Assembly (NCBI GenBank): GCA_028715345.1
Contig: JAQUSB010000013.1
Location: forward strand, 1-45,173
Source of the DNA: Candidatus Omnitrophota bacterium
GTDB taxonomy: Bacteria > Omnitrophota > Gorgyraeia > 2-01-FULL-45-10
Reading direction: 5' to 3'
DNA: 45,173 bases
In this document: positions 1 to 45,173 of the stretch, piece after piece
How positions within the stretch are numbered: position 1 is the stretch's first letter
How the letters are laid out: each line of letters begins with the position of its first letter
Position numbers and translations under genes: made by a program
Notes under the pieces: model-generated
What the model was told of the DNA's origin: nothing
What the model saw: only the letters and a program-made list of their open reading frames with translations
The model's database searches: none

Positions 1-3000
1 TATAGCTACCGGTCTTGATAGTCGTTGTGCCGTCGAGATCGAGTTTTTGGCTAGCGCCATTCGTTACGGAGGTTAAGACCGTACCGAATGCGTCTATTAC
101 CGTAGCGTTTGTCGTATAGCTACCGACGGTGAACTGCACGTAGTTGGGTTTACCGTCTTCGCCTGTCGTGCCGTCGGCTATCTTGTTGTAGGACTCTCCT
201 ATAGTCTGCTGTGAATATAACGTACCGTAACTATTGTTTAAACTGGTGGTTGTATACGCTCCGGTCTTTATATCAAAAATACCGGCCGCGCTGTCATAGT
301 ACTTGCCGGTCTCTCCGTTAGTCACAGATTCCCTTATCGTCCCGTATTCATCTACTTGTTTTATGAAAGCGCCGGTGCCATCCGATATCGTCGAATCAAC
401 ATCATGCCGTGAGCCGGTCGCGTATTTACCGACTACGAGTTGCTCCGCCTCCCCATCGCCGTTCGCATCTGCATAAGTATAGCTTTCGCCATCCGTGACT
501 TGCGATTCAAGTATGCCAAAGTTCTCATCGTATACGGATGTCGTGGTATATGCCCCTGAAACGGTTCCCTGGGACAAATTATTGGTAACTCCCGTAGTCA
601 CGCTTGAATACATTACATCGTAGTCGTTATACTGCGAAACCGTCTTATATGTGCCGGAAATCTGTGTCGCGACCTGTTTATTATACTGGGTTCCTTTTGT
701 TACCGTATTCACGAGCCTGTATTTATTGACGGCCGCATCTATGCCATCGATCAAAGTATATAATCCCGACCCGGCCGTAGCCGCTGCAAGCAATAGATCT
801 TTCGCGTCCTGTTCCGTTTGAGCGCCTTCCAGGTTCACACCGGCCAATAGCGCCTCCAACTCTGCACTCGACCCGGCGGAAACCGCTGCCGCCCGTATAG
901 CAGATAAAAATTCATCCTTCGTCATGTAATTATAGTCCGTGACCTGTATCAATAGCGCGGTGCTTTCCGGATCCGTGATCACGCCGAACCTGTTATTTAT
1001 GTCGTATGTCCTGGTCTGCTTTATCCGCGTATTGTCCAAATATGAATAATCGGTCCTGCTGACCGCATACGTGCTCATAGTTTCCGCGTTGTAGCCGTAT
1101 GAATATGTTTTCTGGACCAGCTCCTCTCCTTTGAACCCGCTGTATAAAGATTCGCTGGTAAGTATGTTTTCATGGTTGAATGTTTTTGACTTGGTGAGAG
1201 GCTCGTCCGACAACATAGCGGAATCGGGTTCAGCATAAGAATCGCCGTAATAGTAATAAGTTGTCTGCGCCAGGTGATGCAAGGCATTATACGTAAATGT
1301 CTTCAGGGATATCTCTTCGCCTCTCATGGAATTCGTCTTGGAATAATAGAACGTCTCGCTCTTTATCATGTCATTGGAAGCATCGATTATGGCCTCGCCG
1401 GCGTATGTGATGCTCTTTGACATCGTTATAAAATCGGAATTCGGCTGGGATGTCACGGCATCGGCCCTTATATCGCCGGCGCCGTATTTGTATATAGTGG
1501 TCTCTTTAATGTTGGGGGTTCCGAGAACATAGTTGTATGTGTAATCCGATATTTCATCGCCTGCCGAAGTGGTCGCATCAAAGAAATACTTCGTCTCCGT
1601 TTTCTTATTCGCGTCGTCTTTTATCCCGTCTTTGCCCGGCAATATCGCGCCCTCGGCATCATATTCGGCGGGGTCGACAAGGCCCGTTATGTCGGCTACC
1701 GTGGCTGTGGTTATATAAGTAACAACCCATTCTTTGCGCGATTTAATGGTAGCGCCCGGTTCGGTGGCCCTATTACCGCCTTCATAAATATATACGCTTA
1801 TGTCCCTAACGGCAGTGCCGGTATATGAATACGAATATGTGTAGTTTGCTACTTCGCTCCCGACCGCCGTATCCGGACGGAACGCGTAAAATGTTTCGCT
1901 CTTCCTTACGGCGCCGCTTCTTATAACGTTACCGTCCTCTCCCGTGCGGGCATCGTCCCTGTAGGTAAGGACTCTCGTTTTTCTCGAGTCTCTTATTGAA
2001 TTATTCGGGTCTACGCAAGTGTAAGATGCCCGGACATCTGCGGTTACGCCGTCCGGGTCTTCATAATAATAAACGCTCGTTTCGCGGATAGTCCGGCCGT
2101 CATATGCATAATTCAAAGTGTAGTTCGCTATGGATTGCGGCAGCTGACTGCCGACTATATCTATAACATAAAAAGTTTCGGACTTCAGCCGGGCGTCGGC
2201 TCTCAACTCATATCTGTAAACCAAAGACGCGGGCATATCTTCGGGGTTGTCGGCTTCCGTCCCGAGCATTATTTCGATGAGATCCGGGTAAGTGTCGCCG
2301 TCCGTATCCACGGCCATTAATGCCCTGACGAAATCCTCGGTCGTAGTTACGCCTGTCATGTCTATCCCGGCAAGCAGGTTCAAAAGTTCTGCGTTGTCGC
2401 CCGCTATCACGCTTATAAGCGCATCGCGTATCGCGGTATCGGGCACCTGAGCCAGTATAAGGCGCACCAGGGCCGCGGGCCCGTCTCCGCTTGCGAGTTT
2501 CTTCAATGCGCTAAGGACATCGGCATCCGCAAGTGTACCGTCTGCAATAAGAGATTTGACATTGTCTATGAATCCGCCGAGCGTAGCCGATGTATCCGTC
2601 AAAGCGCTCAATAGGCCCACCGCTGTAGGATACGTATCGATAGCAGTCCCCATCGCCGTCAGCTTATCTTTTAACTCGGTCAACGCCGGCCCGCCGATAA
2701 GCAATATGAGCATATTGAGAAGGTCTTCCGGGCTTTCGAAGCTTTCCAAGTCAAGGCCGAGCAGCATATTTATCAATGCTTTCACCGCAGCCTTGTCGCC
2801 GGATCTTGCTTTGATCAATAAAAGCATAAGCTCTTCGGCCGTATCGACGGTATTGACATCCACGGACACCAATAATGCCAATAGCTCTTCTCCTGCTTCG
2901 GTCAATCCCATCTTAGCTATCACCGCATCGATAAATTCCTGGGCTGTCATGCCAGTAGCGTCTATGCTTTCTATCAGCGCTTTCAGTTCGTCATCCGTTA

Positions 3001-5698
3001 TGTAAGATAAAAGCTCCGTCCTTATGCCGCCTTCGCCGTCTATCGATGTGTATTCGGATATCTTCTTGGTGAGCTTGGAAACGGCTTTCATGAAAAGCGA
3101 TGCGGCGCCGGCTGTCGTGGATAGCTTAGCTATCACTGCATCGATAAATTCCTGGGCTGTCATGCCAGTAGCGTCTATGCTTTCTATCAGCGCTTTCAGT
3201 TCGTCATCCGTTATGTAAGATAAAAGCTCCGTCCTTATGCCGCCTTCGCCGTCTATCGATGTGTATTCGGATATCTTCTTGGTGAGCTTGGAAATCGCTT
3301 TCATGAAAAGCGATGTCAGGGCCGTACCGGAGATCTTGAGCGCGAGAGCGTCTATATATTCTTCTTTCGTCATGCCGGCAGTTATCTTTACCGAAAGGAT
3401 CATGGCTATAACCGCCGCAGATATCTCATCCAGGCCCGCTGCCGCAAGGAGCTTCGCGATCAGGTCTTCTTTCGAAGTAACCGAAGCCATATCGATCGAC
3501 AACAGTATTTCCATAAGCTCCGTGTTGGCCCCGGTAAGCGCCAACAGGCTGGAAACGAGTTTCTCTTTGTCTGCCAGTTCGGCAGGATCCATCGCCAACA
3601 AAGCTTCTAATACGCTCTTAAGCTCCGCGTTGCCTCCGGAAATGAACTCAAGGAACGCGTCCAGGGCTTCCTGCGCCGAAGCGGCGGAGGCCAGATCGAT
3701 GCCAAGGCGCGCCTTTATGAATTCCGCCACCTTCGCCATATCATAATTCCCGCTTCCGTCCAAAAGATCGACTGCGACCAGCGCGTCTCCCCAGTAGGTA
3801 GCGCTCCTTTCCAGGCCGTCCCTTACGGTCGAATCGGCGGCGCGCTTGTTGCCTTTATAAAAATAGACCGTCGTATCTCTTACTGTCTTGCCATCGCTGT
3901 AATACGACAGCGTCACATCCGCCACTTCCTCGCCCCTCTTCGCGGATGAACTAAATTGATACAGCGTTTCGGACTTCTTCCTGGCATCGCCCTTAAGGGT
4001 CCCGTCCTCATTAAGGGCCTCGCCCCAGTAGGTTACGGACCTTTCCATCCTCGCTTCGTTATCGACCTCGCTGGCGCGTTTTTCGCCTTCGTAGACATAC
4101 ACCGTCGTTTCGTTCACGGTCTTGCCGTCCGCCGTGAATACAAGCGTGTAGTCCTGGACCTCTTCACCCTTAAGGCGGCTTTTTGTATCATAAACCGTCT
4201 TGGACTCTATGACGCCCGCGGCCAATTCGCCGGCATCTATTTCGCCGTCATTATTTTTATCGAGGGTGCCGTAATACGTCACGGCGCTTTCCATGCATTC
4301 GGTATAATTGGCATCCGTCGCCCTCTTCCCGTTCTTGTAAAGATATACCGTGGTCTTTGTTACCGTTCCCGATTTGGAAAATATGACCATGTAATCGGCC
4401 GTCTCTTCGTTAGCCAGCCTGTTCGTATCGTCATAAACGAGCATCGACGTCTTCCTGGCGGAACTGAGCTCTTCGTCCGAAAGAACGCCGTCACTGTTTG
4501 TATCGGGGTTGCCCCTGAAAGTTACCTGTTTCGATTTCGAATACCGGTATTCCTCCCCGGAAGTCTCGTTGGCGCGCTTGCCGTTCGCATAGTAATAGAC
4601 CGTCGTATCCGTCGTATACTGCGTGCCCGTAGTCTTGTCGGTATAATAATTTTTGGTATAATCGGCGATCTCTTTATTTTTTTCGCCCGTAAACACGGTG
4701 CGCTGCGTGAGTTCGCCCTCGCCTTCGGTCTCGGAATTCGTTTCGTAGTAAAGGGTCTCTTTGAGGATGTTGTCGGTGTACTTAAAATCGCGCCTCTTGC
4801 TGACCGCTCCGTCTTCGCCGTAATAGACGGTCGTTTTTATATGGTTATCGTCACCCGTCCCTTCGTAGACGCTCTTTTCGACAAGCTTATCGGTGCCGCC
4901 GGAGACATCGTACTTCTTGGTCACGGATATGTCTTTGCCCGAATAGACATAATCTATCCGATACTTGGCCTCGTATTTGCCTTCCGCATTGTTACGATAG
5001 CCTGTATATATTGTCTTAATAAGCTTATTATCACCGGTGCCGTCATAGACTACCGTCATTATCAACCGCTCGGGGTCTATGTCATCGGCGGCGCCGCCGT
5101 GGCCGAGCCAGTATGAAACGCCGTTCTTGTCCTCTTTCTTCGTGGCGTTAGCCATTAACGCGTCTATGTTCATTTTTGTGATATTGTATTTGACGGTCTC
5201 CGACCACGAGTCGTTGGTAGGCGTTGTCGCAGTGTGGGCATCTTCGGTCTGGTCCGGGTCTTCAAGGGTGTATGAAACGCCGCCCGCTCCGGACTGTTTC
5301 TTTTTCAGCTCGATATCTTCGTCTTCGCGCTTAAGGTTATTGCGGAGCATCCACGACAGGTCCTCTTCGGCCTGTTTCTGGCCTATAATCTCTTCGTGTT
5401 TTGCCTGCTGTTCCTGGATGTAACCCGGGGCGAATGAACCGGTCTGTTCTCTGTCGCGGGTGGTCGGAAGGAGCGCTTGTGCTGCCGATTGCTTTTTATT
5501 ATATTCTAAAACATCATAATTCGTAACTTTGGTTTCTTTTGGTTGGGGCAGGTTTTGAACGCTTTCCACAGCTGGTTTACCGAATGTGTAGAAGAGATCC
5601 GCGGACCAGGCTATGTCGTACCAGACAAAAGTCACGACAAGGAAGCTCGCGATGACTTTGAGCCAGATTCTCTTTTTTGGATCCCGCAGTTCGATCAT
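1..5698 (-). CDS. Giant repeat-containing calcium-binding surface protein (3' end outside window)
   Basis: The frame is open from an ATG at 5698 to the left edge, about 1,899 residues with no stop, so the C-terminus is missing. The N-terminus is short and basic (MIELRDPKKR), followed by one hydrophobic segment (about residues 12-32), which suggests a signal or membrane anchor. Residues ~150-650 hold units of roughly 80 residues built on TLxYxxDGKTVRxTTVYxYxGxKRA. Residues ~650-1115 are helical, rich in Leu, Ala and Glu (ELLALL, EEL). Residues ~1130 onward return to YY/VY beta-type repeats. Acidic calcium-loop motifs occur near residues 398 (DTNSDG), 480 (DKNNDGEID), 1128 (DTDGDTYPD) and 1741 (DANGDGEAE). 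Giant repeat proteins of this kind are reported from Omnitrophota and other predatory or symbiotic lineages. Adhesion or surface attachment is inference. It has its own promoter downstream of the efflux operon. Confidence 0.85.
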   Translation of the reverse strand, partial: MIELRDPKKRIWLKVIASFLVVTFVWYDIAWSADLFYTFGKPAVESVQNLPQPKETKVTNYDVLEYNKKQSAAQALLPTTRDREQTGSFAPGYIQEQQAKHEEIIGQKQAEEDLSWMLRNNLKREDEDIELKKKQSGAGGVSYTLEDPDQTEDAHTATTPTNDSWSETVKYNITKMNIDALMANATKKEDKNGVSYWLGHGGAADDIDPERLIMTVVYDGTGDNKLIKTIYTGYRNNAEGKYEAKYRIDYVYSGKDISVTKKYDVSGGTDKLVEKSVYEGTGDDNHIKTTVYYGEDGAVSKRRDFKYTDNILKETLYYETNSETEGEGELTQRTVFTGEKNKEIADYTKNYYTDKTTGTQYTTDTTVYYYANGKRANETSGEEYRYSKSKQVTFRGNPDTNSDGVLSDEELSSARKTSMLVYDDTNRLANEETADYMVIFSKSGTVTKTTVYLYKNGKRATDANYTECMESAVTYYGTLDKNNDGEIDAGELAAGVIESKTVYDTKSRLKGEEVQDYTLVFTADGKTVNETTVYVYEGEKRASEVDNEARMERSVTYWGEALNEDGTLKGDARKKSETLYQFSSSAKRGEEVADVTLSYYSDGKTVRDTTVYFYKGNKRAADSTVRDGLERSATYWGDALVAVDLLDGSGNYDMAKVAEFIKARLGIDLASAASAQEALDAFLEFISGGNAELKSVLEALLAMDPAELADKEKLVSSLLALTGANTELMEILLSIDMASVTSKEDLIAKLLAAAGLDEISAAVIAMILSVKITAGMTKEEYIDALALKISGTALTSLFMKAISKLTKKISEYTSIDGEGGIRTELLSYITDDELKALIESIDATGMTAQEFIDAVIAKLSTTAGAASLFMKAVSKLTKKISEYTSIDGEGGIRTELLSYITDDELKALIESIDATGMTAQEFIDAVIAKMGLTEAGEELLALLVSVDVNTVDTAEELMLLLIKARSGDKAAVKALINMLLGLDLESFESPEDLLNMLILLIGGPALTELKDKLTAMGTAIDTYPTAVGLLSALTDTSATLGGFIDNVKSLIADGTLADADVLSALKKLASGDGPAALVRLILAQVPDTAIRDALISVIAGDNAELLNLLAGIDMTGVTTTEDFVRALMAVDTDGDTYPDLIEIMLGTEADNPEDMPASLVYRYELRADARLKSETFYVIDIVGSQLPQSIANYTLNYAYDGRTIRETSVYYYEDPDGVTADVRASYTCVDPNNSIRDSRKTRVLTYRDDARTGEDGNVIRSGAVRKSETFYAFRPDTAVGSEVANYTYSYSYTGTAVRDISVYIYEGGNRATEPGATIKSRKEWVVTYITTATVADITGLVDPAEYDAEGAILPGKDGIKDDANKKTETKYFFDATTSAGDEISDYTYNYVLGTPNIKETTIYKYGAGDIRADAVTSQPNSDFITMSKSITYAGEAIIDASNDMIKSETFYYSKTNSMRGEEISLKTFTYNALHHLAQTTYYYYGDSYAEPDSAMLSDEPLTKSKTFNHENILTSESLYSGFKGEELVQKTYSYGYNAETMSTYAVSRTDYSYLDNTRIKQTRTYDINNRFGVITDPESTALLIQVTDYNYMTKDEFLSAIRAAAVSAGSSAELEALLAGVNLEGAQTEQDAKDLLLAAATAGSGLYTLIDGIDAAVNKYRLVNTVTKGTQYNKQVATQISGTYKTVSQYNDYDVMYSSVTTGVTNNLSQGTVSGAYTTTSVYDENFGILESQVTDGESYTYADANGDGEAEQLVVGKYATGSRHDVDSTISDGTGAFIKQVDEYGTIRESVTNGETGKYYDSAAGIFDIKTGAYTTTSLNNSYGTLYSQQTIGESYNKIADGTTGEDGKPNYVQFTVGSYTTNATVIDAFGTVLTSVTNGASQKLDLDGTTTIKTGSY
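2912..3315 (-). repeat. Near-perfect tandem duplication inside the giant gene
   Basis: Bases 2912-3102 and 3125-3315 (191 bp each, offset 213 bp = 71 codons) are almost identical. I see one silent-type change near 2922 and a two-base change near 3081/3294. The unit encodes helical sequence including TDDELKALIES and MTAQEFIDAV. The two 22-bp spacers differ. Because the offset is a multiple of three the frame is kept. Confidence 0.9.
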
Positions 5699-5810
5699 CT
5701 TATTTTAACCTTTTTTAATACTTTTTTTAAAGTTAAAGTATGTATCGAAAAAAACAGCTGTACAACAGACGGTTCGCCTATTGAACAACTTAAGAGCACT
5801 TACAGTATAA

Positions 5811-5839
5811 TATATATCATATAATATGCACAGCGTCAA
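5811..5839 (-). promoter_or_regulatory. Sigma-70 promoter of the giant surface protein gene
   Basis: On the minus strand TTGACG (5834-5839) is followed after 17 bp by TATATA (5811-5816), preceded by TGA as an extended -10. The -35 lies 10 bp after the stop codon of the RND pump gene. The predicted start near 5804 leaves an AT-rich leader of about 105 nt with a weak Shine-Dalgarno (AAAGG). I saw no convincing terminator between the two genes, so read-through from the efflux operon is possible. Confidence 0.6.
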
Positions 5840-5848
5840 TAGCAAATA

Positions 5849-8800
5849 TCAGACTTTTTTATATCTTAATTTCCTATTGACCCAAGCACCGATTTCTTCT
5901 GCCATTATGTACGCATTTGGAACGATTAGAAGGGTAAGAATGGTGGATGAAGTAAGTCCGCCCATGACGGTTATTGCCAGCGGGCTCCACAAATTCGAAC
6001 CTTCCTGTTTGCTTATAGCCATAGGTAAAAGGCCCAAAAGTGTTGTGGAGGTCGTCATAAGTATCGGCCTGAGCCTGTCACGCGATGCCAGAACGATCGC
6101 TTTTATGCGATTCATCTTTTTTTTCCTCAAATTATTCGCGTGGTCTATGAGAAGGATCGAATTATTGACCACTATGCCCCCCAGCATTATCATACCCACA
6201 AAAACACCCATGCCTACGGATTTGCTTGTGGCATACAGCGAGATTACCACGCCTATAAGCGCCAGAGGCACCGCCAGCATGATAATCAGCGGCTGGCTGT
6301 ACGATTCGAATAACGACGCGAGGACAAGATATATCAGCACTATGGTGAGTATCAATATCGGCGCGACCTGTTTCTGCGTCGCTATCATCGTCGGATAATT
6401 CCCGCCAAGGCGCCAGAAATAACTTTCCGGAAGGCGCAGGTCCGCCAATACCGTATTCGTCATGGTCGCGGCCTTGCTCAAAGGCATTTTGCCTATGTTG
6501 GCGCTGACCTGTATCATACGCGTCTTGTTCTTCCGCCATACCTCGCTCGGCCCCAGGCCGTATTTAAAATCAGCGACCTGCTCGAGATATATGTTGTCGT
6601 CCTCTTTGTTATTCAGTATGAGTTTATGCACGTCCTTGAACGTCTTGCGGTATTTCTCGTCGAGGCGGGCGATCGTCTCTACTTCGCTCGACGACGTATG
6701 GAATAGCGTCGCCCGCAGGCCACGCATCTGCGCGTGGACGGAATCGGCCACTTCCGTAACCGTCATGTCGAAGAGGCTCGTCTTTATCCTGTCGACTTTC
6801 AGGCCCAGTTCCGGGCGCCCCTCGCGCATCCTTATCTTTGTATCGGTGAATCCTTTGACGGTGCCCAGGCGCGTCGCTATAGAGATCGCTATCTCCCGGA
6901 GTTTCGTGTAATCGTATCCGAACAATTCGATTATGACCTCTTTTGTGCCGACCTCCTGCTCCTCCTCGAAATAAATGAATGCCGGTTTTATTTTTTCCAC
7001 TTTAGGGCGCAGGCTTTCGATGACCTCGGCCACGGACCTTTTCCTGTGCGTAAGGCCTACGAGCTCTACGTACACTTTGCTCGACCACGGCTCGACCCTA
7101 GATGAAAAAGTTTTGACCTCCGGGATCTCTTTGACGAGACTTTCCACCTTTTTCACTATCTTATCGGTAACAGCGAGCTTCGCTCCTGTGGGCAGTTCTA
7201 TAAATATCGTGAATTTATTCTGTTCCGTAGTCCCTAAAAATTCCATCCCGAGCCGGGTAAATAAAAATAGCGATACCAGAAATAGAAGCGCGGCATACAA
7301 CATCACTTTATACCTGTGCTTCATAAAGTACATAACTCCTTTTCGCTGAATATGATACACGTTTTTCAGGAAAACCGTTTTTTCGGGATGTATACGCGTG
7401 CGGGAGACAAGAAGCGGTACTACGGTGATGGCCACAAAAAGAGATATTAGAAGCGAGAACGTAACGGTCCACGCGACGCCGCCGTAAAGCAGTTTTATCT
7501 CCTGCCCTACAAAGACCATCGGCAAAAATACGGAAACGTGGGTAAGGGTGCCTGCAAGTATCGCTATCCATACTTCTTCCGTTCCTTCTATCGCCGCCGG
7601 TATGCCCTGTAAGCCTGTCTCGTGCTTATGCACGATGTTCTCGAATACGACTATCGCGTTATCGACGAGCATTCCGACGCCCAGCGCCAGGCCGAACAAT
7701 GTCATAAAGTTGAGCGAAAGCTTCATCGCCCACATGAGTATGAACGTGATGATGACCGATACCGGTATGGCGGATGACACTATGGCGACGGGACGCACCC
7801 TCCCGATGGCAACAAATGCCACGCACATAGCGAATATGACCGGATAGAGCAAAATGACCGGCATAACAACTACCGCGCAAAGAAGCGCCGCCACACCTAT
7901 GAGCATCTTCTTGCCCAGGGGCATCAAAAATATCGTAAGGACGAGCATTACCAGGGCCGCGCCCCTGAGCAGCGCGTCCCTCAGGTTGTCTATTGCGCTT
8001 TTTATGAAATTCGCCTGGTTCGAGGTAATGACAAGTTGTATGTCTTTCGGTATGACCCATTTCAGCCTTTCGACTTCCTTTTCGATCTCGGCGGCGACTT
8101 TTATGGTATTGGCGGTAGATTCTTTCTGGATATATATTGAAACTACCGGCCGGACATTCACCCTGGCGTAACCGGTAGGATCCAGGTAGGAATCGAGGAC
8201 ATTGGCGACATCCTTTAATCTCACCATCGTCCCGTCGGGAAGCGCGGAAACGGGTACGTTCTTTATATCGTCTATGGTCGCGTAAAGGCCTATCGTCCTT
8301 ATGATATATTTTTCTCTGTTTTTCTCTATGTCGCCGGAAAGCAGGTTAAGGTTATTCTGCGAAACGGCGCTTATGACCTTTTCCAATGACAAGCCGTACG
8401 CGGCCATCTTTCTCTGGTCGGCTTCTATCAATATCTTGCGCTCGCGGCCGCCCGCGACCTCGGCATCGGCGACGCCGCTTATGCGTTTCATAACTTCACG
8501 GACATTTTCATCGACGATCTTACGTATCTCTTCGGTCGATCTCCTCAGGCTCGTAGCAGCTATGATAACTATGGGAACGTCGGAGCGTTTGAATTGCGCT
8601 ATGATAGGTTTCTCGATCTCTTTGGGCAGCTTGTTCTTTACCCTGGCAAATTTTTCTCTCACTTCGAGGGCGGCAAATTCCATGTTTATGCCGGGTTCGA
8701 AACTCAATACCACCGTCGATTCGCCTTCCTTGGAGATCGACAGCATCTCTTCCAGGTGGCTTACCGTCCCCACCGCCTCCTCGACGGGTTTAGAGACCAG

Positions 8801-8986
8801 CGCCTCGACTTCCGTCGGAGGAATGCCGCCGCGCACTTCGATAATTATGCTTATTTCGCCGAAACTTATGTTGGGGTATAATTCTACCGGCAGCAAGGTC
8901 AGGGAGATGATGCCCAGGAGGATGAGGGTGGTGTATATCATGAGCATCGTGATGGGGCGTTTTATAGAAAAAGTTGGAAGGCTCAT
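5849..8986 (-). CDS. RND efflux pump permease with extra membrane hairpin
   Basis: Inner-membrane proton-driven pump of the AcrB/MdtC superfamily, 1,045 residues. An ATG at 8986 is chosen because MSLPTFSIKRP aligns with the start of the neighbouring pump (MNLARFSIERP); an upstream ATG at 9064 would overlap that gene by 71 bp. Visible landmarks are the first membrane helix (residues ~10-30), porter-domain KPVEEAVGTV, the TM4 proton-relay motif GMLVDNAIVVFEN, a second porter half and a C-terminal membrane bundle ending in GGLTSSTILTLLIVPNAY. The relay has Asp-Asn where AcrB has Asp-Asp. Odd feature: between the equivalents of TM2 and TM3 (residues ~355-397) there are about 42 extra hydrophobic residues, enough for two helices, absent from the sister pump. 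The gene lies 7 bp after that pump and is last in the operon. Confidence 0.93.
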   Translation of the reverse strand: MSLPTFSIKRPITMLMIYTTLILLGIISLTLLPVELYPNISFGEISIIIEVRGGIPPTEVEALVSKPVEEAVGTVSHLEEMLSISKEGESTVVLSFEPGINMEFAALEVREKFARVKNKLPKEIEKPIIAQFKRSDVPIVIIAATSLRRSTEEIRKIVDENVREVMKRISGVADAEVAGGRERKILIEADQRKMAAYGLSLEKVISAVSQNNLNLLSGDIEKNREKYIIRTIGLYATIDDIKNVPVSALPDGTMVRLKDVANVLDSYLDPTGYARVNVRPVVSIYIQKESTANTIKVAAEIEKEVERLKWVIPKDIQLVITSNQANFIKSAIDNLRDALLRGAALVMLVLTIFLMPLGKKMLIGVAALLCAVVVMPVILLYPVIFAMCVAFVAIGRVRPVAIVSSAIPVSVIITFILMWAMKLSLNFMTLFGLALGVGMLVDNAIVVFENIVHKHETGLQGIPAAIEGTEEVWIAILAGTLTHVSVFLPMVFVGQEIKLLYGGVAWTVTFSLLISLFVAITVVPLLVSRTRIHPEKTVFLKNVYHIQRKGVMYFMKHRYKVMLYAALLFLVSLFLFTRLGMEFLGTTEQNKFTIFIELPTGAKLAVTDKIVKKVESLVKEIPEVKTFSSRVEPWSSKVYVELVGLTHRKRSVAEVIESLRPKVEKIKPAFIYFEEEQEVGTKEVIIELFGYDYTKLREIAISIATRLGTVKGFTDTKIRMREGRPELGLKVDRIKTSLFDMTVTEVADSVHAQMRGLRATLFHTSSSEVETIARLDEKYRKTFKDVHKLILNNKEDDNIYLEQVADFKYGLGPSEVWRKNKTRMIQVSANIGKMPLSKAATMTNTVLADLRLPESYFWRLGGNYPTMIATQKQVAPILILTIVLIYLVLASLFESYSQPLIIMLAVPLALIGVVISLYATSKSVGMGVFVGMIMLGGIVVNNSILLIDHANNLRKKKMNRIKAIVLASRDRLRPILMTTSTTLLGLLPMAISKQEGSNLWSPLAITVMGGLTSSTILTLLIVPNAYIMAEEIGAWVNRKLRYKKV

Positions 8987-8993
8987 ATAAAAC

Positions 8994-11900
8994 TCATTTT
9001 TTCTTCTTGGAAATTTTTTCCAGCCATTGCGCCACGACGATATATATAGTAGGTATGACCACAAGGGTGAGGAAAGTCCCTATCAATAACCCGCCCATGA
9101 CGGTTATCGCCATCGGAGAGCGCAGTTCCGCGCCTTCTCCGCCGAGAAGCGCCATGGGCAAAAGCCCCAGCGCTGTGGCGAGCGCGGTCATCATGATGGG
9201 CCTGAACCTGACGGACGTTGCCGAAACTACCGCTTTCTCGATCTTCACGCCTTTCGACCGGAAAAGATTGATACAGTCAATCAACACTATCGCGTTATCG
9301 ACGACTATACCGCCCAGTATGCCCACACCCATTAGCACATAGACGCTCACGTTCGTGCGCGTAATAAAAAGCGCCCAGGCGACCCCTATAAGGCCGAGCG
9401 GTATCGTGAACATTATTATGATCGGTTGCCACAGCGATTCGAACAAAGCGGCCATTATCATATAAACCAATAGGAACGCGGCGATTATGGCGTTTCTCAT
9501 GCTGTCGTAAGACGCTTTCATATCTTCCGATTCTCCGGCGAGCTTGACTATATATCCTTTCGGGATGTTTATCCTGCCTATCACTCTGCCGACGTCCGTG
9601 ACCACGTCTTTTAACTGCCTTTCGTATATATTGGCGTACACGAGCACCACCCTCTCCTGGTTGGTCCTCCGTATCTCGCTCGGCCCTTTGCCTTTACCGA
9701 AACGGGACACGCTTCCCAGCTGCACCCTGACGCCCGTAGGTGACTGCAGCTCCAGACTCGAGAGTTTTTTAAAATCGTCCCTGTCGCGCTCTCTAAGGCG
9801 CACCCTTATATTGATCTCTTCGCCCTTTTCCTTGAATTTGGTAGCAACATAACCCTTGATGCTTATAAGCGCCGTCTGGGCTATGTCGGTGACGGAAAGG
9901 CCGTACATGGCAGCTTTATCTTTATCGATAAATACTTTCGTTTCCGGCGAAGGCTCGGACAAATTATTCTTTATCCCGTAAACGCCTTTTACATCGCCCA
10001 GGCCTTTCTGGACTTCGTAGGTAAGCCGCTCCAGCGTCTTCAGGTCGTTGCCTTTAAGCTCTACCGTTACGGGCGCCTGAGCGGCCAGGCCCGTCGAGAG
10101 AACGTTCTCCTGTAATATATATTCCGTCCTGGCGCCCTCGAGCCTCATGGAAGAAAGGCGGTTCTGTATTATCTGCACGACGTCGGAAGATCTCAATTTA
10201 CGTTTCTGTTTCAATGTAACGACTATCTCCGCCTGGTTATAGTTCAGGCGCTCTATTATGTTCCGGGCCGTAGACTCTTTTGTCGACCCGACCGTCGTGC
10301 TCACCGCCGCAACTTCGGGGATGGATAAAATGAATTTCTCTATCCGTTCGGAAACTTTGTTGGTCAGGCCGAGCGTGGTACCGGCGGGCATATCTATCTT
10401 TATAGTAAATTGGCCCTGGTCGACCTTGGGCATCAGTTCTTTATCCATGAATATGAAAAGGCTTAAGGATAATATGAAAAGGACGAATGTATAAAAAAGA
10501 TATCTGCCCTTATGTTCGATGAACCGCTGTAGCATCGTTTCGAAAAATTTTCTGGTTTTGGCGATGGCGCCCGTTTTATCCAGCTTCGAGGTGTCTTCCG
10601 CGTTCTCTGTGGCAATGCCTTTACCGAGGGAAACTCCTTTAGAAGCAAGAAGAGGAATGATCGTCACGGACGCGACCCAGGAGGCAAGAAGCGAGAATGT
10701 TACCGTGAGAGCAAAGTCTTTCGATATCTGCCCTATTATGCCTATAACAAATATGAGCGGCAAAAAAACGACCACGGTGGTCAATACCGATCCGGCTACG
10801 GCCACGGCCACCTCGTCGGCTCCGACGATAGCCGCATCTTTATTTTTTTTGCCGGACTGCATATGCCGGAATATGTTCTCTATAACTACTATCGCCGCGT
10901 CTACCAAGCTTCCTACGCCGAACGCCAGCCCGCCCAGCGACATCATATTTATGGATATGCCGGAAAAGAACATGAGGGCGAACGTTGCCATGACCGATAT
11001 GGGAATGGTGAGCGTAACGATGACAGAACTCCACGTATTCCTTAAAAAATAAAGCAGGATGAAAAATACTATCACCCCGCCCTGCCACGCCGCATCCCAG
11101 ACCCCGGTTATCGAGCTCTTTATGAAAACGGATTGGTCGTATACTACCGCGACACCCACATCTTTGGGCAGGTCAGAGCGCAATTCCTGCAACTTTTTCT
11201 TTACTTTGTCGATCGTCTTTACGGTATTACCGAGAGCCTGTTTTTGTATCGATATCGATATATTCTCTTTCCCGTTATACCTCGAGTAGCTTGTCCTTTC
11301 CTTTATCCCGTCGATGACCGTCGCTACGTCCTTTATATATATCAGTCTTTTATTTTTTGTTATCTGGTCTTTCTCTTGTTTTGCCTGCATATTGCCGTAA
11401 GGATAAGGTTCTTCCTGGTCGTAGGCGCTTGAACCTACGGCTACGTTATCTATATCGCCGACGTGTTCGAATTCTCCCAGCGTCCTTATGAGATATTCGT
11501 AAAAGCTCTCTTTTATAGTGCCTGCGGGATAGTTCAAATTCGCGCTGCTCACGGCTTTCGAAATGTCCACTATAGGTATGCGCCGCGACTCGAGCTTATC
11601 CCTGTTCACTTCGACCTGGATCTCCCTCTCGAGTCCTCCCGATATCGCCGCCGACGCTACCCCTTCCACCTTTTCCAGTTCGTCGTTTATCATCTTCTTG
11701 GCGAGTTCTCTTAAGGCGACAGACGAGCGATCTTCCCTCGAGCTCGTCACGCTTAATATGAGTATAGGTTTATCGAACGGGTTATAAGGCAGGACTATCG
11801 GCTCTTCCGCTTCTCTGGGAAGCCTTTCTTTTATCAGGTCGATCTTTTCCCGCATACCCAGCGCAGCGAAATTTATATTCTGGCTCCACCCGAATTCCGC

Positions 11901-12176
11901 GATGACTAAAGACAATCCTTCCTTGGATATCGAGTTGATCCTTTTAACGCCCGCTACCGTACCTATCGCCTCTTCTATGGGTTTTGTTATTAATGTCTCG
12001 ATCTCTTCCGGGGCCGCGTTCTCATAAGGCGTGACTACCGTCAATTGCGGATATACTATCTGAGGGAAAAGCTCCTGAGGAAGCAGGTTCAGCGAAACGA
12101 CGCCGAATATCAGGATGCCCGAGATGATCATTATGAGCGTCACGGGCCGTTCTATAGAAAATCTGGCTAAATTCAT
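8994..12176 (-). CDS. RND efflux pump permease
   Basis: Full-length (1,060 residues) AcrB-type inner-membrane permease. It shows the N-terminal helix after SIERPVTLIMI, KPIEEAIGTVAGVKR in the porter domain, TM4 motif GSLVDAAIVVIEN (single Asp), and the C-terminal pattern GGIVVDNAIVLID followed by RFRPIMMTALATALGLLPMA. A loop insertion at residues ~245-275 (QEEPYPYGNMQAKQEKDQ) is hydrophilic. It starts 4 bp after the membrane-fusion protein. Two adjacent non-identical RND genes behind one fusion protein recall MdtABC of Escherichia coli, where the two permeases form a mixed trimer. A mixed trimer here is inference, and substrates cannot be read from the sequence. Confidence 0.95.
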   Translation of the reverse strand: MNLARFSIERPVTLIMIISGILIFGVVSLNLLPQELFPQIVYPQLTVVTPYENAAPEEIETLITKPIEEAIGTVAGVKRINSISKEGLSLVIAEFGWSQNINFAALGMREKIDLIKERLPREAEEPIVLPYNPFDKPILILSVTSSREDRSSVALRELAKKMINDELEKVEGVASAAISGGLEREIQVEVNRDKLESRRIPIVDISKAVSSANLNYPAGTIKESFYEYLIRTLGEFEHVGDIDNVAVGSSAYDQEEPYPYGNMQAKQEKDQITKNKRLIYIKDVATVIDGIKERTSYSRYNGKENISISIQKQALGNTVKTIDKVKKKLQELRSDLPKDVGVAVVYDQSVFIKSSITGVWDAAWQGGVIVFFILLYFLRNTWSSVIVTLTIPISVMATFALMFFSGISINMMSLGGLAFGVGSLVDAAIVVIENIFRHMQSGKKNKDAAIVGADEVAVAVAGSVLTTVVVFLPLIFVIGIIGQISKDFALTVTFSLLASWVASVTIIPLLASKGVSLGKGIATENAEDTSKLDKTGAIAKTRKFFETMLQRFIEHKGRYLFYTFVLFILSLSLFIFMDKELMPKVDQGQFTIKIDMPAGTTLGLTNKVSERIEKFILSIPEVAAVSTTVGSTKESTARNIIERLNYNQAEIVVTLKQKRKLRSSDVVQIIQNRLSSMRLEGARTEYILQENVLSTGLAAQAPVTVELKGNDLKTLERLTYEVQKGLGDVKGVYGIKNNLSEPSPETKVFIDKDKAAMYGLSVTDIAQTALISIKGYVATKFKEKGEEINIRVRLRERDRDDFKKLSSLELQSPTGVRVQLGSVSRFGKGKGPSEIRRTNQERVVLVYANIYERQLKDVVTDVGRVIGRINIPKGYIVKLAGESEDMKASYDSMRNAIIAAFLLVYMIMAALFESLWQPIIIMFTIPLGLIGVAWALFITRTNVSVYVLMGVGILGGIVVDNAIVLIDCINLFRSKGVKIEKAVVSATSVRFRPIMMTALATALGLLPMALLGGEGAELRSPMAITVMGGLLIGTFLTLVVIPTIYIVVAQWLEKISKKKK

Positions 12177-12180
12177 TTTG

Positions 12181-13416
12181 CTATATAAGCCCTTCCTGGA
12201 CTTCGGATACCTCTACTTTGGCCTTATCTTTGAATTCTTCCTGTATCTCCGTCACGATAAGAGCATCTTCTGAAAGACCTTCATCGACCTGGACGAGGTC
12301 CTGGGTCATATAGCCGATCTTGACGGGCTTCACTTCTATGGTCCCGTATTCCGGCGCTTTTTCTATAGGCGGCTTCGCTTCTTCTTTTACTTTTGCTTTT
12401 CCGAATATCCAGAACCCTTTTTTCTCTTTTGCTTTCGCCTTAGTCGGATCGTCCGCGCCTTTTATTTCCTCTTTATGGATGACATAGGCCACGTAATCGT
12501 TCTCTTTCTTCTTCAGGGCCGAAAGCGGTATGACCAGCACGTCCTTCTTGTCATAAGTAGCTATCGATGCTCTTACGAACATGCCGGGCTTCAACAATCC
12601 TTCCTTGTTATCCAGTTCTATCTTTATGTTCTCGGTACGCGAGCGCCCTTCTATGATCGGGGACATCCTGTCCACCGAGCCGTTAAATACTTTCGTCGGA
12701 TAAGCGTCGATGAACACCTCCGCCTTCTGCCCAAGCGCTACTTTGGGAACGTCCCGCTCGATTATATTGAATTCCGCGTAGACCTTATCTATGTCCACAA
12801 AAATGCCGACCCTGTCGTTCGGCGTGACATAGCTGCCCGTGTCAATGAGCCTGGAACCTAAAAGCCCGTTGGACATGGCGTATATATTGGTCTTGTCGAG
12901 CTCGGTCTTAGCCGATTCGTATTCGAGCTTTCCCTGTTCGAGTTTTATGGAATTTATGGCTCCTATGTCGAATAATTTCTGGTCCTTGTTAAGTTCCGTC
13001 TCCGCGTATTTCAGTTTAATCAGGGCTTCTTTCTGGACGAGCGAAGCTATGATATCGCCTTCCTGTATCTTTTCGCCTTCCTCGAAATTGAAACTTTCTA
13101 TCACGCCCGCAACCTGGAATTTAAGGTCGATCTCCTTAAAACCTTTGACGTTGCCTATCGCCGGCAGGGTATCTTTAAGCTCCGTTCTATGAACCTTGAA
13201 AGCCTTTACCGGCGTAGCTTCTTCTTCGAATTTCAACGCCGCCGTTTTTTCCTTCATGGCTTTCTTCCTGAATATGGCGTTATGGATATTTCCTGTCAGG
13301 CGGGCAAAGACGATGATGCCTACGACTATAGCGAGCAGTGTGAATATCAGCTTCTTTTTATTTTTCCTGTTGCCCGTTCCCGGGTTTTCGGTTATTTTCT
13401 CATCGGGCTTTCCCAT
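12181..13416 (-). CDS. Membrane-fusion (periplasmic adaptor) protein of the RND pump
   Basis: HlyD/AcrA-type adaptor, 411 residues, joining the RND permeases to the outer-membrane channel. A cytoplasmic tail with many Lys residues precedes one membrane helix (residues 23-40), so it is anchored rather than lipidated. Residues ~85-130 form the first lipoyl half (GFKEIDLKFQVAGVI, FEEGEKIQEGD). Residues ~130-180 form the helical hairpin, which is short. Residues ~180-200 are the second lipoyl half, followed by beta-barrel (FIDAYPTKVFNG, GLLKPGMFVRA) and a membrane-proximal domain. A charged Lys/Glu/Pro-rich insert at ~319-356 interrupts the last domain and is unusual. A strong AAGGAGA precedes the ATG. 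Confidence 0.93.
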   Translation of the reverse strand: MGKPDEKITENPGTGNRKNKKKLIFTLLAIVVGIIVFARLTGNIHNAIFRKKAMKEKTAALKFEEEATPVKAFKVHRTELKDTLPAIGNVKGFKEIDLKFQVAGVIESFNFEEGEKIQEGDIIASLVQKEALIKLKYAETELNKDQKLFDIGAINSIKLEQGKLEYESAKTELDKTNIYAMSNGLLGSRLIDTGSYVTPNDRVGIFVDIDKVYAEFNIIERDVPKVALGQKAEVFIDAYPTKVFNGSVDRMSPIIEGRSRTENIKIELDNKEGLLKPGMFVRASIATYDKKDVLVIPLSALKKKENDYVAYVIHKEEIKGADDPTKAKAKEKKGFWIFGKAKVKEEAKPPIEKAPEYGTIEVKPVKIGYMTQDLVQVDEGLSEDALIVTEIQEEFKDKAKVEVSEVQEGLI

Positions 13417-13456
13417 GATCTCTCCTTGTGGTATAGGTTTTAGCTCACCTGAAAAA

Positions 13457-15199
13457 TTACTCGTCCTTATAATAGTCTTCTATGCCTATCGCCTTGTTGA
13501 TGCTGGCCAGCGATATATGGCAATCGGTCAGCGCCTGCAAGAGGCCGAATTTTTCCTGGCCGAGTTTTATCATGCTCTCTATGACGCTGGAGTCAGGCAC
13601 TTCATCCATCCCTCTTTTGAGCTTCATGAACTCCAGGTCGCTGGTTTGGAACTTCACTTTATTGGCGGCGGTCTCCGTCTGTATCAGGGCCTTCTGATAA
13701 TTGAAGCACCCTTCCCTTACTTCGAGGACTATATCCTGCCGGACTTTCGTGAACTCCTGCCTTGCCCTGTCGAAATCGACTTCGGCGAGCTGGCGGCCGG
13801 AAAGGCTTTCCAGATTATCCAGGATCTTAAATTTAAATTCCATGGTCGTCGCTTCGGTGCCCTGGTACGCGCTGACCACCGGTACCCACTGTTCTTTAGT
13901 GAGGGAATACTCCGCCGTCGACCCCCAGAAAGGCACGCCCACCTTAAGCCCGGCATACCATTGCTGTTCCATCTTCCTGTTGGCGTCGCCGTTAAGTTGA
14001 CCCGCGCCGCCGACCTCGTCCTCGGAAGCATACTCTTCCTTTGCCAGGCCCCACGAACCCAATAGATCCACTTTCGGCCATAATTTTGCCTTGGCTATAC
14101 CCTTACCGTAATTGTAATAATCTATCATGAGCGAATTTATTTTGATCTCCGGCCTGTTGACCATTGCTATAGCCAGGGCTTTTTCATAGTTCACTTCTAC
14201 CTTCCGGAATTCCAGGTCATCTTTTACGTCGACCTCCTCTTTCGGGTCGACATTCATGGCCTGTTTTAAGATAAGGGACGCTATCGCCAGGTCGCCTTCG
14301 GCGGAAGCAAGCTGGTATTTTATCTGGCCGGCCTGAGATGCTACGTTCATAACCTCTATCTTGGAAGCTATCCCCGCCGCAGATTGTTTGGTGACCATAT
14401 CGACTATCTTGTCGACTTCGGCGGAAAGGTTCTCTTGTATCTTGATGTTGCCCTTGGCTTTGGCAAACGTATAATATGCTTTTTTCACCTGCAGGACGAG
14501 CTCATTCTTGATCCTGTTATAATCGTTTTTTGCCACGGATAGGTTTGTCTCCGTCTGTTTCATCGTGAATACCAATTCGCCGCCGTGGAATATGGGCTGC
14601 TGTCCTTCTATGATCTGTTTTCTTCCCGTATATGCCAGGCCGTTGACCCTGCCGTGATATTCCTGGTAATCGATCGACGCCGACGGCAGCATATTCCTTC
14701 TCGCCTCGAATACCCTCATCTCGGCGAGCTTAACGCTCTTTTTGGCTATCTGCAGAGGCAGGTGATTTTTCACGGCTGTGTCTATGCATTCTCTCAGGCC
14801 GTAGACATACCCGCCGCCTTTCGTATCCGTTATATTGCTGACGGGCCCTATATCTTTGGCGAAAACCTGCGCGCCTTGGGCCGTTTTACCGATCTCCGTT
14901 TTAACGAATTCGGGCTTTGCGCCTATCGTGAATTTTTCGCCCTCGCCCGCGCCCCTCGAGATATTTAAAGCTATCCTCTTGTCGGCCTGCGCCATTTCGG
15001 TCAAAGAAGGCGCCGCCCGTTTCTTCATGGGTTCCGCCGCCTTCGGCGCGGAGCGGGCCGGTTTAGCCGCGGCGGTCTGTGAGGATTGTTTATTCCTGGG
15101 GCTGAAATTCAGCGTAAAAGCGAAGGCCGCACTATCGACAAATAAAACGGCGGCGAGCAGTAAATATATATGGAGTAAAAATATATTCTTGATTTTCAT
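13457..15199 (-). CDS. TolC-family outer-membrane channel protein with long N-terminal extension
   Basis: Outer-membrane efflux protein, 580 residues, with a signal peptide (about residues 1-28, ending near AAFAF). The OEP-type domain begins near residue 131 (LRECIDTAVKNHLPLQIA) and shows the usual long helices with EARRNMLPS, IFHGGELVFTMKQTE and a repeat of the pattern in the second half (FWGSTAEYSLTKEQW). About 100 residues between the signal and the domain are rich in Ala, Lys and Pro and look unfolded, longer than in typical TolC proteins. It is third in the ROK-led operon, 8 bp after the zinc-finger gene and 40 bp before the fusion protein. Together they make a complete tripartite pump. 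No clear Shine-Dalgarno was seen, so it may depend on coupling. Confidence 0.9.
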   Translation of the reverse strand: MKIKNIFLLHIYLLLAAVLFVDSAAFAFTLNFSPRNKQSSQTAAAKPARSAPKAAEPMKKRAAPSLTEMAQADKRIALNISRGAGEGEKFTIGAKPEFVKTEIGKTAQGAQVFAKDIGPVSNITDTKGGGYVYGLRECIDTAVKNHLPLQIAKKSVKLAEMRVFEARRNMLPSASIDYQEYHGRVNGLAYTGRKQIIEGQQPIFHGGELVFTMKQTETNLSVAKNDYNRIKNELVLQVKKAYYTFAKAKGNIKIQENLSAEVDKIVDMVTKQSAAGIASKIEVMNVASQAGQIKYQLASAEGDLAIASLILKQAMNVDPKEEVDVKDDLEFRKVEVNYEKALAIAMVNRPEIKINSLMIDYYNYGKGIAKAKLWPKVDLLGSWGLAKEEYASEDEVGGAGQLNGDANRKMEQQWYAGLKVGVPFWGSTAEYSLTKEQWVPVVSAYQGTEATTMEFKFKILDNLESLSGRQLAEVDFDRARQEFTKVRQDIVLEVREGCFNYQKALIQTETAANKVKFQTSDLEFMKLKRGMDEVPDSSVIESMIKLGQEKFGLLQALTDCHISLASINKAIGIEDYYKDE

Positions 15200-15207
15200 T
15201 TATTTCG

Positions 15208-15558
15208 TTATGTCTTTGCGTTATCTTTTTTGCCGGAGCTCTGCTGCTTCCTGTATTCGCGCATATACTCTCTCATATACGAACGATGGCGTTCTCTGTG
15301 TTCTTCGCGGTAAAGCTTAAGGTATTCCTGGTGTTTCTTGCGCCAATCCAACGAACGCTGGCGGCACGTCTCTTTCCAGGAAGAATCCTGCGTTTCTTTA
15401 TACTTGAAATAATGCGGGTTCCTGTCGCGCCATTTCTTCATATTTTCCAGCTGGCGCTGGTATTGGCACTCAAGTGAAGAACATATCGACTGGTTGGGAC
15501 GGTATTTATTCGGAAGGAATGGTTTGCCGCATATACTGCAGGTCTTCTCTTCTGCCAT
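15208..15558 (-). CDS. Small basic zinc-finger-like protein, function unknown
   Basis: A 116-residue protein with four N-terminal cysteines, CSICGKPF near residue 7 and CSSLEC near residue 26, which look like one zinc site. They are followed by a very basic, Tyr/Arg/His-rich helical tail (WRDRNPHYFKY, REEHRERHRSYMREYMREYR). Proteins with the same outline (a Cys finger, then repeated W/Y-x-R-x-x-HPxY segments) occur as hypothetical proteins in several candidate phyla and planctomycetes. I know of no assigned function. The basic tail suggests nucleic-acid binding (inference). It sits between the ROK regulator (14 bp after it) and the channel gene (8 bp before it), so it is co-transcribed with the pump and could be a second regulator. 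Confidence 0.75.
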   Translation of the reverse strand: MAEEKTCSICGKPFLPNKYRPNQSICSSLECQYQRQLENMKKWRDRNPHYFKYKETQDSSWKETCRQRSLDWRKKHQEYLKLYREEHRERHRSYMREYMREYRKQQSSGKKDNAKT

Positions 15559-15572
15559 AATGTACCTCGCTT

Positions 15573-16679
15573 TTATGCTTTTAGGAATATTTCCCGGGCA
15601 GCCAGAAATGCCGCCCCCAAACTGACCGCTTCGTCACCAAGTGACCCGGGTATTATCTGGATATTATCCGAACGATCTTTCAGTGATAATTTTTTTACCG
15701 TCTTTTTCATCGGATCGAGGATAAGACTCCCGGCTTTTTCTATCCCACCGCCGATAACGACGCTTTTCGGATCGAATAAATTTATAAGGTAAGCCGTCCT
15801 GAGGCCGAGGCTTACGCCGACGCTGCGCATTATGCTCATAGCGACTTCGTCTTTATCTATTGCGGCCTGGGCGATTATCTCTACCGTTATGTTCTCCATC
15901 TGCGCTTTCGCAAGCTCTACCATAGAAGTGCCCACGCCCCTGGCAACATCGCTTTTCGCCAGGGTTACCGCGCCCAATGCTTCGTCCCACGGGGTAAGAT
16001 ATTTCGAATCGGCGCCCGATATCCTCTCGCCCGTCTCCTTTACCACCACCCCGCACCCTATATCGGAATACATATACAAAAGATCCCCTCCGGGTATTTC
16101 TTTGTTAAGGTCTTTTTCCCCGAATGCAGCACAGGAGGCTTCGTCCGCCACAAAGACCTCCACGTTGAACTTCTCTCTGATCTGGCTGCTCACACTCGCG
16201 TTATCATAAGCGCTCGTCCCGACACCGATAGTCCTGAGTTCGCCTTCGTTTAAGGCCGCCTTTTTCATCATATCGTCTATCAAAGAACATACCTCACCCA
16301 TCACTTCTTTAAGGGTGCGTCCTTTTTTAGGCGCCTGGGCTTTCCCGGCCACCGCCAACCCTATGTCGGTCAATACGGCGCGGATAGTGTCGGAGCCGAT
16401 CTCCACCCCGACAACGCGGTTAGTCTCCTTATTAAGCTCGACGAGCTCCGGCTTCCTGCCGCCGGTCGATACATCGAATCCTTTTTCCATTATAAGTTTC
16501 TCGTCGATATATTTTTTGATGTAATTTGATACAGATACTATATTGATACCCGTGATCTTTGAAATTTCCGTCCTGGAGATTATGCCTTTTTTAGTTACGA
16601 GGTCCAATATCTTGAGGCTCTTTAGATCTTTTTCGGAAAGTTCATGAAAGGTGAATTGGTGGATTTCCTTTGTTTTCAT
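15573..16679 (-). CDS. ROK-family transcriptional regulator
   Basis: A 368-residue repressor-type ROK protein. The N-terminal winged helix (residues ~15-75, KKGIISRTEISKITGI, then STGGRKPELVELN) is followed by an actin-fold ROK domain (VVGVEIGSDTIRAVLTDIG, YSDIGCGVVVKETG, NLFDPKSVVIGGGIE, GDEAVSLGAAFLA). The ATG at 16679 is chosen over a frame start at 16709 because GGAG stands 8 bp upstream and MKTKEI begins the fold. The classical ROK zinc site (CxCGxxGCxE) and the sugar-kinase Asp in the DANAA segment are not visible; that segment reads DEASCAAFGE. Sugar binding is therefore doubtful. It is first in the efflux operon and its own promoter carries a palindrome. ROK control of an RND pump is unusual, because most ROK regulators control sugar genes. 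Confidence 0.9.
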   Translation of the reverse strand: MKTKEIHQFTFHELSEKDLKSLKILDLVTKKGIISRTEISKITGINIVSVSNYIKKYIDEKLIMEKGFDVSTGGRKPELVELNKETNRVVGVEIGSDTIRAVLTDIGLAVAGKAQAPKKGRTLKEVMGEVCSLIDDMMKKAALNEGELRTIGVGTSAYDNASVSSQIREKFNVEVFVADEASCAAFGEKDLNKEIPGGDLLYMYSDIGCGVVVKETGERISGADSKYLTPWDEALGAVTLAKSDVARGVGTSMVELAKAQMENITVEIIAQAAIDKDEVAMSIMRSVGVSLGLRTAYLINLFDPKSVVIGGGIEKAGSLILDPMKKTVKKLSLKDRSDNIQIIPGSLGDEAVSLGAAFLAAREIFLKA

Positions 16680-16723
16680 TTTCTTAACTCCATAAAAACA
16701 TAATAGCAATTATAACTATAAAT

Positions 16724-16738
16724 AGTTAGTAACTAACT
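16724..16738 (-). promoter_or_regulatory. Palindromic operator covering the ROK promoter start site
   Basis: A perfect 15-bp palindrome, AGTTAGTTACTAACT on the minus strand (7-bp arms around one base), begins at the predicted transcription start. AGTTAG/CTAACT-type half-sites resemble operators known for ROK regulators such as XylR. This suggests that the ROK protein represses its own operon; that is inference. Confidence 0.6.
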
Positions 16739-16744
16739 TTTTAA

Positions 16745-16773
16745 AGTATACATTATGTGTTTGGAAAAGTCAA
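16745..16773 (-). promoter_or_regulatory. Strong sigma-70 promoter of the ROK-RND efflux operon
   Basis: On the minus strand TTGACT (16768-16773) and TATACT (16745-16750) are separated by 17 bp. The -35 overlaps the stop codon of the TPR gene. The expected start is near 16738, about 60 nt before the ROK start codon. Confidence 0.75.
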
Positions 16774-19382
16774 GGCAGCCGGCTTTCGTATATCTTCTTG
16801 GCGCGCTCCCGTAAAGCTTTAGCCTCTTCGCTCCTGCCAAGCTTTTCATAAAGGGCGGACATGTTGGATAGTGTCATGACAAGATCGGGGTGCTCCTGAC
16901 CGAACGATCTTTCGGTGATATCGAGAGCTCTCTTGTAGAGGGCTTCGGATTCCTGATATTTATTCATGTATGAGTAGACCGTAGCGAGATTGTTAAGGTC
17001 TGTGACGAGAGCAGGGGAATCTTTACCGAAGGCTTTTTCATCTATCGCGAGGGCCCTTACGAGAAGCGGCTCCGCTTCCGAGTATTTTGCTTCATTGGTA
17101 TAGACGGTGGCCAGGTTGTTAAGGCTTACGGCGACACCTCTATTGTCCGAGCCAAGATTGTGCTCGTTTATCTCCAGCGCTTTTCTTAAAAGGGCTTCCG
17201 CTTCGGGGAATTTTTTCTGGGCGGCGTATATCCTCGCCAGGTCATTCGACGCGGCGGCTATTTCGGGTGAATACTTATCGAAGACGTTATTGTAGAGATC
17301 GACCATTTTAGTGTAAAAGACCTCTGCTTCGGAGTACTTGCCCTGGGATTCGTACAGGTTTATAAGGTTCTTGAGCGTAGCGATCGTATGCGGGTGGAGC
17401 ACACCCAATTTTTTCTCATCCATCTCGAGCGCACCGACCAGGACGCCCTCCGCTTCCGGATACCTACCCTGGTTGGAATATACGGTCGCGAGATTATTAA
17501 GGTCGTTCGAAACTTCGATCGACTCTTCCCCGCATGCCGACTTATCTATACTGAGGGCTTTGAGGATAAGGGGTTCGGCTTCCGCGTATCTTCCCTGGTT
17601 CGAATATATGGCGGCCAGGTTATTCATATAAGCCGCCGCGGCGCGGTTCATGGGGCCGAAATTCGTCTCGTTTATATCGATAGCTTTTTTAAGAACGGTC
17701 ATCGCCTCGGGATATTTCTTTTGATACGAATAGACCGTTGCAAGGCTATTGAGATATTTTGCGGCGTTCGGGTGCTCCTGACCGAACGATCTTTCGGTGA
17801 TATCGAGAGCTCTCTTGTAGAGGGCTTCGGATTCCTGGTATTTATTCATGTATGAGTAGACCGTAGCGAGATTGTTAAGGTCTGTGACGAGAGCAGGGGA
17901 ATCTTTACCGAAGGCTTTTTCGTCTATCGCGAGGGCCCTTACGAGAAGCGGCTCCGCTTCCGAGTATTTTGCTTCATTGGTATAGACGGTGGCCAGGTTG
18001 TTAAGGCTTACGGCGACACCTCTATTGTCCGAGCCAAGATTGTGCTCGTTTATCTCCAGCGCTTTTCTTAAAAGGGCTTCCGCTTCGGGGAATTTTTTCT
18101 GGGCGGCGTATATCCTCGCCAGGTCATTCGACGCGGCGGCTATTTCGGGTGAATACTTATCGAAGACGTTATTGTAGAGATCGACCATTTTAGTGTAAAA
18201 GACCTCTGCTTCGGAGTACTTGCCCTGGGATTCGTATATCGAGCCCAATGAACGCAGGCTGTCCGCCGCTATAGCGTAATTCTTTTTTGGCTCATCCTCC
18301 ACTATAGAAAGAGCGCGCCTTAACAACGGCTCCGCGGCATCGTTCTTCGCCTGGGAAAGATAGGCGATGCCCAGGTTATTGAAAGCCGCCGCCGTGGCCG
18401 GGTGGTTCGGCCCGTACATCTTTCCGTTCAGCTGGATCACGCTTTCCAGGAGCGGCTCCGATTCGGCGTATTTCTTCTGGTAAGAATATGTCACGGCAAG
18501 GCTGCTCAATGTCCTGGCCAGTTCTCCCTGGTCATGTCCCGGGTTATTCTCCATTATGGTAATGGCCCTTTTGTAAAGAGTTTCCGCTTCCGGGTATTTA
18601 TTCATATATGAATAAACCGCGGCAAGGTTGTTCAGATCGGTAACAAGGCCTGGGGAATCTTTGCCTAAAGCCTTCTCGTCTATCTTTACGGCCCTTATAA
18701 GAAGCGGCTCCGCTTCGGAATATTTTGCTTCGCCTATATAAACAGCGGCGAGGTTATTGAGCGATATCGCCACGGCATGTTCTTCCGGCCCGAAATTGCG
18801 CTCGTTTATCTCCAGGGCTTTTTTAAGCAGGACTTCGGCGTCGCGGTATTTCTTATTCGCTATATATATTTTTGCAAGGTTGTTCGCGGCCACCGCCGAG
18901 GATTTGCTAGAGCTGGCGCCCGATTTTTCATATTCCTTTATAAGCTCTTCATAAAATGGCCCGGCCGCGTCGCCCCTGCCGGCTTCCTCGTATAAATTTA
19001 TCAGGAGATTAAGGTCAGGGACCTTGTCCGGATAATTTTCGCCGTGCGAGCGCCTGTCGATGGCAATGGCACGCTTGATAAGAACTTCGCTCCTTTTAGG
19101 CTTATTCGCCGCTGCGTAAAACCTTGCAAGGTTTCGCATCGCGGCGGCTATGTCGGAATAATTTTTGCCGCTTATCGCTTCGCCGACCGCCAGGGTGCGC
19201 ACGGCCAGGGCTCTTTTCAGCGCAAGCTCGGCTTTCGGATACTGCCCTTGGGATGCATATATTTCGGCGGCATTGGTCAGGGATACCGCCTTATCCTGGG
19301 CGGAGGCGGAAGATGCAAAATAGACGAGAAAAAATAAGGATAGCGGGATCCGGAGGATCGATCTGTGATAATACTTTTGCAT
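16770..19382 (-). CDS. Exported TPR-repeat protein (kinesin-light-chain-type repeats)
   Basis: An 870-residue protein with a signal peptide (about residues 1-28, ending SSASAQ) and then about 20 tandem 42-residue TPR units of the kinesin-light-chain/TPR_12 type (pattern LNNLAxVYxxxxKYxEAExLxxRALxIxExxxGxxHP). It is presumably a periplasmic or surface scaffold for protein-protein contacts; the partner is unknown. Two long segments of the array are nearly identical at DNA level (16888-17354 and 17770-18236), pointing to recent duplication or gene conversion. It is the last gene of the coiled-coil/ParA operon, starting 2 bp after the preceding membrane protein. A link between an exported TPR scaffold and the upstream cytoplasmic ATPase is inferred from the operon only. 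Confidence 0.9.
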   Translation of the reverse strand: MQKYYHRSILRIPLSLFFLVYFASSASAQDKAVSLTNAAEIYASQGQYPKAELALKRALAVRTLAVGEAISGKNYSDIAAAMRNLARFYAAANKPKRSEVLIKRAIAIDRRSHGENYPDKVPDLNLLINLYEEAGRGDAAGPFYEELIKEYEKSGASSSKSSAVAANNLAKIYIANKKYRDAEVLLKKALEINERNFGPEEHAVAISLNNLAAVYIGEAKYSEAEPLLIRAVKIDEKALGKDSPGLVTDLNNLAAVYSYMNKYPEAETLYKRAITIMENNPGHDQGELARTLSSLAVTYSYQKKYAESEPLLESVIQLNGKMYGPNHPATAAAFNNLGIAYLSQAKNDAAEPLLRRALSIVEDEPKKNYAIAADSLRSLGSIYESQGKYSEAEVFYTKMVDLYNNVFDKYSPEIAAASNDLARIYAAQKKFPEAEALLRKALEINEHNLGSDNRGVAVSLNNLATVYTNEAKYSEAEPLLVRALAIDEKAFGKDSPALVTDLNNLATVYSYMNKYQESEALYKRALDITERSFGQEHPNAAKYLNSLATVYSYQKKYPEAMTVLKKAIDINETNFGPMNRAAAAYMNNLAAIYSNQGRYAEAEPLILKALSIDKSACGEESIEVSNDLNNLATVYSNQGRYPEAEGVLVGALEMDEKKLGVLHPHTIATLKNLINLYESQGKYSEAEVFYTKMVDLYNNVFDKYSPEIAAASNDLARIYAAQKKFPEAEALLRKALEINEHNLGSDNRGVAVSLNNLATVYTNEAKYSEAEPLLVRALAIDEKAFGKDSPALVTDLNNLATVYSYMNKYQESEALYKRALDITERSFGQEHPDLVMTLSNMSALYEKLGRSEEAKALRERAKKIYESRLP
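16888..18236 (-). repeat. Two near-identical 467-bp segments within the TPR gene, offset 882 bp
   Basis: Bases 16888-17354 and 17770-18236 match at all but about two positions (around 16957/17839 and 17040/17922). The offset of 882 bp equals 294 codons, exactly seven 42-residue TPR units, so frame and repeat phase are preserved. The intervening 415 bp are ordinary diverged TPR units. Confidence 0.9.
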
Positions 19383-19384
19383 AT

Positions 19385-19876
19385 TTAATTTGTCGAACCG
19401 GTCAGAATGGGCACTGCCTGAGCCTGCGTCGCGTCAAGATCATCGCCTTTTTTGGTCAGGCTTTCTATAACACTGGTAAAAAGCTCTTTCTGCGCCGTCA
19501 GGTCGCTGATCTTCTTCTCGAGCTGCGCGGCATTCTTGTTTATCGCTTCTTTCTCGGCAGCCGCTCTCACGAGGTTCATCTGTATTAAAGATATCTCGCC
19601 TTCTTTAGTAGCGACGTTCTTGCGCATCTTTTCGTTCTCTACCACGGCGTTCGACACTAAGTATGCTGTAATACCGAATATGGTAATGACGAGCAATATC
19701 AAAAAAGACGCCCGTGTTTTCAGCGGCGGCGTGCCGCTTATGACGGAAGCGAACTCATCGTCTTTAGCGCCTATCTCACCTACGTCCTCGGCCGTCAATT
19801 TCCATGGCAGCGCCGGCTCGTGCAGTTTCGTTTTCGGTATCTCTGTCGCTACGTTGGATTCGAATTTTTTCTTCAT
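19385..19876 (-). CDS. Single-pass membrane protein with periplasmic coiled coil, unknown function
   Basis: A 163-residue protein that I do not recognise. A polar N-terminal ~55 residues (cytoplasmic if type II) is followed by one hydrophobic helix (residues ~57-79, FLILLVITIFGITAYLV). A Lys/Glu-rich heptad region (~80-145, EGEISLIQMNL, AAQLEKKISDLTAQKELF) follows and probably forms a coiled coil outside the membrane. There is a good ribosome site (GGGGGAATAGATA before ATG). It lies between the ParA-type ATPase (21 bp gap) and the exported TPR gene (2 bp gap). That position suits a protein connecting the cytoplasmic ATPase to the periplasmic TPR protein, which is inference. Confidence 0.8.
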   Translation of the reverse strand: MKKKFESNVATEIPKTKLHEPALPWKLTAEDVGEIGAKDDEFASVISGTPPLKTRASFLILLVITIFGITAYLVSNAVVENEKMRKNVATKEGEISLIQMNLVRAAAEKEAINKNAAQLEKKISDLTAQKELFTSVIESLTKKGDDLDATQAQAVPILTGSTN

Positions 19877-19897
19877 TATCTATTCCCCCTGAATTTT

Positions 19898-20695
19898 TTA
19901 GGCCGGGACCGGGACATTTTCCGGCACCTTGTTAACTTCCTCGACTAAGCTCCTTATATCCGAGGCCACCTTAGAGTCCGGGTACAGTTCGAACACGGAC
20001 TTGCCCATGCTCGAGGCGTCGATTATCTCGTGAGATTCGTTTATGACTGTCTTGAGCGCGTATTCCGGATAAAATTTATGCACCGCTTCTTTGCATTCGC
20101 CGCAGATAGGATACTGCGGATTGAACCGGTTTAAGAATATGTGTATCTTCCCCAGGTAGAAATTGAAATCCGTTTCGATCGACGCGAGGGTTTCCATGAG
20201 TATCTTCAAACCGTGGAACGAAAGGAAATCCGCCAGGAGCGGTATCAATATCTCGTCGGAGGCAATGATCGCGTTAAGGCTCAATAGGTTTATGTTCGGC
20301 GCGGAATCTATGATGATGAAATCGAAATCCCGCTCCACTTCCTTCAATACCTGCCGCAGCCTGAATTCCCTAAGATGCATTTTGAATAGCGGCACCTCGA
20401 GGGCCGAAAGCGAAAGGGATGATGGGATCAGTTTCAATTCGGGAAGAGCGGTGGGGATGATGATGTCGCTTATCTTGCCGTCCGATAACATTACGGTGTA
20501 GAGGCTCTTTTCCGGATGCGGAAGATTTTCCTGATTTAAACAGGCCGTCAGGTGCGCCTGGGCGTCGAGATCGATCATCAGGACGCGTTTACCCATGTTC
20601 GCCAGGCAATAACCGTAAGCGGAGGATATGCTCGTCTTGCCCGTACCGCCTTTATAGTTAAGGAATAATTGTTTCTTGGCAGAGAATGTCGTCAC
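19898..20695 (-). CDS. ParA/MinD-family ATPase
   Basis: A 265-residue deviant-Walker ATPase. It has Walker A KGGTGKTS (residues 15-22) with the signature first Lys, A' region DLDAQAH (43-48), and Walker B FIIIDSAPN with D130. Such ATPases position plasmids, chromosomes, septa, flagella or secretion machines. Here it is chromosomal, has no ParB gene or visible parS, and is embedded between coiled-coil genes, so a role in positioning an envelope structure is more likely than DNA partitioning (inference). Unusual are a CGEC motif (C198, C201) and a His/Tyr-rich stretch (HKFYPEY) where ParA proteins have a variable helix. The start codon is GTG, overlapping the upstream TAG by one base (TAGTG), so translation is probably coupled. 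No MinD-type C-terminal amphipathic helix is evident. Confidence 0.9.
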   Translation of the reverse strand: MTTFSAKKQLFLNYKGGTGKTSISSAYGYCLANMGKRVLMIDLDAQAHLTACLNQENLPHPEKSLYTVMLSDGKISDIIIPTALPELKLIPSSLSLSALEVPLFKMHLREFRLRQVLKEVERDFDFIIIDSAPNINLLSLNAIIASDEILIPLLADFLSFHGLKILMETLASIETDFNFYLGKIHIFLNRFNPQYPICGECKEAVHKFYPEYALKTVINESHEIIDASSMGKSVFELYPDSKVASDIRSLVEEVNKVPENVPVPA

Positions 20696-22407
20696 TATTT
20701 CACTTTAAGGCGATAAGCCTTTATTTTTTGCCTTAGATCGTTAACTTCTCTCGATATCTCTTCGCAATATTTCAGGTCGATCTGTATCTTTTTATCGCGC
20801 GATTCGATCTCTCCTTCTAAACGCTGGATATTCTCGTTCAATTCCTCTTCGGCCTTATCTTTCGCTTTTATCTCTTCCTGCAATGCCTCTATCTCTGTCC
20901 TGAAAGCCGCTATCTTCTCCTCGACCGCCGCCTTTTCCGCTTCCAGGTCCTTGAAGGCCTTGGCCTGCTCGCTCTCGACGTGCCTGATCTTTTCTTCCAT
21001 ATCGGATTTCGCGTTCTCCGCTTCCTGCACTTTGAATGACGACTCTTTCACAAGATTGTCGAGTTCCAGATTCGCGTCTTCCGTCTCTTTTATGCGTTTA
21101 TTTTTAGCGTCGAGCTCTATGTTAAGCTGCGCGATCTTGCCTTCGAGTGCCTTTTTGCTCCTCTCAATCGCCTGTATCTCGAGGTTCATCTCTTTTCTGG
21201 CGTTCTCGATATTTTTATTGCATATCTTTTCGGCCTCGGCTATCTTCTTATTTCTTGCCTCGCCTTCGGCGGTGAGTTCCTTAACCTTGACCTGAAGCGA
21301 TTTTACCGCATCCTCGGAAGCCTGTAGGCGCGCGGCGAGTTCCGATCTGTCTTTCTCGAGGTTCTTATAGGCCTTTTCGCTGTCGGCAAGCCGTTTATCC
21401 CTGTGCTTTACGGTATCTTCCAGCTGGCCGATACGGCCGGCCTGTTCTTTCACTTCTTTAGTGGCGGCGTAAAGTTTGGACCTTAAGCCCTCCATATTGG
21501 AGACCGCTTTTTCTTTTTCCGTGCGGTGCTCTTCGACGGCTTTTTCATGCTCTTTTATCTTCTTGGCGTACTCAAGCGATTCTTCCAGCTTCTTCTGGAT
21601 ATCCCTTATCTCTTCATCCTTTTCTTCTATCCGTATCAGCAGGCTGTCGTTCTGTTTAAGGGAATCCTCGTGCAGTTTTTTCAATTTCTTATTCTCGTTC
21701 TCGAGCGCCGGATCCTGCAATTTTTCTTTAAGTTCGCTTATTTCGACGTCCTGTTCCTTTATGCGCGCGAGCATCTCTTCGCCGCGGGAGCGCATCTCTT
21801 CGTTCTGCGCACGCATCTTTTCGTTCTGCGCGATGATCTCTTCATTGCGAGTGAGCGCCTCTTCTTTATGAGCGCGTATCTTTTCGCCCTGTTTAACCGC
21901 CTCGCTATGGACGCTCTTCAGTTCGTTTATCTCATTTTCCAAAGCGGCTATCTTTTCACGATATTCGGCGAGCGATTTCTTGAACGCATCGCTCAGCATA
22001 TTCTTTTCTTTCTCTATTTTTTTCGCCGCTCCGGTCGAACCTTCGACAAATTTACCCTGCAGCTCCGCTATTATCCTGTTCTTTTCTTCCAGTTGGCCCT
22101 GAAAAGCTTCTCTCTGTAACCGGGCATCTTCCTGCGATCTTTTCAACAGGGCGTTTTCCGACTCGAGCTCGGCCAGCCTATCGACGGAGATCGTATCTTT
22201 TTCTTCTGCGGTATATTCTTCGGGGGATGCGGTGCTTGTGGTATCTTTTTCGAGGACTTTGGTGAAGATCTTCAATACTTCTTCTTCCGGCTTACCCATC
22301 TTCTTCGATAATGCGGAAAGAGAAACGCGCTTCTTCTTTCCGGAGGCTTTAGACTTCCCGCCTTCGATCTTCTGCATTATCTTCTGTTTTATTTCGCTTA
22401 TTTCCAT
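20695..22407 (-). CDS. Long coiled-coil protein with small N-terminal helical domain
   Basis: A 570-residue protein, unrecognised. Residues ~1-55 form a basic helical, possibly winged-helix-like, head (KRVSLSALSKKMGKPEEEVLKIF). From residue ~75 to the end it is almost unbroken heptad sequence rich in Glu, Lys, Leu and Ala (for example EKMRAQNEEMRSRGEEMLAR). It has no signal peptide or membrane helix, so it is cytoplasmic and filament- or rod-like. Bactofilin, crescentin and SMC motifs are absent. It overlaps the ParA-type gene by one base and follows the small membrane coiled-coil gene by 11 bp. Long coiled coils next to ParA-like ATPases are known as cargo or polar landmarks, which makes a scaffold role plausible but unproven. 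Confidence 0.85.
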   Translation of the reverse strand: MEISEIKQKIMQKIEGGKSKASGKKKRVSLSALSKKMGKPEEEVLKIFTKVLEKDTTSTASPEEYTAEEKDTISVDRLAELESENALLKRSQEDARLQREAFQGQLEEKNRIIAELQGKFVEGSTGAAKKIEKEKNMLSDAFKKSLAEYREKIAALENEINELKSVHSEAVKQGEKIRAHKEEALTRNEEIIAQNEKMRAQNEEMRSRGEEMLARIKEQDVEISELKEKLQDPALENENKKLKKLHEDSLKQNDSLLIRIEEKDEEIRDIQKKLEESLEYAKKIKEHEKAVEEHRTEKEKAVSNMEGLRSKLYAATKEVKEQAGRIGQLEDTVKHRDKRLADSEKAYKNLEKDRSELAARLQASEDAVKSLQVKVKELTAEGEARNKKIAEAEKICNKNIENARKEMNLEIQAIERSKKALEGKIAQLNIELDAKNKRIKETEDANLELDNLVKESSFKVQEAENAKSDMEEKIRHVESEQAKAFKDLEAEKAAVEEKIAAFRTEIEALQEEIKAKDKAEEELNENIQRLEGEIESRDKKIQIDLKYCEEISREVNDLRQKIKAYRLKVK

Positions 22408-22418
22408 GTTTTGAGTTT

Positions 22419-22793
22419 CTATTTGAGCGCTTTATAGACCTCTTCCAGGGAAGCCTTCGCTTCGGAGAGTTCTTTTTTCAGCTTCTTATTTTCGTCTTTA
22501 AGGGCGTTATTCTTGGAAATGGCTTCTTCGAGGCGGCTCTCTAATTTAGCCGTATTCTTGTCCTGCGAGGCAACTCCGTCCATCATATTTCCCGCGCCGA
22601 GATTGGCGACTTTTTCCGACAGGACGAAGCGTTCCCGCTCGGAAGCGTCGAGGTCGTTCTTCAGTTTCTTTATTTCGTCTTTACAGACATTGACCCTCGA
22701 TTCGGATTTGAGTATCCAGGTAACTACGAAAATCAAGGAGATACCTATTATTACGAAGAACATCGTGACATTGGCGAGGCCTGAATCTAACAT
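22419..22793 (-). CDS. Small membrane-anchored coiled-coil protein
   Basis: A 124-residue protein, unrecognised. One N-terminal membrane helix (residues ~7-28, NVTMFFVIIGISLIFVVTWIL) is followed by a continuous Lys/Glu/Leu coiled coil to the C-terminus, broken once near residue 70 by a Gly/Met/Asn stretch (GAGNMMDG). It is the first gene of the operon, with a strong GGAGG before the ATG and a consensus promoter immediately upstream. Its architecture mirrors that of the 163-residue protein further down the operon, suggesting two membrane anchors for one complex (inference). Confidence 0.8.
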   Translation of the reverse strand: MLDSGLANVTMFFVIIGISLIFVVTWILKSESRVNVCKDEIKKLKNDLDASERERFVLSEKVANLGAGNMMDGVASQDKNTAKLESRLEEAISKNNALKDENKKLKKELSEAKASLEEVYKALK

Positions 22794-22825
22794 ATTAACC
22801 CTCCGATTTAATGGCGTAATATGGC

Positions 22826-22855
22826 ATTTTACACCAAATATCGATCGGAAGTCAA
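22826..22855 (-). promoter_or_regulatory. Sigma-70 promoter of the ParA/coiled-coil/TPR operon
   Basis: On the minus strand TTGACT (22850-22855) and TAAAAT (22826-22831) are separated by 18 bp, with TG directly before the -10. The predicted start is near 22819, giving a ~25-nt leader with GGAGG. Confidence 0.65.
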
Positions 22856-22862
22856 AGTAAAA

Positions 22863-23285
22863 TTATCCCCGGCTCTTGACGGCTATCGCTACCCTGGTGA
22901 GGCCTTGCTTGAGATCGCAGATATCCTGGAATGCCCTTTTGGAGAGGTCTATTATCCTTCCTTCTTTTACCAGCCTCTTATTGGGTCCGCGGTCGGTAAC
23001 GACTACCTCCGTGACGCGCCCGGTATCGAGGCTCCTTACTATTAAAACGGTGCCGAATTTATAGAACCAGCTCGCGCAGGTCCTCTTCTCGGGATCGAAA
23101 GGCTTGCCGTTAGCCATAGGCAGGTCGGCGCATTCATAAGCATAGTAACTGGCCACGCCTTCTTTAGTAACGAGCCTTACTCCGTCGTGACTGACGATGG
23201 CGGTAGCCAGCGGCCTGTCCGCGGCAGCGAGGCCGGCAATAATAAGCGCGGTCAAAATAAACCTGGCGATCTTTTTGTTTGTCAT
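22863..23285 (-). CDS. RlpA-like double-psi beta-barrel exported protein
   Basis: A 140-residue exported protein. The signal peptide (~1-28) is followed by an RlpA/DPBB domain: EGVASYYA near residue 42, ANGKPFDP, CASWFYKFGT, VVVTDRGP with the conserved Asp, and GRIIDLSKRAF. RlpA proteins are periplasmic or outer-membrane-linked and bind or cut denuded peptidoglycan at the septum. This one has no lipobox Cys and no SPOR domain, so it is a minimal version. Three extra cysteines (C52, C70 and C122) may form a disulfide. It is transcribed separately from the ParA operon just downstream, but the shared direction and 69-bp gap allow read-through. Enzymatic activity is not proven for minimal forms. 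Confidence 0.85.
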   Translation of the reverse strand: MTNKKIARFILTALIIAGLAAADRPLATAIVSHDGVRLVTKEGVASYYAYECADLPMANGKPFDPEKRTCASWFYKFGTVLIVRSLDTGRVTEVVVTDRGPNKRLVKEGRIIDLSKRAFQDICDLKQGLTRVAIAVKSRG

Positions 23286-23392
23286 ATTTCACCGTCCTGC
23301 TTACTAAAACTTTTTACTATCTGCTCAAAAAATATCCAATGGATCTATTGAAACCATCGGATGCGTTCTTCTTATCTTTTCAACAAAAGTTT

Positions 23393-23420
23393 ATCATATA
23401 TTTAACGAAATACAACGCAA
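23393..23420 (-). promoter_or_regulatory. Possible promoter of the RlpA-like gene
   Basis: TTGCGT (23415-23420) and TATGAT (23393-23398) are 16 bp apart on the minus strand. The leader of about 100 nt is AT-rich. The match is moderate, so the call is tentative. Confidence 0.35.
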
Positions 23421-23468
23421 TAAATCTACATTTTTCATATTTAACAGGATTGAAAACGCCTGCTTCTC

Positions 23469-23497
23469 TTGACTTTTAGATATTTCTACTGTATATT
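23469..23497 (+). promoter_or_regulatory. Sigma-70 promoter of the FecR-domain gene
   Basis: TTGACT (23469-23474), a 17-bp spacer and TATATT (23492-23497). The start would fall near 23504, only ~10 nt before the ATG at 23514, so the leader is barely long enough to contain the GAGG at 23504-23507. Confidence 0.6.
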
Positions 23498-23513
23498 TAC
23501 TTCGAGGTGACTT

Positions 23514-23978
23514 ATGAGGATGTTCGCTGCTTTATTTATGGCCGCGTTATTGGTTTTCGCTGTAACTGCGGGATATTCCGAAGAGATAATGCGTACGGCG
23601 ACGGTTACTCAGATAAACGGTGAGGTAATGGTCAAGGACCCTGGCCTTCACCCCTGGACCAAGGCAAAGGTCGGGGACGTTTTAAATGAGGGGTCATTCA
23701 TAAAGACCGGCGTGAGGAGCACGGCTGTTTTAGGTGTGGACGGCGGCAATACCGCGACTGTAGATGTGAGCGAAAAGTCGCTCATTTCATTCGCGAAACT
23801 CACGAAAGACCGCGCAAGCGGCATGAAAAGGACTTTACTTGAGCTTTCTGTAGGCCAGGTAGTGATAAAAGCCCAAAGGCTCGACACGCCCGATTCGAAA
23901 TTCGAAGTGAAAACCCCTACCTCCCTGGTAGGTGTCCGCGGTACAAAATTCTCCGTCAAGGTCGACGCACTGAGATAA
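23514..23978 (+). CDS. Exported FecR-domain protein
   Basis: A 154-residue protein with a signal peptide (~1-22, cleavage near AGYSEE) and one FecR-like domain (TVTQINGEVMVKDPG, AKVGDVLNEGSFIKTG, LLELSVGQVVIKA, FEVKTPTSLVGVRGTKF). In this domain family the last motif, TPTSLVGVRGTKF, is the most conserved. FecR proteins can be anti-sigma regulators, but the signal-peptide single-domain form without a cytoplasmic part is more likely a periplasmic structural protein. It has no sigma gene beside it. It is one of only two plus-strand genes here and is divergent from the RlpA-like gene across a 228-bp gap that carries both promoters. Confidence 0.85.
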   Translation: MRMFAALFMAALLVFAVTAGYSEEIMRTATVTQINGEVMVKDPGLHPWTKAKVGDVLNEGSFIKTGVRSTAVLGVDGGNTATVDVSEKSLISFAKLTKDRASGMKRTLLELSVGQVVIKAQRLDTPDSKFEVKTPTSLVGVRGTKFSVKVDALR

Positions 23979-24023
23979 TCGTCGCTCGGCGCATATAGCT
24001 ATTCAACATAAGGGAAAGGAATA

Positions 24024-24053
24024 TTAAGGAAAACCGATTTAGGTTTTCCTTAA
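24024..24053. terminator. Perfect 12-bp hairpin between convergent FecR and tRNA-Arg transcripts
   Basis: TTAAGGAAAACC (24024-24035), a 6-nt loop (24036-24041) and GGTTTTCCTTAA (24042-24053) pair without mismatch. There is no long T-run on either side, so it is a plausible but atypical bidirectional terminator, or a repeat-element end. Confidence 0.45.
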
Positions 24054-24094
24054 ACAAATTTGGGCGATTAGCCCGCTGTGGTTTTACTGTAGGC

Positions 24095-24136
24095 GGCCGA
24101 AGCCAAAAAGCAAGACATATCTTTTTGGCGAAGGCC
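24095..24136. repeat. Imperfect inverted repeat
   Basis: GGCC (24095-24098) and GCCAAAAAG (24102-24110) pair with CTTTTTGGC (24121-24129) and GGCC (24133-24136), leaving a symmetrical 3x3 GAA/GAA internal loop and a 10-nt apical loop. Confidence 0.6.
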
Positions 24137-24146
24137 AAATTTGAAT

Positions 24147-24167
24147 TGGCGCGCCTGGCAGGATTCG
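24147..24167 (-). repeat. 21-bp duplicate of the tRNA-Arg 3' end (possible attachment-site remnant)
   Basis: The same 21 bp occur at 24287-24307, where they are the CCA end, acceptor strand and T-arm of tRNA-Arg (core GGCGCGCCTGGCAGG on the plus strand). A further short match to the anticodon-stem region (CTGGCTACG on the minus strand) lies at ~24199-24207. Duplicated tRNA 3' ends are the usual product of tyrosine-recombinase integration, but no integrase gene is near. Confidence 0.65.
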
Positions 24168-24286
24168 GCTACTTCGGCGTCCGGAGGCCGCCTGCGTAGC
24201 CAGCCGTCTCGCTGTCGGTCGGAGACCTTTTCCTCGCTTTGCTCGGCGCTCGCCGGCTTCGAATCCCAGACTTTTCTGAAGTGGGA

Positions 24287-24363
24287 TGGCGCGCCTGGCA
24301 GGATTCGAACCTGCGACCACCTGGTTCGTAGCCAGATACTCTATCCAACTGAGCTACAGGCGC
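24287..24363 (-). tRNA. tRNA-Arg (anticodon ACG)
   Basis: The minus strand folds as a full cloverleaf. Acceptor GCGCCTG (24363-24357) pairs with CAGGCGC (24297-24291). The D-arm is GCTCAGTTGGATAGAGT. The anticodon stem is CTGG/CCAG with loop CTACGAA, giving anticodon ACG for CGN arginine codons (A34 is normally edited to inosine). The T-arm GCAGG/CCTGC has loop TTCGAAT. The discriminator is G, and CCA is encoded (24289-24287). It follows the tRNA-binding protein gene by 26 bp and is probably co-transcribed with it. Confidence 0.97.
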
Positions 24364-24389
24364 ATCGTAAAAGCGGTGCTGCTATATCG

Positions 24390-24710
24390 CTATTTAACTA
24401 TACTTCCGGTAACAACTTCGCGGTCGGGAGTGACGATCGACAGCCCTTTTTCATCGGACGCCGCAAGCAGCATTCCGTTACTCTCGACGCCGCGCAATAC
24501 CGCGGGATCGAGATTATCGACTAAAACCACTTCGCGGCCGATCAGATCCTCTTTTTTATACGAATTCTTTATGCCCGCTACTATCTGTTTGGTCTTATCG
24601 CCCACCTCGACGATAATAACATAAAGCTTGTCCGCGTTAGGATGGTCGTTCACTTCTTTTATTTTCGCTATCTTCAGCTCTATCTTCCTGAATTCTTCGT
24701 ATGTAGCCAT
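24390..24710 (-). CDS. Stand-alone tRNA-binding domain protein (methionyl-tRNA synthetase beta-type)
   Basis: A 106-residue OB-fold protein matching the C-terminal tRNA-binding domain of MetRS, also found as the stand-alone Trbp111/CsaA/MetRS-beta family. Hallmarks are the IELKIAKIKEVNDHPNADKLYVI core, GIKNSYKKEDLIGREVVLVDNL, and LRGVESNGMLLAASD. It binds the outside corner of tRNA as a dimer and helps charging. The MetRS catalytic subunit is not in this window. The start is fixed by the only ATG before the conserved core, with AGAGGA upstream. Being directly followed by a tRNA gene is suggestive but may be coincidence. Confidence 0.9.
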   Translation of the reverse strand: MATYEEFRKIELKIAKIKEVNDHPNADKLYVIIVEVGDKTKQIVAGIKNSYKKEDLIGREVVLVDNLDPAVLRGVESNGMLLAASDEKGLSIVTPDREVVTGSIVK

Positions 24711-24734
24711 TGTATCCTCTCGAATATTTTACAT

Positions 24735-24763
24735 ATAATAACACGGCGCGGCCCGGTAGACAA
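24735..24763 (-). promoter_or_regulatory. Promoter of the tRNA-binding protein and tRNA-Arg genes
   Basis: TTGTCT (24758-24763), 17 bp, TATTAT (24735-24740) on the minus strand, about 25 bp before the start codon. It stands just after the terminator of the preceding gene, which supports an independent unit. Confidence 0.5.
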
Positions 24764-24780
24764 GGTCAAACAATGGGTGA

Positions 24781-24826
24781 AAAAATAACAGCCACCCTTA
24801 GGCTATGCCGCCGGATGGCTGTTATT
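24781..24826 (-). terminator. Rho-independent terminator of the small exported-protein gene
   Basis: On the minus strand AATAACAGCCA (24826-24816) pairs perfectly with TGGCTGTTATT (24794-24784), with extra G-C pairs inside. A T-run continues to 24781. It lies 18 bp after the stop codon of the 121-residue gene. Confidence 0.85.
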
Positions 24827-24843
24827 ATAATGCTATTTTTAAA

Positions 24844-25209
24844 TTATTCTACTACCTTTATAGCCGATGCTTCTTTTGTGCCAGCTTTGGATTTGATCTT
24901 CAGCTTGTCGCCTATCTTAAGCTGGTTCAAAGTCAGGACGTCTAAAGTGGCCCCGAGGATCTTTGTGCTCTGGGTAACCGTATAATTCATGGCTTGCCCG
25001 GTCTGATCCGTCACCGTTATAGTGCTATTGGCAATGCCTTTTGCAGGCTCAGCTAACGTTACGTTAGTTAAAGTGCCAACTGCGGCCGCTGTATCAGAGG
25101 CCACTCTCTTCGACTCGTCCATCATTTTATTTGCCGGAGGAACAGTCTCCGCAAATGCCGCACCCGCTACGAACGCGAGCAATACTACTACCACTGCTAG
25201 CTTCTTCAT
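24844..25209 (-). CDS. Small exported protein with a beta-rich C-terminal domain
   Basis: A 121-residue protein with a clear signal peptide (~1-20, AGAAFAE). A ~35-residue Ala/Ser/Asp linker is followed by a ~60-residue beta-rich domain (STITVTDQTGQAMNYTVTQSTKI, LKIGDKLKIKSK, EASAIKVVE). The domain resembles small OB-like periplasmic domains of the DUF5666 kind; this is pattern likeness only. It stands alone, between its own consensus promoter and a strong terminator, with GGGAGGGG before the start. The single-gene high-quality expression signals suggest an abundant periplasmic protein. Confidence 0.75.
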   Translation of the reverse strand: MKKLAVVVVLLAFVAGAAFAETVPPANKMMDESKRVASDTAAAVGTLTNVTLAEPAKGIANSTITVTDQTGQAMNYTVTQSTKILGATLDVLTLNQLKIGDKLKIKSKAGTKEASAIKVVE

Positions 25210-25268
25210 CTTACAACCCCTCCCTTTTGTTTGGTCAAATTTATTATCAGTTCTTTGTAATGAGTTAC

Positions 25269-25298
25269 ATTATATGCTTCGCGTTATACCATATGCAA
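25269..25298 (-). promoter_or_regulatory. Sigma-70 promoter of the small exported-protein gene
   Basis: TTGCAT (25293-25298), 18 bp, and a perfect TATAAT (25269-25274) on the minus strand. The leader is about 50 nt. Confidence 0.7.
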
Positions 25299-25310
25299 GA
25301 ACAAAATGAT

Positions 25311-27881
25311 TTATTGCTCCATCAGGTTTATCTTCAGTTTTCCGAAAATAACTTTCAGTATCTCGAACCATAACACGCTCCATATGCCCGCGGCGAGGCA
25401 TATGAAAATGTCATCGGGATGGACCGCTCCGAAATGGAACATCTGCCTCAGGAACGGCACGTATACTATGAGCGCCAGGAATATGACCGCCAGCCAAAGG
25501 ACATGGACGAGCGCCTTATTCGATACGGAAAAGAGGGATATTATCCCTTTTGTCCACGACCGATTCGTAAGTATCAGGCAAAGGTTCGATATTATAAGCG
25601 TGACAAAGGCAAGGGTCCTCGCGCCCTCCTCGGTCTGCCCGAAACGGAGCGCGACGAGAAATACGGCTATTACCGCGACCAGAGACGACAGCCCCTGGAA
25701 GAAGCTTAAAGCGAGGAGCTTCTTACCGAATAACGACTCGCCCGGTTTTCTCGGAGGCCGCGTCATTATGTTATTTTCCGCCGGCTCGGACTCGAAGACG
25801 ACCGAACACGCCGGATCTATTATGAGTTCGAGAAAAACTATGTGCGCCGGGAAAAGTATGATGGGCCAGCCCATTATCACGGGTATAAGCGTAGCCCCGG
25901 CTATCGGGACGTGGACGCTGATTATATATGCCATCGCTTTCTTTAAATTATCGAATATCCTCCTGCCGAGCTTCACGGCTTCCACTATGGATGAGAAATC
26001 GTCGTTGAGTAAGACGATATCCGACGCCTCGCGGGCCACGTCCGTGCCGCGGCCGCCCATCGCTATGCCGATCTGGGCGCTCTTCAGGGCAGGCGCATCG
26101 TTAACGCCGTCGCCCGTCATCGCCACCACTTCACCGCATTCTTTAAGCGCGTTCACTATTAAAAGTTTCTGCTCGGGCTGTACCCTGGAAAAGATATTCA
26201 CCCGTTTGCATTTCTCCTGCCAGTCTTCGGGGCCCATCTTCTCGATCTCCGGCCCGGTAATGATCTCCGCGGGGTTTTTAAGCCCTATCTCCATCGCGAT
26301 ATTCTGGGCGGTGATCGGGTAATCGCCGGTTATCATCACTACCCGTATCCCCGCATTGTAACATTCCTGCACCGCGGCAGGGACGGCGGGGCGGATGGGA
26401 TCGGCCAGAGCGATAAGCCCGATAAATTTGAAATCGAAATCGTGCTGCGATGAAGGCAGCTTCTCTTTGGCAAAGGTCGCCTTAGCTACGCCCAGGACGC
26501 GGAGGCCCTGGCCGGCCATTTCGTTTACATACACAGCCAGTCTCTTTTTTTCGTCGTCGGCGAGATGGCAAAGGTCCTGGATGGCTTCGGGCGCGCCTTT
26601 CGCCGAAACGACGAAGCCTTTTTTGTCGGGCGTTTCCCAGACGTGAGAAAGGGCCATGATGTTTTTCGACAAGGGATATTCTTCTATCAAAGGCCAGTCT
26701 TTGTGGATGTGTTCGGTATTATAAAGGGTGGTGTAGCCCAATTCCTCCAGCGCTTTTTCCATCGGGTCGAACGGGTCTTTTTTGCTCGCCAATATGCCGT
26801 ATTCGACGACTTCGTGGAATCCGTCCGGCAGTGCCGGGTCGTCTCCGTCGCCGATAGTGTAAAGATCCCGGCCGTTAAAGAGTTTTTTTATCGACATCCT
26901 GTTCTGCGTAAGCGTCCCTGTTTTATCCACGCACAGGACCGTTGCCGAGCCGAGTGTCTCGACTGCCGCTGCCTTCCTGGTCAGGACGTCTTTTTTGGAG
27001 ATCCTCCAGGCGCCGAGCGCCAAAAATATGGTGAGCACGACGGGAAATTCTTCCGGCAGCATCGCCATCGCCAGGGCTATGCCCGTGAGAAAACTCTGCA
27101 GCCAATTACCCCTGGTCAGGCCGTAGACAATAACTACCATAACGCAGAGCAGGATCGCTATCGCAAATATCGCCTTTACCAGTTTGCCGGTCTCGCTCTG
27201 CAGGATCGTCGGCTCTTCCTTTATCTCGCCCAGTGCCTTGCCGATCTTCCCCATCTCCGTGGCCGCGCCGATCGCGGCGACCTTTGCCACTCCCTGCCCA
27301 TGCACGATAAGGCTGCCGGAATACAGAAACGGCGTATCGTCGCCGCCCGGCCGCCTGAATTCGGCCGCCTCGCGCCGCTCGGCGATCTTGCGGACCGGCA
27401 CCGACTCGCCCGACAGGATCGACTCGTCCGCGGTAACGTTCATCCCCCACAGCATGATAGCGTCGGCCGGCACCCTGTCGCCTTCGCGGATGATGATGAT
27501 ATCGTCCCTGACGACCTCTTTGCCCGATATCCTCTTTTGTACCCCGTTCCGGATGACAAGAGCCCTCGGGCTGGACAGGTCCCTTAAAGCATCTATGGCC
27601 CGCTCCGCCTTACCTTCCTGGTGTATCGTAATGCCCATTACGACAAAGACAAACCCTAAAAGCATTGTCGCTTCCTTTATATCGCCCAATATAAGGTATA
27701 TCGACCCGCACGCGACCAGCAGGAGAAACATCGGCTCTTTAAAAACCCCGAACGCTATGACAAAGATATTTCTCTTCTTAGCGGCGGCCAGTTCGTTATA
27801 ACCGTCCCGCTTCAGCCTCTGGGCGGCCTCATCGGCAGTCAGTCCTTTGATATTTTTCAGATCAAGTTCTTTTATTGGCAT
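25311..27881 (-). CDS. P-type ATPase, calcium-type (P2) cation transporter
   Basis: An 856-residue integral membrane pump. An N-terminal cation-ATPase segment (GLTADEAAQRLKRDGYNEL) leads to the actuator domain with SGES (TADESILSGESVPV). The TM4 motif is PEEFPVVLTIFLALGAWR. The phosphorylation site DKTGTLT is at about residue 318, and the nucleotide domain contains KGAPEAI. The hinge is TGDGVNDAPALKSAQIGIAMG, followed by six C-terminal helices with IVFLELIIDPACS. PEEFP instead of the SERCA PEGLP, and LIIDPA in TM6, place it in a bacterial subgroup whose ion is uncertain: calcium is likely, but manganese or sodium is possible. It overlaps the DUF2062 gene by 10 bp and ends the four-gene unit with the antiporter. 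Confidence 0.93.
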   Translation of the reverse strand: MPIKELDLKNIKGLTADEAAQRLKRDGYNELAAAKKRNIFVIAFGVFKEPMFLLLVACGSIYLILGDIKEATMLLGFVFVVMGITIHQEGKAERAIDALRDLSSPRALVIRNGVQKRISGKEVVRDDIIIIREGDRVPADAIMLWGMNVTADESILSGESVPVRKIAERREAAEFRRPGGDDTPFLYSGSLIVHGQGVAKVAAIGAATEMGKIGKALGEIKEEPTILQSETGKLVKAIFAIAILLCVMVVIVYGLTRGNWLQSFLTGIALAMAMLPEEFPVVLTIFLALGAWRISKKDVLTRKAAAVETLGSATVLCVDKTGTLTQNRMSIKKLFNGRDLYTIGDGDDPALPDGFHEVVEYGILASKKDPFDPMEKALEELGYTTLYNTEHIHKDWPLIEEYPLSKNIMALSHVWETPDKKGFVVSAKGAPEAIQDLCHLADDEKKRLAVYVNEMAGQGLRVLGVAKATFAKEKLPSSQHDFDFKFIGLIALADPIRPAVPAAVQECYNAGIRVVMITGDYPITAQNIAMEIGLKNPAEIITGPEIEKMGPEDWQEKCKRVNIFSRVQPEQKLLIVNALKECGEVVAMTGDGVNDAPALKSAQIGIAMGGRGTDVAREASDIVLLNDDFSSIVEAVKLGRRIFDNLKKAMAYIISVHVPIAGATLIPVIMGWPIILFPAHIVFLELIIDPACSVVFESEPAENNIMTRPPRKPGESLFGKKLLALSFFQGLSSLVAVIAVFLVALRFGQTEEGARTLAFVTLIISNLCLILTNRSWTKGIISLFSVSNKALVHVLWLAVIFLALIVYVPFLRQMFHFGAVHPDDIFICLAAGIWSVLWFEILKVIFGKLKINLMEQ

Positions 27882-28363
27882 TTTTTGATCCGTTTTCTAA
27901 TCCGGATAAATTTCATGATGACTATTATCGCTGCATAAGCCGCGCAAGCCGAGATGGCCGCTATGGCCAGATACCCCGTCACGACCGGCAGTATGATCTC
28001 GAGGGCGGATAATTTAAAAAAACTGGAAATGTGAAAATCTTTTAAGAGCGCCGTCCACCGGGAGCGAATAACGTCGGCGTTCATGCCGAAGATCAGCGAC
28101 CCCACTTTTATGGAAAATAAAAAGGCGATCACCGTTATCCACGTATTCGTGACGAACCCTCCCAATAACGCGCTCGCCCTGTTCACTTTAAAAATAAAAG
28201 CCAGCAATAAAGCCGCGAGCGGGCCGGCGAAAGGCATAATACCGGCGAATACGCCCAGGCCGAAGCCGACCGCTATTTTATGAGGGCTGTCGTTGATCCT
28301 CACCAATTTTACGTAGATCAGTTTAAAAAATCCGGCTATTTTGCCCAGCATCGTTTTATTCAT
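27872..28363 (-). CDS. DUF2062 membrane protein
   Basis: A 163-residue membrane protein with the DUF2062 pattern: SPHKIAVGFGLGVFAGIMPFAGP, then FIFKVNRASALLGGFVTNTWITV, and two further hydrophobic segments, with a basic C-terminal tail (RIRKRIKK). The family's function is not established; members often sit beside lipid or glycosyl transfer genes. I start it at the ATG at 28363. A TTG at 28384 would add seven residues, and neither has a good ribosome site. Its stop lies inside the P-type ATPase gene (10-bp overlap), so translation is coupled. Confidence 0.8.
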   Translation of the reverse strand: MNKTMLGKIAGFFKLIYVKLVRINDSPHKIAVGFGLGVFAGIMPFAGPLAALLLAFIFKVNRASALLGGFVTNTWITVIAFLFSIKVGSLIFGMNADVIRSRWTALLKDFHISSFFKLSALEIILPVVTGYLAIAAISACAAYAAIIVIMKFIRIRKRIKKCQ

Positions 28364-28432
28364 ATTTTTTGGGGTAGGCCTCAATTATATGCCAATGCGG
28401 CTGCGGGTGTCTATAAATTTCCGTCGGAGGCG

Positions 28433-29353
28433 TTAAAAGCCGCCGTAATAGTTATAAGTCAAAAGCGACAGGCGCGAAATGAACCGTTTTGTGAGCCGGG
28501 CCGTAGAATATCCGTGTTTTGTAAGGACACAGATCAGAAAATCGCCTTTATCGGTGTAGACGATGCCGACATCGTGGCAAACGCCGTTCTCGAGCCCTGT
28601 TTTGTGCGCTACCGTAGTATCGGCAGGTAATTTTTTTGGTATGCGATCGTTGACTTTCTGCTCAGCCAGCAGTTCCAGGCATCTTTTCGACACCCTTGCG
28701 TTCAAAAACCTGCCCCGGTACAGCTTTTCCAGAAGATAAGCCATGTCGGCGGCGGTGGTATAATTCTCCACCCCTCTCTTCCTGAGCCTAAAGTCCATCA
28801 TCTTGCGGGAGAGGTTGGTGTGTTTCAGCCCGAATTTCGAAAAGTACCGGTTGAGCTCATCTATCCCCATCCTGTCGATGAGCATATTTGCGGCCGTATT
28901 GTCGCTTTCGGTGATCATGGCGTAAAGGAGGTCTTCTATTTTATACCTCGACCCGGTTCGCGCGTTCTTAAGCTGCCCCGATCCGTCCGCTTTGTCGGAT
29001 TGCTTCAATACTATAGTATCGCTAAGCCTGAACTTACTCTCTTCGGCGGCGGCGAAATACGCCATCATGACCGGTATCTTCACGAGGCTTGCCGACGGTA
29101 TCGGCATATCCCTGTTCTCGTCTATCTGCCAGTTCATGTCGAGGTCTTTTATGACAATGGCGGCGCGGCCGTTATAACCTTTCGTGGCTTTTTTGACGTA
29201 CTCCTTAAGCTTTGCCCATGATGCCTTGCGCGCCTGCATGACCTCGGAGTTCTTCTCTATCGATTCGCGGCAGGTATCATATAGGAATATCCCGGCAAAA
29301 ACGAGCGGTATAGCCATGACCATCGTTAATAATATTTTATTCCGTTTGCTCAT
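28433..29353 (-). CDS. Beta-lactamase-like (class A fold) serine hydrolase
   Basis: A 306-residue protein with an N-terminal membrane or signal helix (~8-26) and the three active-site motifs of the penicillin-recognising fold: SLVK (S89, K92), SDN (150-152) and KTG (251-253). The class A omega-loop signature ExxLN, carrying the deacylating Glu166, is not apparent; the corresponding stretch reads RKMMDFRLRKRG. It may therefore be a carboxypeptidase or esterase-like relative rather than a true lactamase. It is probably held in the periplasm by the N-terminal helix. Its position between an antiporter and DUF2062 gives no clue to substrate. Resistance should not be inferred from this sequence alone. 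Confidence 0.85.
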   Translation of the reverse strand: MSKRNKILLTMVMAIPLVFAGIFLYDTCRESIEKNSEVMQARKASWAKLKEYVKKATKGYNGRAAIVIKDLDMNWQIDENRDMPIPSASLVKIPVMMAYFAAAEESKFRLSDTIVLKQSDKADGSGQLKNARTGSRYKIEDLLYAMITESDNTAANMLIDRMGIDELNRYFSKFGLKHTNLSRKMMDFRLRKRGVENYTTAADMAYLLEKLYRGRFLNARVSKRCLELLAEQKVNDRIPKKLPADTTVAHKTGLENGVCHDVGIVYTDKGDFLICVLTKHGYSTARLTKRFISRLSLLTYNYYGGF

Positions 29354-29377
29354 ACTTATTCCGGTTCATATGCGATT

Positions 29378-30760
29378 TTATCTGTATAGAGGAAGGAATG
29401 AAAGGGCGGCCCATACCACTGCCGTGGTCATCAGGCCCGCCGCCAGCCCTATCCCGAACCACCTCAGGAAGGTTATTTTTATATTCTTCTGTTTTTCGAG
29501 TATCCCGAGCGCGACGATATTTGCCGTAGAGCCTACCAGGGTTATGTTCCCGCCCAGGCATCCGCCGAAAAGAAGCGCCCACCACAGGACCTGCGGATCG
29601 ACTCCGGCCAGTTTAAAGCTCTGTATTATGGGAATGAAGGCGGCCACCAGGACGACGTTGTCGAGGACGGCTGAGCCTGCGCTCGCTATCCAAAGGATCG
29701 ATCCGGAGAGTACATTAAGGCTGCCGCTGGTCACTGTCGCCAGATTCTTCGCCAGGACGTCGGTGGCTCCCGTATATTGGAGCGTGCCGGCCTGAGCGAA
29801 CAAAAAGAGAAAGAACATGAGCGTCCACCATTCTACGTCCCTTTCGATATGCTTTCTGGCATTATGCTGTTTCCATACGAATACTAAGCTGCAGGAAAGA
29901 AGCGGGGCTGCAAGAAGTACCGTGCTGGGAGCGAGGTTCCATAATGTCTCAAGGCGGTGATGCAGCGCTATTATAATAAGAGTAATGATAAATATGCCGA
30001 GCGATATCCTCAGGTCTTTCGTAAATACGACGGGCTTTTCCATCGCCTCTATCTGTTTGGCCTTGAAATGTCTTAACCTCTCGTCCATCTCTTTAAGCTG
30101 CCTGCTGTACCACGCCATACATATAAAGATGGTCACGATAAGGCACAGCGCCGCAAGAGGCGCGGCTTTGATCAAAAAATCTTCGAATGTCAGCCCGGAT
30201 TTCGTCGCTATCAATATGCCTATGGGATTACCGAGGACGGTCGCGGCGCTTCCTATGTTAGTGGCGAGAACGGAGGTGATCAAAAACGGCACGGGATCTA
30301 TCTCGAGCCGGTCGCAGATCTCGAGTATAGCCACGATCATGAATATTATAGACGTCACTTCGTCCACCAGCGAAGCCATCACCGCGGAAACTATCGAAAG
30401 TATTATGATAAACTTTTTCGAGTTAAGCTTCTTTACCCCCAGGAGCAGATGCGATATCAGATTAAAGAAACCGTTCTCTTTTAAAAGCCCGACAAGCACC
30501 ATCATGCACGCCAGAAATAAGATCACCTCTATCGAAGCGAATTTTACAAAATGCGCTATGTCCAGCGTCCCCGTTACGAAGAGCAGGAACGTGCCCATGA
30601 AAGCGAAACTTAAGCGGAAACTCCAGAAGAAGAGGGTGCCAAGGATAGAGGCGGAAAATATCGCTATTGCCAGTGATTGATGGTAATTAAGTCCTATTCC
30701 GTTGGACAAAAATCCTATCGAGGACGCTATCGCGACAAGTAAAATAAATTTTTTTCTCAT
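29378..30760 (-). CDS. ArsB/NhaD-superfamily ion transporter (likely Na+/H+ antiporter)
   Basis: A 460-residue protein with about 11-12 membrane helices, of the ion-transporter superfamily that includes NhaD, ArsB and the P protein. Recognisable parts are the paired re-entrant motifs: SLVDEVTSIIFMIVAILEI with TNIGSAATVLGNPIGI in the first half, and SAVLDNVVLVAAFIPII with GGNITLVGSTANIVALGI in the second. These Asp- and Asn-containing loops bind the ion. The arsenic operon is 11 kb away and separately transcribed, so sodium/proton exchange is more likely than arsenite export. It is first in its unit, with TATAAT just upstream. Confidence 0.85.
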   Translation of the reverse strand: MRKKFILLVAIASSIGFLSNGIGLNYHQSLAIAIFSASILGTLFFWSFRLSFAFMGTFLLFVTGTLDIAHFVKFASIEVILFLACMMVLVGLLKENGFFNLISHLLLGVKKLNSKKFIIILSIVSAVMASLVDEVTSIIFMIVAILEICDRLEIDPVPFLITSVLATNIGSAATVLGNPIGILIATKSGLTFEDFLIKAAPLAALCLIVTIFICMAWYSRQLKEMDERLRHFKAKQIEAMEKPVVFTKDLRISLGIFIITLIIIALHHRLETLWNLAPSTVLLAAPLLSCSLVFVWKQHNARKHIERDVEWWTLMFFLFLFAQAGTLQYTGATDVLAKNLATVTSGSLNVLSGSILWIASAGSAVLDNVVLVAAFIPIIQSFKLAGVDPQVLWWALLFGGCLGGNITLVGSTANIVALGILEKQKNIKITFLRWFGIGLAAGLMTTAVVWAALSFLPLYR

Positions 30761-30768
30761 ATTTCGTT

Positions 30769-30797
30769 ATTATATACTCTTGCAATAAGGTTGTCCA
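30769..30797 (-). promoter_or_regulatory. Promoter of the antiporter-hydrolase-DUF2062-ATPase unit
   Basis: TGGACA (30792-30797), 17 bp, perfect TATAAT (30769-30774) on the minus strand. The -10 is only 8 bp before the start codon, so the message would be nearly leaderless, and no Shine-Dalgarno is visible. Confidence 0.55.
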
Positions 30798-30808
30798 AGA
30801 ATAAAAAA

Positions 30809-30846
30809 CGCGGAACAGGCTGATCTTGAAATTAACCTGTCCCGCG
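30809..30846. terminator. Terminator after the 84-residue exported-protein gene
   Basis: CGCGGAACAGG (30809-30819) and CCTGTCCCGCG (30836-30846) pair with one mismatch. An A-run on the left and a T-run on the right make it usable in both directions. On the minus strand it ends the small gene that stops at 30867. Confidence 0.8.
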
Positions 30847-30866
30847 CTTTTTTAAATAAATTGCTT

Positions 30867-31121
30867 TTACGTCCCCAGCTTCGTCTTTCCCGAATTATCG
30901 GTTGCTCCCGGGATTTTATTTCCCAGCACGTCTTTTTTCATGCAAGCCTTAGGTGCAGGCGTAGCGGCGCTTGTCGCAGCCGGCTCGCAAGGCTCGGAAC
31001 ACCCCTTGCCCCAGCTCTTTACGCACTTACTCATTTCGTTAAATACCGTTTCAGCGCTTGCCGGTATAGATAATGCCGCTAGCGCCAATACCGCTATAGC
31101 CACTATAAAATACTTCTTCAT
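30867..31121 (-). CDS. Small exported Cys/Ala/Pro-rich protein, function unknown
   Basis: An 84-residue protein with a strong signal peptide (~1-23, PASAETV). The mature part has four cysteines (C33, C41, C45, C60) in two pairs, with an Ala/Thr/Pro linker (PAATSAATPAPKAC), and ends in a Gly/Lys/Asn tail. I do not recognise the family. It stands as a single-gene unit with a consensus promoter, AAAGGGGG ribosome site and strong terminator, so it is probably well expressed. The paired cysteines could bind metal or form disulfides. Confidence 0.75.
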   Translation of the reverse strand: MKKYFIVAIAVLALAALSIPASAETVFNEMSKCVKSWGKGCSEPCEPAATSAATPAPKACMKKDVLGNKIPGATDNSGKTKLGT

Positions 31122-31153
31122 GCTATTCCCCCTTTCTTAATTTTTATTAGGTA

Positions 31154-31182
31154 AGTATATACTATGAATGGCAAGGTGGCAA
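31154..31182 (-). promoter_or_regulatory. Sigma-70 promoter of the 84-residue exported-protein gene
   Basis: TTGCCA (31177-31182), 17 bp, TATACT (31154-31159) on the minus strand, in the 83-bp gap after the MacB gene. Confidence 0.6.
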
Positions 31183-31204
31183 CAATATCTGCCGGTTTTA
31201 AAAT

Positions 31205-33178
31205 TTATTCGTATCTCAACGCCTCGATAGGATTAAGCCTGGCCGCCTGGCGCGCGGGCCACAGGCCGAATATGAGGCCTACGCATATAGAAAACATGGT
31301 GGCCAAAAGAACAGAGAACAAGGATATTATCACCGTCCAGCCGGCAACCACTGAGATCAGGAAAGCTATCAGCGCGCCGAAAGCCACGCCCGCCACGCCG
31401 CCGGCAAACGTCATCGTGACCGCTTCTATGAGAAATTGGCCCATGATATCGGAATCTCTCGCGCCTATGGCTTTTCTTAAGCCTATTTCCCTCGTGCGCT
31501 CGGTCACCGACACGAGCATTATATTCATGATACCTATTCCTCCGACGAGAAGCGATATCGCGGCGATGGCGCCTAATAGAAGCGACATCGTCCTGGTGGT
31601 CGCCTCCAGCGTCTTTTTGATATCCGTCATATTTCTTATCTCAAAGGCGTCTTCGGTCTTATTTGCGGGTATGCGGTGGCGCTTTATAAGAAGGCCGGAG
31701 ATATTATCCTGCACTTCATCCATTAAAGCTATATCGGCAACTTCCACGTCGATAGAATCTATATACTGCTTGCCGGAAAGACGGTACATCGCGGTAGTGA
31801 TCGGTATGACAACTACGTCGTCCTGGTCTCTCCAGCCGGCGCTTCCTTTCTGAGGCAGGACGCCTATTACCTTGAATGAAATACGCTTTATCCTTATAAA
31901 TTGGTTCAGCGGGTTGGCTTCCCCGAAAAGGTTCTTCAATACCGTGTTCCCGATCACTGCGACCCTCGCGCGGGAACGCACCTCGTCCTCCCGGAAGAAC
32001 CGGCCCGCTACAGGCACAGAATCGCGCATAGCCGGATAATTTGTGCCCGTCCCCTGGACTTGCGTATTCCAGTTCTTATTGCCGTATACCAACTGCGCGC
32101 TGTCGGTCACGCTCGGCGTGATCAGTTTAACGCCCGGCAGTTTCGCGATGGCGTCCACGTCCTGAAAAGTAAACCGCGTAACCGTCCCGACCCCGAGCGA
32201 TACCCCGTGCAGCCTGTGGGAACCTGGACGGATGGTCAGAAGATTCGATCCTAAAGAAGAAAGTTGTTTTTGTATGGAGGCCTGGGCGCCCGTCCCGAGA
32301 GCAAGCATGGCTATAACAGCGGCCACGCCTATCAATATGCCTAGCATGGAAAGGATGGAGCGCATCTTATGGGAAACGATCGCAAAAAAAGCCTGCCTGA
32401 AATGATCCAGCAGTTCGGCGCGCTTTGCGCCCGTCTGGGTTTCCGACAATATCGCATTCATGGATATACTTTCGTCCCCTGCCGCGTCTTTTTTTGTTCT
32501 GCCGGCCTTCTTGTCGTCGGAAATGATCTTGCCGTCGCGCATGCGTATGATCCTGTGCGCATATTCCGCCACTTCTTCTTCGTGAGTGACCATTATGACA
32601 GTTTTGCCTTTTTTATTGAGTTCCGTGATCAGTTCCATGATCTCGTTCTGGCTTTTAGTGTCGAGGTTGCCTGTCGGTTCATCTGCGAAAATTATCAGCG
32701 GATCATTGACCAGCGCCCGGGCTATGGCTACGCGCTGCTGCTCTCCCCCCGAAAGCTCGTTCGGCCTATGAAGGGCCCGTTTGGCCAGGCCCACTTCGGT
32801 TATGCGCTCCATTGCCTTCTCCTTCAGATGCCTTTTGCCGGCATATATGAGAGGAAGCTCCGCGTTCTCCAGCGATGTTATGCGCGGCAGGAGATGGAAC
32901 TGCTGAAATACGAATCCCATGAGATGATTACGGAGGAGGGCCAATTGATTATCTTTAAGGTGAGTTATATTTTTACCGCACAAAATATATTCGCCGGAAT
33001 CGGGCCTGTCCAGAAGGCCCAATAAATGCAATAGCGTCGATTTCCCGGATCCCGAAGGGCCCATGATAGCCACGAACTCTCCCTGAGTTATGGCCAAAGA
33101 GACTCCCTGAAGCGCTGCTACAGCCGCTTCTCCGGTAGCGTAAGTCTTCTTTATATTTTTTAAAGCTATTACATCCAT
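31205..33178 (-). CDS. macB: MacB-type ABC exporter (ATPase fused to permease)
   Basis: A 657-residue fusion. The N-terminal ABC ATPase has Walker A GPSGSGKS (40-47), signature LSGGEQQR (142-149) and Walker [11 protein letters not shown] with D166/E167. A Lys-rich linker (~220-245) leads to the first membrane helix ([19 protein letters not shown]), then a large periplasmic MacB_PCD domain and three C-terminal FtsX helices ([28 protein letters not shown]). MacB drives export from the periplasm through MacA and TolC by mechanical coupling; substrates include macrolides, lipopeptides and haem-like compounds. It ends the sigma-factor operon, following the adaptor gene by 17 bp. Confidence 0.95.
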
Positions 33179-33195
33179 TTTGCCCCGGGCCTTTT

Positions 33196-34158
33196 TTATT
33201 TCTTTTTTCTGGAGGGCATGAAAGGATTGCCGCCCGACTTGGCTTCTTTTGCAGCCTCGTATTTCTGGACCCTGACGAGCACTTTATCGGACTCGGACAG
33301 GCCGGAAACTATTTCTACATTTTTGTCGTCGGAAAGCCCCGTTTCCACGATCCGTTCTTCCGGCTTATTTCCCGGGCGCGCGACCACAGCGATGCGCTGT
33401 CCTTCTTCATTCCCGGTTATAGCTTCCGCCGGGACGGTCAGCACATCCTGTTTTTCGTTCTCCACTATCTCCGCGGTAGCGCTCATACCGGAGCGGAAAA
33501 CGTCGGGGACCCTGTCTGGAAGTATATCGGCGTAATAGATGACGACGTTATTGACCGTTTCTGATTCATAATATATATGGTTGACCTTGCCGGTTATTTT
33601 TATCTGCGGATAAGCGTCCAGGGTTATCGTGGCTTTCTGAGCTACCTTAACTTTGCCTATATCCGTCTCATCCACCTGCGCCTGGACGATCAGATGATCG
33701 GAGAGCACCATGACCACATCGGTCGTGGCAACTGTCTGACCCGGATAATCTTTACATACGATGACTTCACCGTCTATCGGAGATATCAAAGGTGTAGGCT
33801 TATATACATCCTGCCAGTATTTAAGCTCTTCTGCACCTTTTGCCTGCGCGGCGTCGAGGAGAGCCGCTCTTTCCGTGGAACTCATCCAGGCAAGCACCTG
33901 CCCGTCCTTTACGGTATCACCCTCTTTGACCAATATCTCCTCGATCCTCCCGCCGATGGAAGGCTTTATCTCCAGCCTGTTCTGAGGCTCCACCGTTGCC
34001 GTAGCCGTTATGACATTTTTGATACTGCCGACAACGGGCGATATTTCCCTGACGATATCTTTCGATACTTTATGTTTCGTTTTAGATAATAACATCGAAG
34101 CCGCCGCGATAATTACCAGGACTATCGCTAAAATAATGAGATTCTTACGTTTTATCAT
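33196..34158 (-). CDS. macA: MacA-type periplasmic adaptor protein
   Basis: A 320-residue adaptor anchored by an N-terminal membrane helix (~7-25). Lipoyl halves (NRLEIKPSIGGRIEEILVKEGDTV and TPLISPIDGEVIV) flank a very short helical hairpin (~100-125), compared with ~100 residues in E. coli MacA. Beta-barrel (DETDIGKVKVAQKATITLDAYP) and membrane-proximal domains follow, ending in a basic tail (SRKKK). A short hairpin would need the TolC partner to reach further down. The gene overlaps the channel gene by 14 bp and has its own GGAGG. Co-expression with MacB and TolC-like genes gives a complete exporter. Confidence 0.9.
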   Translation of the reverse strand: MIKRKNLIILAIVLVIIAAASMLLSKTKHKVSKDIVREISPVVGSIKNVITATATVEPQNRLEIKPSIGGRIEEILVKEGDTVKDGQVLAWMSSTERAALLDAAQAKGAEELKYWQDVYKPTPLISPIDGEVIVCKDYPGQTVATTDVVMVLSDHLIVQAQVDETDIGKVKVAQKATITLDAYPQIKITGKVNHIYYESETVNNVVIYYADILPDRVPDVFRSGMSATAEIVENEKQDVLTVPAEAITGNEEGQRIAVVARPGNKPEERIVETGLSDDKNVEIVSGLSESDKVLVRVQKYEAAKEAKSGGNPFMPSRKKK

Positions 34159-35428
34159 AATCGAGAGTTCCTCCCTTTGCCTGGATCCAGTTAGCTTCGG
34201 CTATTAACGCGCTCGTTTGCGCGCTCAGATAATTTTTCTTCGCGCTTACATAATTATCTTCGATGATTATCCAGTTATCGTAACTTAAAAGCCCTATAGA
34301 ATATTCCGCCTCGGAGATCTTTGCGCGTTCGCGCGCCGCGTCCAGATATTTCTTTTGGACATAAACATTTGCTATGGCGTCCTGCAATGTCGCCCATGTG
34401 TTCGCCATGGTATATATGATGCTGTCCTTGCCGCTGCGTTCGTCGGCCTGGGTTTGCTTCCAGGTTGCCAGAGTTTGCGCAACGTTGGCGAATTTTTTAC
34501 CCCCGTCGAATATCGAAAAGGAGGCGCTCGTCCCTACCGTCCAGGCGCTCGTCTTGGGAGGCCATACATTATCCGATCTGGCGCCGGCGGCGTTCGCGTA
34601 GATCTGCGGGAAGAAGTCGGCGTTGGCCGCTTTATAGCCGTACTTAGCCGCCTCTTTTTTCTGTATCAATTGGCTTAAGAACGGGTTCGATACTGCAAGT
34701 TTTTCGAAGTCGGGCCTTACAGCCTCTTTGTCTTTTACTTCGAAATCACCGTTCGCTATGATATCGGTCGCTTGAAAATTCGAGCGGCCGATCGTCCTTA
34801 TAAGCAAAACCTGCGAAGAATAAATATCCCTCTTCGCCTGCGCCAATTCGTATTCGGCCTGCGCCACGTCCGCCTCGGATTTCATAAGCGACCCTTTATG
34901 CTCCAGGCCTCCCTCATAACGCAGCTTGACGAGCGCGTAATTCTGCTGCCTTCTTTTGAGGATGCCGTCGGCCACGTTTACAAGCTCCTGCGCGTTCAGG
35001 AGATTTGCAAAAGCTGTCCTGAGATTGAGCCTTACCGTCGAGGATGTTACGTCGTAATTATACCGCGCGGCGTTTATATTCCTTTGTGCCGTGAACAGGT
35101 CATATGAAACCTTGAACCCGTCGAACAGGAGCTGTTTGCCGGTAATGTCATAGGCATATGCGATCGTCTTGGCGGCGGGATGGCTCTGCCATTTACTGCT
35201 TTCGGAGAAATTCGTATTTATCTGCGGAAGATACGCGCTCCTGGTGACCTCTTTGGCCGCGATATTCTGGTCTATCTTATCGCGGGCGGCGGCAAGGTCC
35301 GGGTTTTGGAATTTGGCCTCTTTGACACAGTTTTCCCAGATAGCTATCTCTTCGGCCTGCAGGGCCGCGGCGTTTGCCGAATAAAGAAGGACGGACGCCG
35401 CGATGATCTTTATATATTTAAGGTTCAT
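34145..35428 (-). CDS. TolC-family outer-membrane channel protein
   Basis: A 427-residue outer-membrane efflux protein with a signal peptide (~1-26, ALQAEE) and two OEP halves: CVKEAKFQNPDLAAARDKI, then QLLFDGFKVSYDLFTAQRN in the first, and FFPQIYANAAG, then SFSIFDGGKKFANVAQTLATW in the second. It supplies the outer-membrane duct for the MacAB pair immediately downstream and is separate from the TolC homologue of the RND operon. Its ATG overlaps the TGA of the Spy-like gene (ATGA), so the two are coupled. Being inside a sigma-factor operon suggests that export is induced by envelope stress. Confidence 0.92.
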   Translation of the reverse strand: MNLKYIKIIAASVLLYSANAAALQAEEIAIWENCVKEAKFQNPDLAAARDKIDQNIAAKEVTRSAYLPQINTNFSESSKWQSHPAAKTIAYAYDITGKQLLFDGFKVSYDLFTAQRNINAARYNYDVTSSTVRLNLRTAFANLLNAQELVNVADGILKRRQQNYALVKLRYEGGLEHKGSLMKSEADVAQAEYELAQAKRDIYSSQVLLIRTIGRSNFQATDIIANGDFEVKDKEAVRPDFEKLAVSNPFLSQLIQKKEAAKYGYKAANADFFPQIYANAAGARSDNVWPPKTSAWTVGTSASFSIFDGGKKFANVAQTLATWKQTQADERSGKDSIIYTMANTWATLQDAIANVYVQKKYLDAARERAKISEAEYSIGLLSYDNWIIIEDNYVSAKKNYLSAQTSALIAEANWIQAKGGTLDYDKT

Positions 35429-35892
35429 TTTTCCTTGTTTTTATGCTCCCACATTATCCGCTTTTCCATCTTCTCGTTAAATTTTTTGAATTGCTCCGGC
35501 GTAAGTATCTTTCTCACCTCTAATATGCCGGCGAGCCTCTGGTCGGCCATCTTCGCATGCAGCATTTTCAGCTCATTATTGATCTCGTTGACCTTTTTAA
35601 TGTCCATGTCGACCTTCTGCAGCTCTTCCCTCAGCTGGCGCTCTTTAGCGCGTTTGGCCTCGAAAGACGACTTCATCTCTATTCTATTCTTATTCTTGTT
35701 ATCTTCCAACGCTTTTTTTTGTTCTGCGGTCAGGTTAAGGTCCCTGAATATCTCTTTCTCCCTCTTGTCTATCCTGCTTTCGAAGTCCTTCCCGTGCTGC
35801 CCGCCCCGGTCCGGAGAATACGCGTAAAGGGCCGGCGCAGAGAAGACCAGCGCCCCCATAATGATCAACGCGACGATCTTAATATTATTCAT
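35425..35892 (-). CDS. Spy/CpxP-like (LTXXQ) periplasmic chaperone or sensor
   Basis: A 155-residue exported protein. The start is the ATG at 35892, which has GAGGGGG just upstream; a frame start at 35907 would bury that site. The signal peptide (~1-24) is followed by a basic helical domain with the family's two LTxxQ motifs: LNLTAEQKKAL near residue 53 and ILTPEQFKKF near residue 133. Spy and CpxP are cradle-shaped periplasmic proteins that hold unfolded proteins or restrain a sensor kinase. Here it lies between the anti-sigma and channel genes, so it could be effector and feedback sensor of the sigma system (inference). It ends with an ATGA overlap onto the channel gene. Confidence 0.88.
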   Translation of the reverse strand: MNNIKIVALIIMGALVFSAPALYAYSPDRGGQHGKDFESRIDKREKEIFRDLNLTAEQKKALEDNKNKNRIEMKSSFEAKRAKERQLREELQKVDMDIKKVNEINNELKMLHAKMADQRLAGILEVRKILTPEQFKKFNEKMEKRIMWEHKNKEK

Positions 35893-35910
35893 ACTGCCCC
35901 CTCTCATTTT

Positions 35911-36387
35911 TTACATAAAGTATTTTTCTATCGTGGTGCCGAAACTGCCGTTATCGCCGTTTGCGGCGCTTGCCGAAGCCCCGGTCAAATAAGTAAAATA
36001 TTCGAATTGTTCCTGCGCGCTATTACTTTTTATTTTAGCGAATGTGCCTACGGCCAATAAAAGGATGAGAATGCTGGCGATCGCCAATGCCGGCTTCGGA
36101 ACATATAAAAGGCTCCGCAATTTTCCCAGGATGCCTGCGGCAAAGTTATTCCCGGACCTTTTTTCATTCAGGACCGCTTCGCGTATCCTGCGCCAGACAT
36201 ATTCCGGAGGATTCGCCCGGTTCGTTTTGGAAAATAATTCATTGTTCGCTCTTGCGGCGGTCAGATAAAAAGTTTTACACCCCGGGCACCGGGCCATATG
36301 CTCCTCGAGCCGGGCCTTTCGGCCGGCGTCTATCTCATTATCCAGATAATCCGTGAGTATGGCTTCTCTCGCCTTTTTACAGTTCAT
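35911..36387 (-). CDS. Anti-sigma factor with zf-HC2 zinc domain
   Basis: A 158-residue single-pass protein. The N-terminal zinc anti-sigma domain shows the pattern CxxxREAILTDYLDNEID, then H-x3-C-x2-C (EEHMARCPGC, ~29-37). One membrane helix (~100-117, ALAIASILILLLAVGTFA) follows, then a short periplasmic tail (~40 residues) rich in Ala, Ser and Gly. This family holds its ECF partner inactive at the membrane until proteolysis or a conformational signal. The gene overlaps the sigma gene by 11 bp, which fixes the pair, and has a strong GAGGTGATGGG site inside the sigma gene's end. The periplasmic tail is too short for a large sensor domain, so sensing may need the Spy-like protein. Confidence 0.9.
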   Translation of the reverse strand: MNCKKAREAILTDYLDNEIDAGRKARLEEHMARCPGCKTFYLTAARANNELFSKTNRANPPEYVWRRIREAVLNEKRSGNNFAAGILGKLRSLLYVPKPALAIASILILLLAVGTFAKIKSNSAQEQFEYFTYLTGASASAANGDNGSFGTTIEKYFM

Positions 36388-36931
36388 TTCCCATCACCTC
36401 TTTTCTTGCGCTCAATAATTTTTCCCTGGCCCTGGCAAGCCTGGAACGGACCGTATTTATACTTATTTTTAAAGTATCGGCGATCTGCCGGTAACTCAAT
36501 CCCTCCAGGTTCCGTAAAATTACGCACACCCTCTGGTCGGGATTCAGCATTTTTAAGGCAATGTCCGCGATCTCCTTATGTCCCATATCGGATACTTTAG
36601 GCGCGCTTAAAACATCCCAGGGGTTAAGGTGCTTACCGTATTCTTCTCTTCTGTCCCTCTCCCTGCTGACCTTTTTCGAATGGTTAATGGCGCAGTTGAC
36701 CGTGATCCTGTACACCCACGTTTTAAATGATGACTGCATTCGGAAATATTTCAGATTATGATAGACCTTCAAAAAAACCTCCTGCGTGATCTCTTCGGCA
36801 TCCTGGGCATTATGGACAGTGCGGTACGCCACGTTATAAACGAATCCGGATGTTGCCCTGTAGACAGCCTCGAAAGATTTTATATCTCCCTCAGCCGATC
36901 TTTTTATGATCTCATTCGATACATCCTGCAT
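36377..36931 (-). CDS. ECF-type RNA polymerase sigma factor
   Basis: A 184-residue sigma-70 family group 4 factor. Region 2 spans ~20-90 (FEAVYRATSGFVYNVAYRTV, DAEEITQEVFLKVY, FKTWVYRITVNCAINHSKK). Region 4 spans ~120-175 (LNPDQRVCVILRNLEGLSYRQIADTLKISINTVRSRLARAREKL, helix-turn-helix for the -35). No region 3, as expected. It is followed by its anti-sigma gene (11-bp overlap). The promoter upstream matches the general ECF consensus and recurs before another Spy-like gene, indicating autoregulation. The operon it heads encodes periplasmic chaperone and exporter genes, pointing to envelope stress as its signal. Confidence 0.95.
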   Translation of the reverse strand: MQDVSNEIIKRSAEGDIKSFEAVYRATSGFVYNVAYRTVHNAQDAEEITQEVFLKVYHNLKYFRMQSSFKTWVYRITVNCAINHSKKVSRERDRREEYGKHLNPWDVLSAPKVSDMGHKEIADIALKMLNPDQRVCVILRNLEGLSYRQIADTLKISINTVRSRLARAREKLLSARKEVMGNEL

Positions 36932-36969
36932 AGGCGCCTTCTCTTTAACACATCCGGCTCATTTAACAG

Positions 36970-36998
36970 TTAGACAACGGGAAACACAAAAAAGTTCC
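36970..36998 (-). promoter_or_regulatory. ECF-type promoter upstream of the sigma factor operon
   Basis: On the minus strand GGAACTT (36992-36998), 17 bp, TCTAA (36970-36974), the classical ECF form. The expected start is near 36963, 30 nt before the sigma ATG. The flanking bases CCCGTTG before the -10 are shared with the promoter at 40561-40589. Confidence 0.75.
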
Positions 36999-37023
36999 GT
37001 GGCGGGTAAATTTATATAAAGGA

Positions 37024-37386
37024 TTATTTTATGAGCGCTGCTATCTTTTTAAGCAGGTCTTCCGGGTCGAACGGCTTCATTATCCCGTCATCCGCGCCTG
37101 TTTCCTGTATTTTTTCCGGTACCTTATGCGCGGTGGCGGTGAACAGTATAACGGGTATTTTTTTCAGCTTGCTGTCGGCCTTCATCTTTTTGCACAGGAC
37201 CTCGCCCCTTTCGCCTTTCAATAAGAGATCGAGCAGGATCAGGTCCGGTTTTTCTTCGAGGATAAGCTTCATGGCATCCTGCGTATTCGTCGCTTCCAGC
37301 GTGTCATATCCCGACCTCTGCAGCCTGATCTTCGCGAAGTAGAGTATGTCCTCCTCATCTTCAACTATGAGTATCTTTTTCCGCAT
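37024..37386 (-). CDS. Single-domain response regulator (CheY-like receiver)
   Basis: A 120-residue receiver without output domain. Acidic pocket E9/D10, phospho-acceptor D53 (LILLDLLLKG), T83 (LFTATA) and K104 (MKPFDP) are all in place. It acts by protein interaction, or feeds a phosphorelay. Its start lies inside the kinase gene (26-bp overlap) with an ideal GGAGGGAAG ribosome site, so kinase and receiver are a cognate pair. It stops 37 bp before the predicted -35 region of the sigma operon's upstream side, but the two units are separate. No DNA-binding partner is encoded nearby. Confidence 0.93.
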   Translation of the reverse strand: MRKKILIVEDEEDILYFAKIRLQRSGYDTLEATNTQDAMKLILEEKPDLILLDLLLKGERGEVLCKKMKADSKLKKIPVILFTATAHKVPEKIQETGADDGIMKPFDPEDLLKKIAALIK

Positions 37387-39751
37387 CTTCCCTCCCGCCT
37401 CTTTTAGTCAACGGTAATATAAAACTGAAAGTGGAGCCGTGCCCCAGCTCCGACTCCACCCATATTTTGCCTTTGTGTTTATCTATTATCTCTTTGGATA
37501 TGGTAAGCCCCAGGCCCGTTCCGCCGGAAGAACCTCCGTTCGCGGGTTCTATCCTCTCGAATTTTTTGAACATCCTCGAAAAGTCTTCGGATCTGATGCC
37601 GACGCCGGTATCTTCCACCGAGACCTTAACGGCGTCTTTATACAGCCCCGTAGATATGGTTATGCCGCCTTCCTTTGTGAACTTGACGGCATTATTGGTC
37701 AAATTGATAAGGACCTGCAGGATCTTGTCCGCATCGCATTGCACATTAGGTATCGTCTCATCGAGCTTCAGGGAGAATTCCAGCTTCTTCTCATGTGCCA
37801 GGCCGGCCATGATGTCGCGGCAAGACCTGACCGTGTCATTTATGTTACGCGCCTTCATCCTGAAAGGCATCTTTCCCGCCTCAAGCTTCTGGAAATCCAG
37901 GATATCATTTATAAGCCTGTTGAGCCTGTCCACGTTCTTCTTCACAGCGGTTAAAATATTTTTATTCTGCGCTCCTACGCTGCCTTCCAGGCCGTCCAAA
38001 ACGATCGATATGCCTTCCTTTATGGCGGCAAGCGGGGTCCTCAATTCATGGGAGACGGTGTTCATAAAATTATCTTTCATATGTATGAGCCGCTTGCGTT
38101 CCGTGACATCTCTCAACATGGATATCAGCCTGTATTTACCTCCGATCACAGCCCGTTTCACGTTCGCCTCGACCCAGAACGTCCTGCCGGCCTTGTCTTT
38201 GGCAAGCCATTCGAAAAGCTGGGGCTCACCGTCCGCGGCAAGCTTGTAAAAATGTGTCGCGTCTTTCCATGTATAGCCGGGCTCGTCCGTCATGAAATGC
38301 TTGATATAAAGATCTTTTATGTCTTCTTTCGAAAAGCCGAACATCTCGCATGCGGCCTTATTGACGTCGACGGTTTTATACGTCTCGATGTCGCGTATCA
38401 TTATTGCGTCGCTTGCCAATTCGAATATAGAGCGGTAATTGATTTCCGACATCTGGAGCGCCGCTTCTATTTTCCGGCGCTCGGTAATGTCCCTGAAACT
38501 TCCCAATAAATATTGCTTGCCCTGCAGAACGATACTCGACGCGTTGATATCGGCGTAAAAAACGGCGCCGTTTTTTTTCAGAATCGGCACATCACCTATC
38601 AAACTGGTATTCCCGCGCGTCTGTTCCGCAAATTTTTCCAAAACGCCGGGCAGGTCTTCTTCCGGATGTATATCATCTACGGAAAGGGTCGTTAACTCTA
38701 TCTCTTTGTATCCTAACATACGGCAGATATTCTTATTGGCCATATAGAAACGCCTGGTCGCGGGATCCACTACAAGCATGCCGTCCCTGGCGTTGTCAAA
38801 AATAGCCCTGAATCTTGCTTCTGACTCTTTTATAAGATTAAAAAGTTCGCGATAATGGGCCTGGGACGCTTCCAATTTTTTTGTGCGCTCTTTTACCAGG
38901 GCCTCGAGCCGGCCGCGGTATTTATCCAGCTCGATGCTTCTCTTCTTCTGTTCCGTAACGTCGGTAAGCGTGCCGTAATATATAACGCTGCCGTCGGGTT
39001 GACGGCCTTTCGGCACAGACCTGCCGGCGATCCATACCACCTTCCCGCCGGGCCGCCTTATCCTGAAATCATATGCCCACGGTGTAAGCGTTTTCGCGGA
39101 TTTATAGATCGATTCAAAAAGCGGTTTTGCGTCTTCAGGCAGGACCAGGCGCCAGGCTTTTGAAAAATCTTTGAGCACCTCATCCGGAGAAACACCGAAT
39201 ATTTTTTGTATTGCGCTGTTTATAAAAGTGAATTTTTGTTCTTCGCGCGGGCCGAATTGATATTGGTATACCACGGTGGGCAGCATATTCGTGATCTCGC
39301 GCATTTTGTTTTCGCTGTCTTTAAGGGCCTGTTCGGTCTTTTTCTGCGCGGTTACATCGACGTTGATCTCCGCGACGAGCCATTTCCCTTTTTCGTCTTT
39401 GTACGGGATGGTCGTCACCTGTATCACCCTATTTTTTTCCCTCACCAGCACTTCTTCGGTCACAACGGGCATTTTCGTCGCAAAAGCTTTCCTGATCCCG
39501 CATTTAGGGCATTTCGTACTCCTGCCCATGAAATATTCGTAGCATTTTTTTCCGGACGGGTCGCCGTAGACTTTCTGCCACTCCGGATCTATGTACACAA
39601 GATTGTAATTTTTATCGATTATATCGAGCCCTGTTTTTGTGGCTCCAAGAATAAATTCGATCCTCTTCTGCAGGGCGGTTATCTTCTCGGTGTGTTCAGC
39701 GGCGATCTTTTCGAGCCGGGCGTTGTTATCTTTCCGCGCTTTATCTTTCAC
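37361..39751 (-). CDS. Soluble multi-PAS sensor histidine kinase
   Basis: A 796-residue kinase with no membrane helix. After a short coiled coil come four PAS domains: ~28-140 (with a CPKC pair near residue 78), ~145-270 (PAS_3 type with a YxxxxDVTEQKK end), ~315-435 and ~437-555. HisKA is at ~558-625 (phospho-acceptor in SHELRTPL near residue 565). The HATPase domain follows at ~670-785 (N-box NLTNNAVKF, VEDTGVGI, GGTGLGLTISKEIIDKHKG). Such kinases sense redox state, ligands or light through PAS cofactors; the CPKC may be redox- or metal-sensitive. The start is GTG at 39751 with AGGGAG upstream. It is preceded by its own promoter, a short leader ORF and a terminator-like hairpin. Confidence 0.93.
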   Translation of the reverse strand: MKDKARKDNNARLEKIAAEHTEKITALQKRIEFILGATKTGLDIIDKNYNLVYIDPEWQKVYGDPSGKKCYEYFMGRSTKCPKCGIRKAFATKMPVVTEEVLVREKNRVIQVTTIPYKDEKGKWLVAEINVDVTAQKKTEQALKDSENKMREITNMLPTVVYQYQFGPREEQKFTFINSAIQKIFGVSPDEVLKDFSKAWRLVLPEDAKPLFESIYKSAKTLTPWAYDFRIRRPGGKVVWIAGRSVPKGRQPDGSVIYYGTLTDVTEQKKRSIELDKYRGRLEALVKERTKKLEASQAHYRELFNLIKESEARFRAIFDNARDGMLVVDPATRRFYMANKNICRMLGYKEIELTTLSVDDIHPEEDLPGVLEKFAEQTRGNTSLIGDVPILKKNGAVFYADINASSIVLQGKQYLLGSFRDITERRKIEAALQMSEINYRSIFELASDAIMIRDIETYKTVDVNKAACEMFGFSKEDIKDLYIKHFMTDEPGYTWKDATHFYKLAADGEPQLFEWLAKDKAGRTFWVEANVKRAVIGGKYRLISMLRDVTERKRLIHMKDNFMNTVSHELRTPLAAIKEGISIVLDGLEGSVGAQNKNILTAVKKNVDRLNRLINDILDFQKLEAGKMPFRMKARNINDTVRSCRDIMAGLAHEKKLEFSLKLDETIPNVQCDADKILQVLINLTNNAVKFTKEGGITISTGLYKDAVKVSVEDTGVGIRSEDFSRMFKKFERIEPANGGSSGGTGLGLTISKEIIDKHKGKIWVESELGHGSTFSFILPLTKRGGREDAEKDTHS

Positions 39752-39753
39752 TT

Positions 39754-39834
39754 TTAGTCTCCCTTAAAAACAAAAACCCGGACACTGCTTGTTTTAAAAC
39801 AGTATTCGGGTAACATGTTTACCTGTAAAGACAT
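39754..39834 (-). CDS. Possible 26-residue leader peptide upstream of the histidine kinase
   Basis: An ATG at 39834 preceded by AAGGGGG at a 5-base spacing opens a 26-codon frame (MSLQVNMLPEYCFKTSSVRV and six more residues) that ends with TAA at 39756-39754, two bases before the kinase GTG. It overlaps a terminator-like hairpin. No run of one amino acid suggests a specific attenuation signal. Translation of this frame would pass through the hairpin and could couple to the kinase gene. It may be chance, but position and ribosome site are good. Confidence 0.45.
   Translation of the reverse strand: MSLQVNMLPEYCFKTSSVRVFVFKGD
39766..39811 (-). terminator. Terminator-like hairpin in the leader of the histidine kinase gene
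   Basis: In the minus-strand RNA ACCCGAAUACUG (39811-39800) pairs with CAGUGUCCGGGU (39787-39776) with one mismatch and one wobble across a 12-nt loop. UUUUUGUUUUU follows. It lies between the promoter and the kinase start, where a terminator is not expected unless it regulates. Confidence 0.6.
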
Positions 39835-39873
39835 ACGATCCCCCTTCGTAAGCCAAATACGGAATAATGTTAT

Positions 39874-39902
39874 ATTATCCATATATTGCCGTCATATGGC
39901 AA
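39874..39902 (-). promoter_or_regulatory. Promoter of the histidine kinase/receiver genes with inverted repeat
   Basis: TTGCCA (39897-39902), 17 bp, GATAAT (39874-39879) on the minus strand; the predicted start is near 39867. An inverted repeat TTGCC-N7-GGCAA (39886-39902) overlaps the -35 and may be an operator. The unit begins just after the terminator of the second Spy-like gene. Confidence 0.55.
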
Positions 39903-39910
39903 TAAAAATC

Positions 39911-39934
39911 GGGCCGGACGTTTAAGTCCGGCCC
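39911..39934 (-). terminator. Rho-independent terminator of the second Spy-like gene
   Basis: A perfect 9-bp GC stem (GGGCCGGAC / GTCCGGCCC, 6-nt loop) followed on the minus strand by GATTTTTATT. Confidence 0.85.
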
Positions 39935-39955
39935 CGGGTGATCGTTTATAAGTTT

Positions 39956-40504
39956 TTACTCGTCGCTTTTTTCGCGCTCTGCTTTTTCTTCAAACCTTGC
40001 GCCTTTGCCTCCTTTATTCCGGAATTTCATTCCTTTTTTATGCATAGCTTTTAATTTATTGAACTGGTCGGGGCTGAGTATTTTTTTGAGGTTTACGTAT
40101 GCCGCGACATTATCTTTGGCTTTCTGTGCCTTTAGAGCGTATTTCTGGTCTATAAGCTTATTCACGGCATTAACGTCGATCTCGTCCTTTCCCATAGCCT
40201 CTTTGATGTCCAGGGCCGCGGCTGCGATGTCGGCGTCTTCCTTTATGACATTTTTCCCGACGCTGTATTTCAGGGCTTTTACCTTTTCTATCTGTTCATT
40301 GGTCAGGCCCAATTCCGCGGCATTGTCCAGGATCATGTGGGCTTTATGGAAAAACATGTTATCCGTTCCCATCCCGCAGGACATTTTCCCTTTCCCGTCC
40401 GCAAAACCGCCTTTACGCATATTGCACTCATTGGCAAACGCGCCTGATGACGCTATCGCCAACGCACAGCACACAGCTATACAAATAACTGCGATACGTT
40501 TCAT
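39956..40504 (-). CDS. Spy/CpxP-like (LTXXQ) periplasmic protein
   Basis: A 182-residue exported protein: signal peptide ~1-24 (SGAFANE), a short Gly/Lys/Met/Cys region (C27, C43) that includes MSCGMGTDNMFFHKAHM and could bind a soft metal such as copper, then a helical domain with the paired LTxxQ-type motifs LGLTNEQIEKV and ILSPDQFNKL. The C-terminus is strongly charged (KKGMKFRNKGGKG). It is a paralogue in kind of the 155-residue protein in the sigma operon, but divergent in sequence. It has AGGAGG before the start and sits alone between an ECF-type promoter and a strong terminator, so it is most likely a direct target of the sigma factor 3.6 kb away. Confidence 0.87.
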   Translation of the reverse strand: MKRIAVICIAVCCALAIASSGAFANECNMRKGGFADGKGKMSCGMGTDNMFFHKAHMILDNAAELGLTNEQIEKVKALKYSVGKNVIKEDADIAAAALDIKEAMGKDEIDVNAVNKLIDQKYALKAQKAKDNVAAYVNLKKILSPDQFNKLKAMHKKGMKFRNKGGKGARFEEKAEREKSDE

Positions 40505-40560
40505 AACAGCCTCCTTTTTTTGTTATTACGTTTTTATTTTCCGTATCAGCCTTTCGAACA

Positions 40561-40589
40561 TTAGACAGCGGGAGAAGTGAAAAAGTTTC
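40561..40589 (-). promoter_or_regulatory. ECF-type promoter upstream of the second Spy-like gene
   Basis: GAAACTT (40583-40589), 17 bp, TCTAA (40561-40565) on the minus strand: same spacing and -10 as the sigma operon promoter, with matching CCCG-x-TG before the -10 and a T-run after the -35. The start would be near 40554. Confidence 0.72.
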
Positions 40590-40618
40590 ATAGTTTTTGC
40601 CCGCATCCGGCAAACCTG

Positions 40619-40647
40619 TTGACAACGGCAAAGCGGTGCTTTACCAT
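40619..40647 (+). promoter_or_regulatory. Promoter of the DegP-Hsp20 gene
   Basis: A perfect TTGACA (40619-40624), 17 bp, and TACCAT (40642-40647, four of six matches). It lies only ~30 bp from the divergent ECF promoter, so binding at one may affect the other. Confidence 0.5.
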
Positions 40648-40670
40648 ATCCTTTAAGGAGAGATAAGGCT

Positions 40671-41933
40671 ATGAACGTGAAAAAGCTCATGGCATATTTA
40701 CTGGCAGCTCTGCTTTTTTTATCGGTGAGCGCACGCGCCGACAACGTCCGTGAAACGCCGGTAGTCAAAATAGCAAGGGATAATGCCGGCGCCGTCGTCA
40801 ATATCAGCACGGAGAAAATAATCCTTCTTCAGCAAAATCCCGCCTGGGGCGCGTTCGGCAACGACATCGACTCATTCCACAAACAATATTATAGTTCCGC
40901 TCCGGCGCAGACGCTCAAATTGAAGAACGTCGGGTCCGGCGTCATATTGGATAAAGAAGGCATAATAGTGACCAACGCGCATGTCGTCAATATGACCACG
41001 AATATTTTCGTCATATTGACCGACGGTACACAGGTAAGGGGCGAAGTGCAATATGAAAACCCTGAAAGCGACCTGGCAATAATTAAAATAGACCCGCCCA
41101 AGCCTTTACAAGAAATAAAACTCGGCCAGACAAAGGACCTCATGGTCGGAGAGACCGCGATAGCCATAGGAAATCCTCTCGGGCTCGAAAATTCGTTAAG
41201 CGTAGGCGTCATAAGCGGCAAGAACAGGACTCTTTACTCGCCGGACGGACGGCCTGTGATGACGGGCCTCATCCAGACGGACACCCCCATAAACCCAGGT
41301 AATTCCGGCGGCGCATTACTGAATCTGAACGGCGAGCTCATAGCCATAAATACCGCCATGGTCCAGAGTTCGCAGGGCATAGGCTTCGCTATCCCCGTCG
41401 AGAAGGTCAAAGAGGTGCTTGAAGGCTATAGGAAGAACAAAAACCTCGGGATAAAATACCAAGGCAAGTCGGCGCCCGTCCAGGCGATCTACCAGCCTGC
41501 GCCGCAGCCGCAGCAGGGCGGGGCCCGTAACATTGAAGCCGAGATGAGGGCGATGCGGGAAAAGATGGACCAAATGATGCGAAATGCGATGAGCCGCCAT
41601 TTCGCCGGGCAGGATATGGGCGCTCCGAACAATGCTTTAGTCTATTCCAACGCGAAACTCACCACGGAAGAGACGCAACATGCCTATCTGCTGACTCTCG
41701 ACGTAAAGGGGCTCGATAAGAATAAAATAAATATAGCGGTAAAGCCCGATTCGATAACTATATCCGGTCAAAGGTCGGAACAGGTCACACAAGACCGCGC
41801 GGGAGCCTCTTTCAACACATCCTCTATGAGTTATTTTTCTCAGACCATCCCCATGCCGCGGGATGCGGATGCATCAGCGGTAAAGACCGAGGTAAAAGGC
41901 GATGCCCTGCTTATAACATTGCCGAAGAAATAG
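40671..41933 (+). CDS. Periplasmic trypsin-like (DegP/HtrA) protease fused to an Hsp20/alpha-crystallin domain
   Basis: A 420-residue exported protein. The signal peptide (~1-23) is followed by an HtrA-type serine protease domain (~30-255) with intact triad H104 (TNAHVV), D134 (ESDLAIIKI) and S212 (GNSGGALL), plus IGNPLGL and the loop GIGFAIPVEKV that normally leads into PDZ1. No PDZ domain follows. A Pro/Gln/Met-rich linker (~262-335, with an amphipathic AEMRAMREKMDQMMRNAM) leads to a C-terminal alpha-crystallin domain (~337-420: YLLTLDVKGLDKNKINIAV, ITISGQRSEQ, FSQTIPMPRDAD, LLITLPKK). Usual HtrA proteins are about 450-500 residues with one or two PDZ domains. The fusion suggests substrate capture by the small heat-shock domain. 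It is divergent from a Spy-like gene. Confidence 0.93.
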   Translation: MNVKKLMAYLLAALLFLSVSARADNVRETPVVKIARDNAGAVVNISTEKIILLQQNPAWGAFGNDIDSFHKQYYSSAPAQTLKLKNVGSGVILDKEGIIVTNAHVVNMTTNIFVILTDGTQVRGEVQYENPESDLAIIKIDPPKPLQEIKLGQTKDLMVGETAIAIGNPLGLENSLSVGVISGKNRTLYSPDGRPVMTGLIQTDTPINPGNSGGALLNLNGELIAINTAMVQSSQGIGFAIPVEKVKEVLEGYRKNKNLGIKYQGKSAPVQAIYQPAPQPQQGGARNIEAEMRAMREKMDQMMRNAMSRHFAGQDMGAPNNALVYSNAKLTTEETQHAYLLTLDVKGLDKNKINIAVKPDSITISGQRSEQVTQDRAGASFNTSSMSYFSQTIPMPRDADASAVKTEVKGDALLITLPKK

Positions 41934-41936
41934 TTT

Positions 41937-42716
41937 TCAGGCATTTTTCACCGCGGATACTTTTATGCTGGCTATCGCATCTTCGGCGTCTTTAAGACTC
42001 TCGAACAAGGCATCTGCGGGATAACCTGTTTGATCTATCACCTTGATTTCTTCGAACCCCGCCGTTTTTATGAACTCCATATATTCGTCTTTATCGATCG
42101 CTCCGGCTATACATCCTACATATGCCTCGACCGACTTTTTTATTTTATCCGGCAGGTCTTTTACCAGCACCAGGTCGGAAACCATTAGCCGCCCTCCGGG
42201 CTTAAGCGCCCTGAAGGCTTCTTTAAATACTTTTTCTTTGTCCGGGGACAGATTTATTACACAGTTCGATATGACCACATCTACGGAATTATCTTTTACC
42301 GGCAGGTCCTCGATCTCTCCGAGCCTGAATTCAACGTTATCGTAGTTGCCATTTTTAGCGTTCGCTCTGGCTTTCTCGACCATTTCGGGCGTCATATCTA
42401 TGCCTATGACCTTGCCATTTTCTCCCACCCTCCTGGCTGCGAGAAAACAATCGAATCCCGCGCCCGCACCCAGGTCGAGAACGGTTTCGCCTTTTTTCAG
42501 CGATGCCAGCGCGACCGGATTGCCGCATCCGAGCCCGAGGTTCGCTCCGTCGGGTACGGTTTTGAGCTCGTCCTCTTTATAACCTACGTTCTTACTGATC
42601 GCCGCGGCTGAATTTGCGCCCGAACAGCATGAAGAGCCGGCACAACAGGAGCCGTCCGTCACGGCGATCTTCGCGTAATTTTCCCGGACCATCTTTTTTA
42701 CGTCCTTATTTTTCAT
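41937..42716 (-). CDS. arsM: Arsenite S-adenosylmethionine methyltransferase
   Basis: A 259-residue cytoplasmic enzyme that methylates arsenite stepwise with SAM. The SAM site is [19 protein letters not shown] (~80-98), with [12 protein letters not shown]. The conserved arsenic-binding cysteines are C64 (LGLGCGNP), C152 (VISNCVINL) and C202 (YVGCIAGA), matching the three core cysteines of characterised ArsM. An N-terminal CC-x4-CC cluster (C24, C25, C30, C31) is common in bacterial forms. It is last in the arsenic operon, 16 bp after the ArsG-like permease. Its stop lies only 3 bp from the stop of the convergent DegP-Hsp20 gene, with no evident terminator between. Confidence 0.95.
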
Positions 42717-42732
42717 TTCTTGCCCTTTCTTA

Positions 42733-43404
42733 TTAAAACCGCAGAATATGATTAAAAACGTAATACGCGCCGACCGCGATGAAAATACCTCCCGTGATCT
42801 TCCTGGCGTATATTTCGAGTTTTATTACCTTATTGAACCAATGGCTTAAAGAAGTGATCCCGGCCGCGATGCCGAGAGCAAATATCAATACGGGAAGACC
42901 CGTCCCTGCGCCATAGATGAACGGCAGGCTTAGGCCTATACTGCTATCCACCGCGAGCGGTATAAGGCTCCCGAAAAATATCGCGGCGGAGATGGGGCAA
43001 AAAGAGAGCGCGAATACAAAGCCCAGCAGAAAAGCGCCCGGTATCCCCGAACCGGCGAGTTTGTTCTGATGTTTTTCCGAAATGGCCGGATGCGGTATAT
43101 TGAATTTGACCAGGTCCAGCAGGAATATGCCGGCCAGGATAAGGATCGGGCCTAAAGCTTTGTTCATATATTTCTGCAGGAAATTCGCGGCAGACGGCAC
43201 GCTCAATACTGATTTGACGATGAGAAAACCGAGCATAGCGTATGCCAGCATCCTCCCGGCGGTATATGCCGCTCCCGATAAGAATACCATCCCGGGATGG
43301 GCTATCCTTTTGGACAAAAACGAGACGGCGGCGACATTGGTCGCGAGAGGGCATGGGCTTATCGAAGTGAGGATACCAAGCCACAGGGCGGTTAGGATTA
43401 TCAT
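42733..43404 (-). CDS. arsG: ArsG-like permease (CcdA/DsbD-type, aromatic arsenical efflux family)
   Basis: A 223-residue protein with six predicted helices. Two membrane cysteines in Pro motifs, [10 protein letters not shown] (C18) and [10 protein letters not shown] (C136), give the CcdA/DsbD internal symmetry. The SPCPLATN variant, beside ArsF- and ArsM-like genes, marks the family annotated as ArsG, a permease linked to aromatic arsenical resistance. Electron transfer to periplasmic thioredoxin-fold partners, as in DsbD, is an equally sensible reading given the ArsF-like and thioredoxin-like neighbours. It begins 3 bp after the ArsF-like gene. Confidence 0.82.
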
Positions 43405-43407
43405 CGG

Positions 43408-43833
43408 CTAAAGTTCCTTGAGATATTTTTCCACTTCGTTTTTAATATACCGGCGAAAGGCTTCTTTATCCCTCAGGTGTTCCCATACTTTGGTAAGGTT
43501 GTCAAATTTAACCTCCTTACCGTTTTTCACCAGGGACAATACCACGGATTTTGTGTAAAGCTTATAATCGTCCGTGAAATGTTCGTTGCCCTTCGTTTCT
43601 ACATTGATCGTTTTAAATTTTACCGAGCCTGAGGCCAATTCTTTCTTGAAATCTTTTTCGATAGTTTCTTTGGTATATTGTTCGATGTTATGGCAATTTG
43701 CGCATCGGAAATTCCCGTGAAAATAATATACCGCTACGAAATTCTCGGGAGTCGTCCCGTCGCCTGCCGCGAAACTGCACGTGATCGGGATGATAAGGAA
43801 CGCCGCAAATAAGAGAGTTATTATCCGCGTCAT
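43408..43833 (-). CDS. arsF: ArsF-like exported thioredoxin-fold protein
   Basis: A 141-residue protein. The start is the ATG at 43833: it overlaps the thioredoxin gene's TGA (ATGA) and has GGAGG upstream, whereas a frame start at 43851 would hide both. The signal peptide (~1-23) is followed by VYYFHGNFRCANCHNIEQYT with redox pair C44/C47 and a thioredoxin-like remainder. This is the signature of the family named for the nitroreductase subunit ArsF of the arsEFG system. A periplasmic location and redox role fit; reduction of nitro-aromatic arsenicals is known only by family name, so that substrate is uncertain. Confidence 0.82.
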   Translation of the reverse strand: MTRIITLLFAAFLIIPITCSFAAGDGTTPENFVAVYYFHGNFRCANCHNIEQYTKETIEKDFKKELASGSVKFKTINVETKGNEHFTDDYKLYTKSVVLSLVKNGKEVKFDNLTKVWEHLRDKEAFRRYIKNEVEKYLKEL

Positions 43834-44069
43834 TTTTCCTCCGCGATCCATTTTTTTATCTCCTCGGCTTTGGGGATACGCCCGGTGCTTTTGACCTTGC
43901 CGTTAATACACAGCCCGGGCGTCTGCATGATACCGGCGTCCACTATTCTATTTATGTCTTTCACCTTCTCGACATCCGCGGCTATGTTGAGTTCCGCTAC
44001 GGCGCTTTTTACGATCTTTTCCAGTTCCCCGCACCGATGACATCCCGGCCCGAATATCTCTATTTTCAT
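43830..44069 (-). CDS. Small thioredoxin/glutaredoxin-like protein (possible ArsE equivalent)
   Basis: A 79-residue thioredoxin-fold protein with active-site pair CHRC (C10, C13) near the N-terminus and cis-Pro motif QTPGLCING. It matches the minimal redox-active disulfide family (MTH895/TM0996-like). No signal peptide, so cytoplasmic. It is coupled to the ArsF-like gene by an ATGA overlap and follows the permease by 15 bp. In this position it corresponds to the small first protein of arsEFG operons, but I name it only tentatively. It may supply electrons to the ArsG-like membrane protein. Confidence 0.85.
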   Translation of the reverse strand: MKIEIFGPGCHRCGELEKIVKSAVAELNIAADVEKVKDINRIVDAGIMQTPGLCINGKVKSTGRIPKAEEIKKWIAEEK

Positions 44070-44084
44070 ATTCTTATCTCCCAG

Positions 44085-45140
44085 TTAAAATTTCGGCACA
44101 AGGAACCAGAATACAAGTCCCGCGATGGTGCCGAACACCCACATAAGCGCCGCGTACACGGCAGGCACTTTCGGTTTCACTATTTTACAGACGCCGAGTA
44201 TCGACGGCAGGCTGAGCGCGGGCCCTGTCAAAAGAAACGCCATCGCGGCCCCCGTGCCCATGCCGGATTCCAAAAGCCCCCGCACCAGAGGCACCTCGAC
44301 GAGCGTCGGGGTGTACATGAATACGCCCATAGCCGATGCCAGCATTATAGGCAGGACGCCGTTACCGAGGTATTTGATTATAAGAGACGGGGGTAAAAAA
44401 GCTTTTACCAGGCCTGCGCATATAACGCCCAAAAATATCATCGGCAGGACCAGTTTTACGAATTCCCATGAATAAAGAGCCGTGTTTACGAGCCTCTTGC
44501 CGAGCCCCTGGCTCTCCTGCACGACCCCCTCTGCTTCCGCTTCTATATGTACAGGTTCGGGCGGCGGCAGTCTTTTCTTTAGAATTTTCTCGGTGGCGTA
44601 CCCGGTCACGATCCCCGCGGCTATGGCTACGCCAATCCTTGCCGCGGCGAATTTCCAGCCCAATAGCCCCAATGTAAGCATAACCGCCGCCGGATTGAAC
44701 GCCGGCGCAGCCAGAAGGAATGTCACCGCGGGGCCAAGTCCCGCGCCTCTTTTATACAGGCCGCCGAATAAAGGTATTATGCTGCAGGAACACATCGATA
44801 ATAGCGGCCCGCCGCACCCTGCTACGGCATAAGGGGCAAATCCTCTGCCGGAGCCCATGAGCTTGACCACTTTATCCCTGGGCGCAAATTCCTGCAGCGC
44901 TCCTGCGGCTATGAATGCCAGAAGGAGGCAAAGCCAGGAATGTTTTACGTAATCGACGATCGTAAAAACGATATACATGGGAATGGGTACGTTATTCTCT
45001 TCGAGAAGTTTCGCTGTAACGACCTTGTTCTCTGCCATAGTTACTTTGACGCCCGACCACGCGCCTGTCCATTCGTAGATGATTATGACGGCAAAGATAA
45101 AAACCAATATACCTATAGCGAACACGGCCTTTTTATCCAT
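44085..45140 (-). CDS. arsP: ArsP-like permease (DUF318 family)
   Basis: A 351-residue membrane protein with about eight helices in two halves, each with the family's Pro/Gly motif: SMCSCSIIPLFGGLYKRGA with APAFNPAAVMLT in the first, and FMYTPTLVEVPLVRGLLESG with GPALSLPSILGV in the second. C109, C117 and C119 are the metal(loid)-handling candidates. Family members include ArsP, which exports trivalent organoarsenicals, and zinc/copper exporters; neighbouring ArsM, which makes methylarsenite, favours ArsP. It is the first gene of the operon in the window. The AAGGAAA ribosome site is at 45145-45151, and a promoter or ArsR gene would lie beyond the right edge. Confidence 0.85.
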   Translation of the reverse strand: MDKKAVFAIGILVFIFAVIIIYEWTGAWSGVKVTMAENKVVTAKLLEENNVPIPMYIVFTIVDYVKHSWLCLLLAFIAAGALQEFAPRDKVVKLMGSGRGFAPYAVAGCGGPLLSMCSCSIIPLFGGLYKRGAGLGPAVTFLLAAPAFNPAAVMLTLGLLGWKFAAARIGVAIAAGIVTGYATEKILKKRLPPPEPVHIEAEAEGVVQESQGLGKRLVNTALYSWEFVKLVLPMIFLGVICAGLVKAFLPPSLIIKYLGNGVLPIMLASAMGVFMYTPTLVEVPLVRGLLESGMGTGAAMAFLLTGPALSLPSILGVCKIVKPKVPAVYAALMWVFGTIAGLVFWFLVPKF

Positions 45141-45173
45141 GGCTATTTCCTTTTCCGTGAAATTTTACAGCAC

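Follow-up and report, generated by a model that had tools for sequence, protein, structure and literature searches.

An HtrA-type protease and a small heat-shock chaperone in a single, probably exported polypeptide of some poorly known bacteria

Can an HtrA-type protease serve the cell envelope with a small heat-shock protein (sHsp) in the position of its PDZ domains? The question is raised by a gene at positions 40671 to 41933 (forward strand) of the 45,173-nucleotide stretch of Candidatus Omnitrophota DNA analyzed here (the window). PDZ domains of HtrA proteins bind substrate, regulate activity and hold DegP cages together (PMC11642142), and HtrAs carry zero to three of them (PMC3640471). 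The gene is an open reading frame with an ATG start that encodes 420 amino acids followed by a stop codon, and a Shine-Dalgarno sequence, AAGGAG, lies 5' of it at 40655 to 40660. A consensus scan places sigma-70-like promoter hexamers (TTGACA-17-TACCAT) further 5' on the same strand, at 40619 to 40647; this predicted pair matches the consensus at 10 of 12 positions, which is no evidence of function.

The first half of the protein is an HtrA-type serine protease domain (about residues 26-255; 40746 to 41435, forward strand). Pfam detects Trypsin_2 at residues 88-226 (E = 8.7e-31) and Trypsin at residues 84-249 (E = 5.9e-17), and the best solved relative is the HtrA of T. maritima (1l1j; residues 28-260, E = 3.8e-45). 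As claimed in the original prediction, the catalytic triad is intact: His104 (in TNAHVV; 40980 to 40982), Asp134 (in SDLAI; 41070 to 41072) and Ser212 (in PGNSGG; 41304 to 41306) are in place, and all three are invariant in the 11 fusions aligned. The fusion thus has the trypsin-like domain and the His-Asp-Ser triad of the HtrA family (S1C) and lacks the C-terminal PDZ, of which the family at large permits zero copies. Against TIGR02037, the model of the Do/DegP subfamily, it scores 213.8 bits, below the cut-off of 416.2, because only the first half matches (residues 32-258); it is therefore not classed as DegP. No second Trypsin_2 protein was found in this genome (93.6% complete), so the general HtrA job there probably falls to the fusion. 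An active protease cannot be assumed, since Deg5 of plants, which also lacks PDZ, has no detected protease activity (PMC3640471).

PDZ families give no match to the full-length fusion protein up to E = 0.1 and none to its last 225 residues up to E = 10, in line with what had been predicted, and Pfam finds no PDZ in any of the 11 fusions scanned. A hidden or degenerate PDZ in the C-terminal part was rejected, because those 225 residues give no PDZ match up to E = 10 and the Foldseek matches listed for this region are all alpha-crystallins.

The C-terminal region is instead an alpha-crystallin domain (ACD, or HSP20; residues 333-420, 41667 to 41930, forward strand), identified by Pfam with E = 4.3e-11 and 43.3 bits against a cut-off of 20.8. 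Solved sHsp structures match this part of the fusion (6ewn, E = 3.6e-9). A model of residues 322-420 built from the single sequence has a mean pLDDT of 79.5, and all 50 Foldseek matches listed for it are alpha-crystallin or sHsp structures (best E = 1.1e-5, probability 1.00); a full-length model made without an alignment (mean pLDDT 43, poor except near the C-terminus) was left out of the analysis. The full alpha-crystallin domain proposed from the sequence is therefore real, and the proposed check for a PDZ or unrelated fold comes out as alpha-crystallin, but the Pfam match begins at about residue 333 and not at about 337. HSP20 also matches 10 of the 11 fusions scanned. The protease and HSP20 matches both clear their curated cut-offs by a wide margin.

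Between the two domains lies a linker (residues 256-332; 41436 to 41666, forward strand), which had been described as Met/Gln-rich. That description proved too simple: alignment places within it, at about residues 285-310 (EMRAMREKMDQMMRNAM), the remnant of an sHsp N-terminal arm. The linker aligns with the motif WDPFxEMxRMxxEMDxMF of most other fusions, and a similar arm occurs in free sHsps, both exported and cytoplasmic. The arm expected of sHsps (PF00011) is thus seen in most fusions; in the window protein it is degenerate, with WDPF lost and EMRAMREKMDQMMRNAM kept, and one relative (L054) has almost no arm. The loop at the position of the swapped dimer strand spans 22-26 residues in intact fusions, and in bacterial-type sHsps it is this loop that bears the swapped strand. 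The ACD, the N-terminal arm and the bacterial-type loop length are therefore common to the fusion and the sHsps, whereas the fusion differs in its predicted export, its attachment to a protease and its C-terminus. The intact fusions compared stop 0-4 residues past the last ACD strand, the window protein straight after it; the C-terminal IxI extension of sHsps is thus missing, while IxV-type ends persist in the exported sHsps of the window's family. The sHsp motif AxxxNGVL is also altered, to KGDxL, in the fusions. With the IxI extension absent and the arm degenerate in the window protein and almost gone in L054, holdase activity may be weak.

The fusion protein begins with a typical signal peptide by sequence inspection (residues 1-23, MNVKKLMAYLLAALLFLSVSARA; 40671 to 40739, forward strand), consisting of KK, a hydrophobic core and A-R-A as the A-x-A cleavage site. 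This agrees with the original prediction, and export to the envelope is probable. On this sequence evidence, some poorly known bacteria carry an HtrA-type protease and an sHsp chaperone in a single polypeptide, predicted to be exported, in which the sHsp takes the PDZ position.

An exported sHsp is less of an exception than had been supposed. The premise that sHsps are normally cytoplasmic does not hold in this phylum, where forms with a signal peptide or a membrane anchor are common (the anchored types include L040 and L074); export of sHsps seems general in this lineage, judged from their sequences. Most genomes of the window's family encode sHsps of about 180 amino acids with apparent signal peptides and IxV-type C-termini. 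One is present in the window's own genome (G000 contig 1, L114:1988-2524; L044/L114), and sHsps of this type also occur at L029-L034, L037, L038 and L041-L046.

In five genomes of family f44 (L132-L136), none with a detected fusion, the gene for an exported, tail-less sHsp immediately precedes a co-oriented gene for a single-PDZ HtrA. These sHsps have about 200-225 amino acids, some with a coiled-coil-like N-terminal segment, and in L132 the pair is preceded by an HspR-like gene and by two hsp20 genes of the cytoplasmic kind. The operon places the same two predicted activities side by side in the same compartment, and its sHsps are tail-less like that of the fusion; however, it encodes two proteins, and its HtrAs retain one PDZ and belong to a lineage other than that of the fusions. 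Exported sHsp and HtrA have thus been paired at least twice, once in a single protein and once as separate genes. Some fusion genes have heat-shock genes nearby as well: in L049 and L050 the fusion gene adjoins a cytoplasmic hsp20, and in L110 it lies a few kilobases from an HspR-like gene, two hsp20 genes, an anchored hsp20, groES and groEL. Sequence inspection also places the fusion of L107 and L110, which belong to two different families, in line with Bat-like genes, which encode von Willebrand-type and TPR proteins; the Bat-like set of L110 further includes MoxR and DUF58.

Dimer formation in sHsps is governed by the ACD, whereas their flexible termini serve oligomer assembly and the binding of substrate (PMC4516975). 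Considering these roles together with those of PDZ domains in HtrA (PMC11642142), the sHsp part likely engages clients for the protease. We regard it as reasonably probable that it engages unfolding envelope proteins and presents them to the active sites. The polypeptide would be exported by Sec and its signal peptide removed, and the protease domains would trimerize as in other HtrAs. The N-terminal arm and ACD would then bind hydrophobic segments of unfolding envelope proteins, keeping these clients soluble and close to the active sites, and the clients would be handed from chaperone to protease and cut there.

A less likely role for the ACD is mainly that of an assembly module, with three-fold protease trimers joined by two-fold ACD dimers into closed particles that gate the active sites. 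The ACD would then replace the PDZ1-PDZ2 contacts of DegP cages and would not be the main client-binding surface. Such a role would fit the part of the ACD in sHsp dimer formation (PMC4516975), the PDZ1-PDZ2' contacts that hold DegP cages (PMC11642142), the retention of 22-26 residues in the swapped-strand loop of intact fusions and the absence of the IxI tail used for sHsp oligomers, which leaves dimer contacts as the main option. However, most fusions keep the N-terminal arm, a client-binding element, and the separate exported sHsp that stands beside a PDZ-bearing HtrA in the f44 relatives fits client delivery better.

A role for the ACD as a lid, autoregulatory or heat-sensing, is improbable; such a lid would block the active sites at rest, release them when clients compete for it and replace PDZ allostery. 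In its favor, PDZ is an inhibitory module in DegS (PMC11642142), the fusions keep the full catalytic set, and some fusion genes are linked to heat-shock genes, but PDZ-less relatives manage without any C-terminal module. The existence of such relatives also means that some members can dispense with the ACD. Client engagement, assembly and a lid function may hold together in part. A wider proposal, tentative but conceivable, is that the fusions are a new class of envelope protease-chaperone, in which trimeric HtrA and dimeric ACD build closed, PDZ-independent cages or networks that capture clients in the manner of sHsps and feed them to enclosed active sites, alongside a broader, unrecognized periplasmic sHsp system that partners HtrA both as a fusion and as an operon.

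The search covered two overlapping sets of 384 genomes, one from the class and one from the phylum, as well as 32 genomes from a single family. The same architecture, looked for elsewhere as the original prediction had proposed, is present at full length in 13 other genomes, giving 14 intact fusions with that of the window, and these span six families and two classes of one phylum. It is extremely improbable that assembly or binning joined an htrA to an hsp20 gene here, an outcome on which the original prediction would have fallen. The draft is fragmented (65 contigs) and the ACD of one relative (L055) is broken, but the gene stops 3.2 kb inside its contig. Each of the 13 other intact copies comes from a separate genome and shows the same junction with the ACD collinear, which refutes an artefact for the family. 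In L055 (L055:145-1218) the ACD is broken after the first strands and no other frame restores it; either this gene has decayed or the assembly of its genome contains an error. The nearest fusion to that of the window is L141 of family f44, with 57% identity over the whole length. Distribution is patchy, with the fusion in 1 of 26 genomes of the window's own family, 8 of 32 in f44 and 1 of 5 in f61. None of 247 Acidobacteriota genomes searched has it, and no plasmid record covers 80% of the fusion query.

A first tree, of 48 protease domains, unites its 11 fusions in a single branch (100/98). They lie inside a 21-row group (100/100) together with PDZ-less HtrAs, opposite 27 other HtrAs that are nearly all of ordinary length. 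The PDZ-less proteins are mostly about 270-290 amino acids long and stop right after the protease; Pfam finds PDZ in none of the seven scanned and in both ordinary HtrAs scanned. When four later fusions and the five operon HtrAs are added, the 15 fusions again form one branch (91/97), in which the window fusion groups with an f44 sequence (100/99), and the PDZ-less rows are less well resolved. The simplest reading of the sequences is that PDZ loss came first and was followed by a single fusion event; because the root of the protease tree is only a midpoint, this order is one that we infer. The original prediction had the PDZ domains replaced by Hsp20. PDZ is indeed absent and an ACD present, but a direct, one-step swap is less likely under the midpoint root, since the fusion clade is surrounded by HtrAs that have neither PDZ nor ACD. 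An HtrA lineage would thus have lost its PDZ domains, one PDZ-less member would have been joined once to a periplasmic sHsp, and the fusion gene would then have spread, or been kept patchily, across the phylum. So patchy a distribution, and a window fusion that groups with an f44 sequence, suggest that the gene was transferred horizontally or lost many times.

The chaperone half also points to an envelope source. The fusion ACDs group with those of signal-peptide-bearing or membrane-anchored sHsps and separate from the cytoplasmic ones (97/88; 96/89 in an earlier tree), and the ACD trees thus disfavor a cytoplasmic sHsp as the origin of the ACD. One row of the later ACD tree (L145, branch length 7.3) is probably a wrongly cut stretch and is to be ignored. 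The genome of L075, which also has a fusion, encodes an exported sHsp (L075:451-1071) whose ACD lies inside the fusion ACD clade; this protein either is of the kind that donated the ACD or is a former fusion from which the protease has gone.

With DegP, DegQ and HtrA (MEROPS S1C; TIGR02037) the fusion shares an exported trypsin-fold protease with a His-Asp-Ser triad, and two-PDZ HtrAs of the phylum are 40-46% identical to it over the protease domain; unlike them, it has an sHsp module and no PDZ. PDZ-less HtrAs (plant Deg5; L004-L008 and L096-L099) share the protease domain without PDZ, and the bacterial ones are the nearest protease relatives of the fusions. They have no ACD, ending with the protease, and most have GSSGG at the active site where the fusions have GNSGG. 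The periplasmic, ATP-independent chaperones Spy, Skp and HdeA belong to families other than the sHsps (PMC4516975). They resemble the fusion in the ATP-free envelope holdase role proposed for it, and are not known to occur fused to a protease.

No published description of the fusion was found in the open-access literature, where most preprints and papers behind subscriptions are absent, and uncommented entries for the architecture may exist in automatic databases. The two domains belong to known families; the way they are combined, the conservation of that combination and the exported sHsp system seem not to have been described before. The fusion and its neighboring-gene version suggest a previously undescribed way to catch and cut damaged proteins outside the cytoplasm, in which sHsps are apparently exported and directly attached to a protease. 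Substrate finding, switching on and DegP cage building are the roles ascribed to PDZ domains in HtrAs, and a natural PDZ-free HtrA with an sHsp tests which of these roles truly need PDZ. With the fusion and the two-gene operon, it becomes testable in one polypeptide whether holdases pass clients on to proteases.

The divergent neighbor of the fusion gene in the window (39956 to 40504, reverse strand) encodes an exported LTXXQ/Metal_resist-like protein of 182 amino acids, of the CpxP/Spy/ZraP type. Its Pfam matches are weak (Metal_resist, E = 1.5e-4; LTXXQ, E = 0.0023), both below the curated cut-offs. A Spy-like gene thus adjoins the window fusion and is possibly its envelope-stress partner; no relative of it was found near other fusions. 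On the other side, a convergent block at 41937 to 45140 (reverse strand), probably an arsenic resistance set, encodes a methyltransferase that resembles the arsenite methyltransferase ArsM, a DsbD-like membrane protein, a thiol protein and an ArsP-type permease. An ECF sigma factor gene and an overlapping zinc-finger anti-sigma-like gene lie at 35911 to 36931 (reverse strand), and genes for a multi-PAS sensor kinase and a response regulator are located between the ECF sigma factor and the LTXXQ-like gene.
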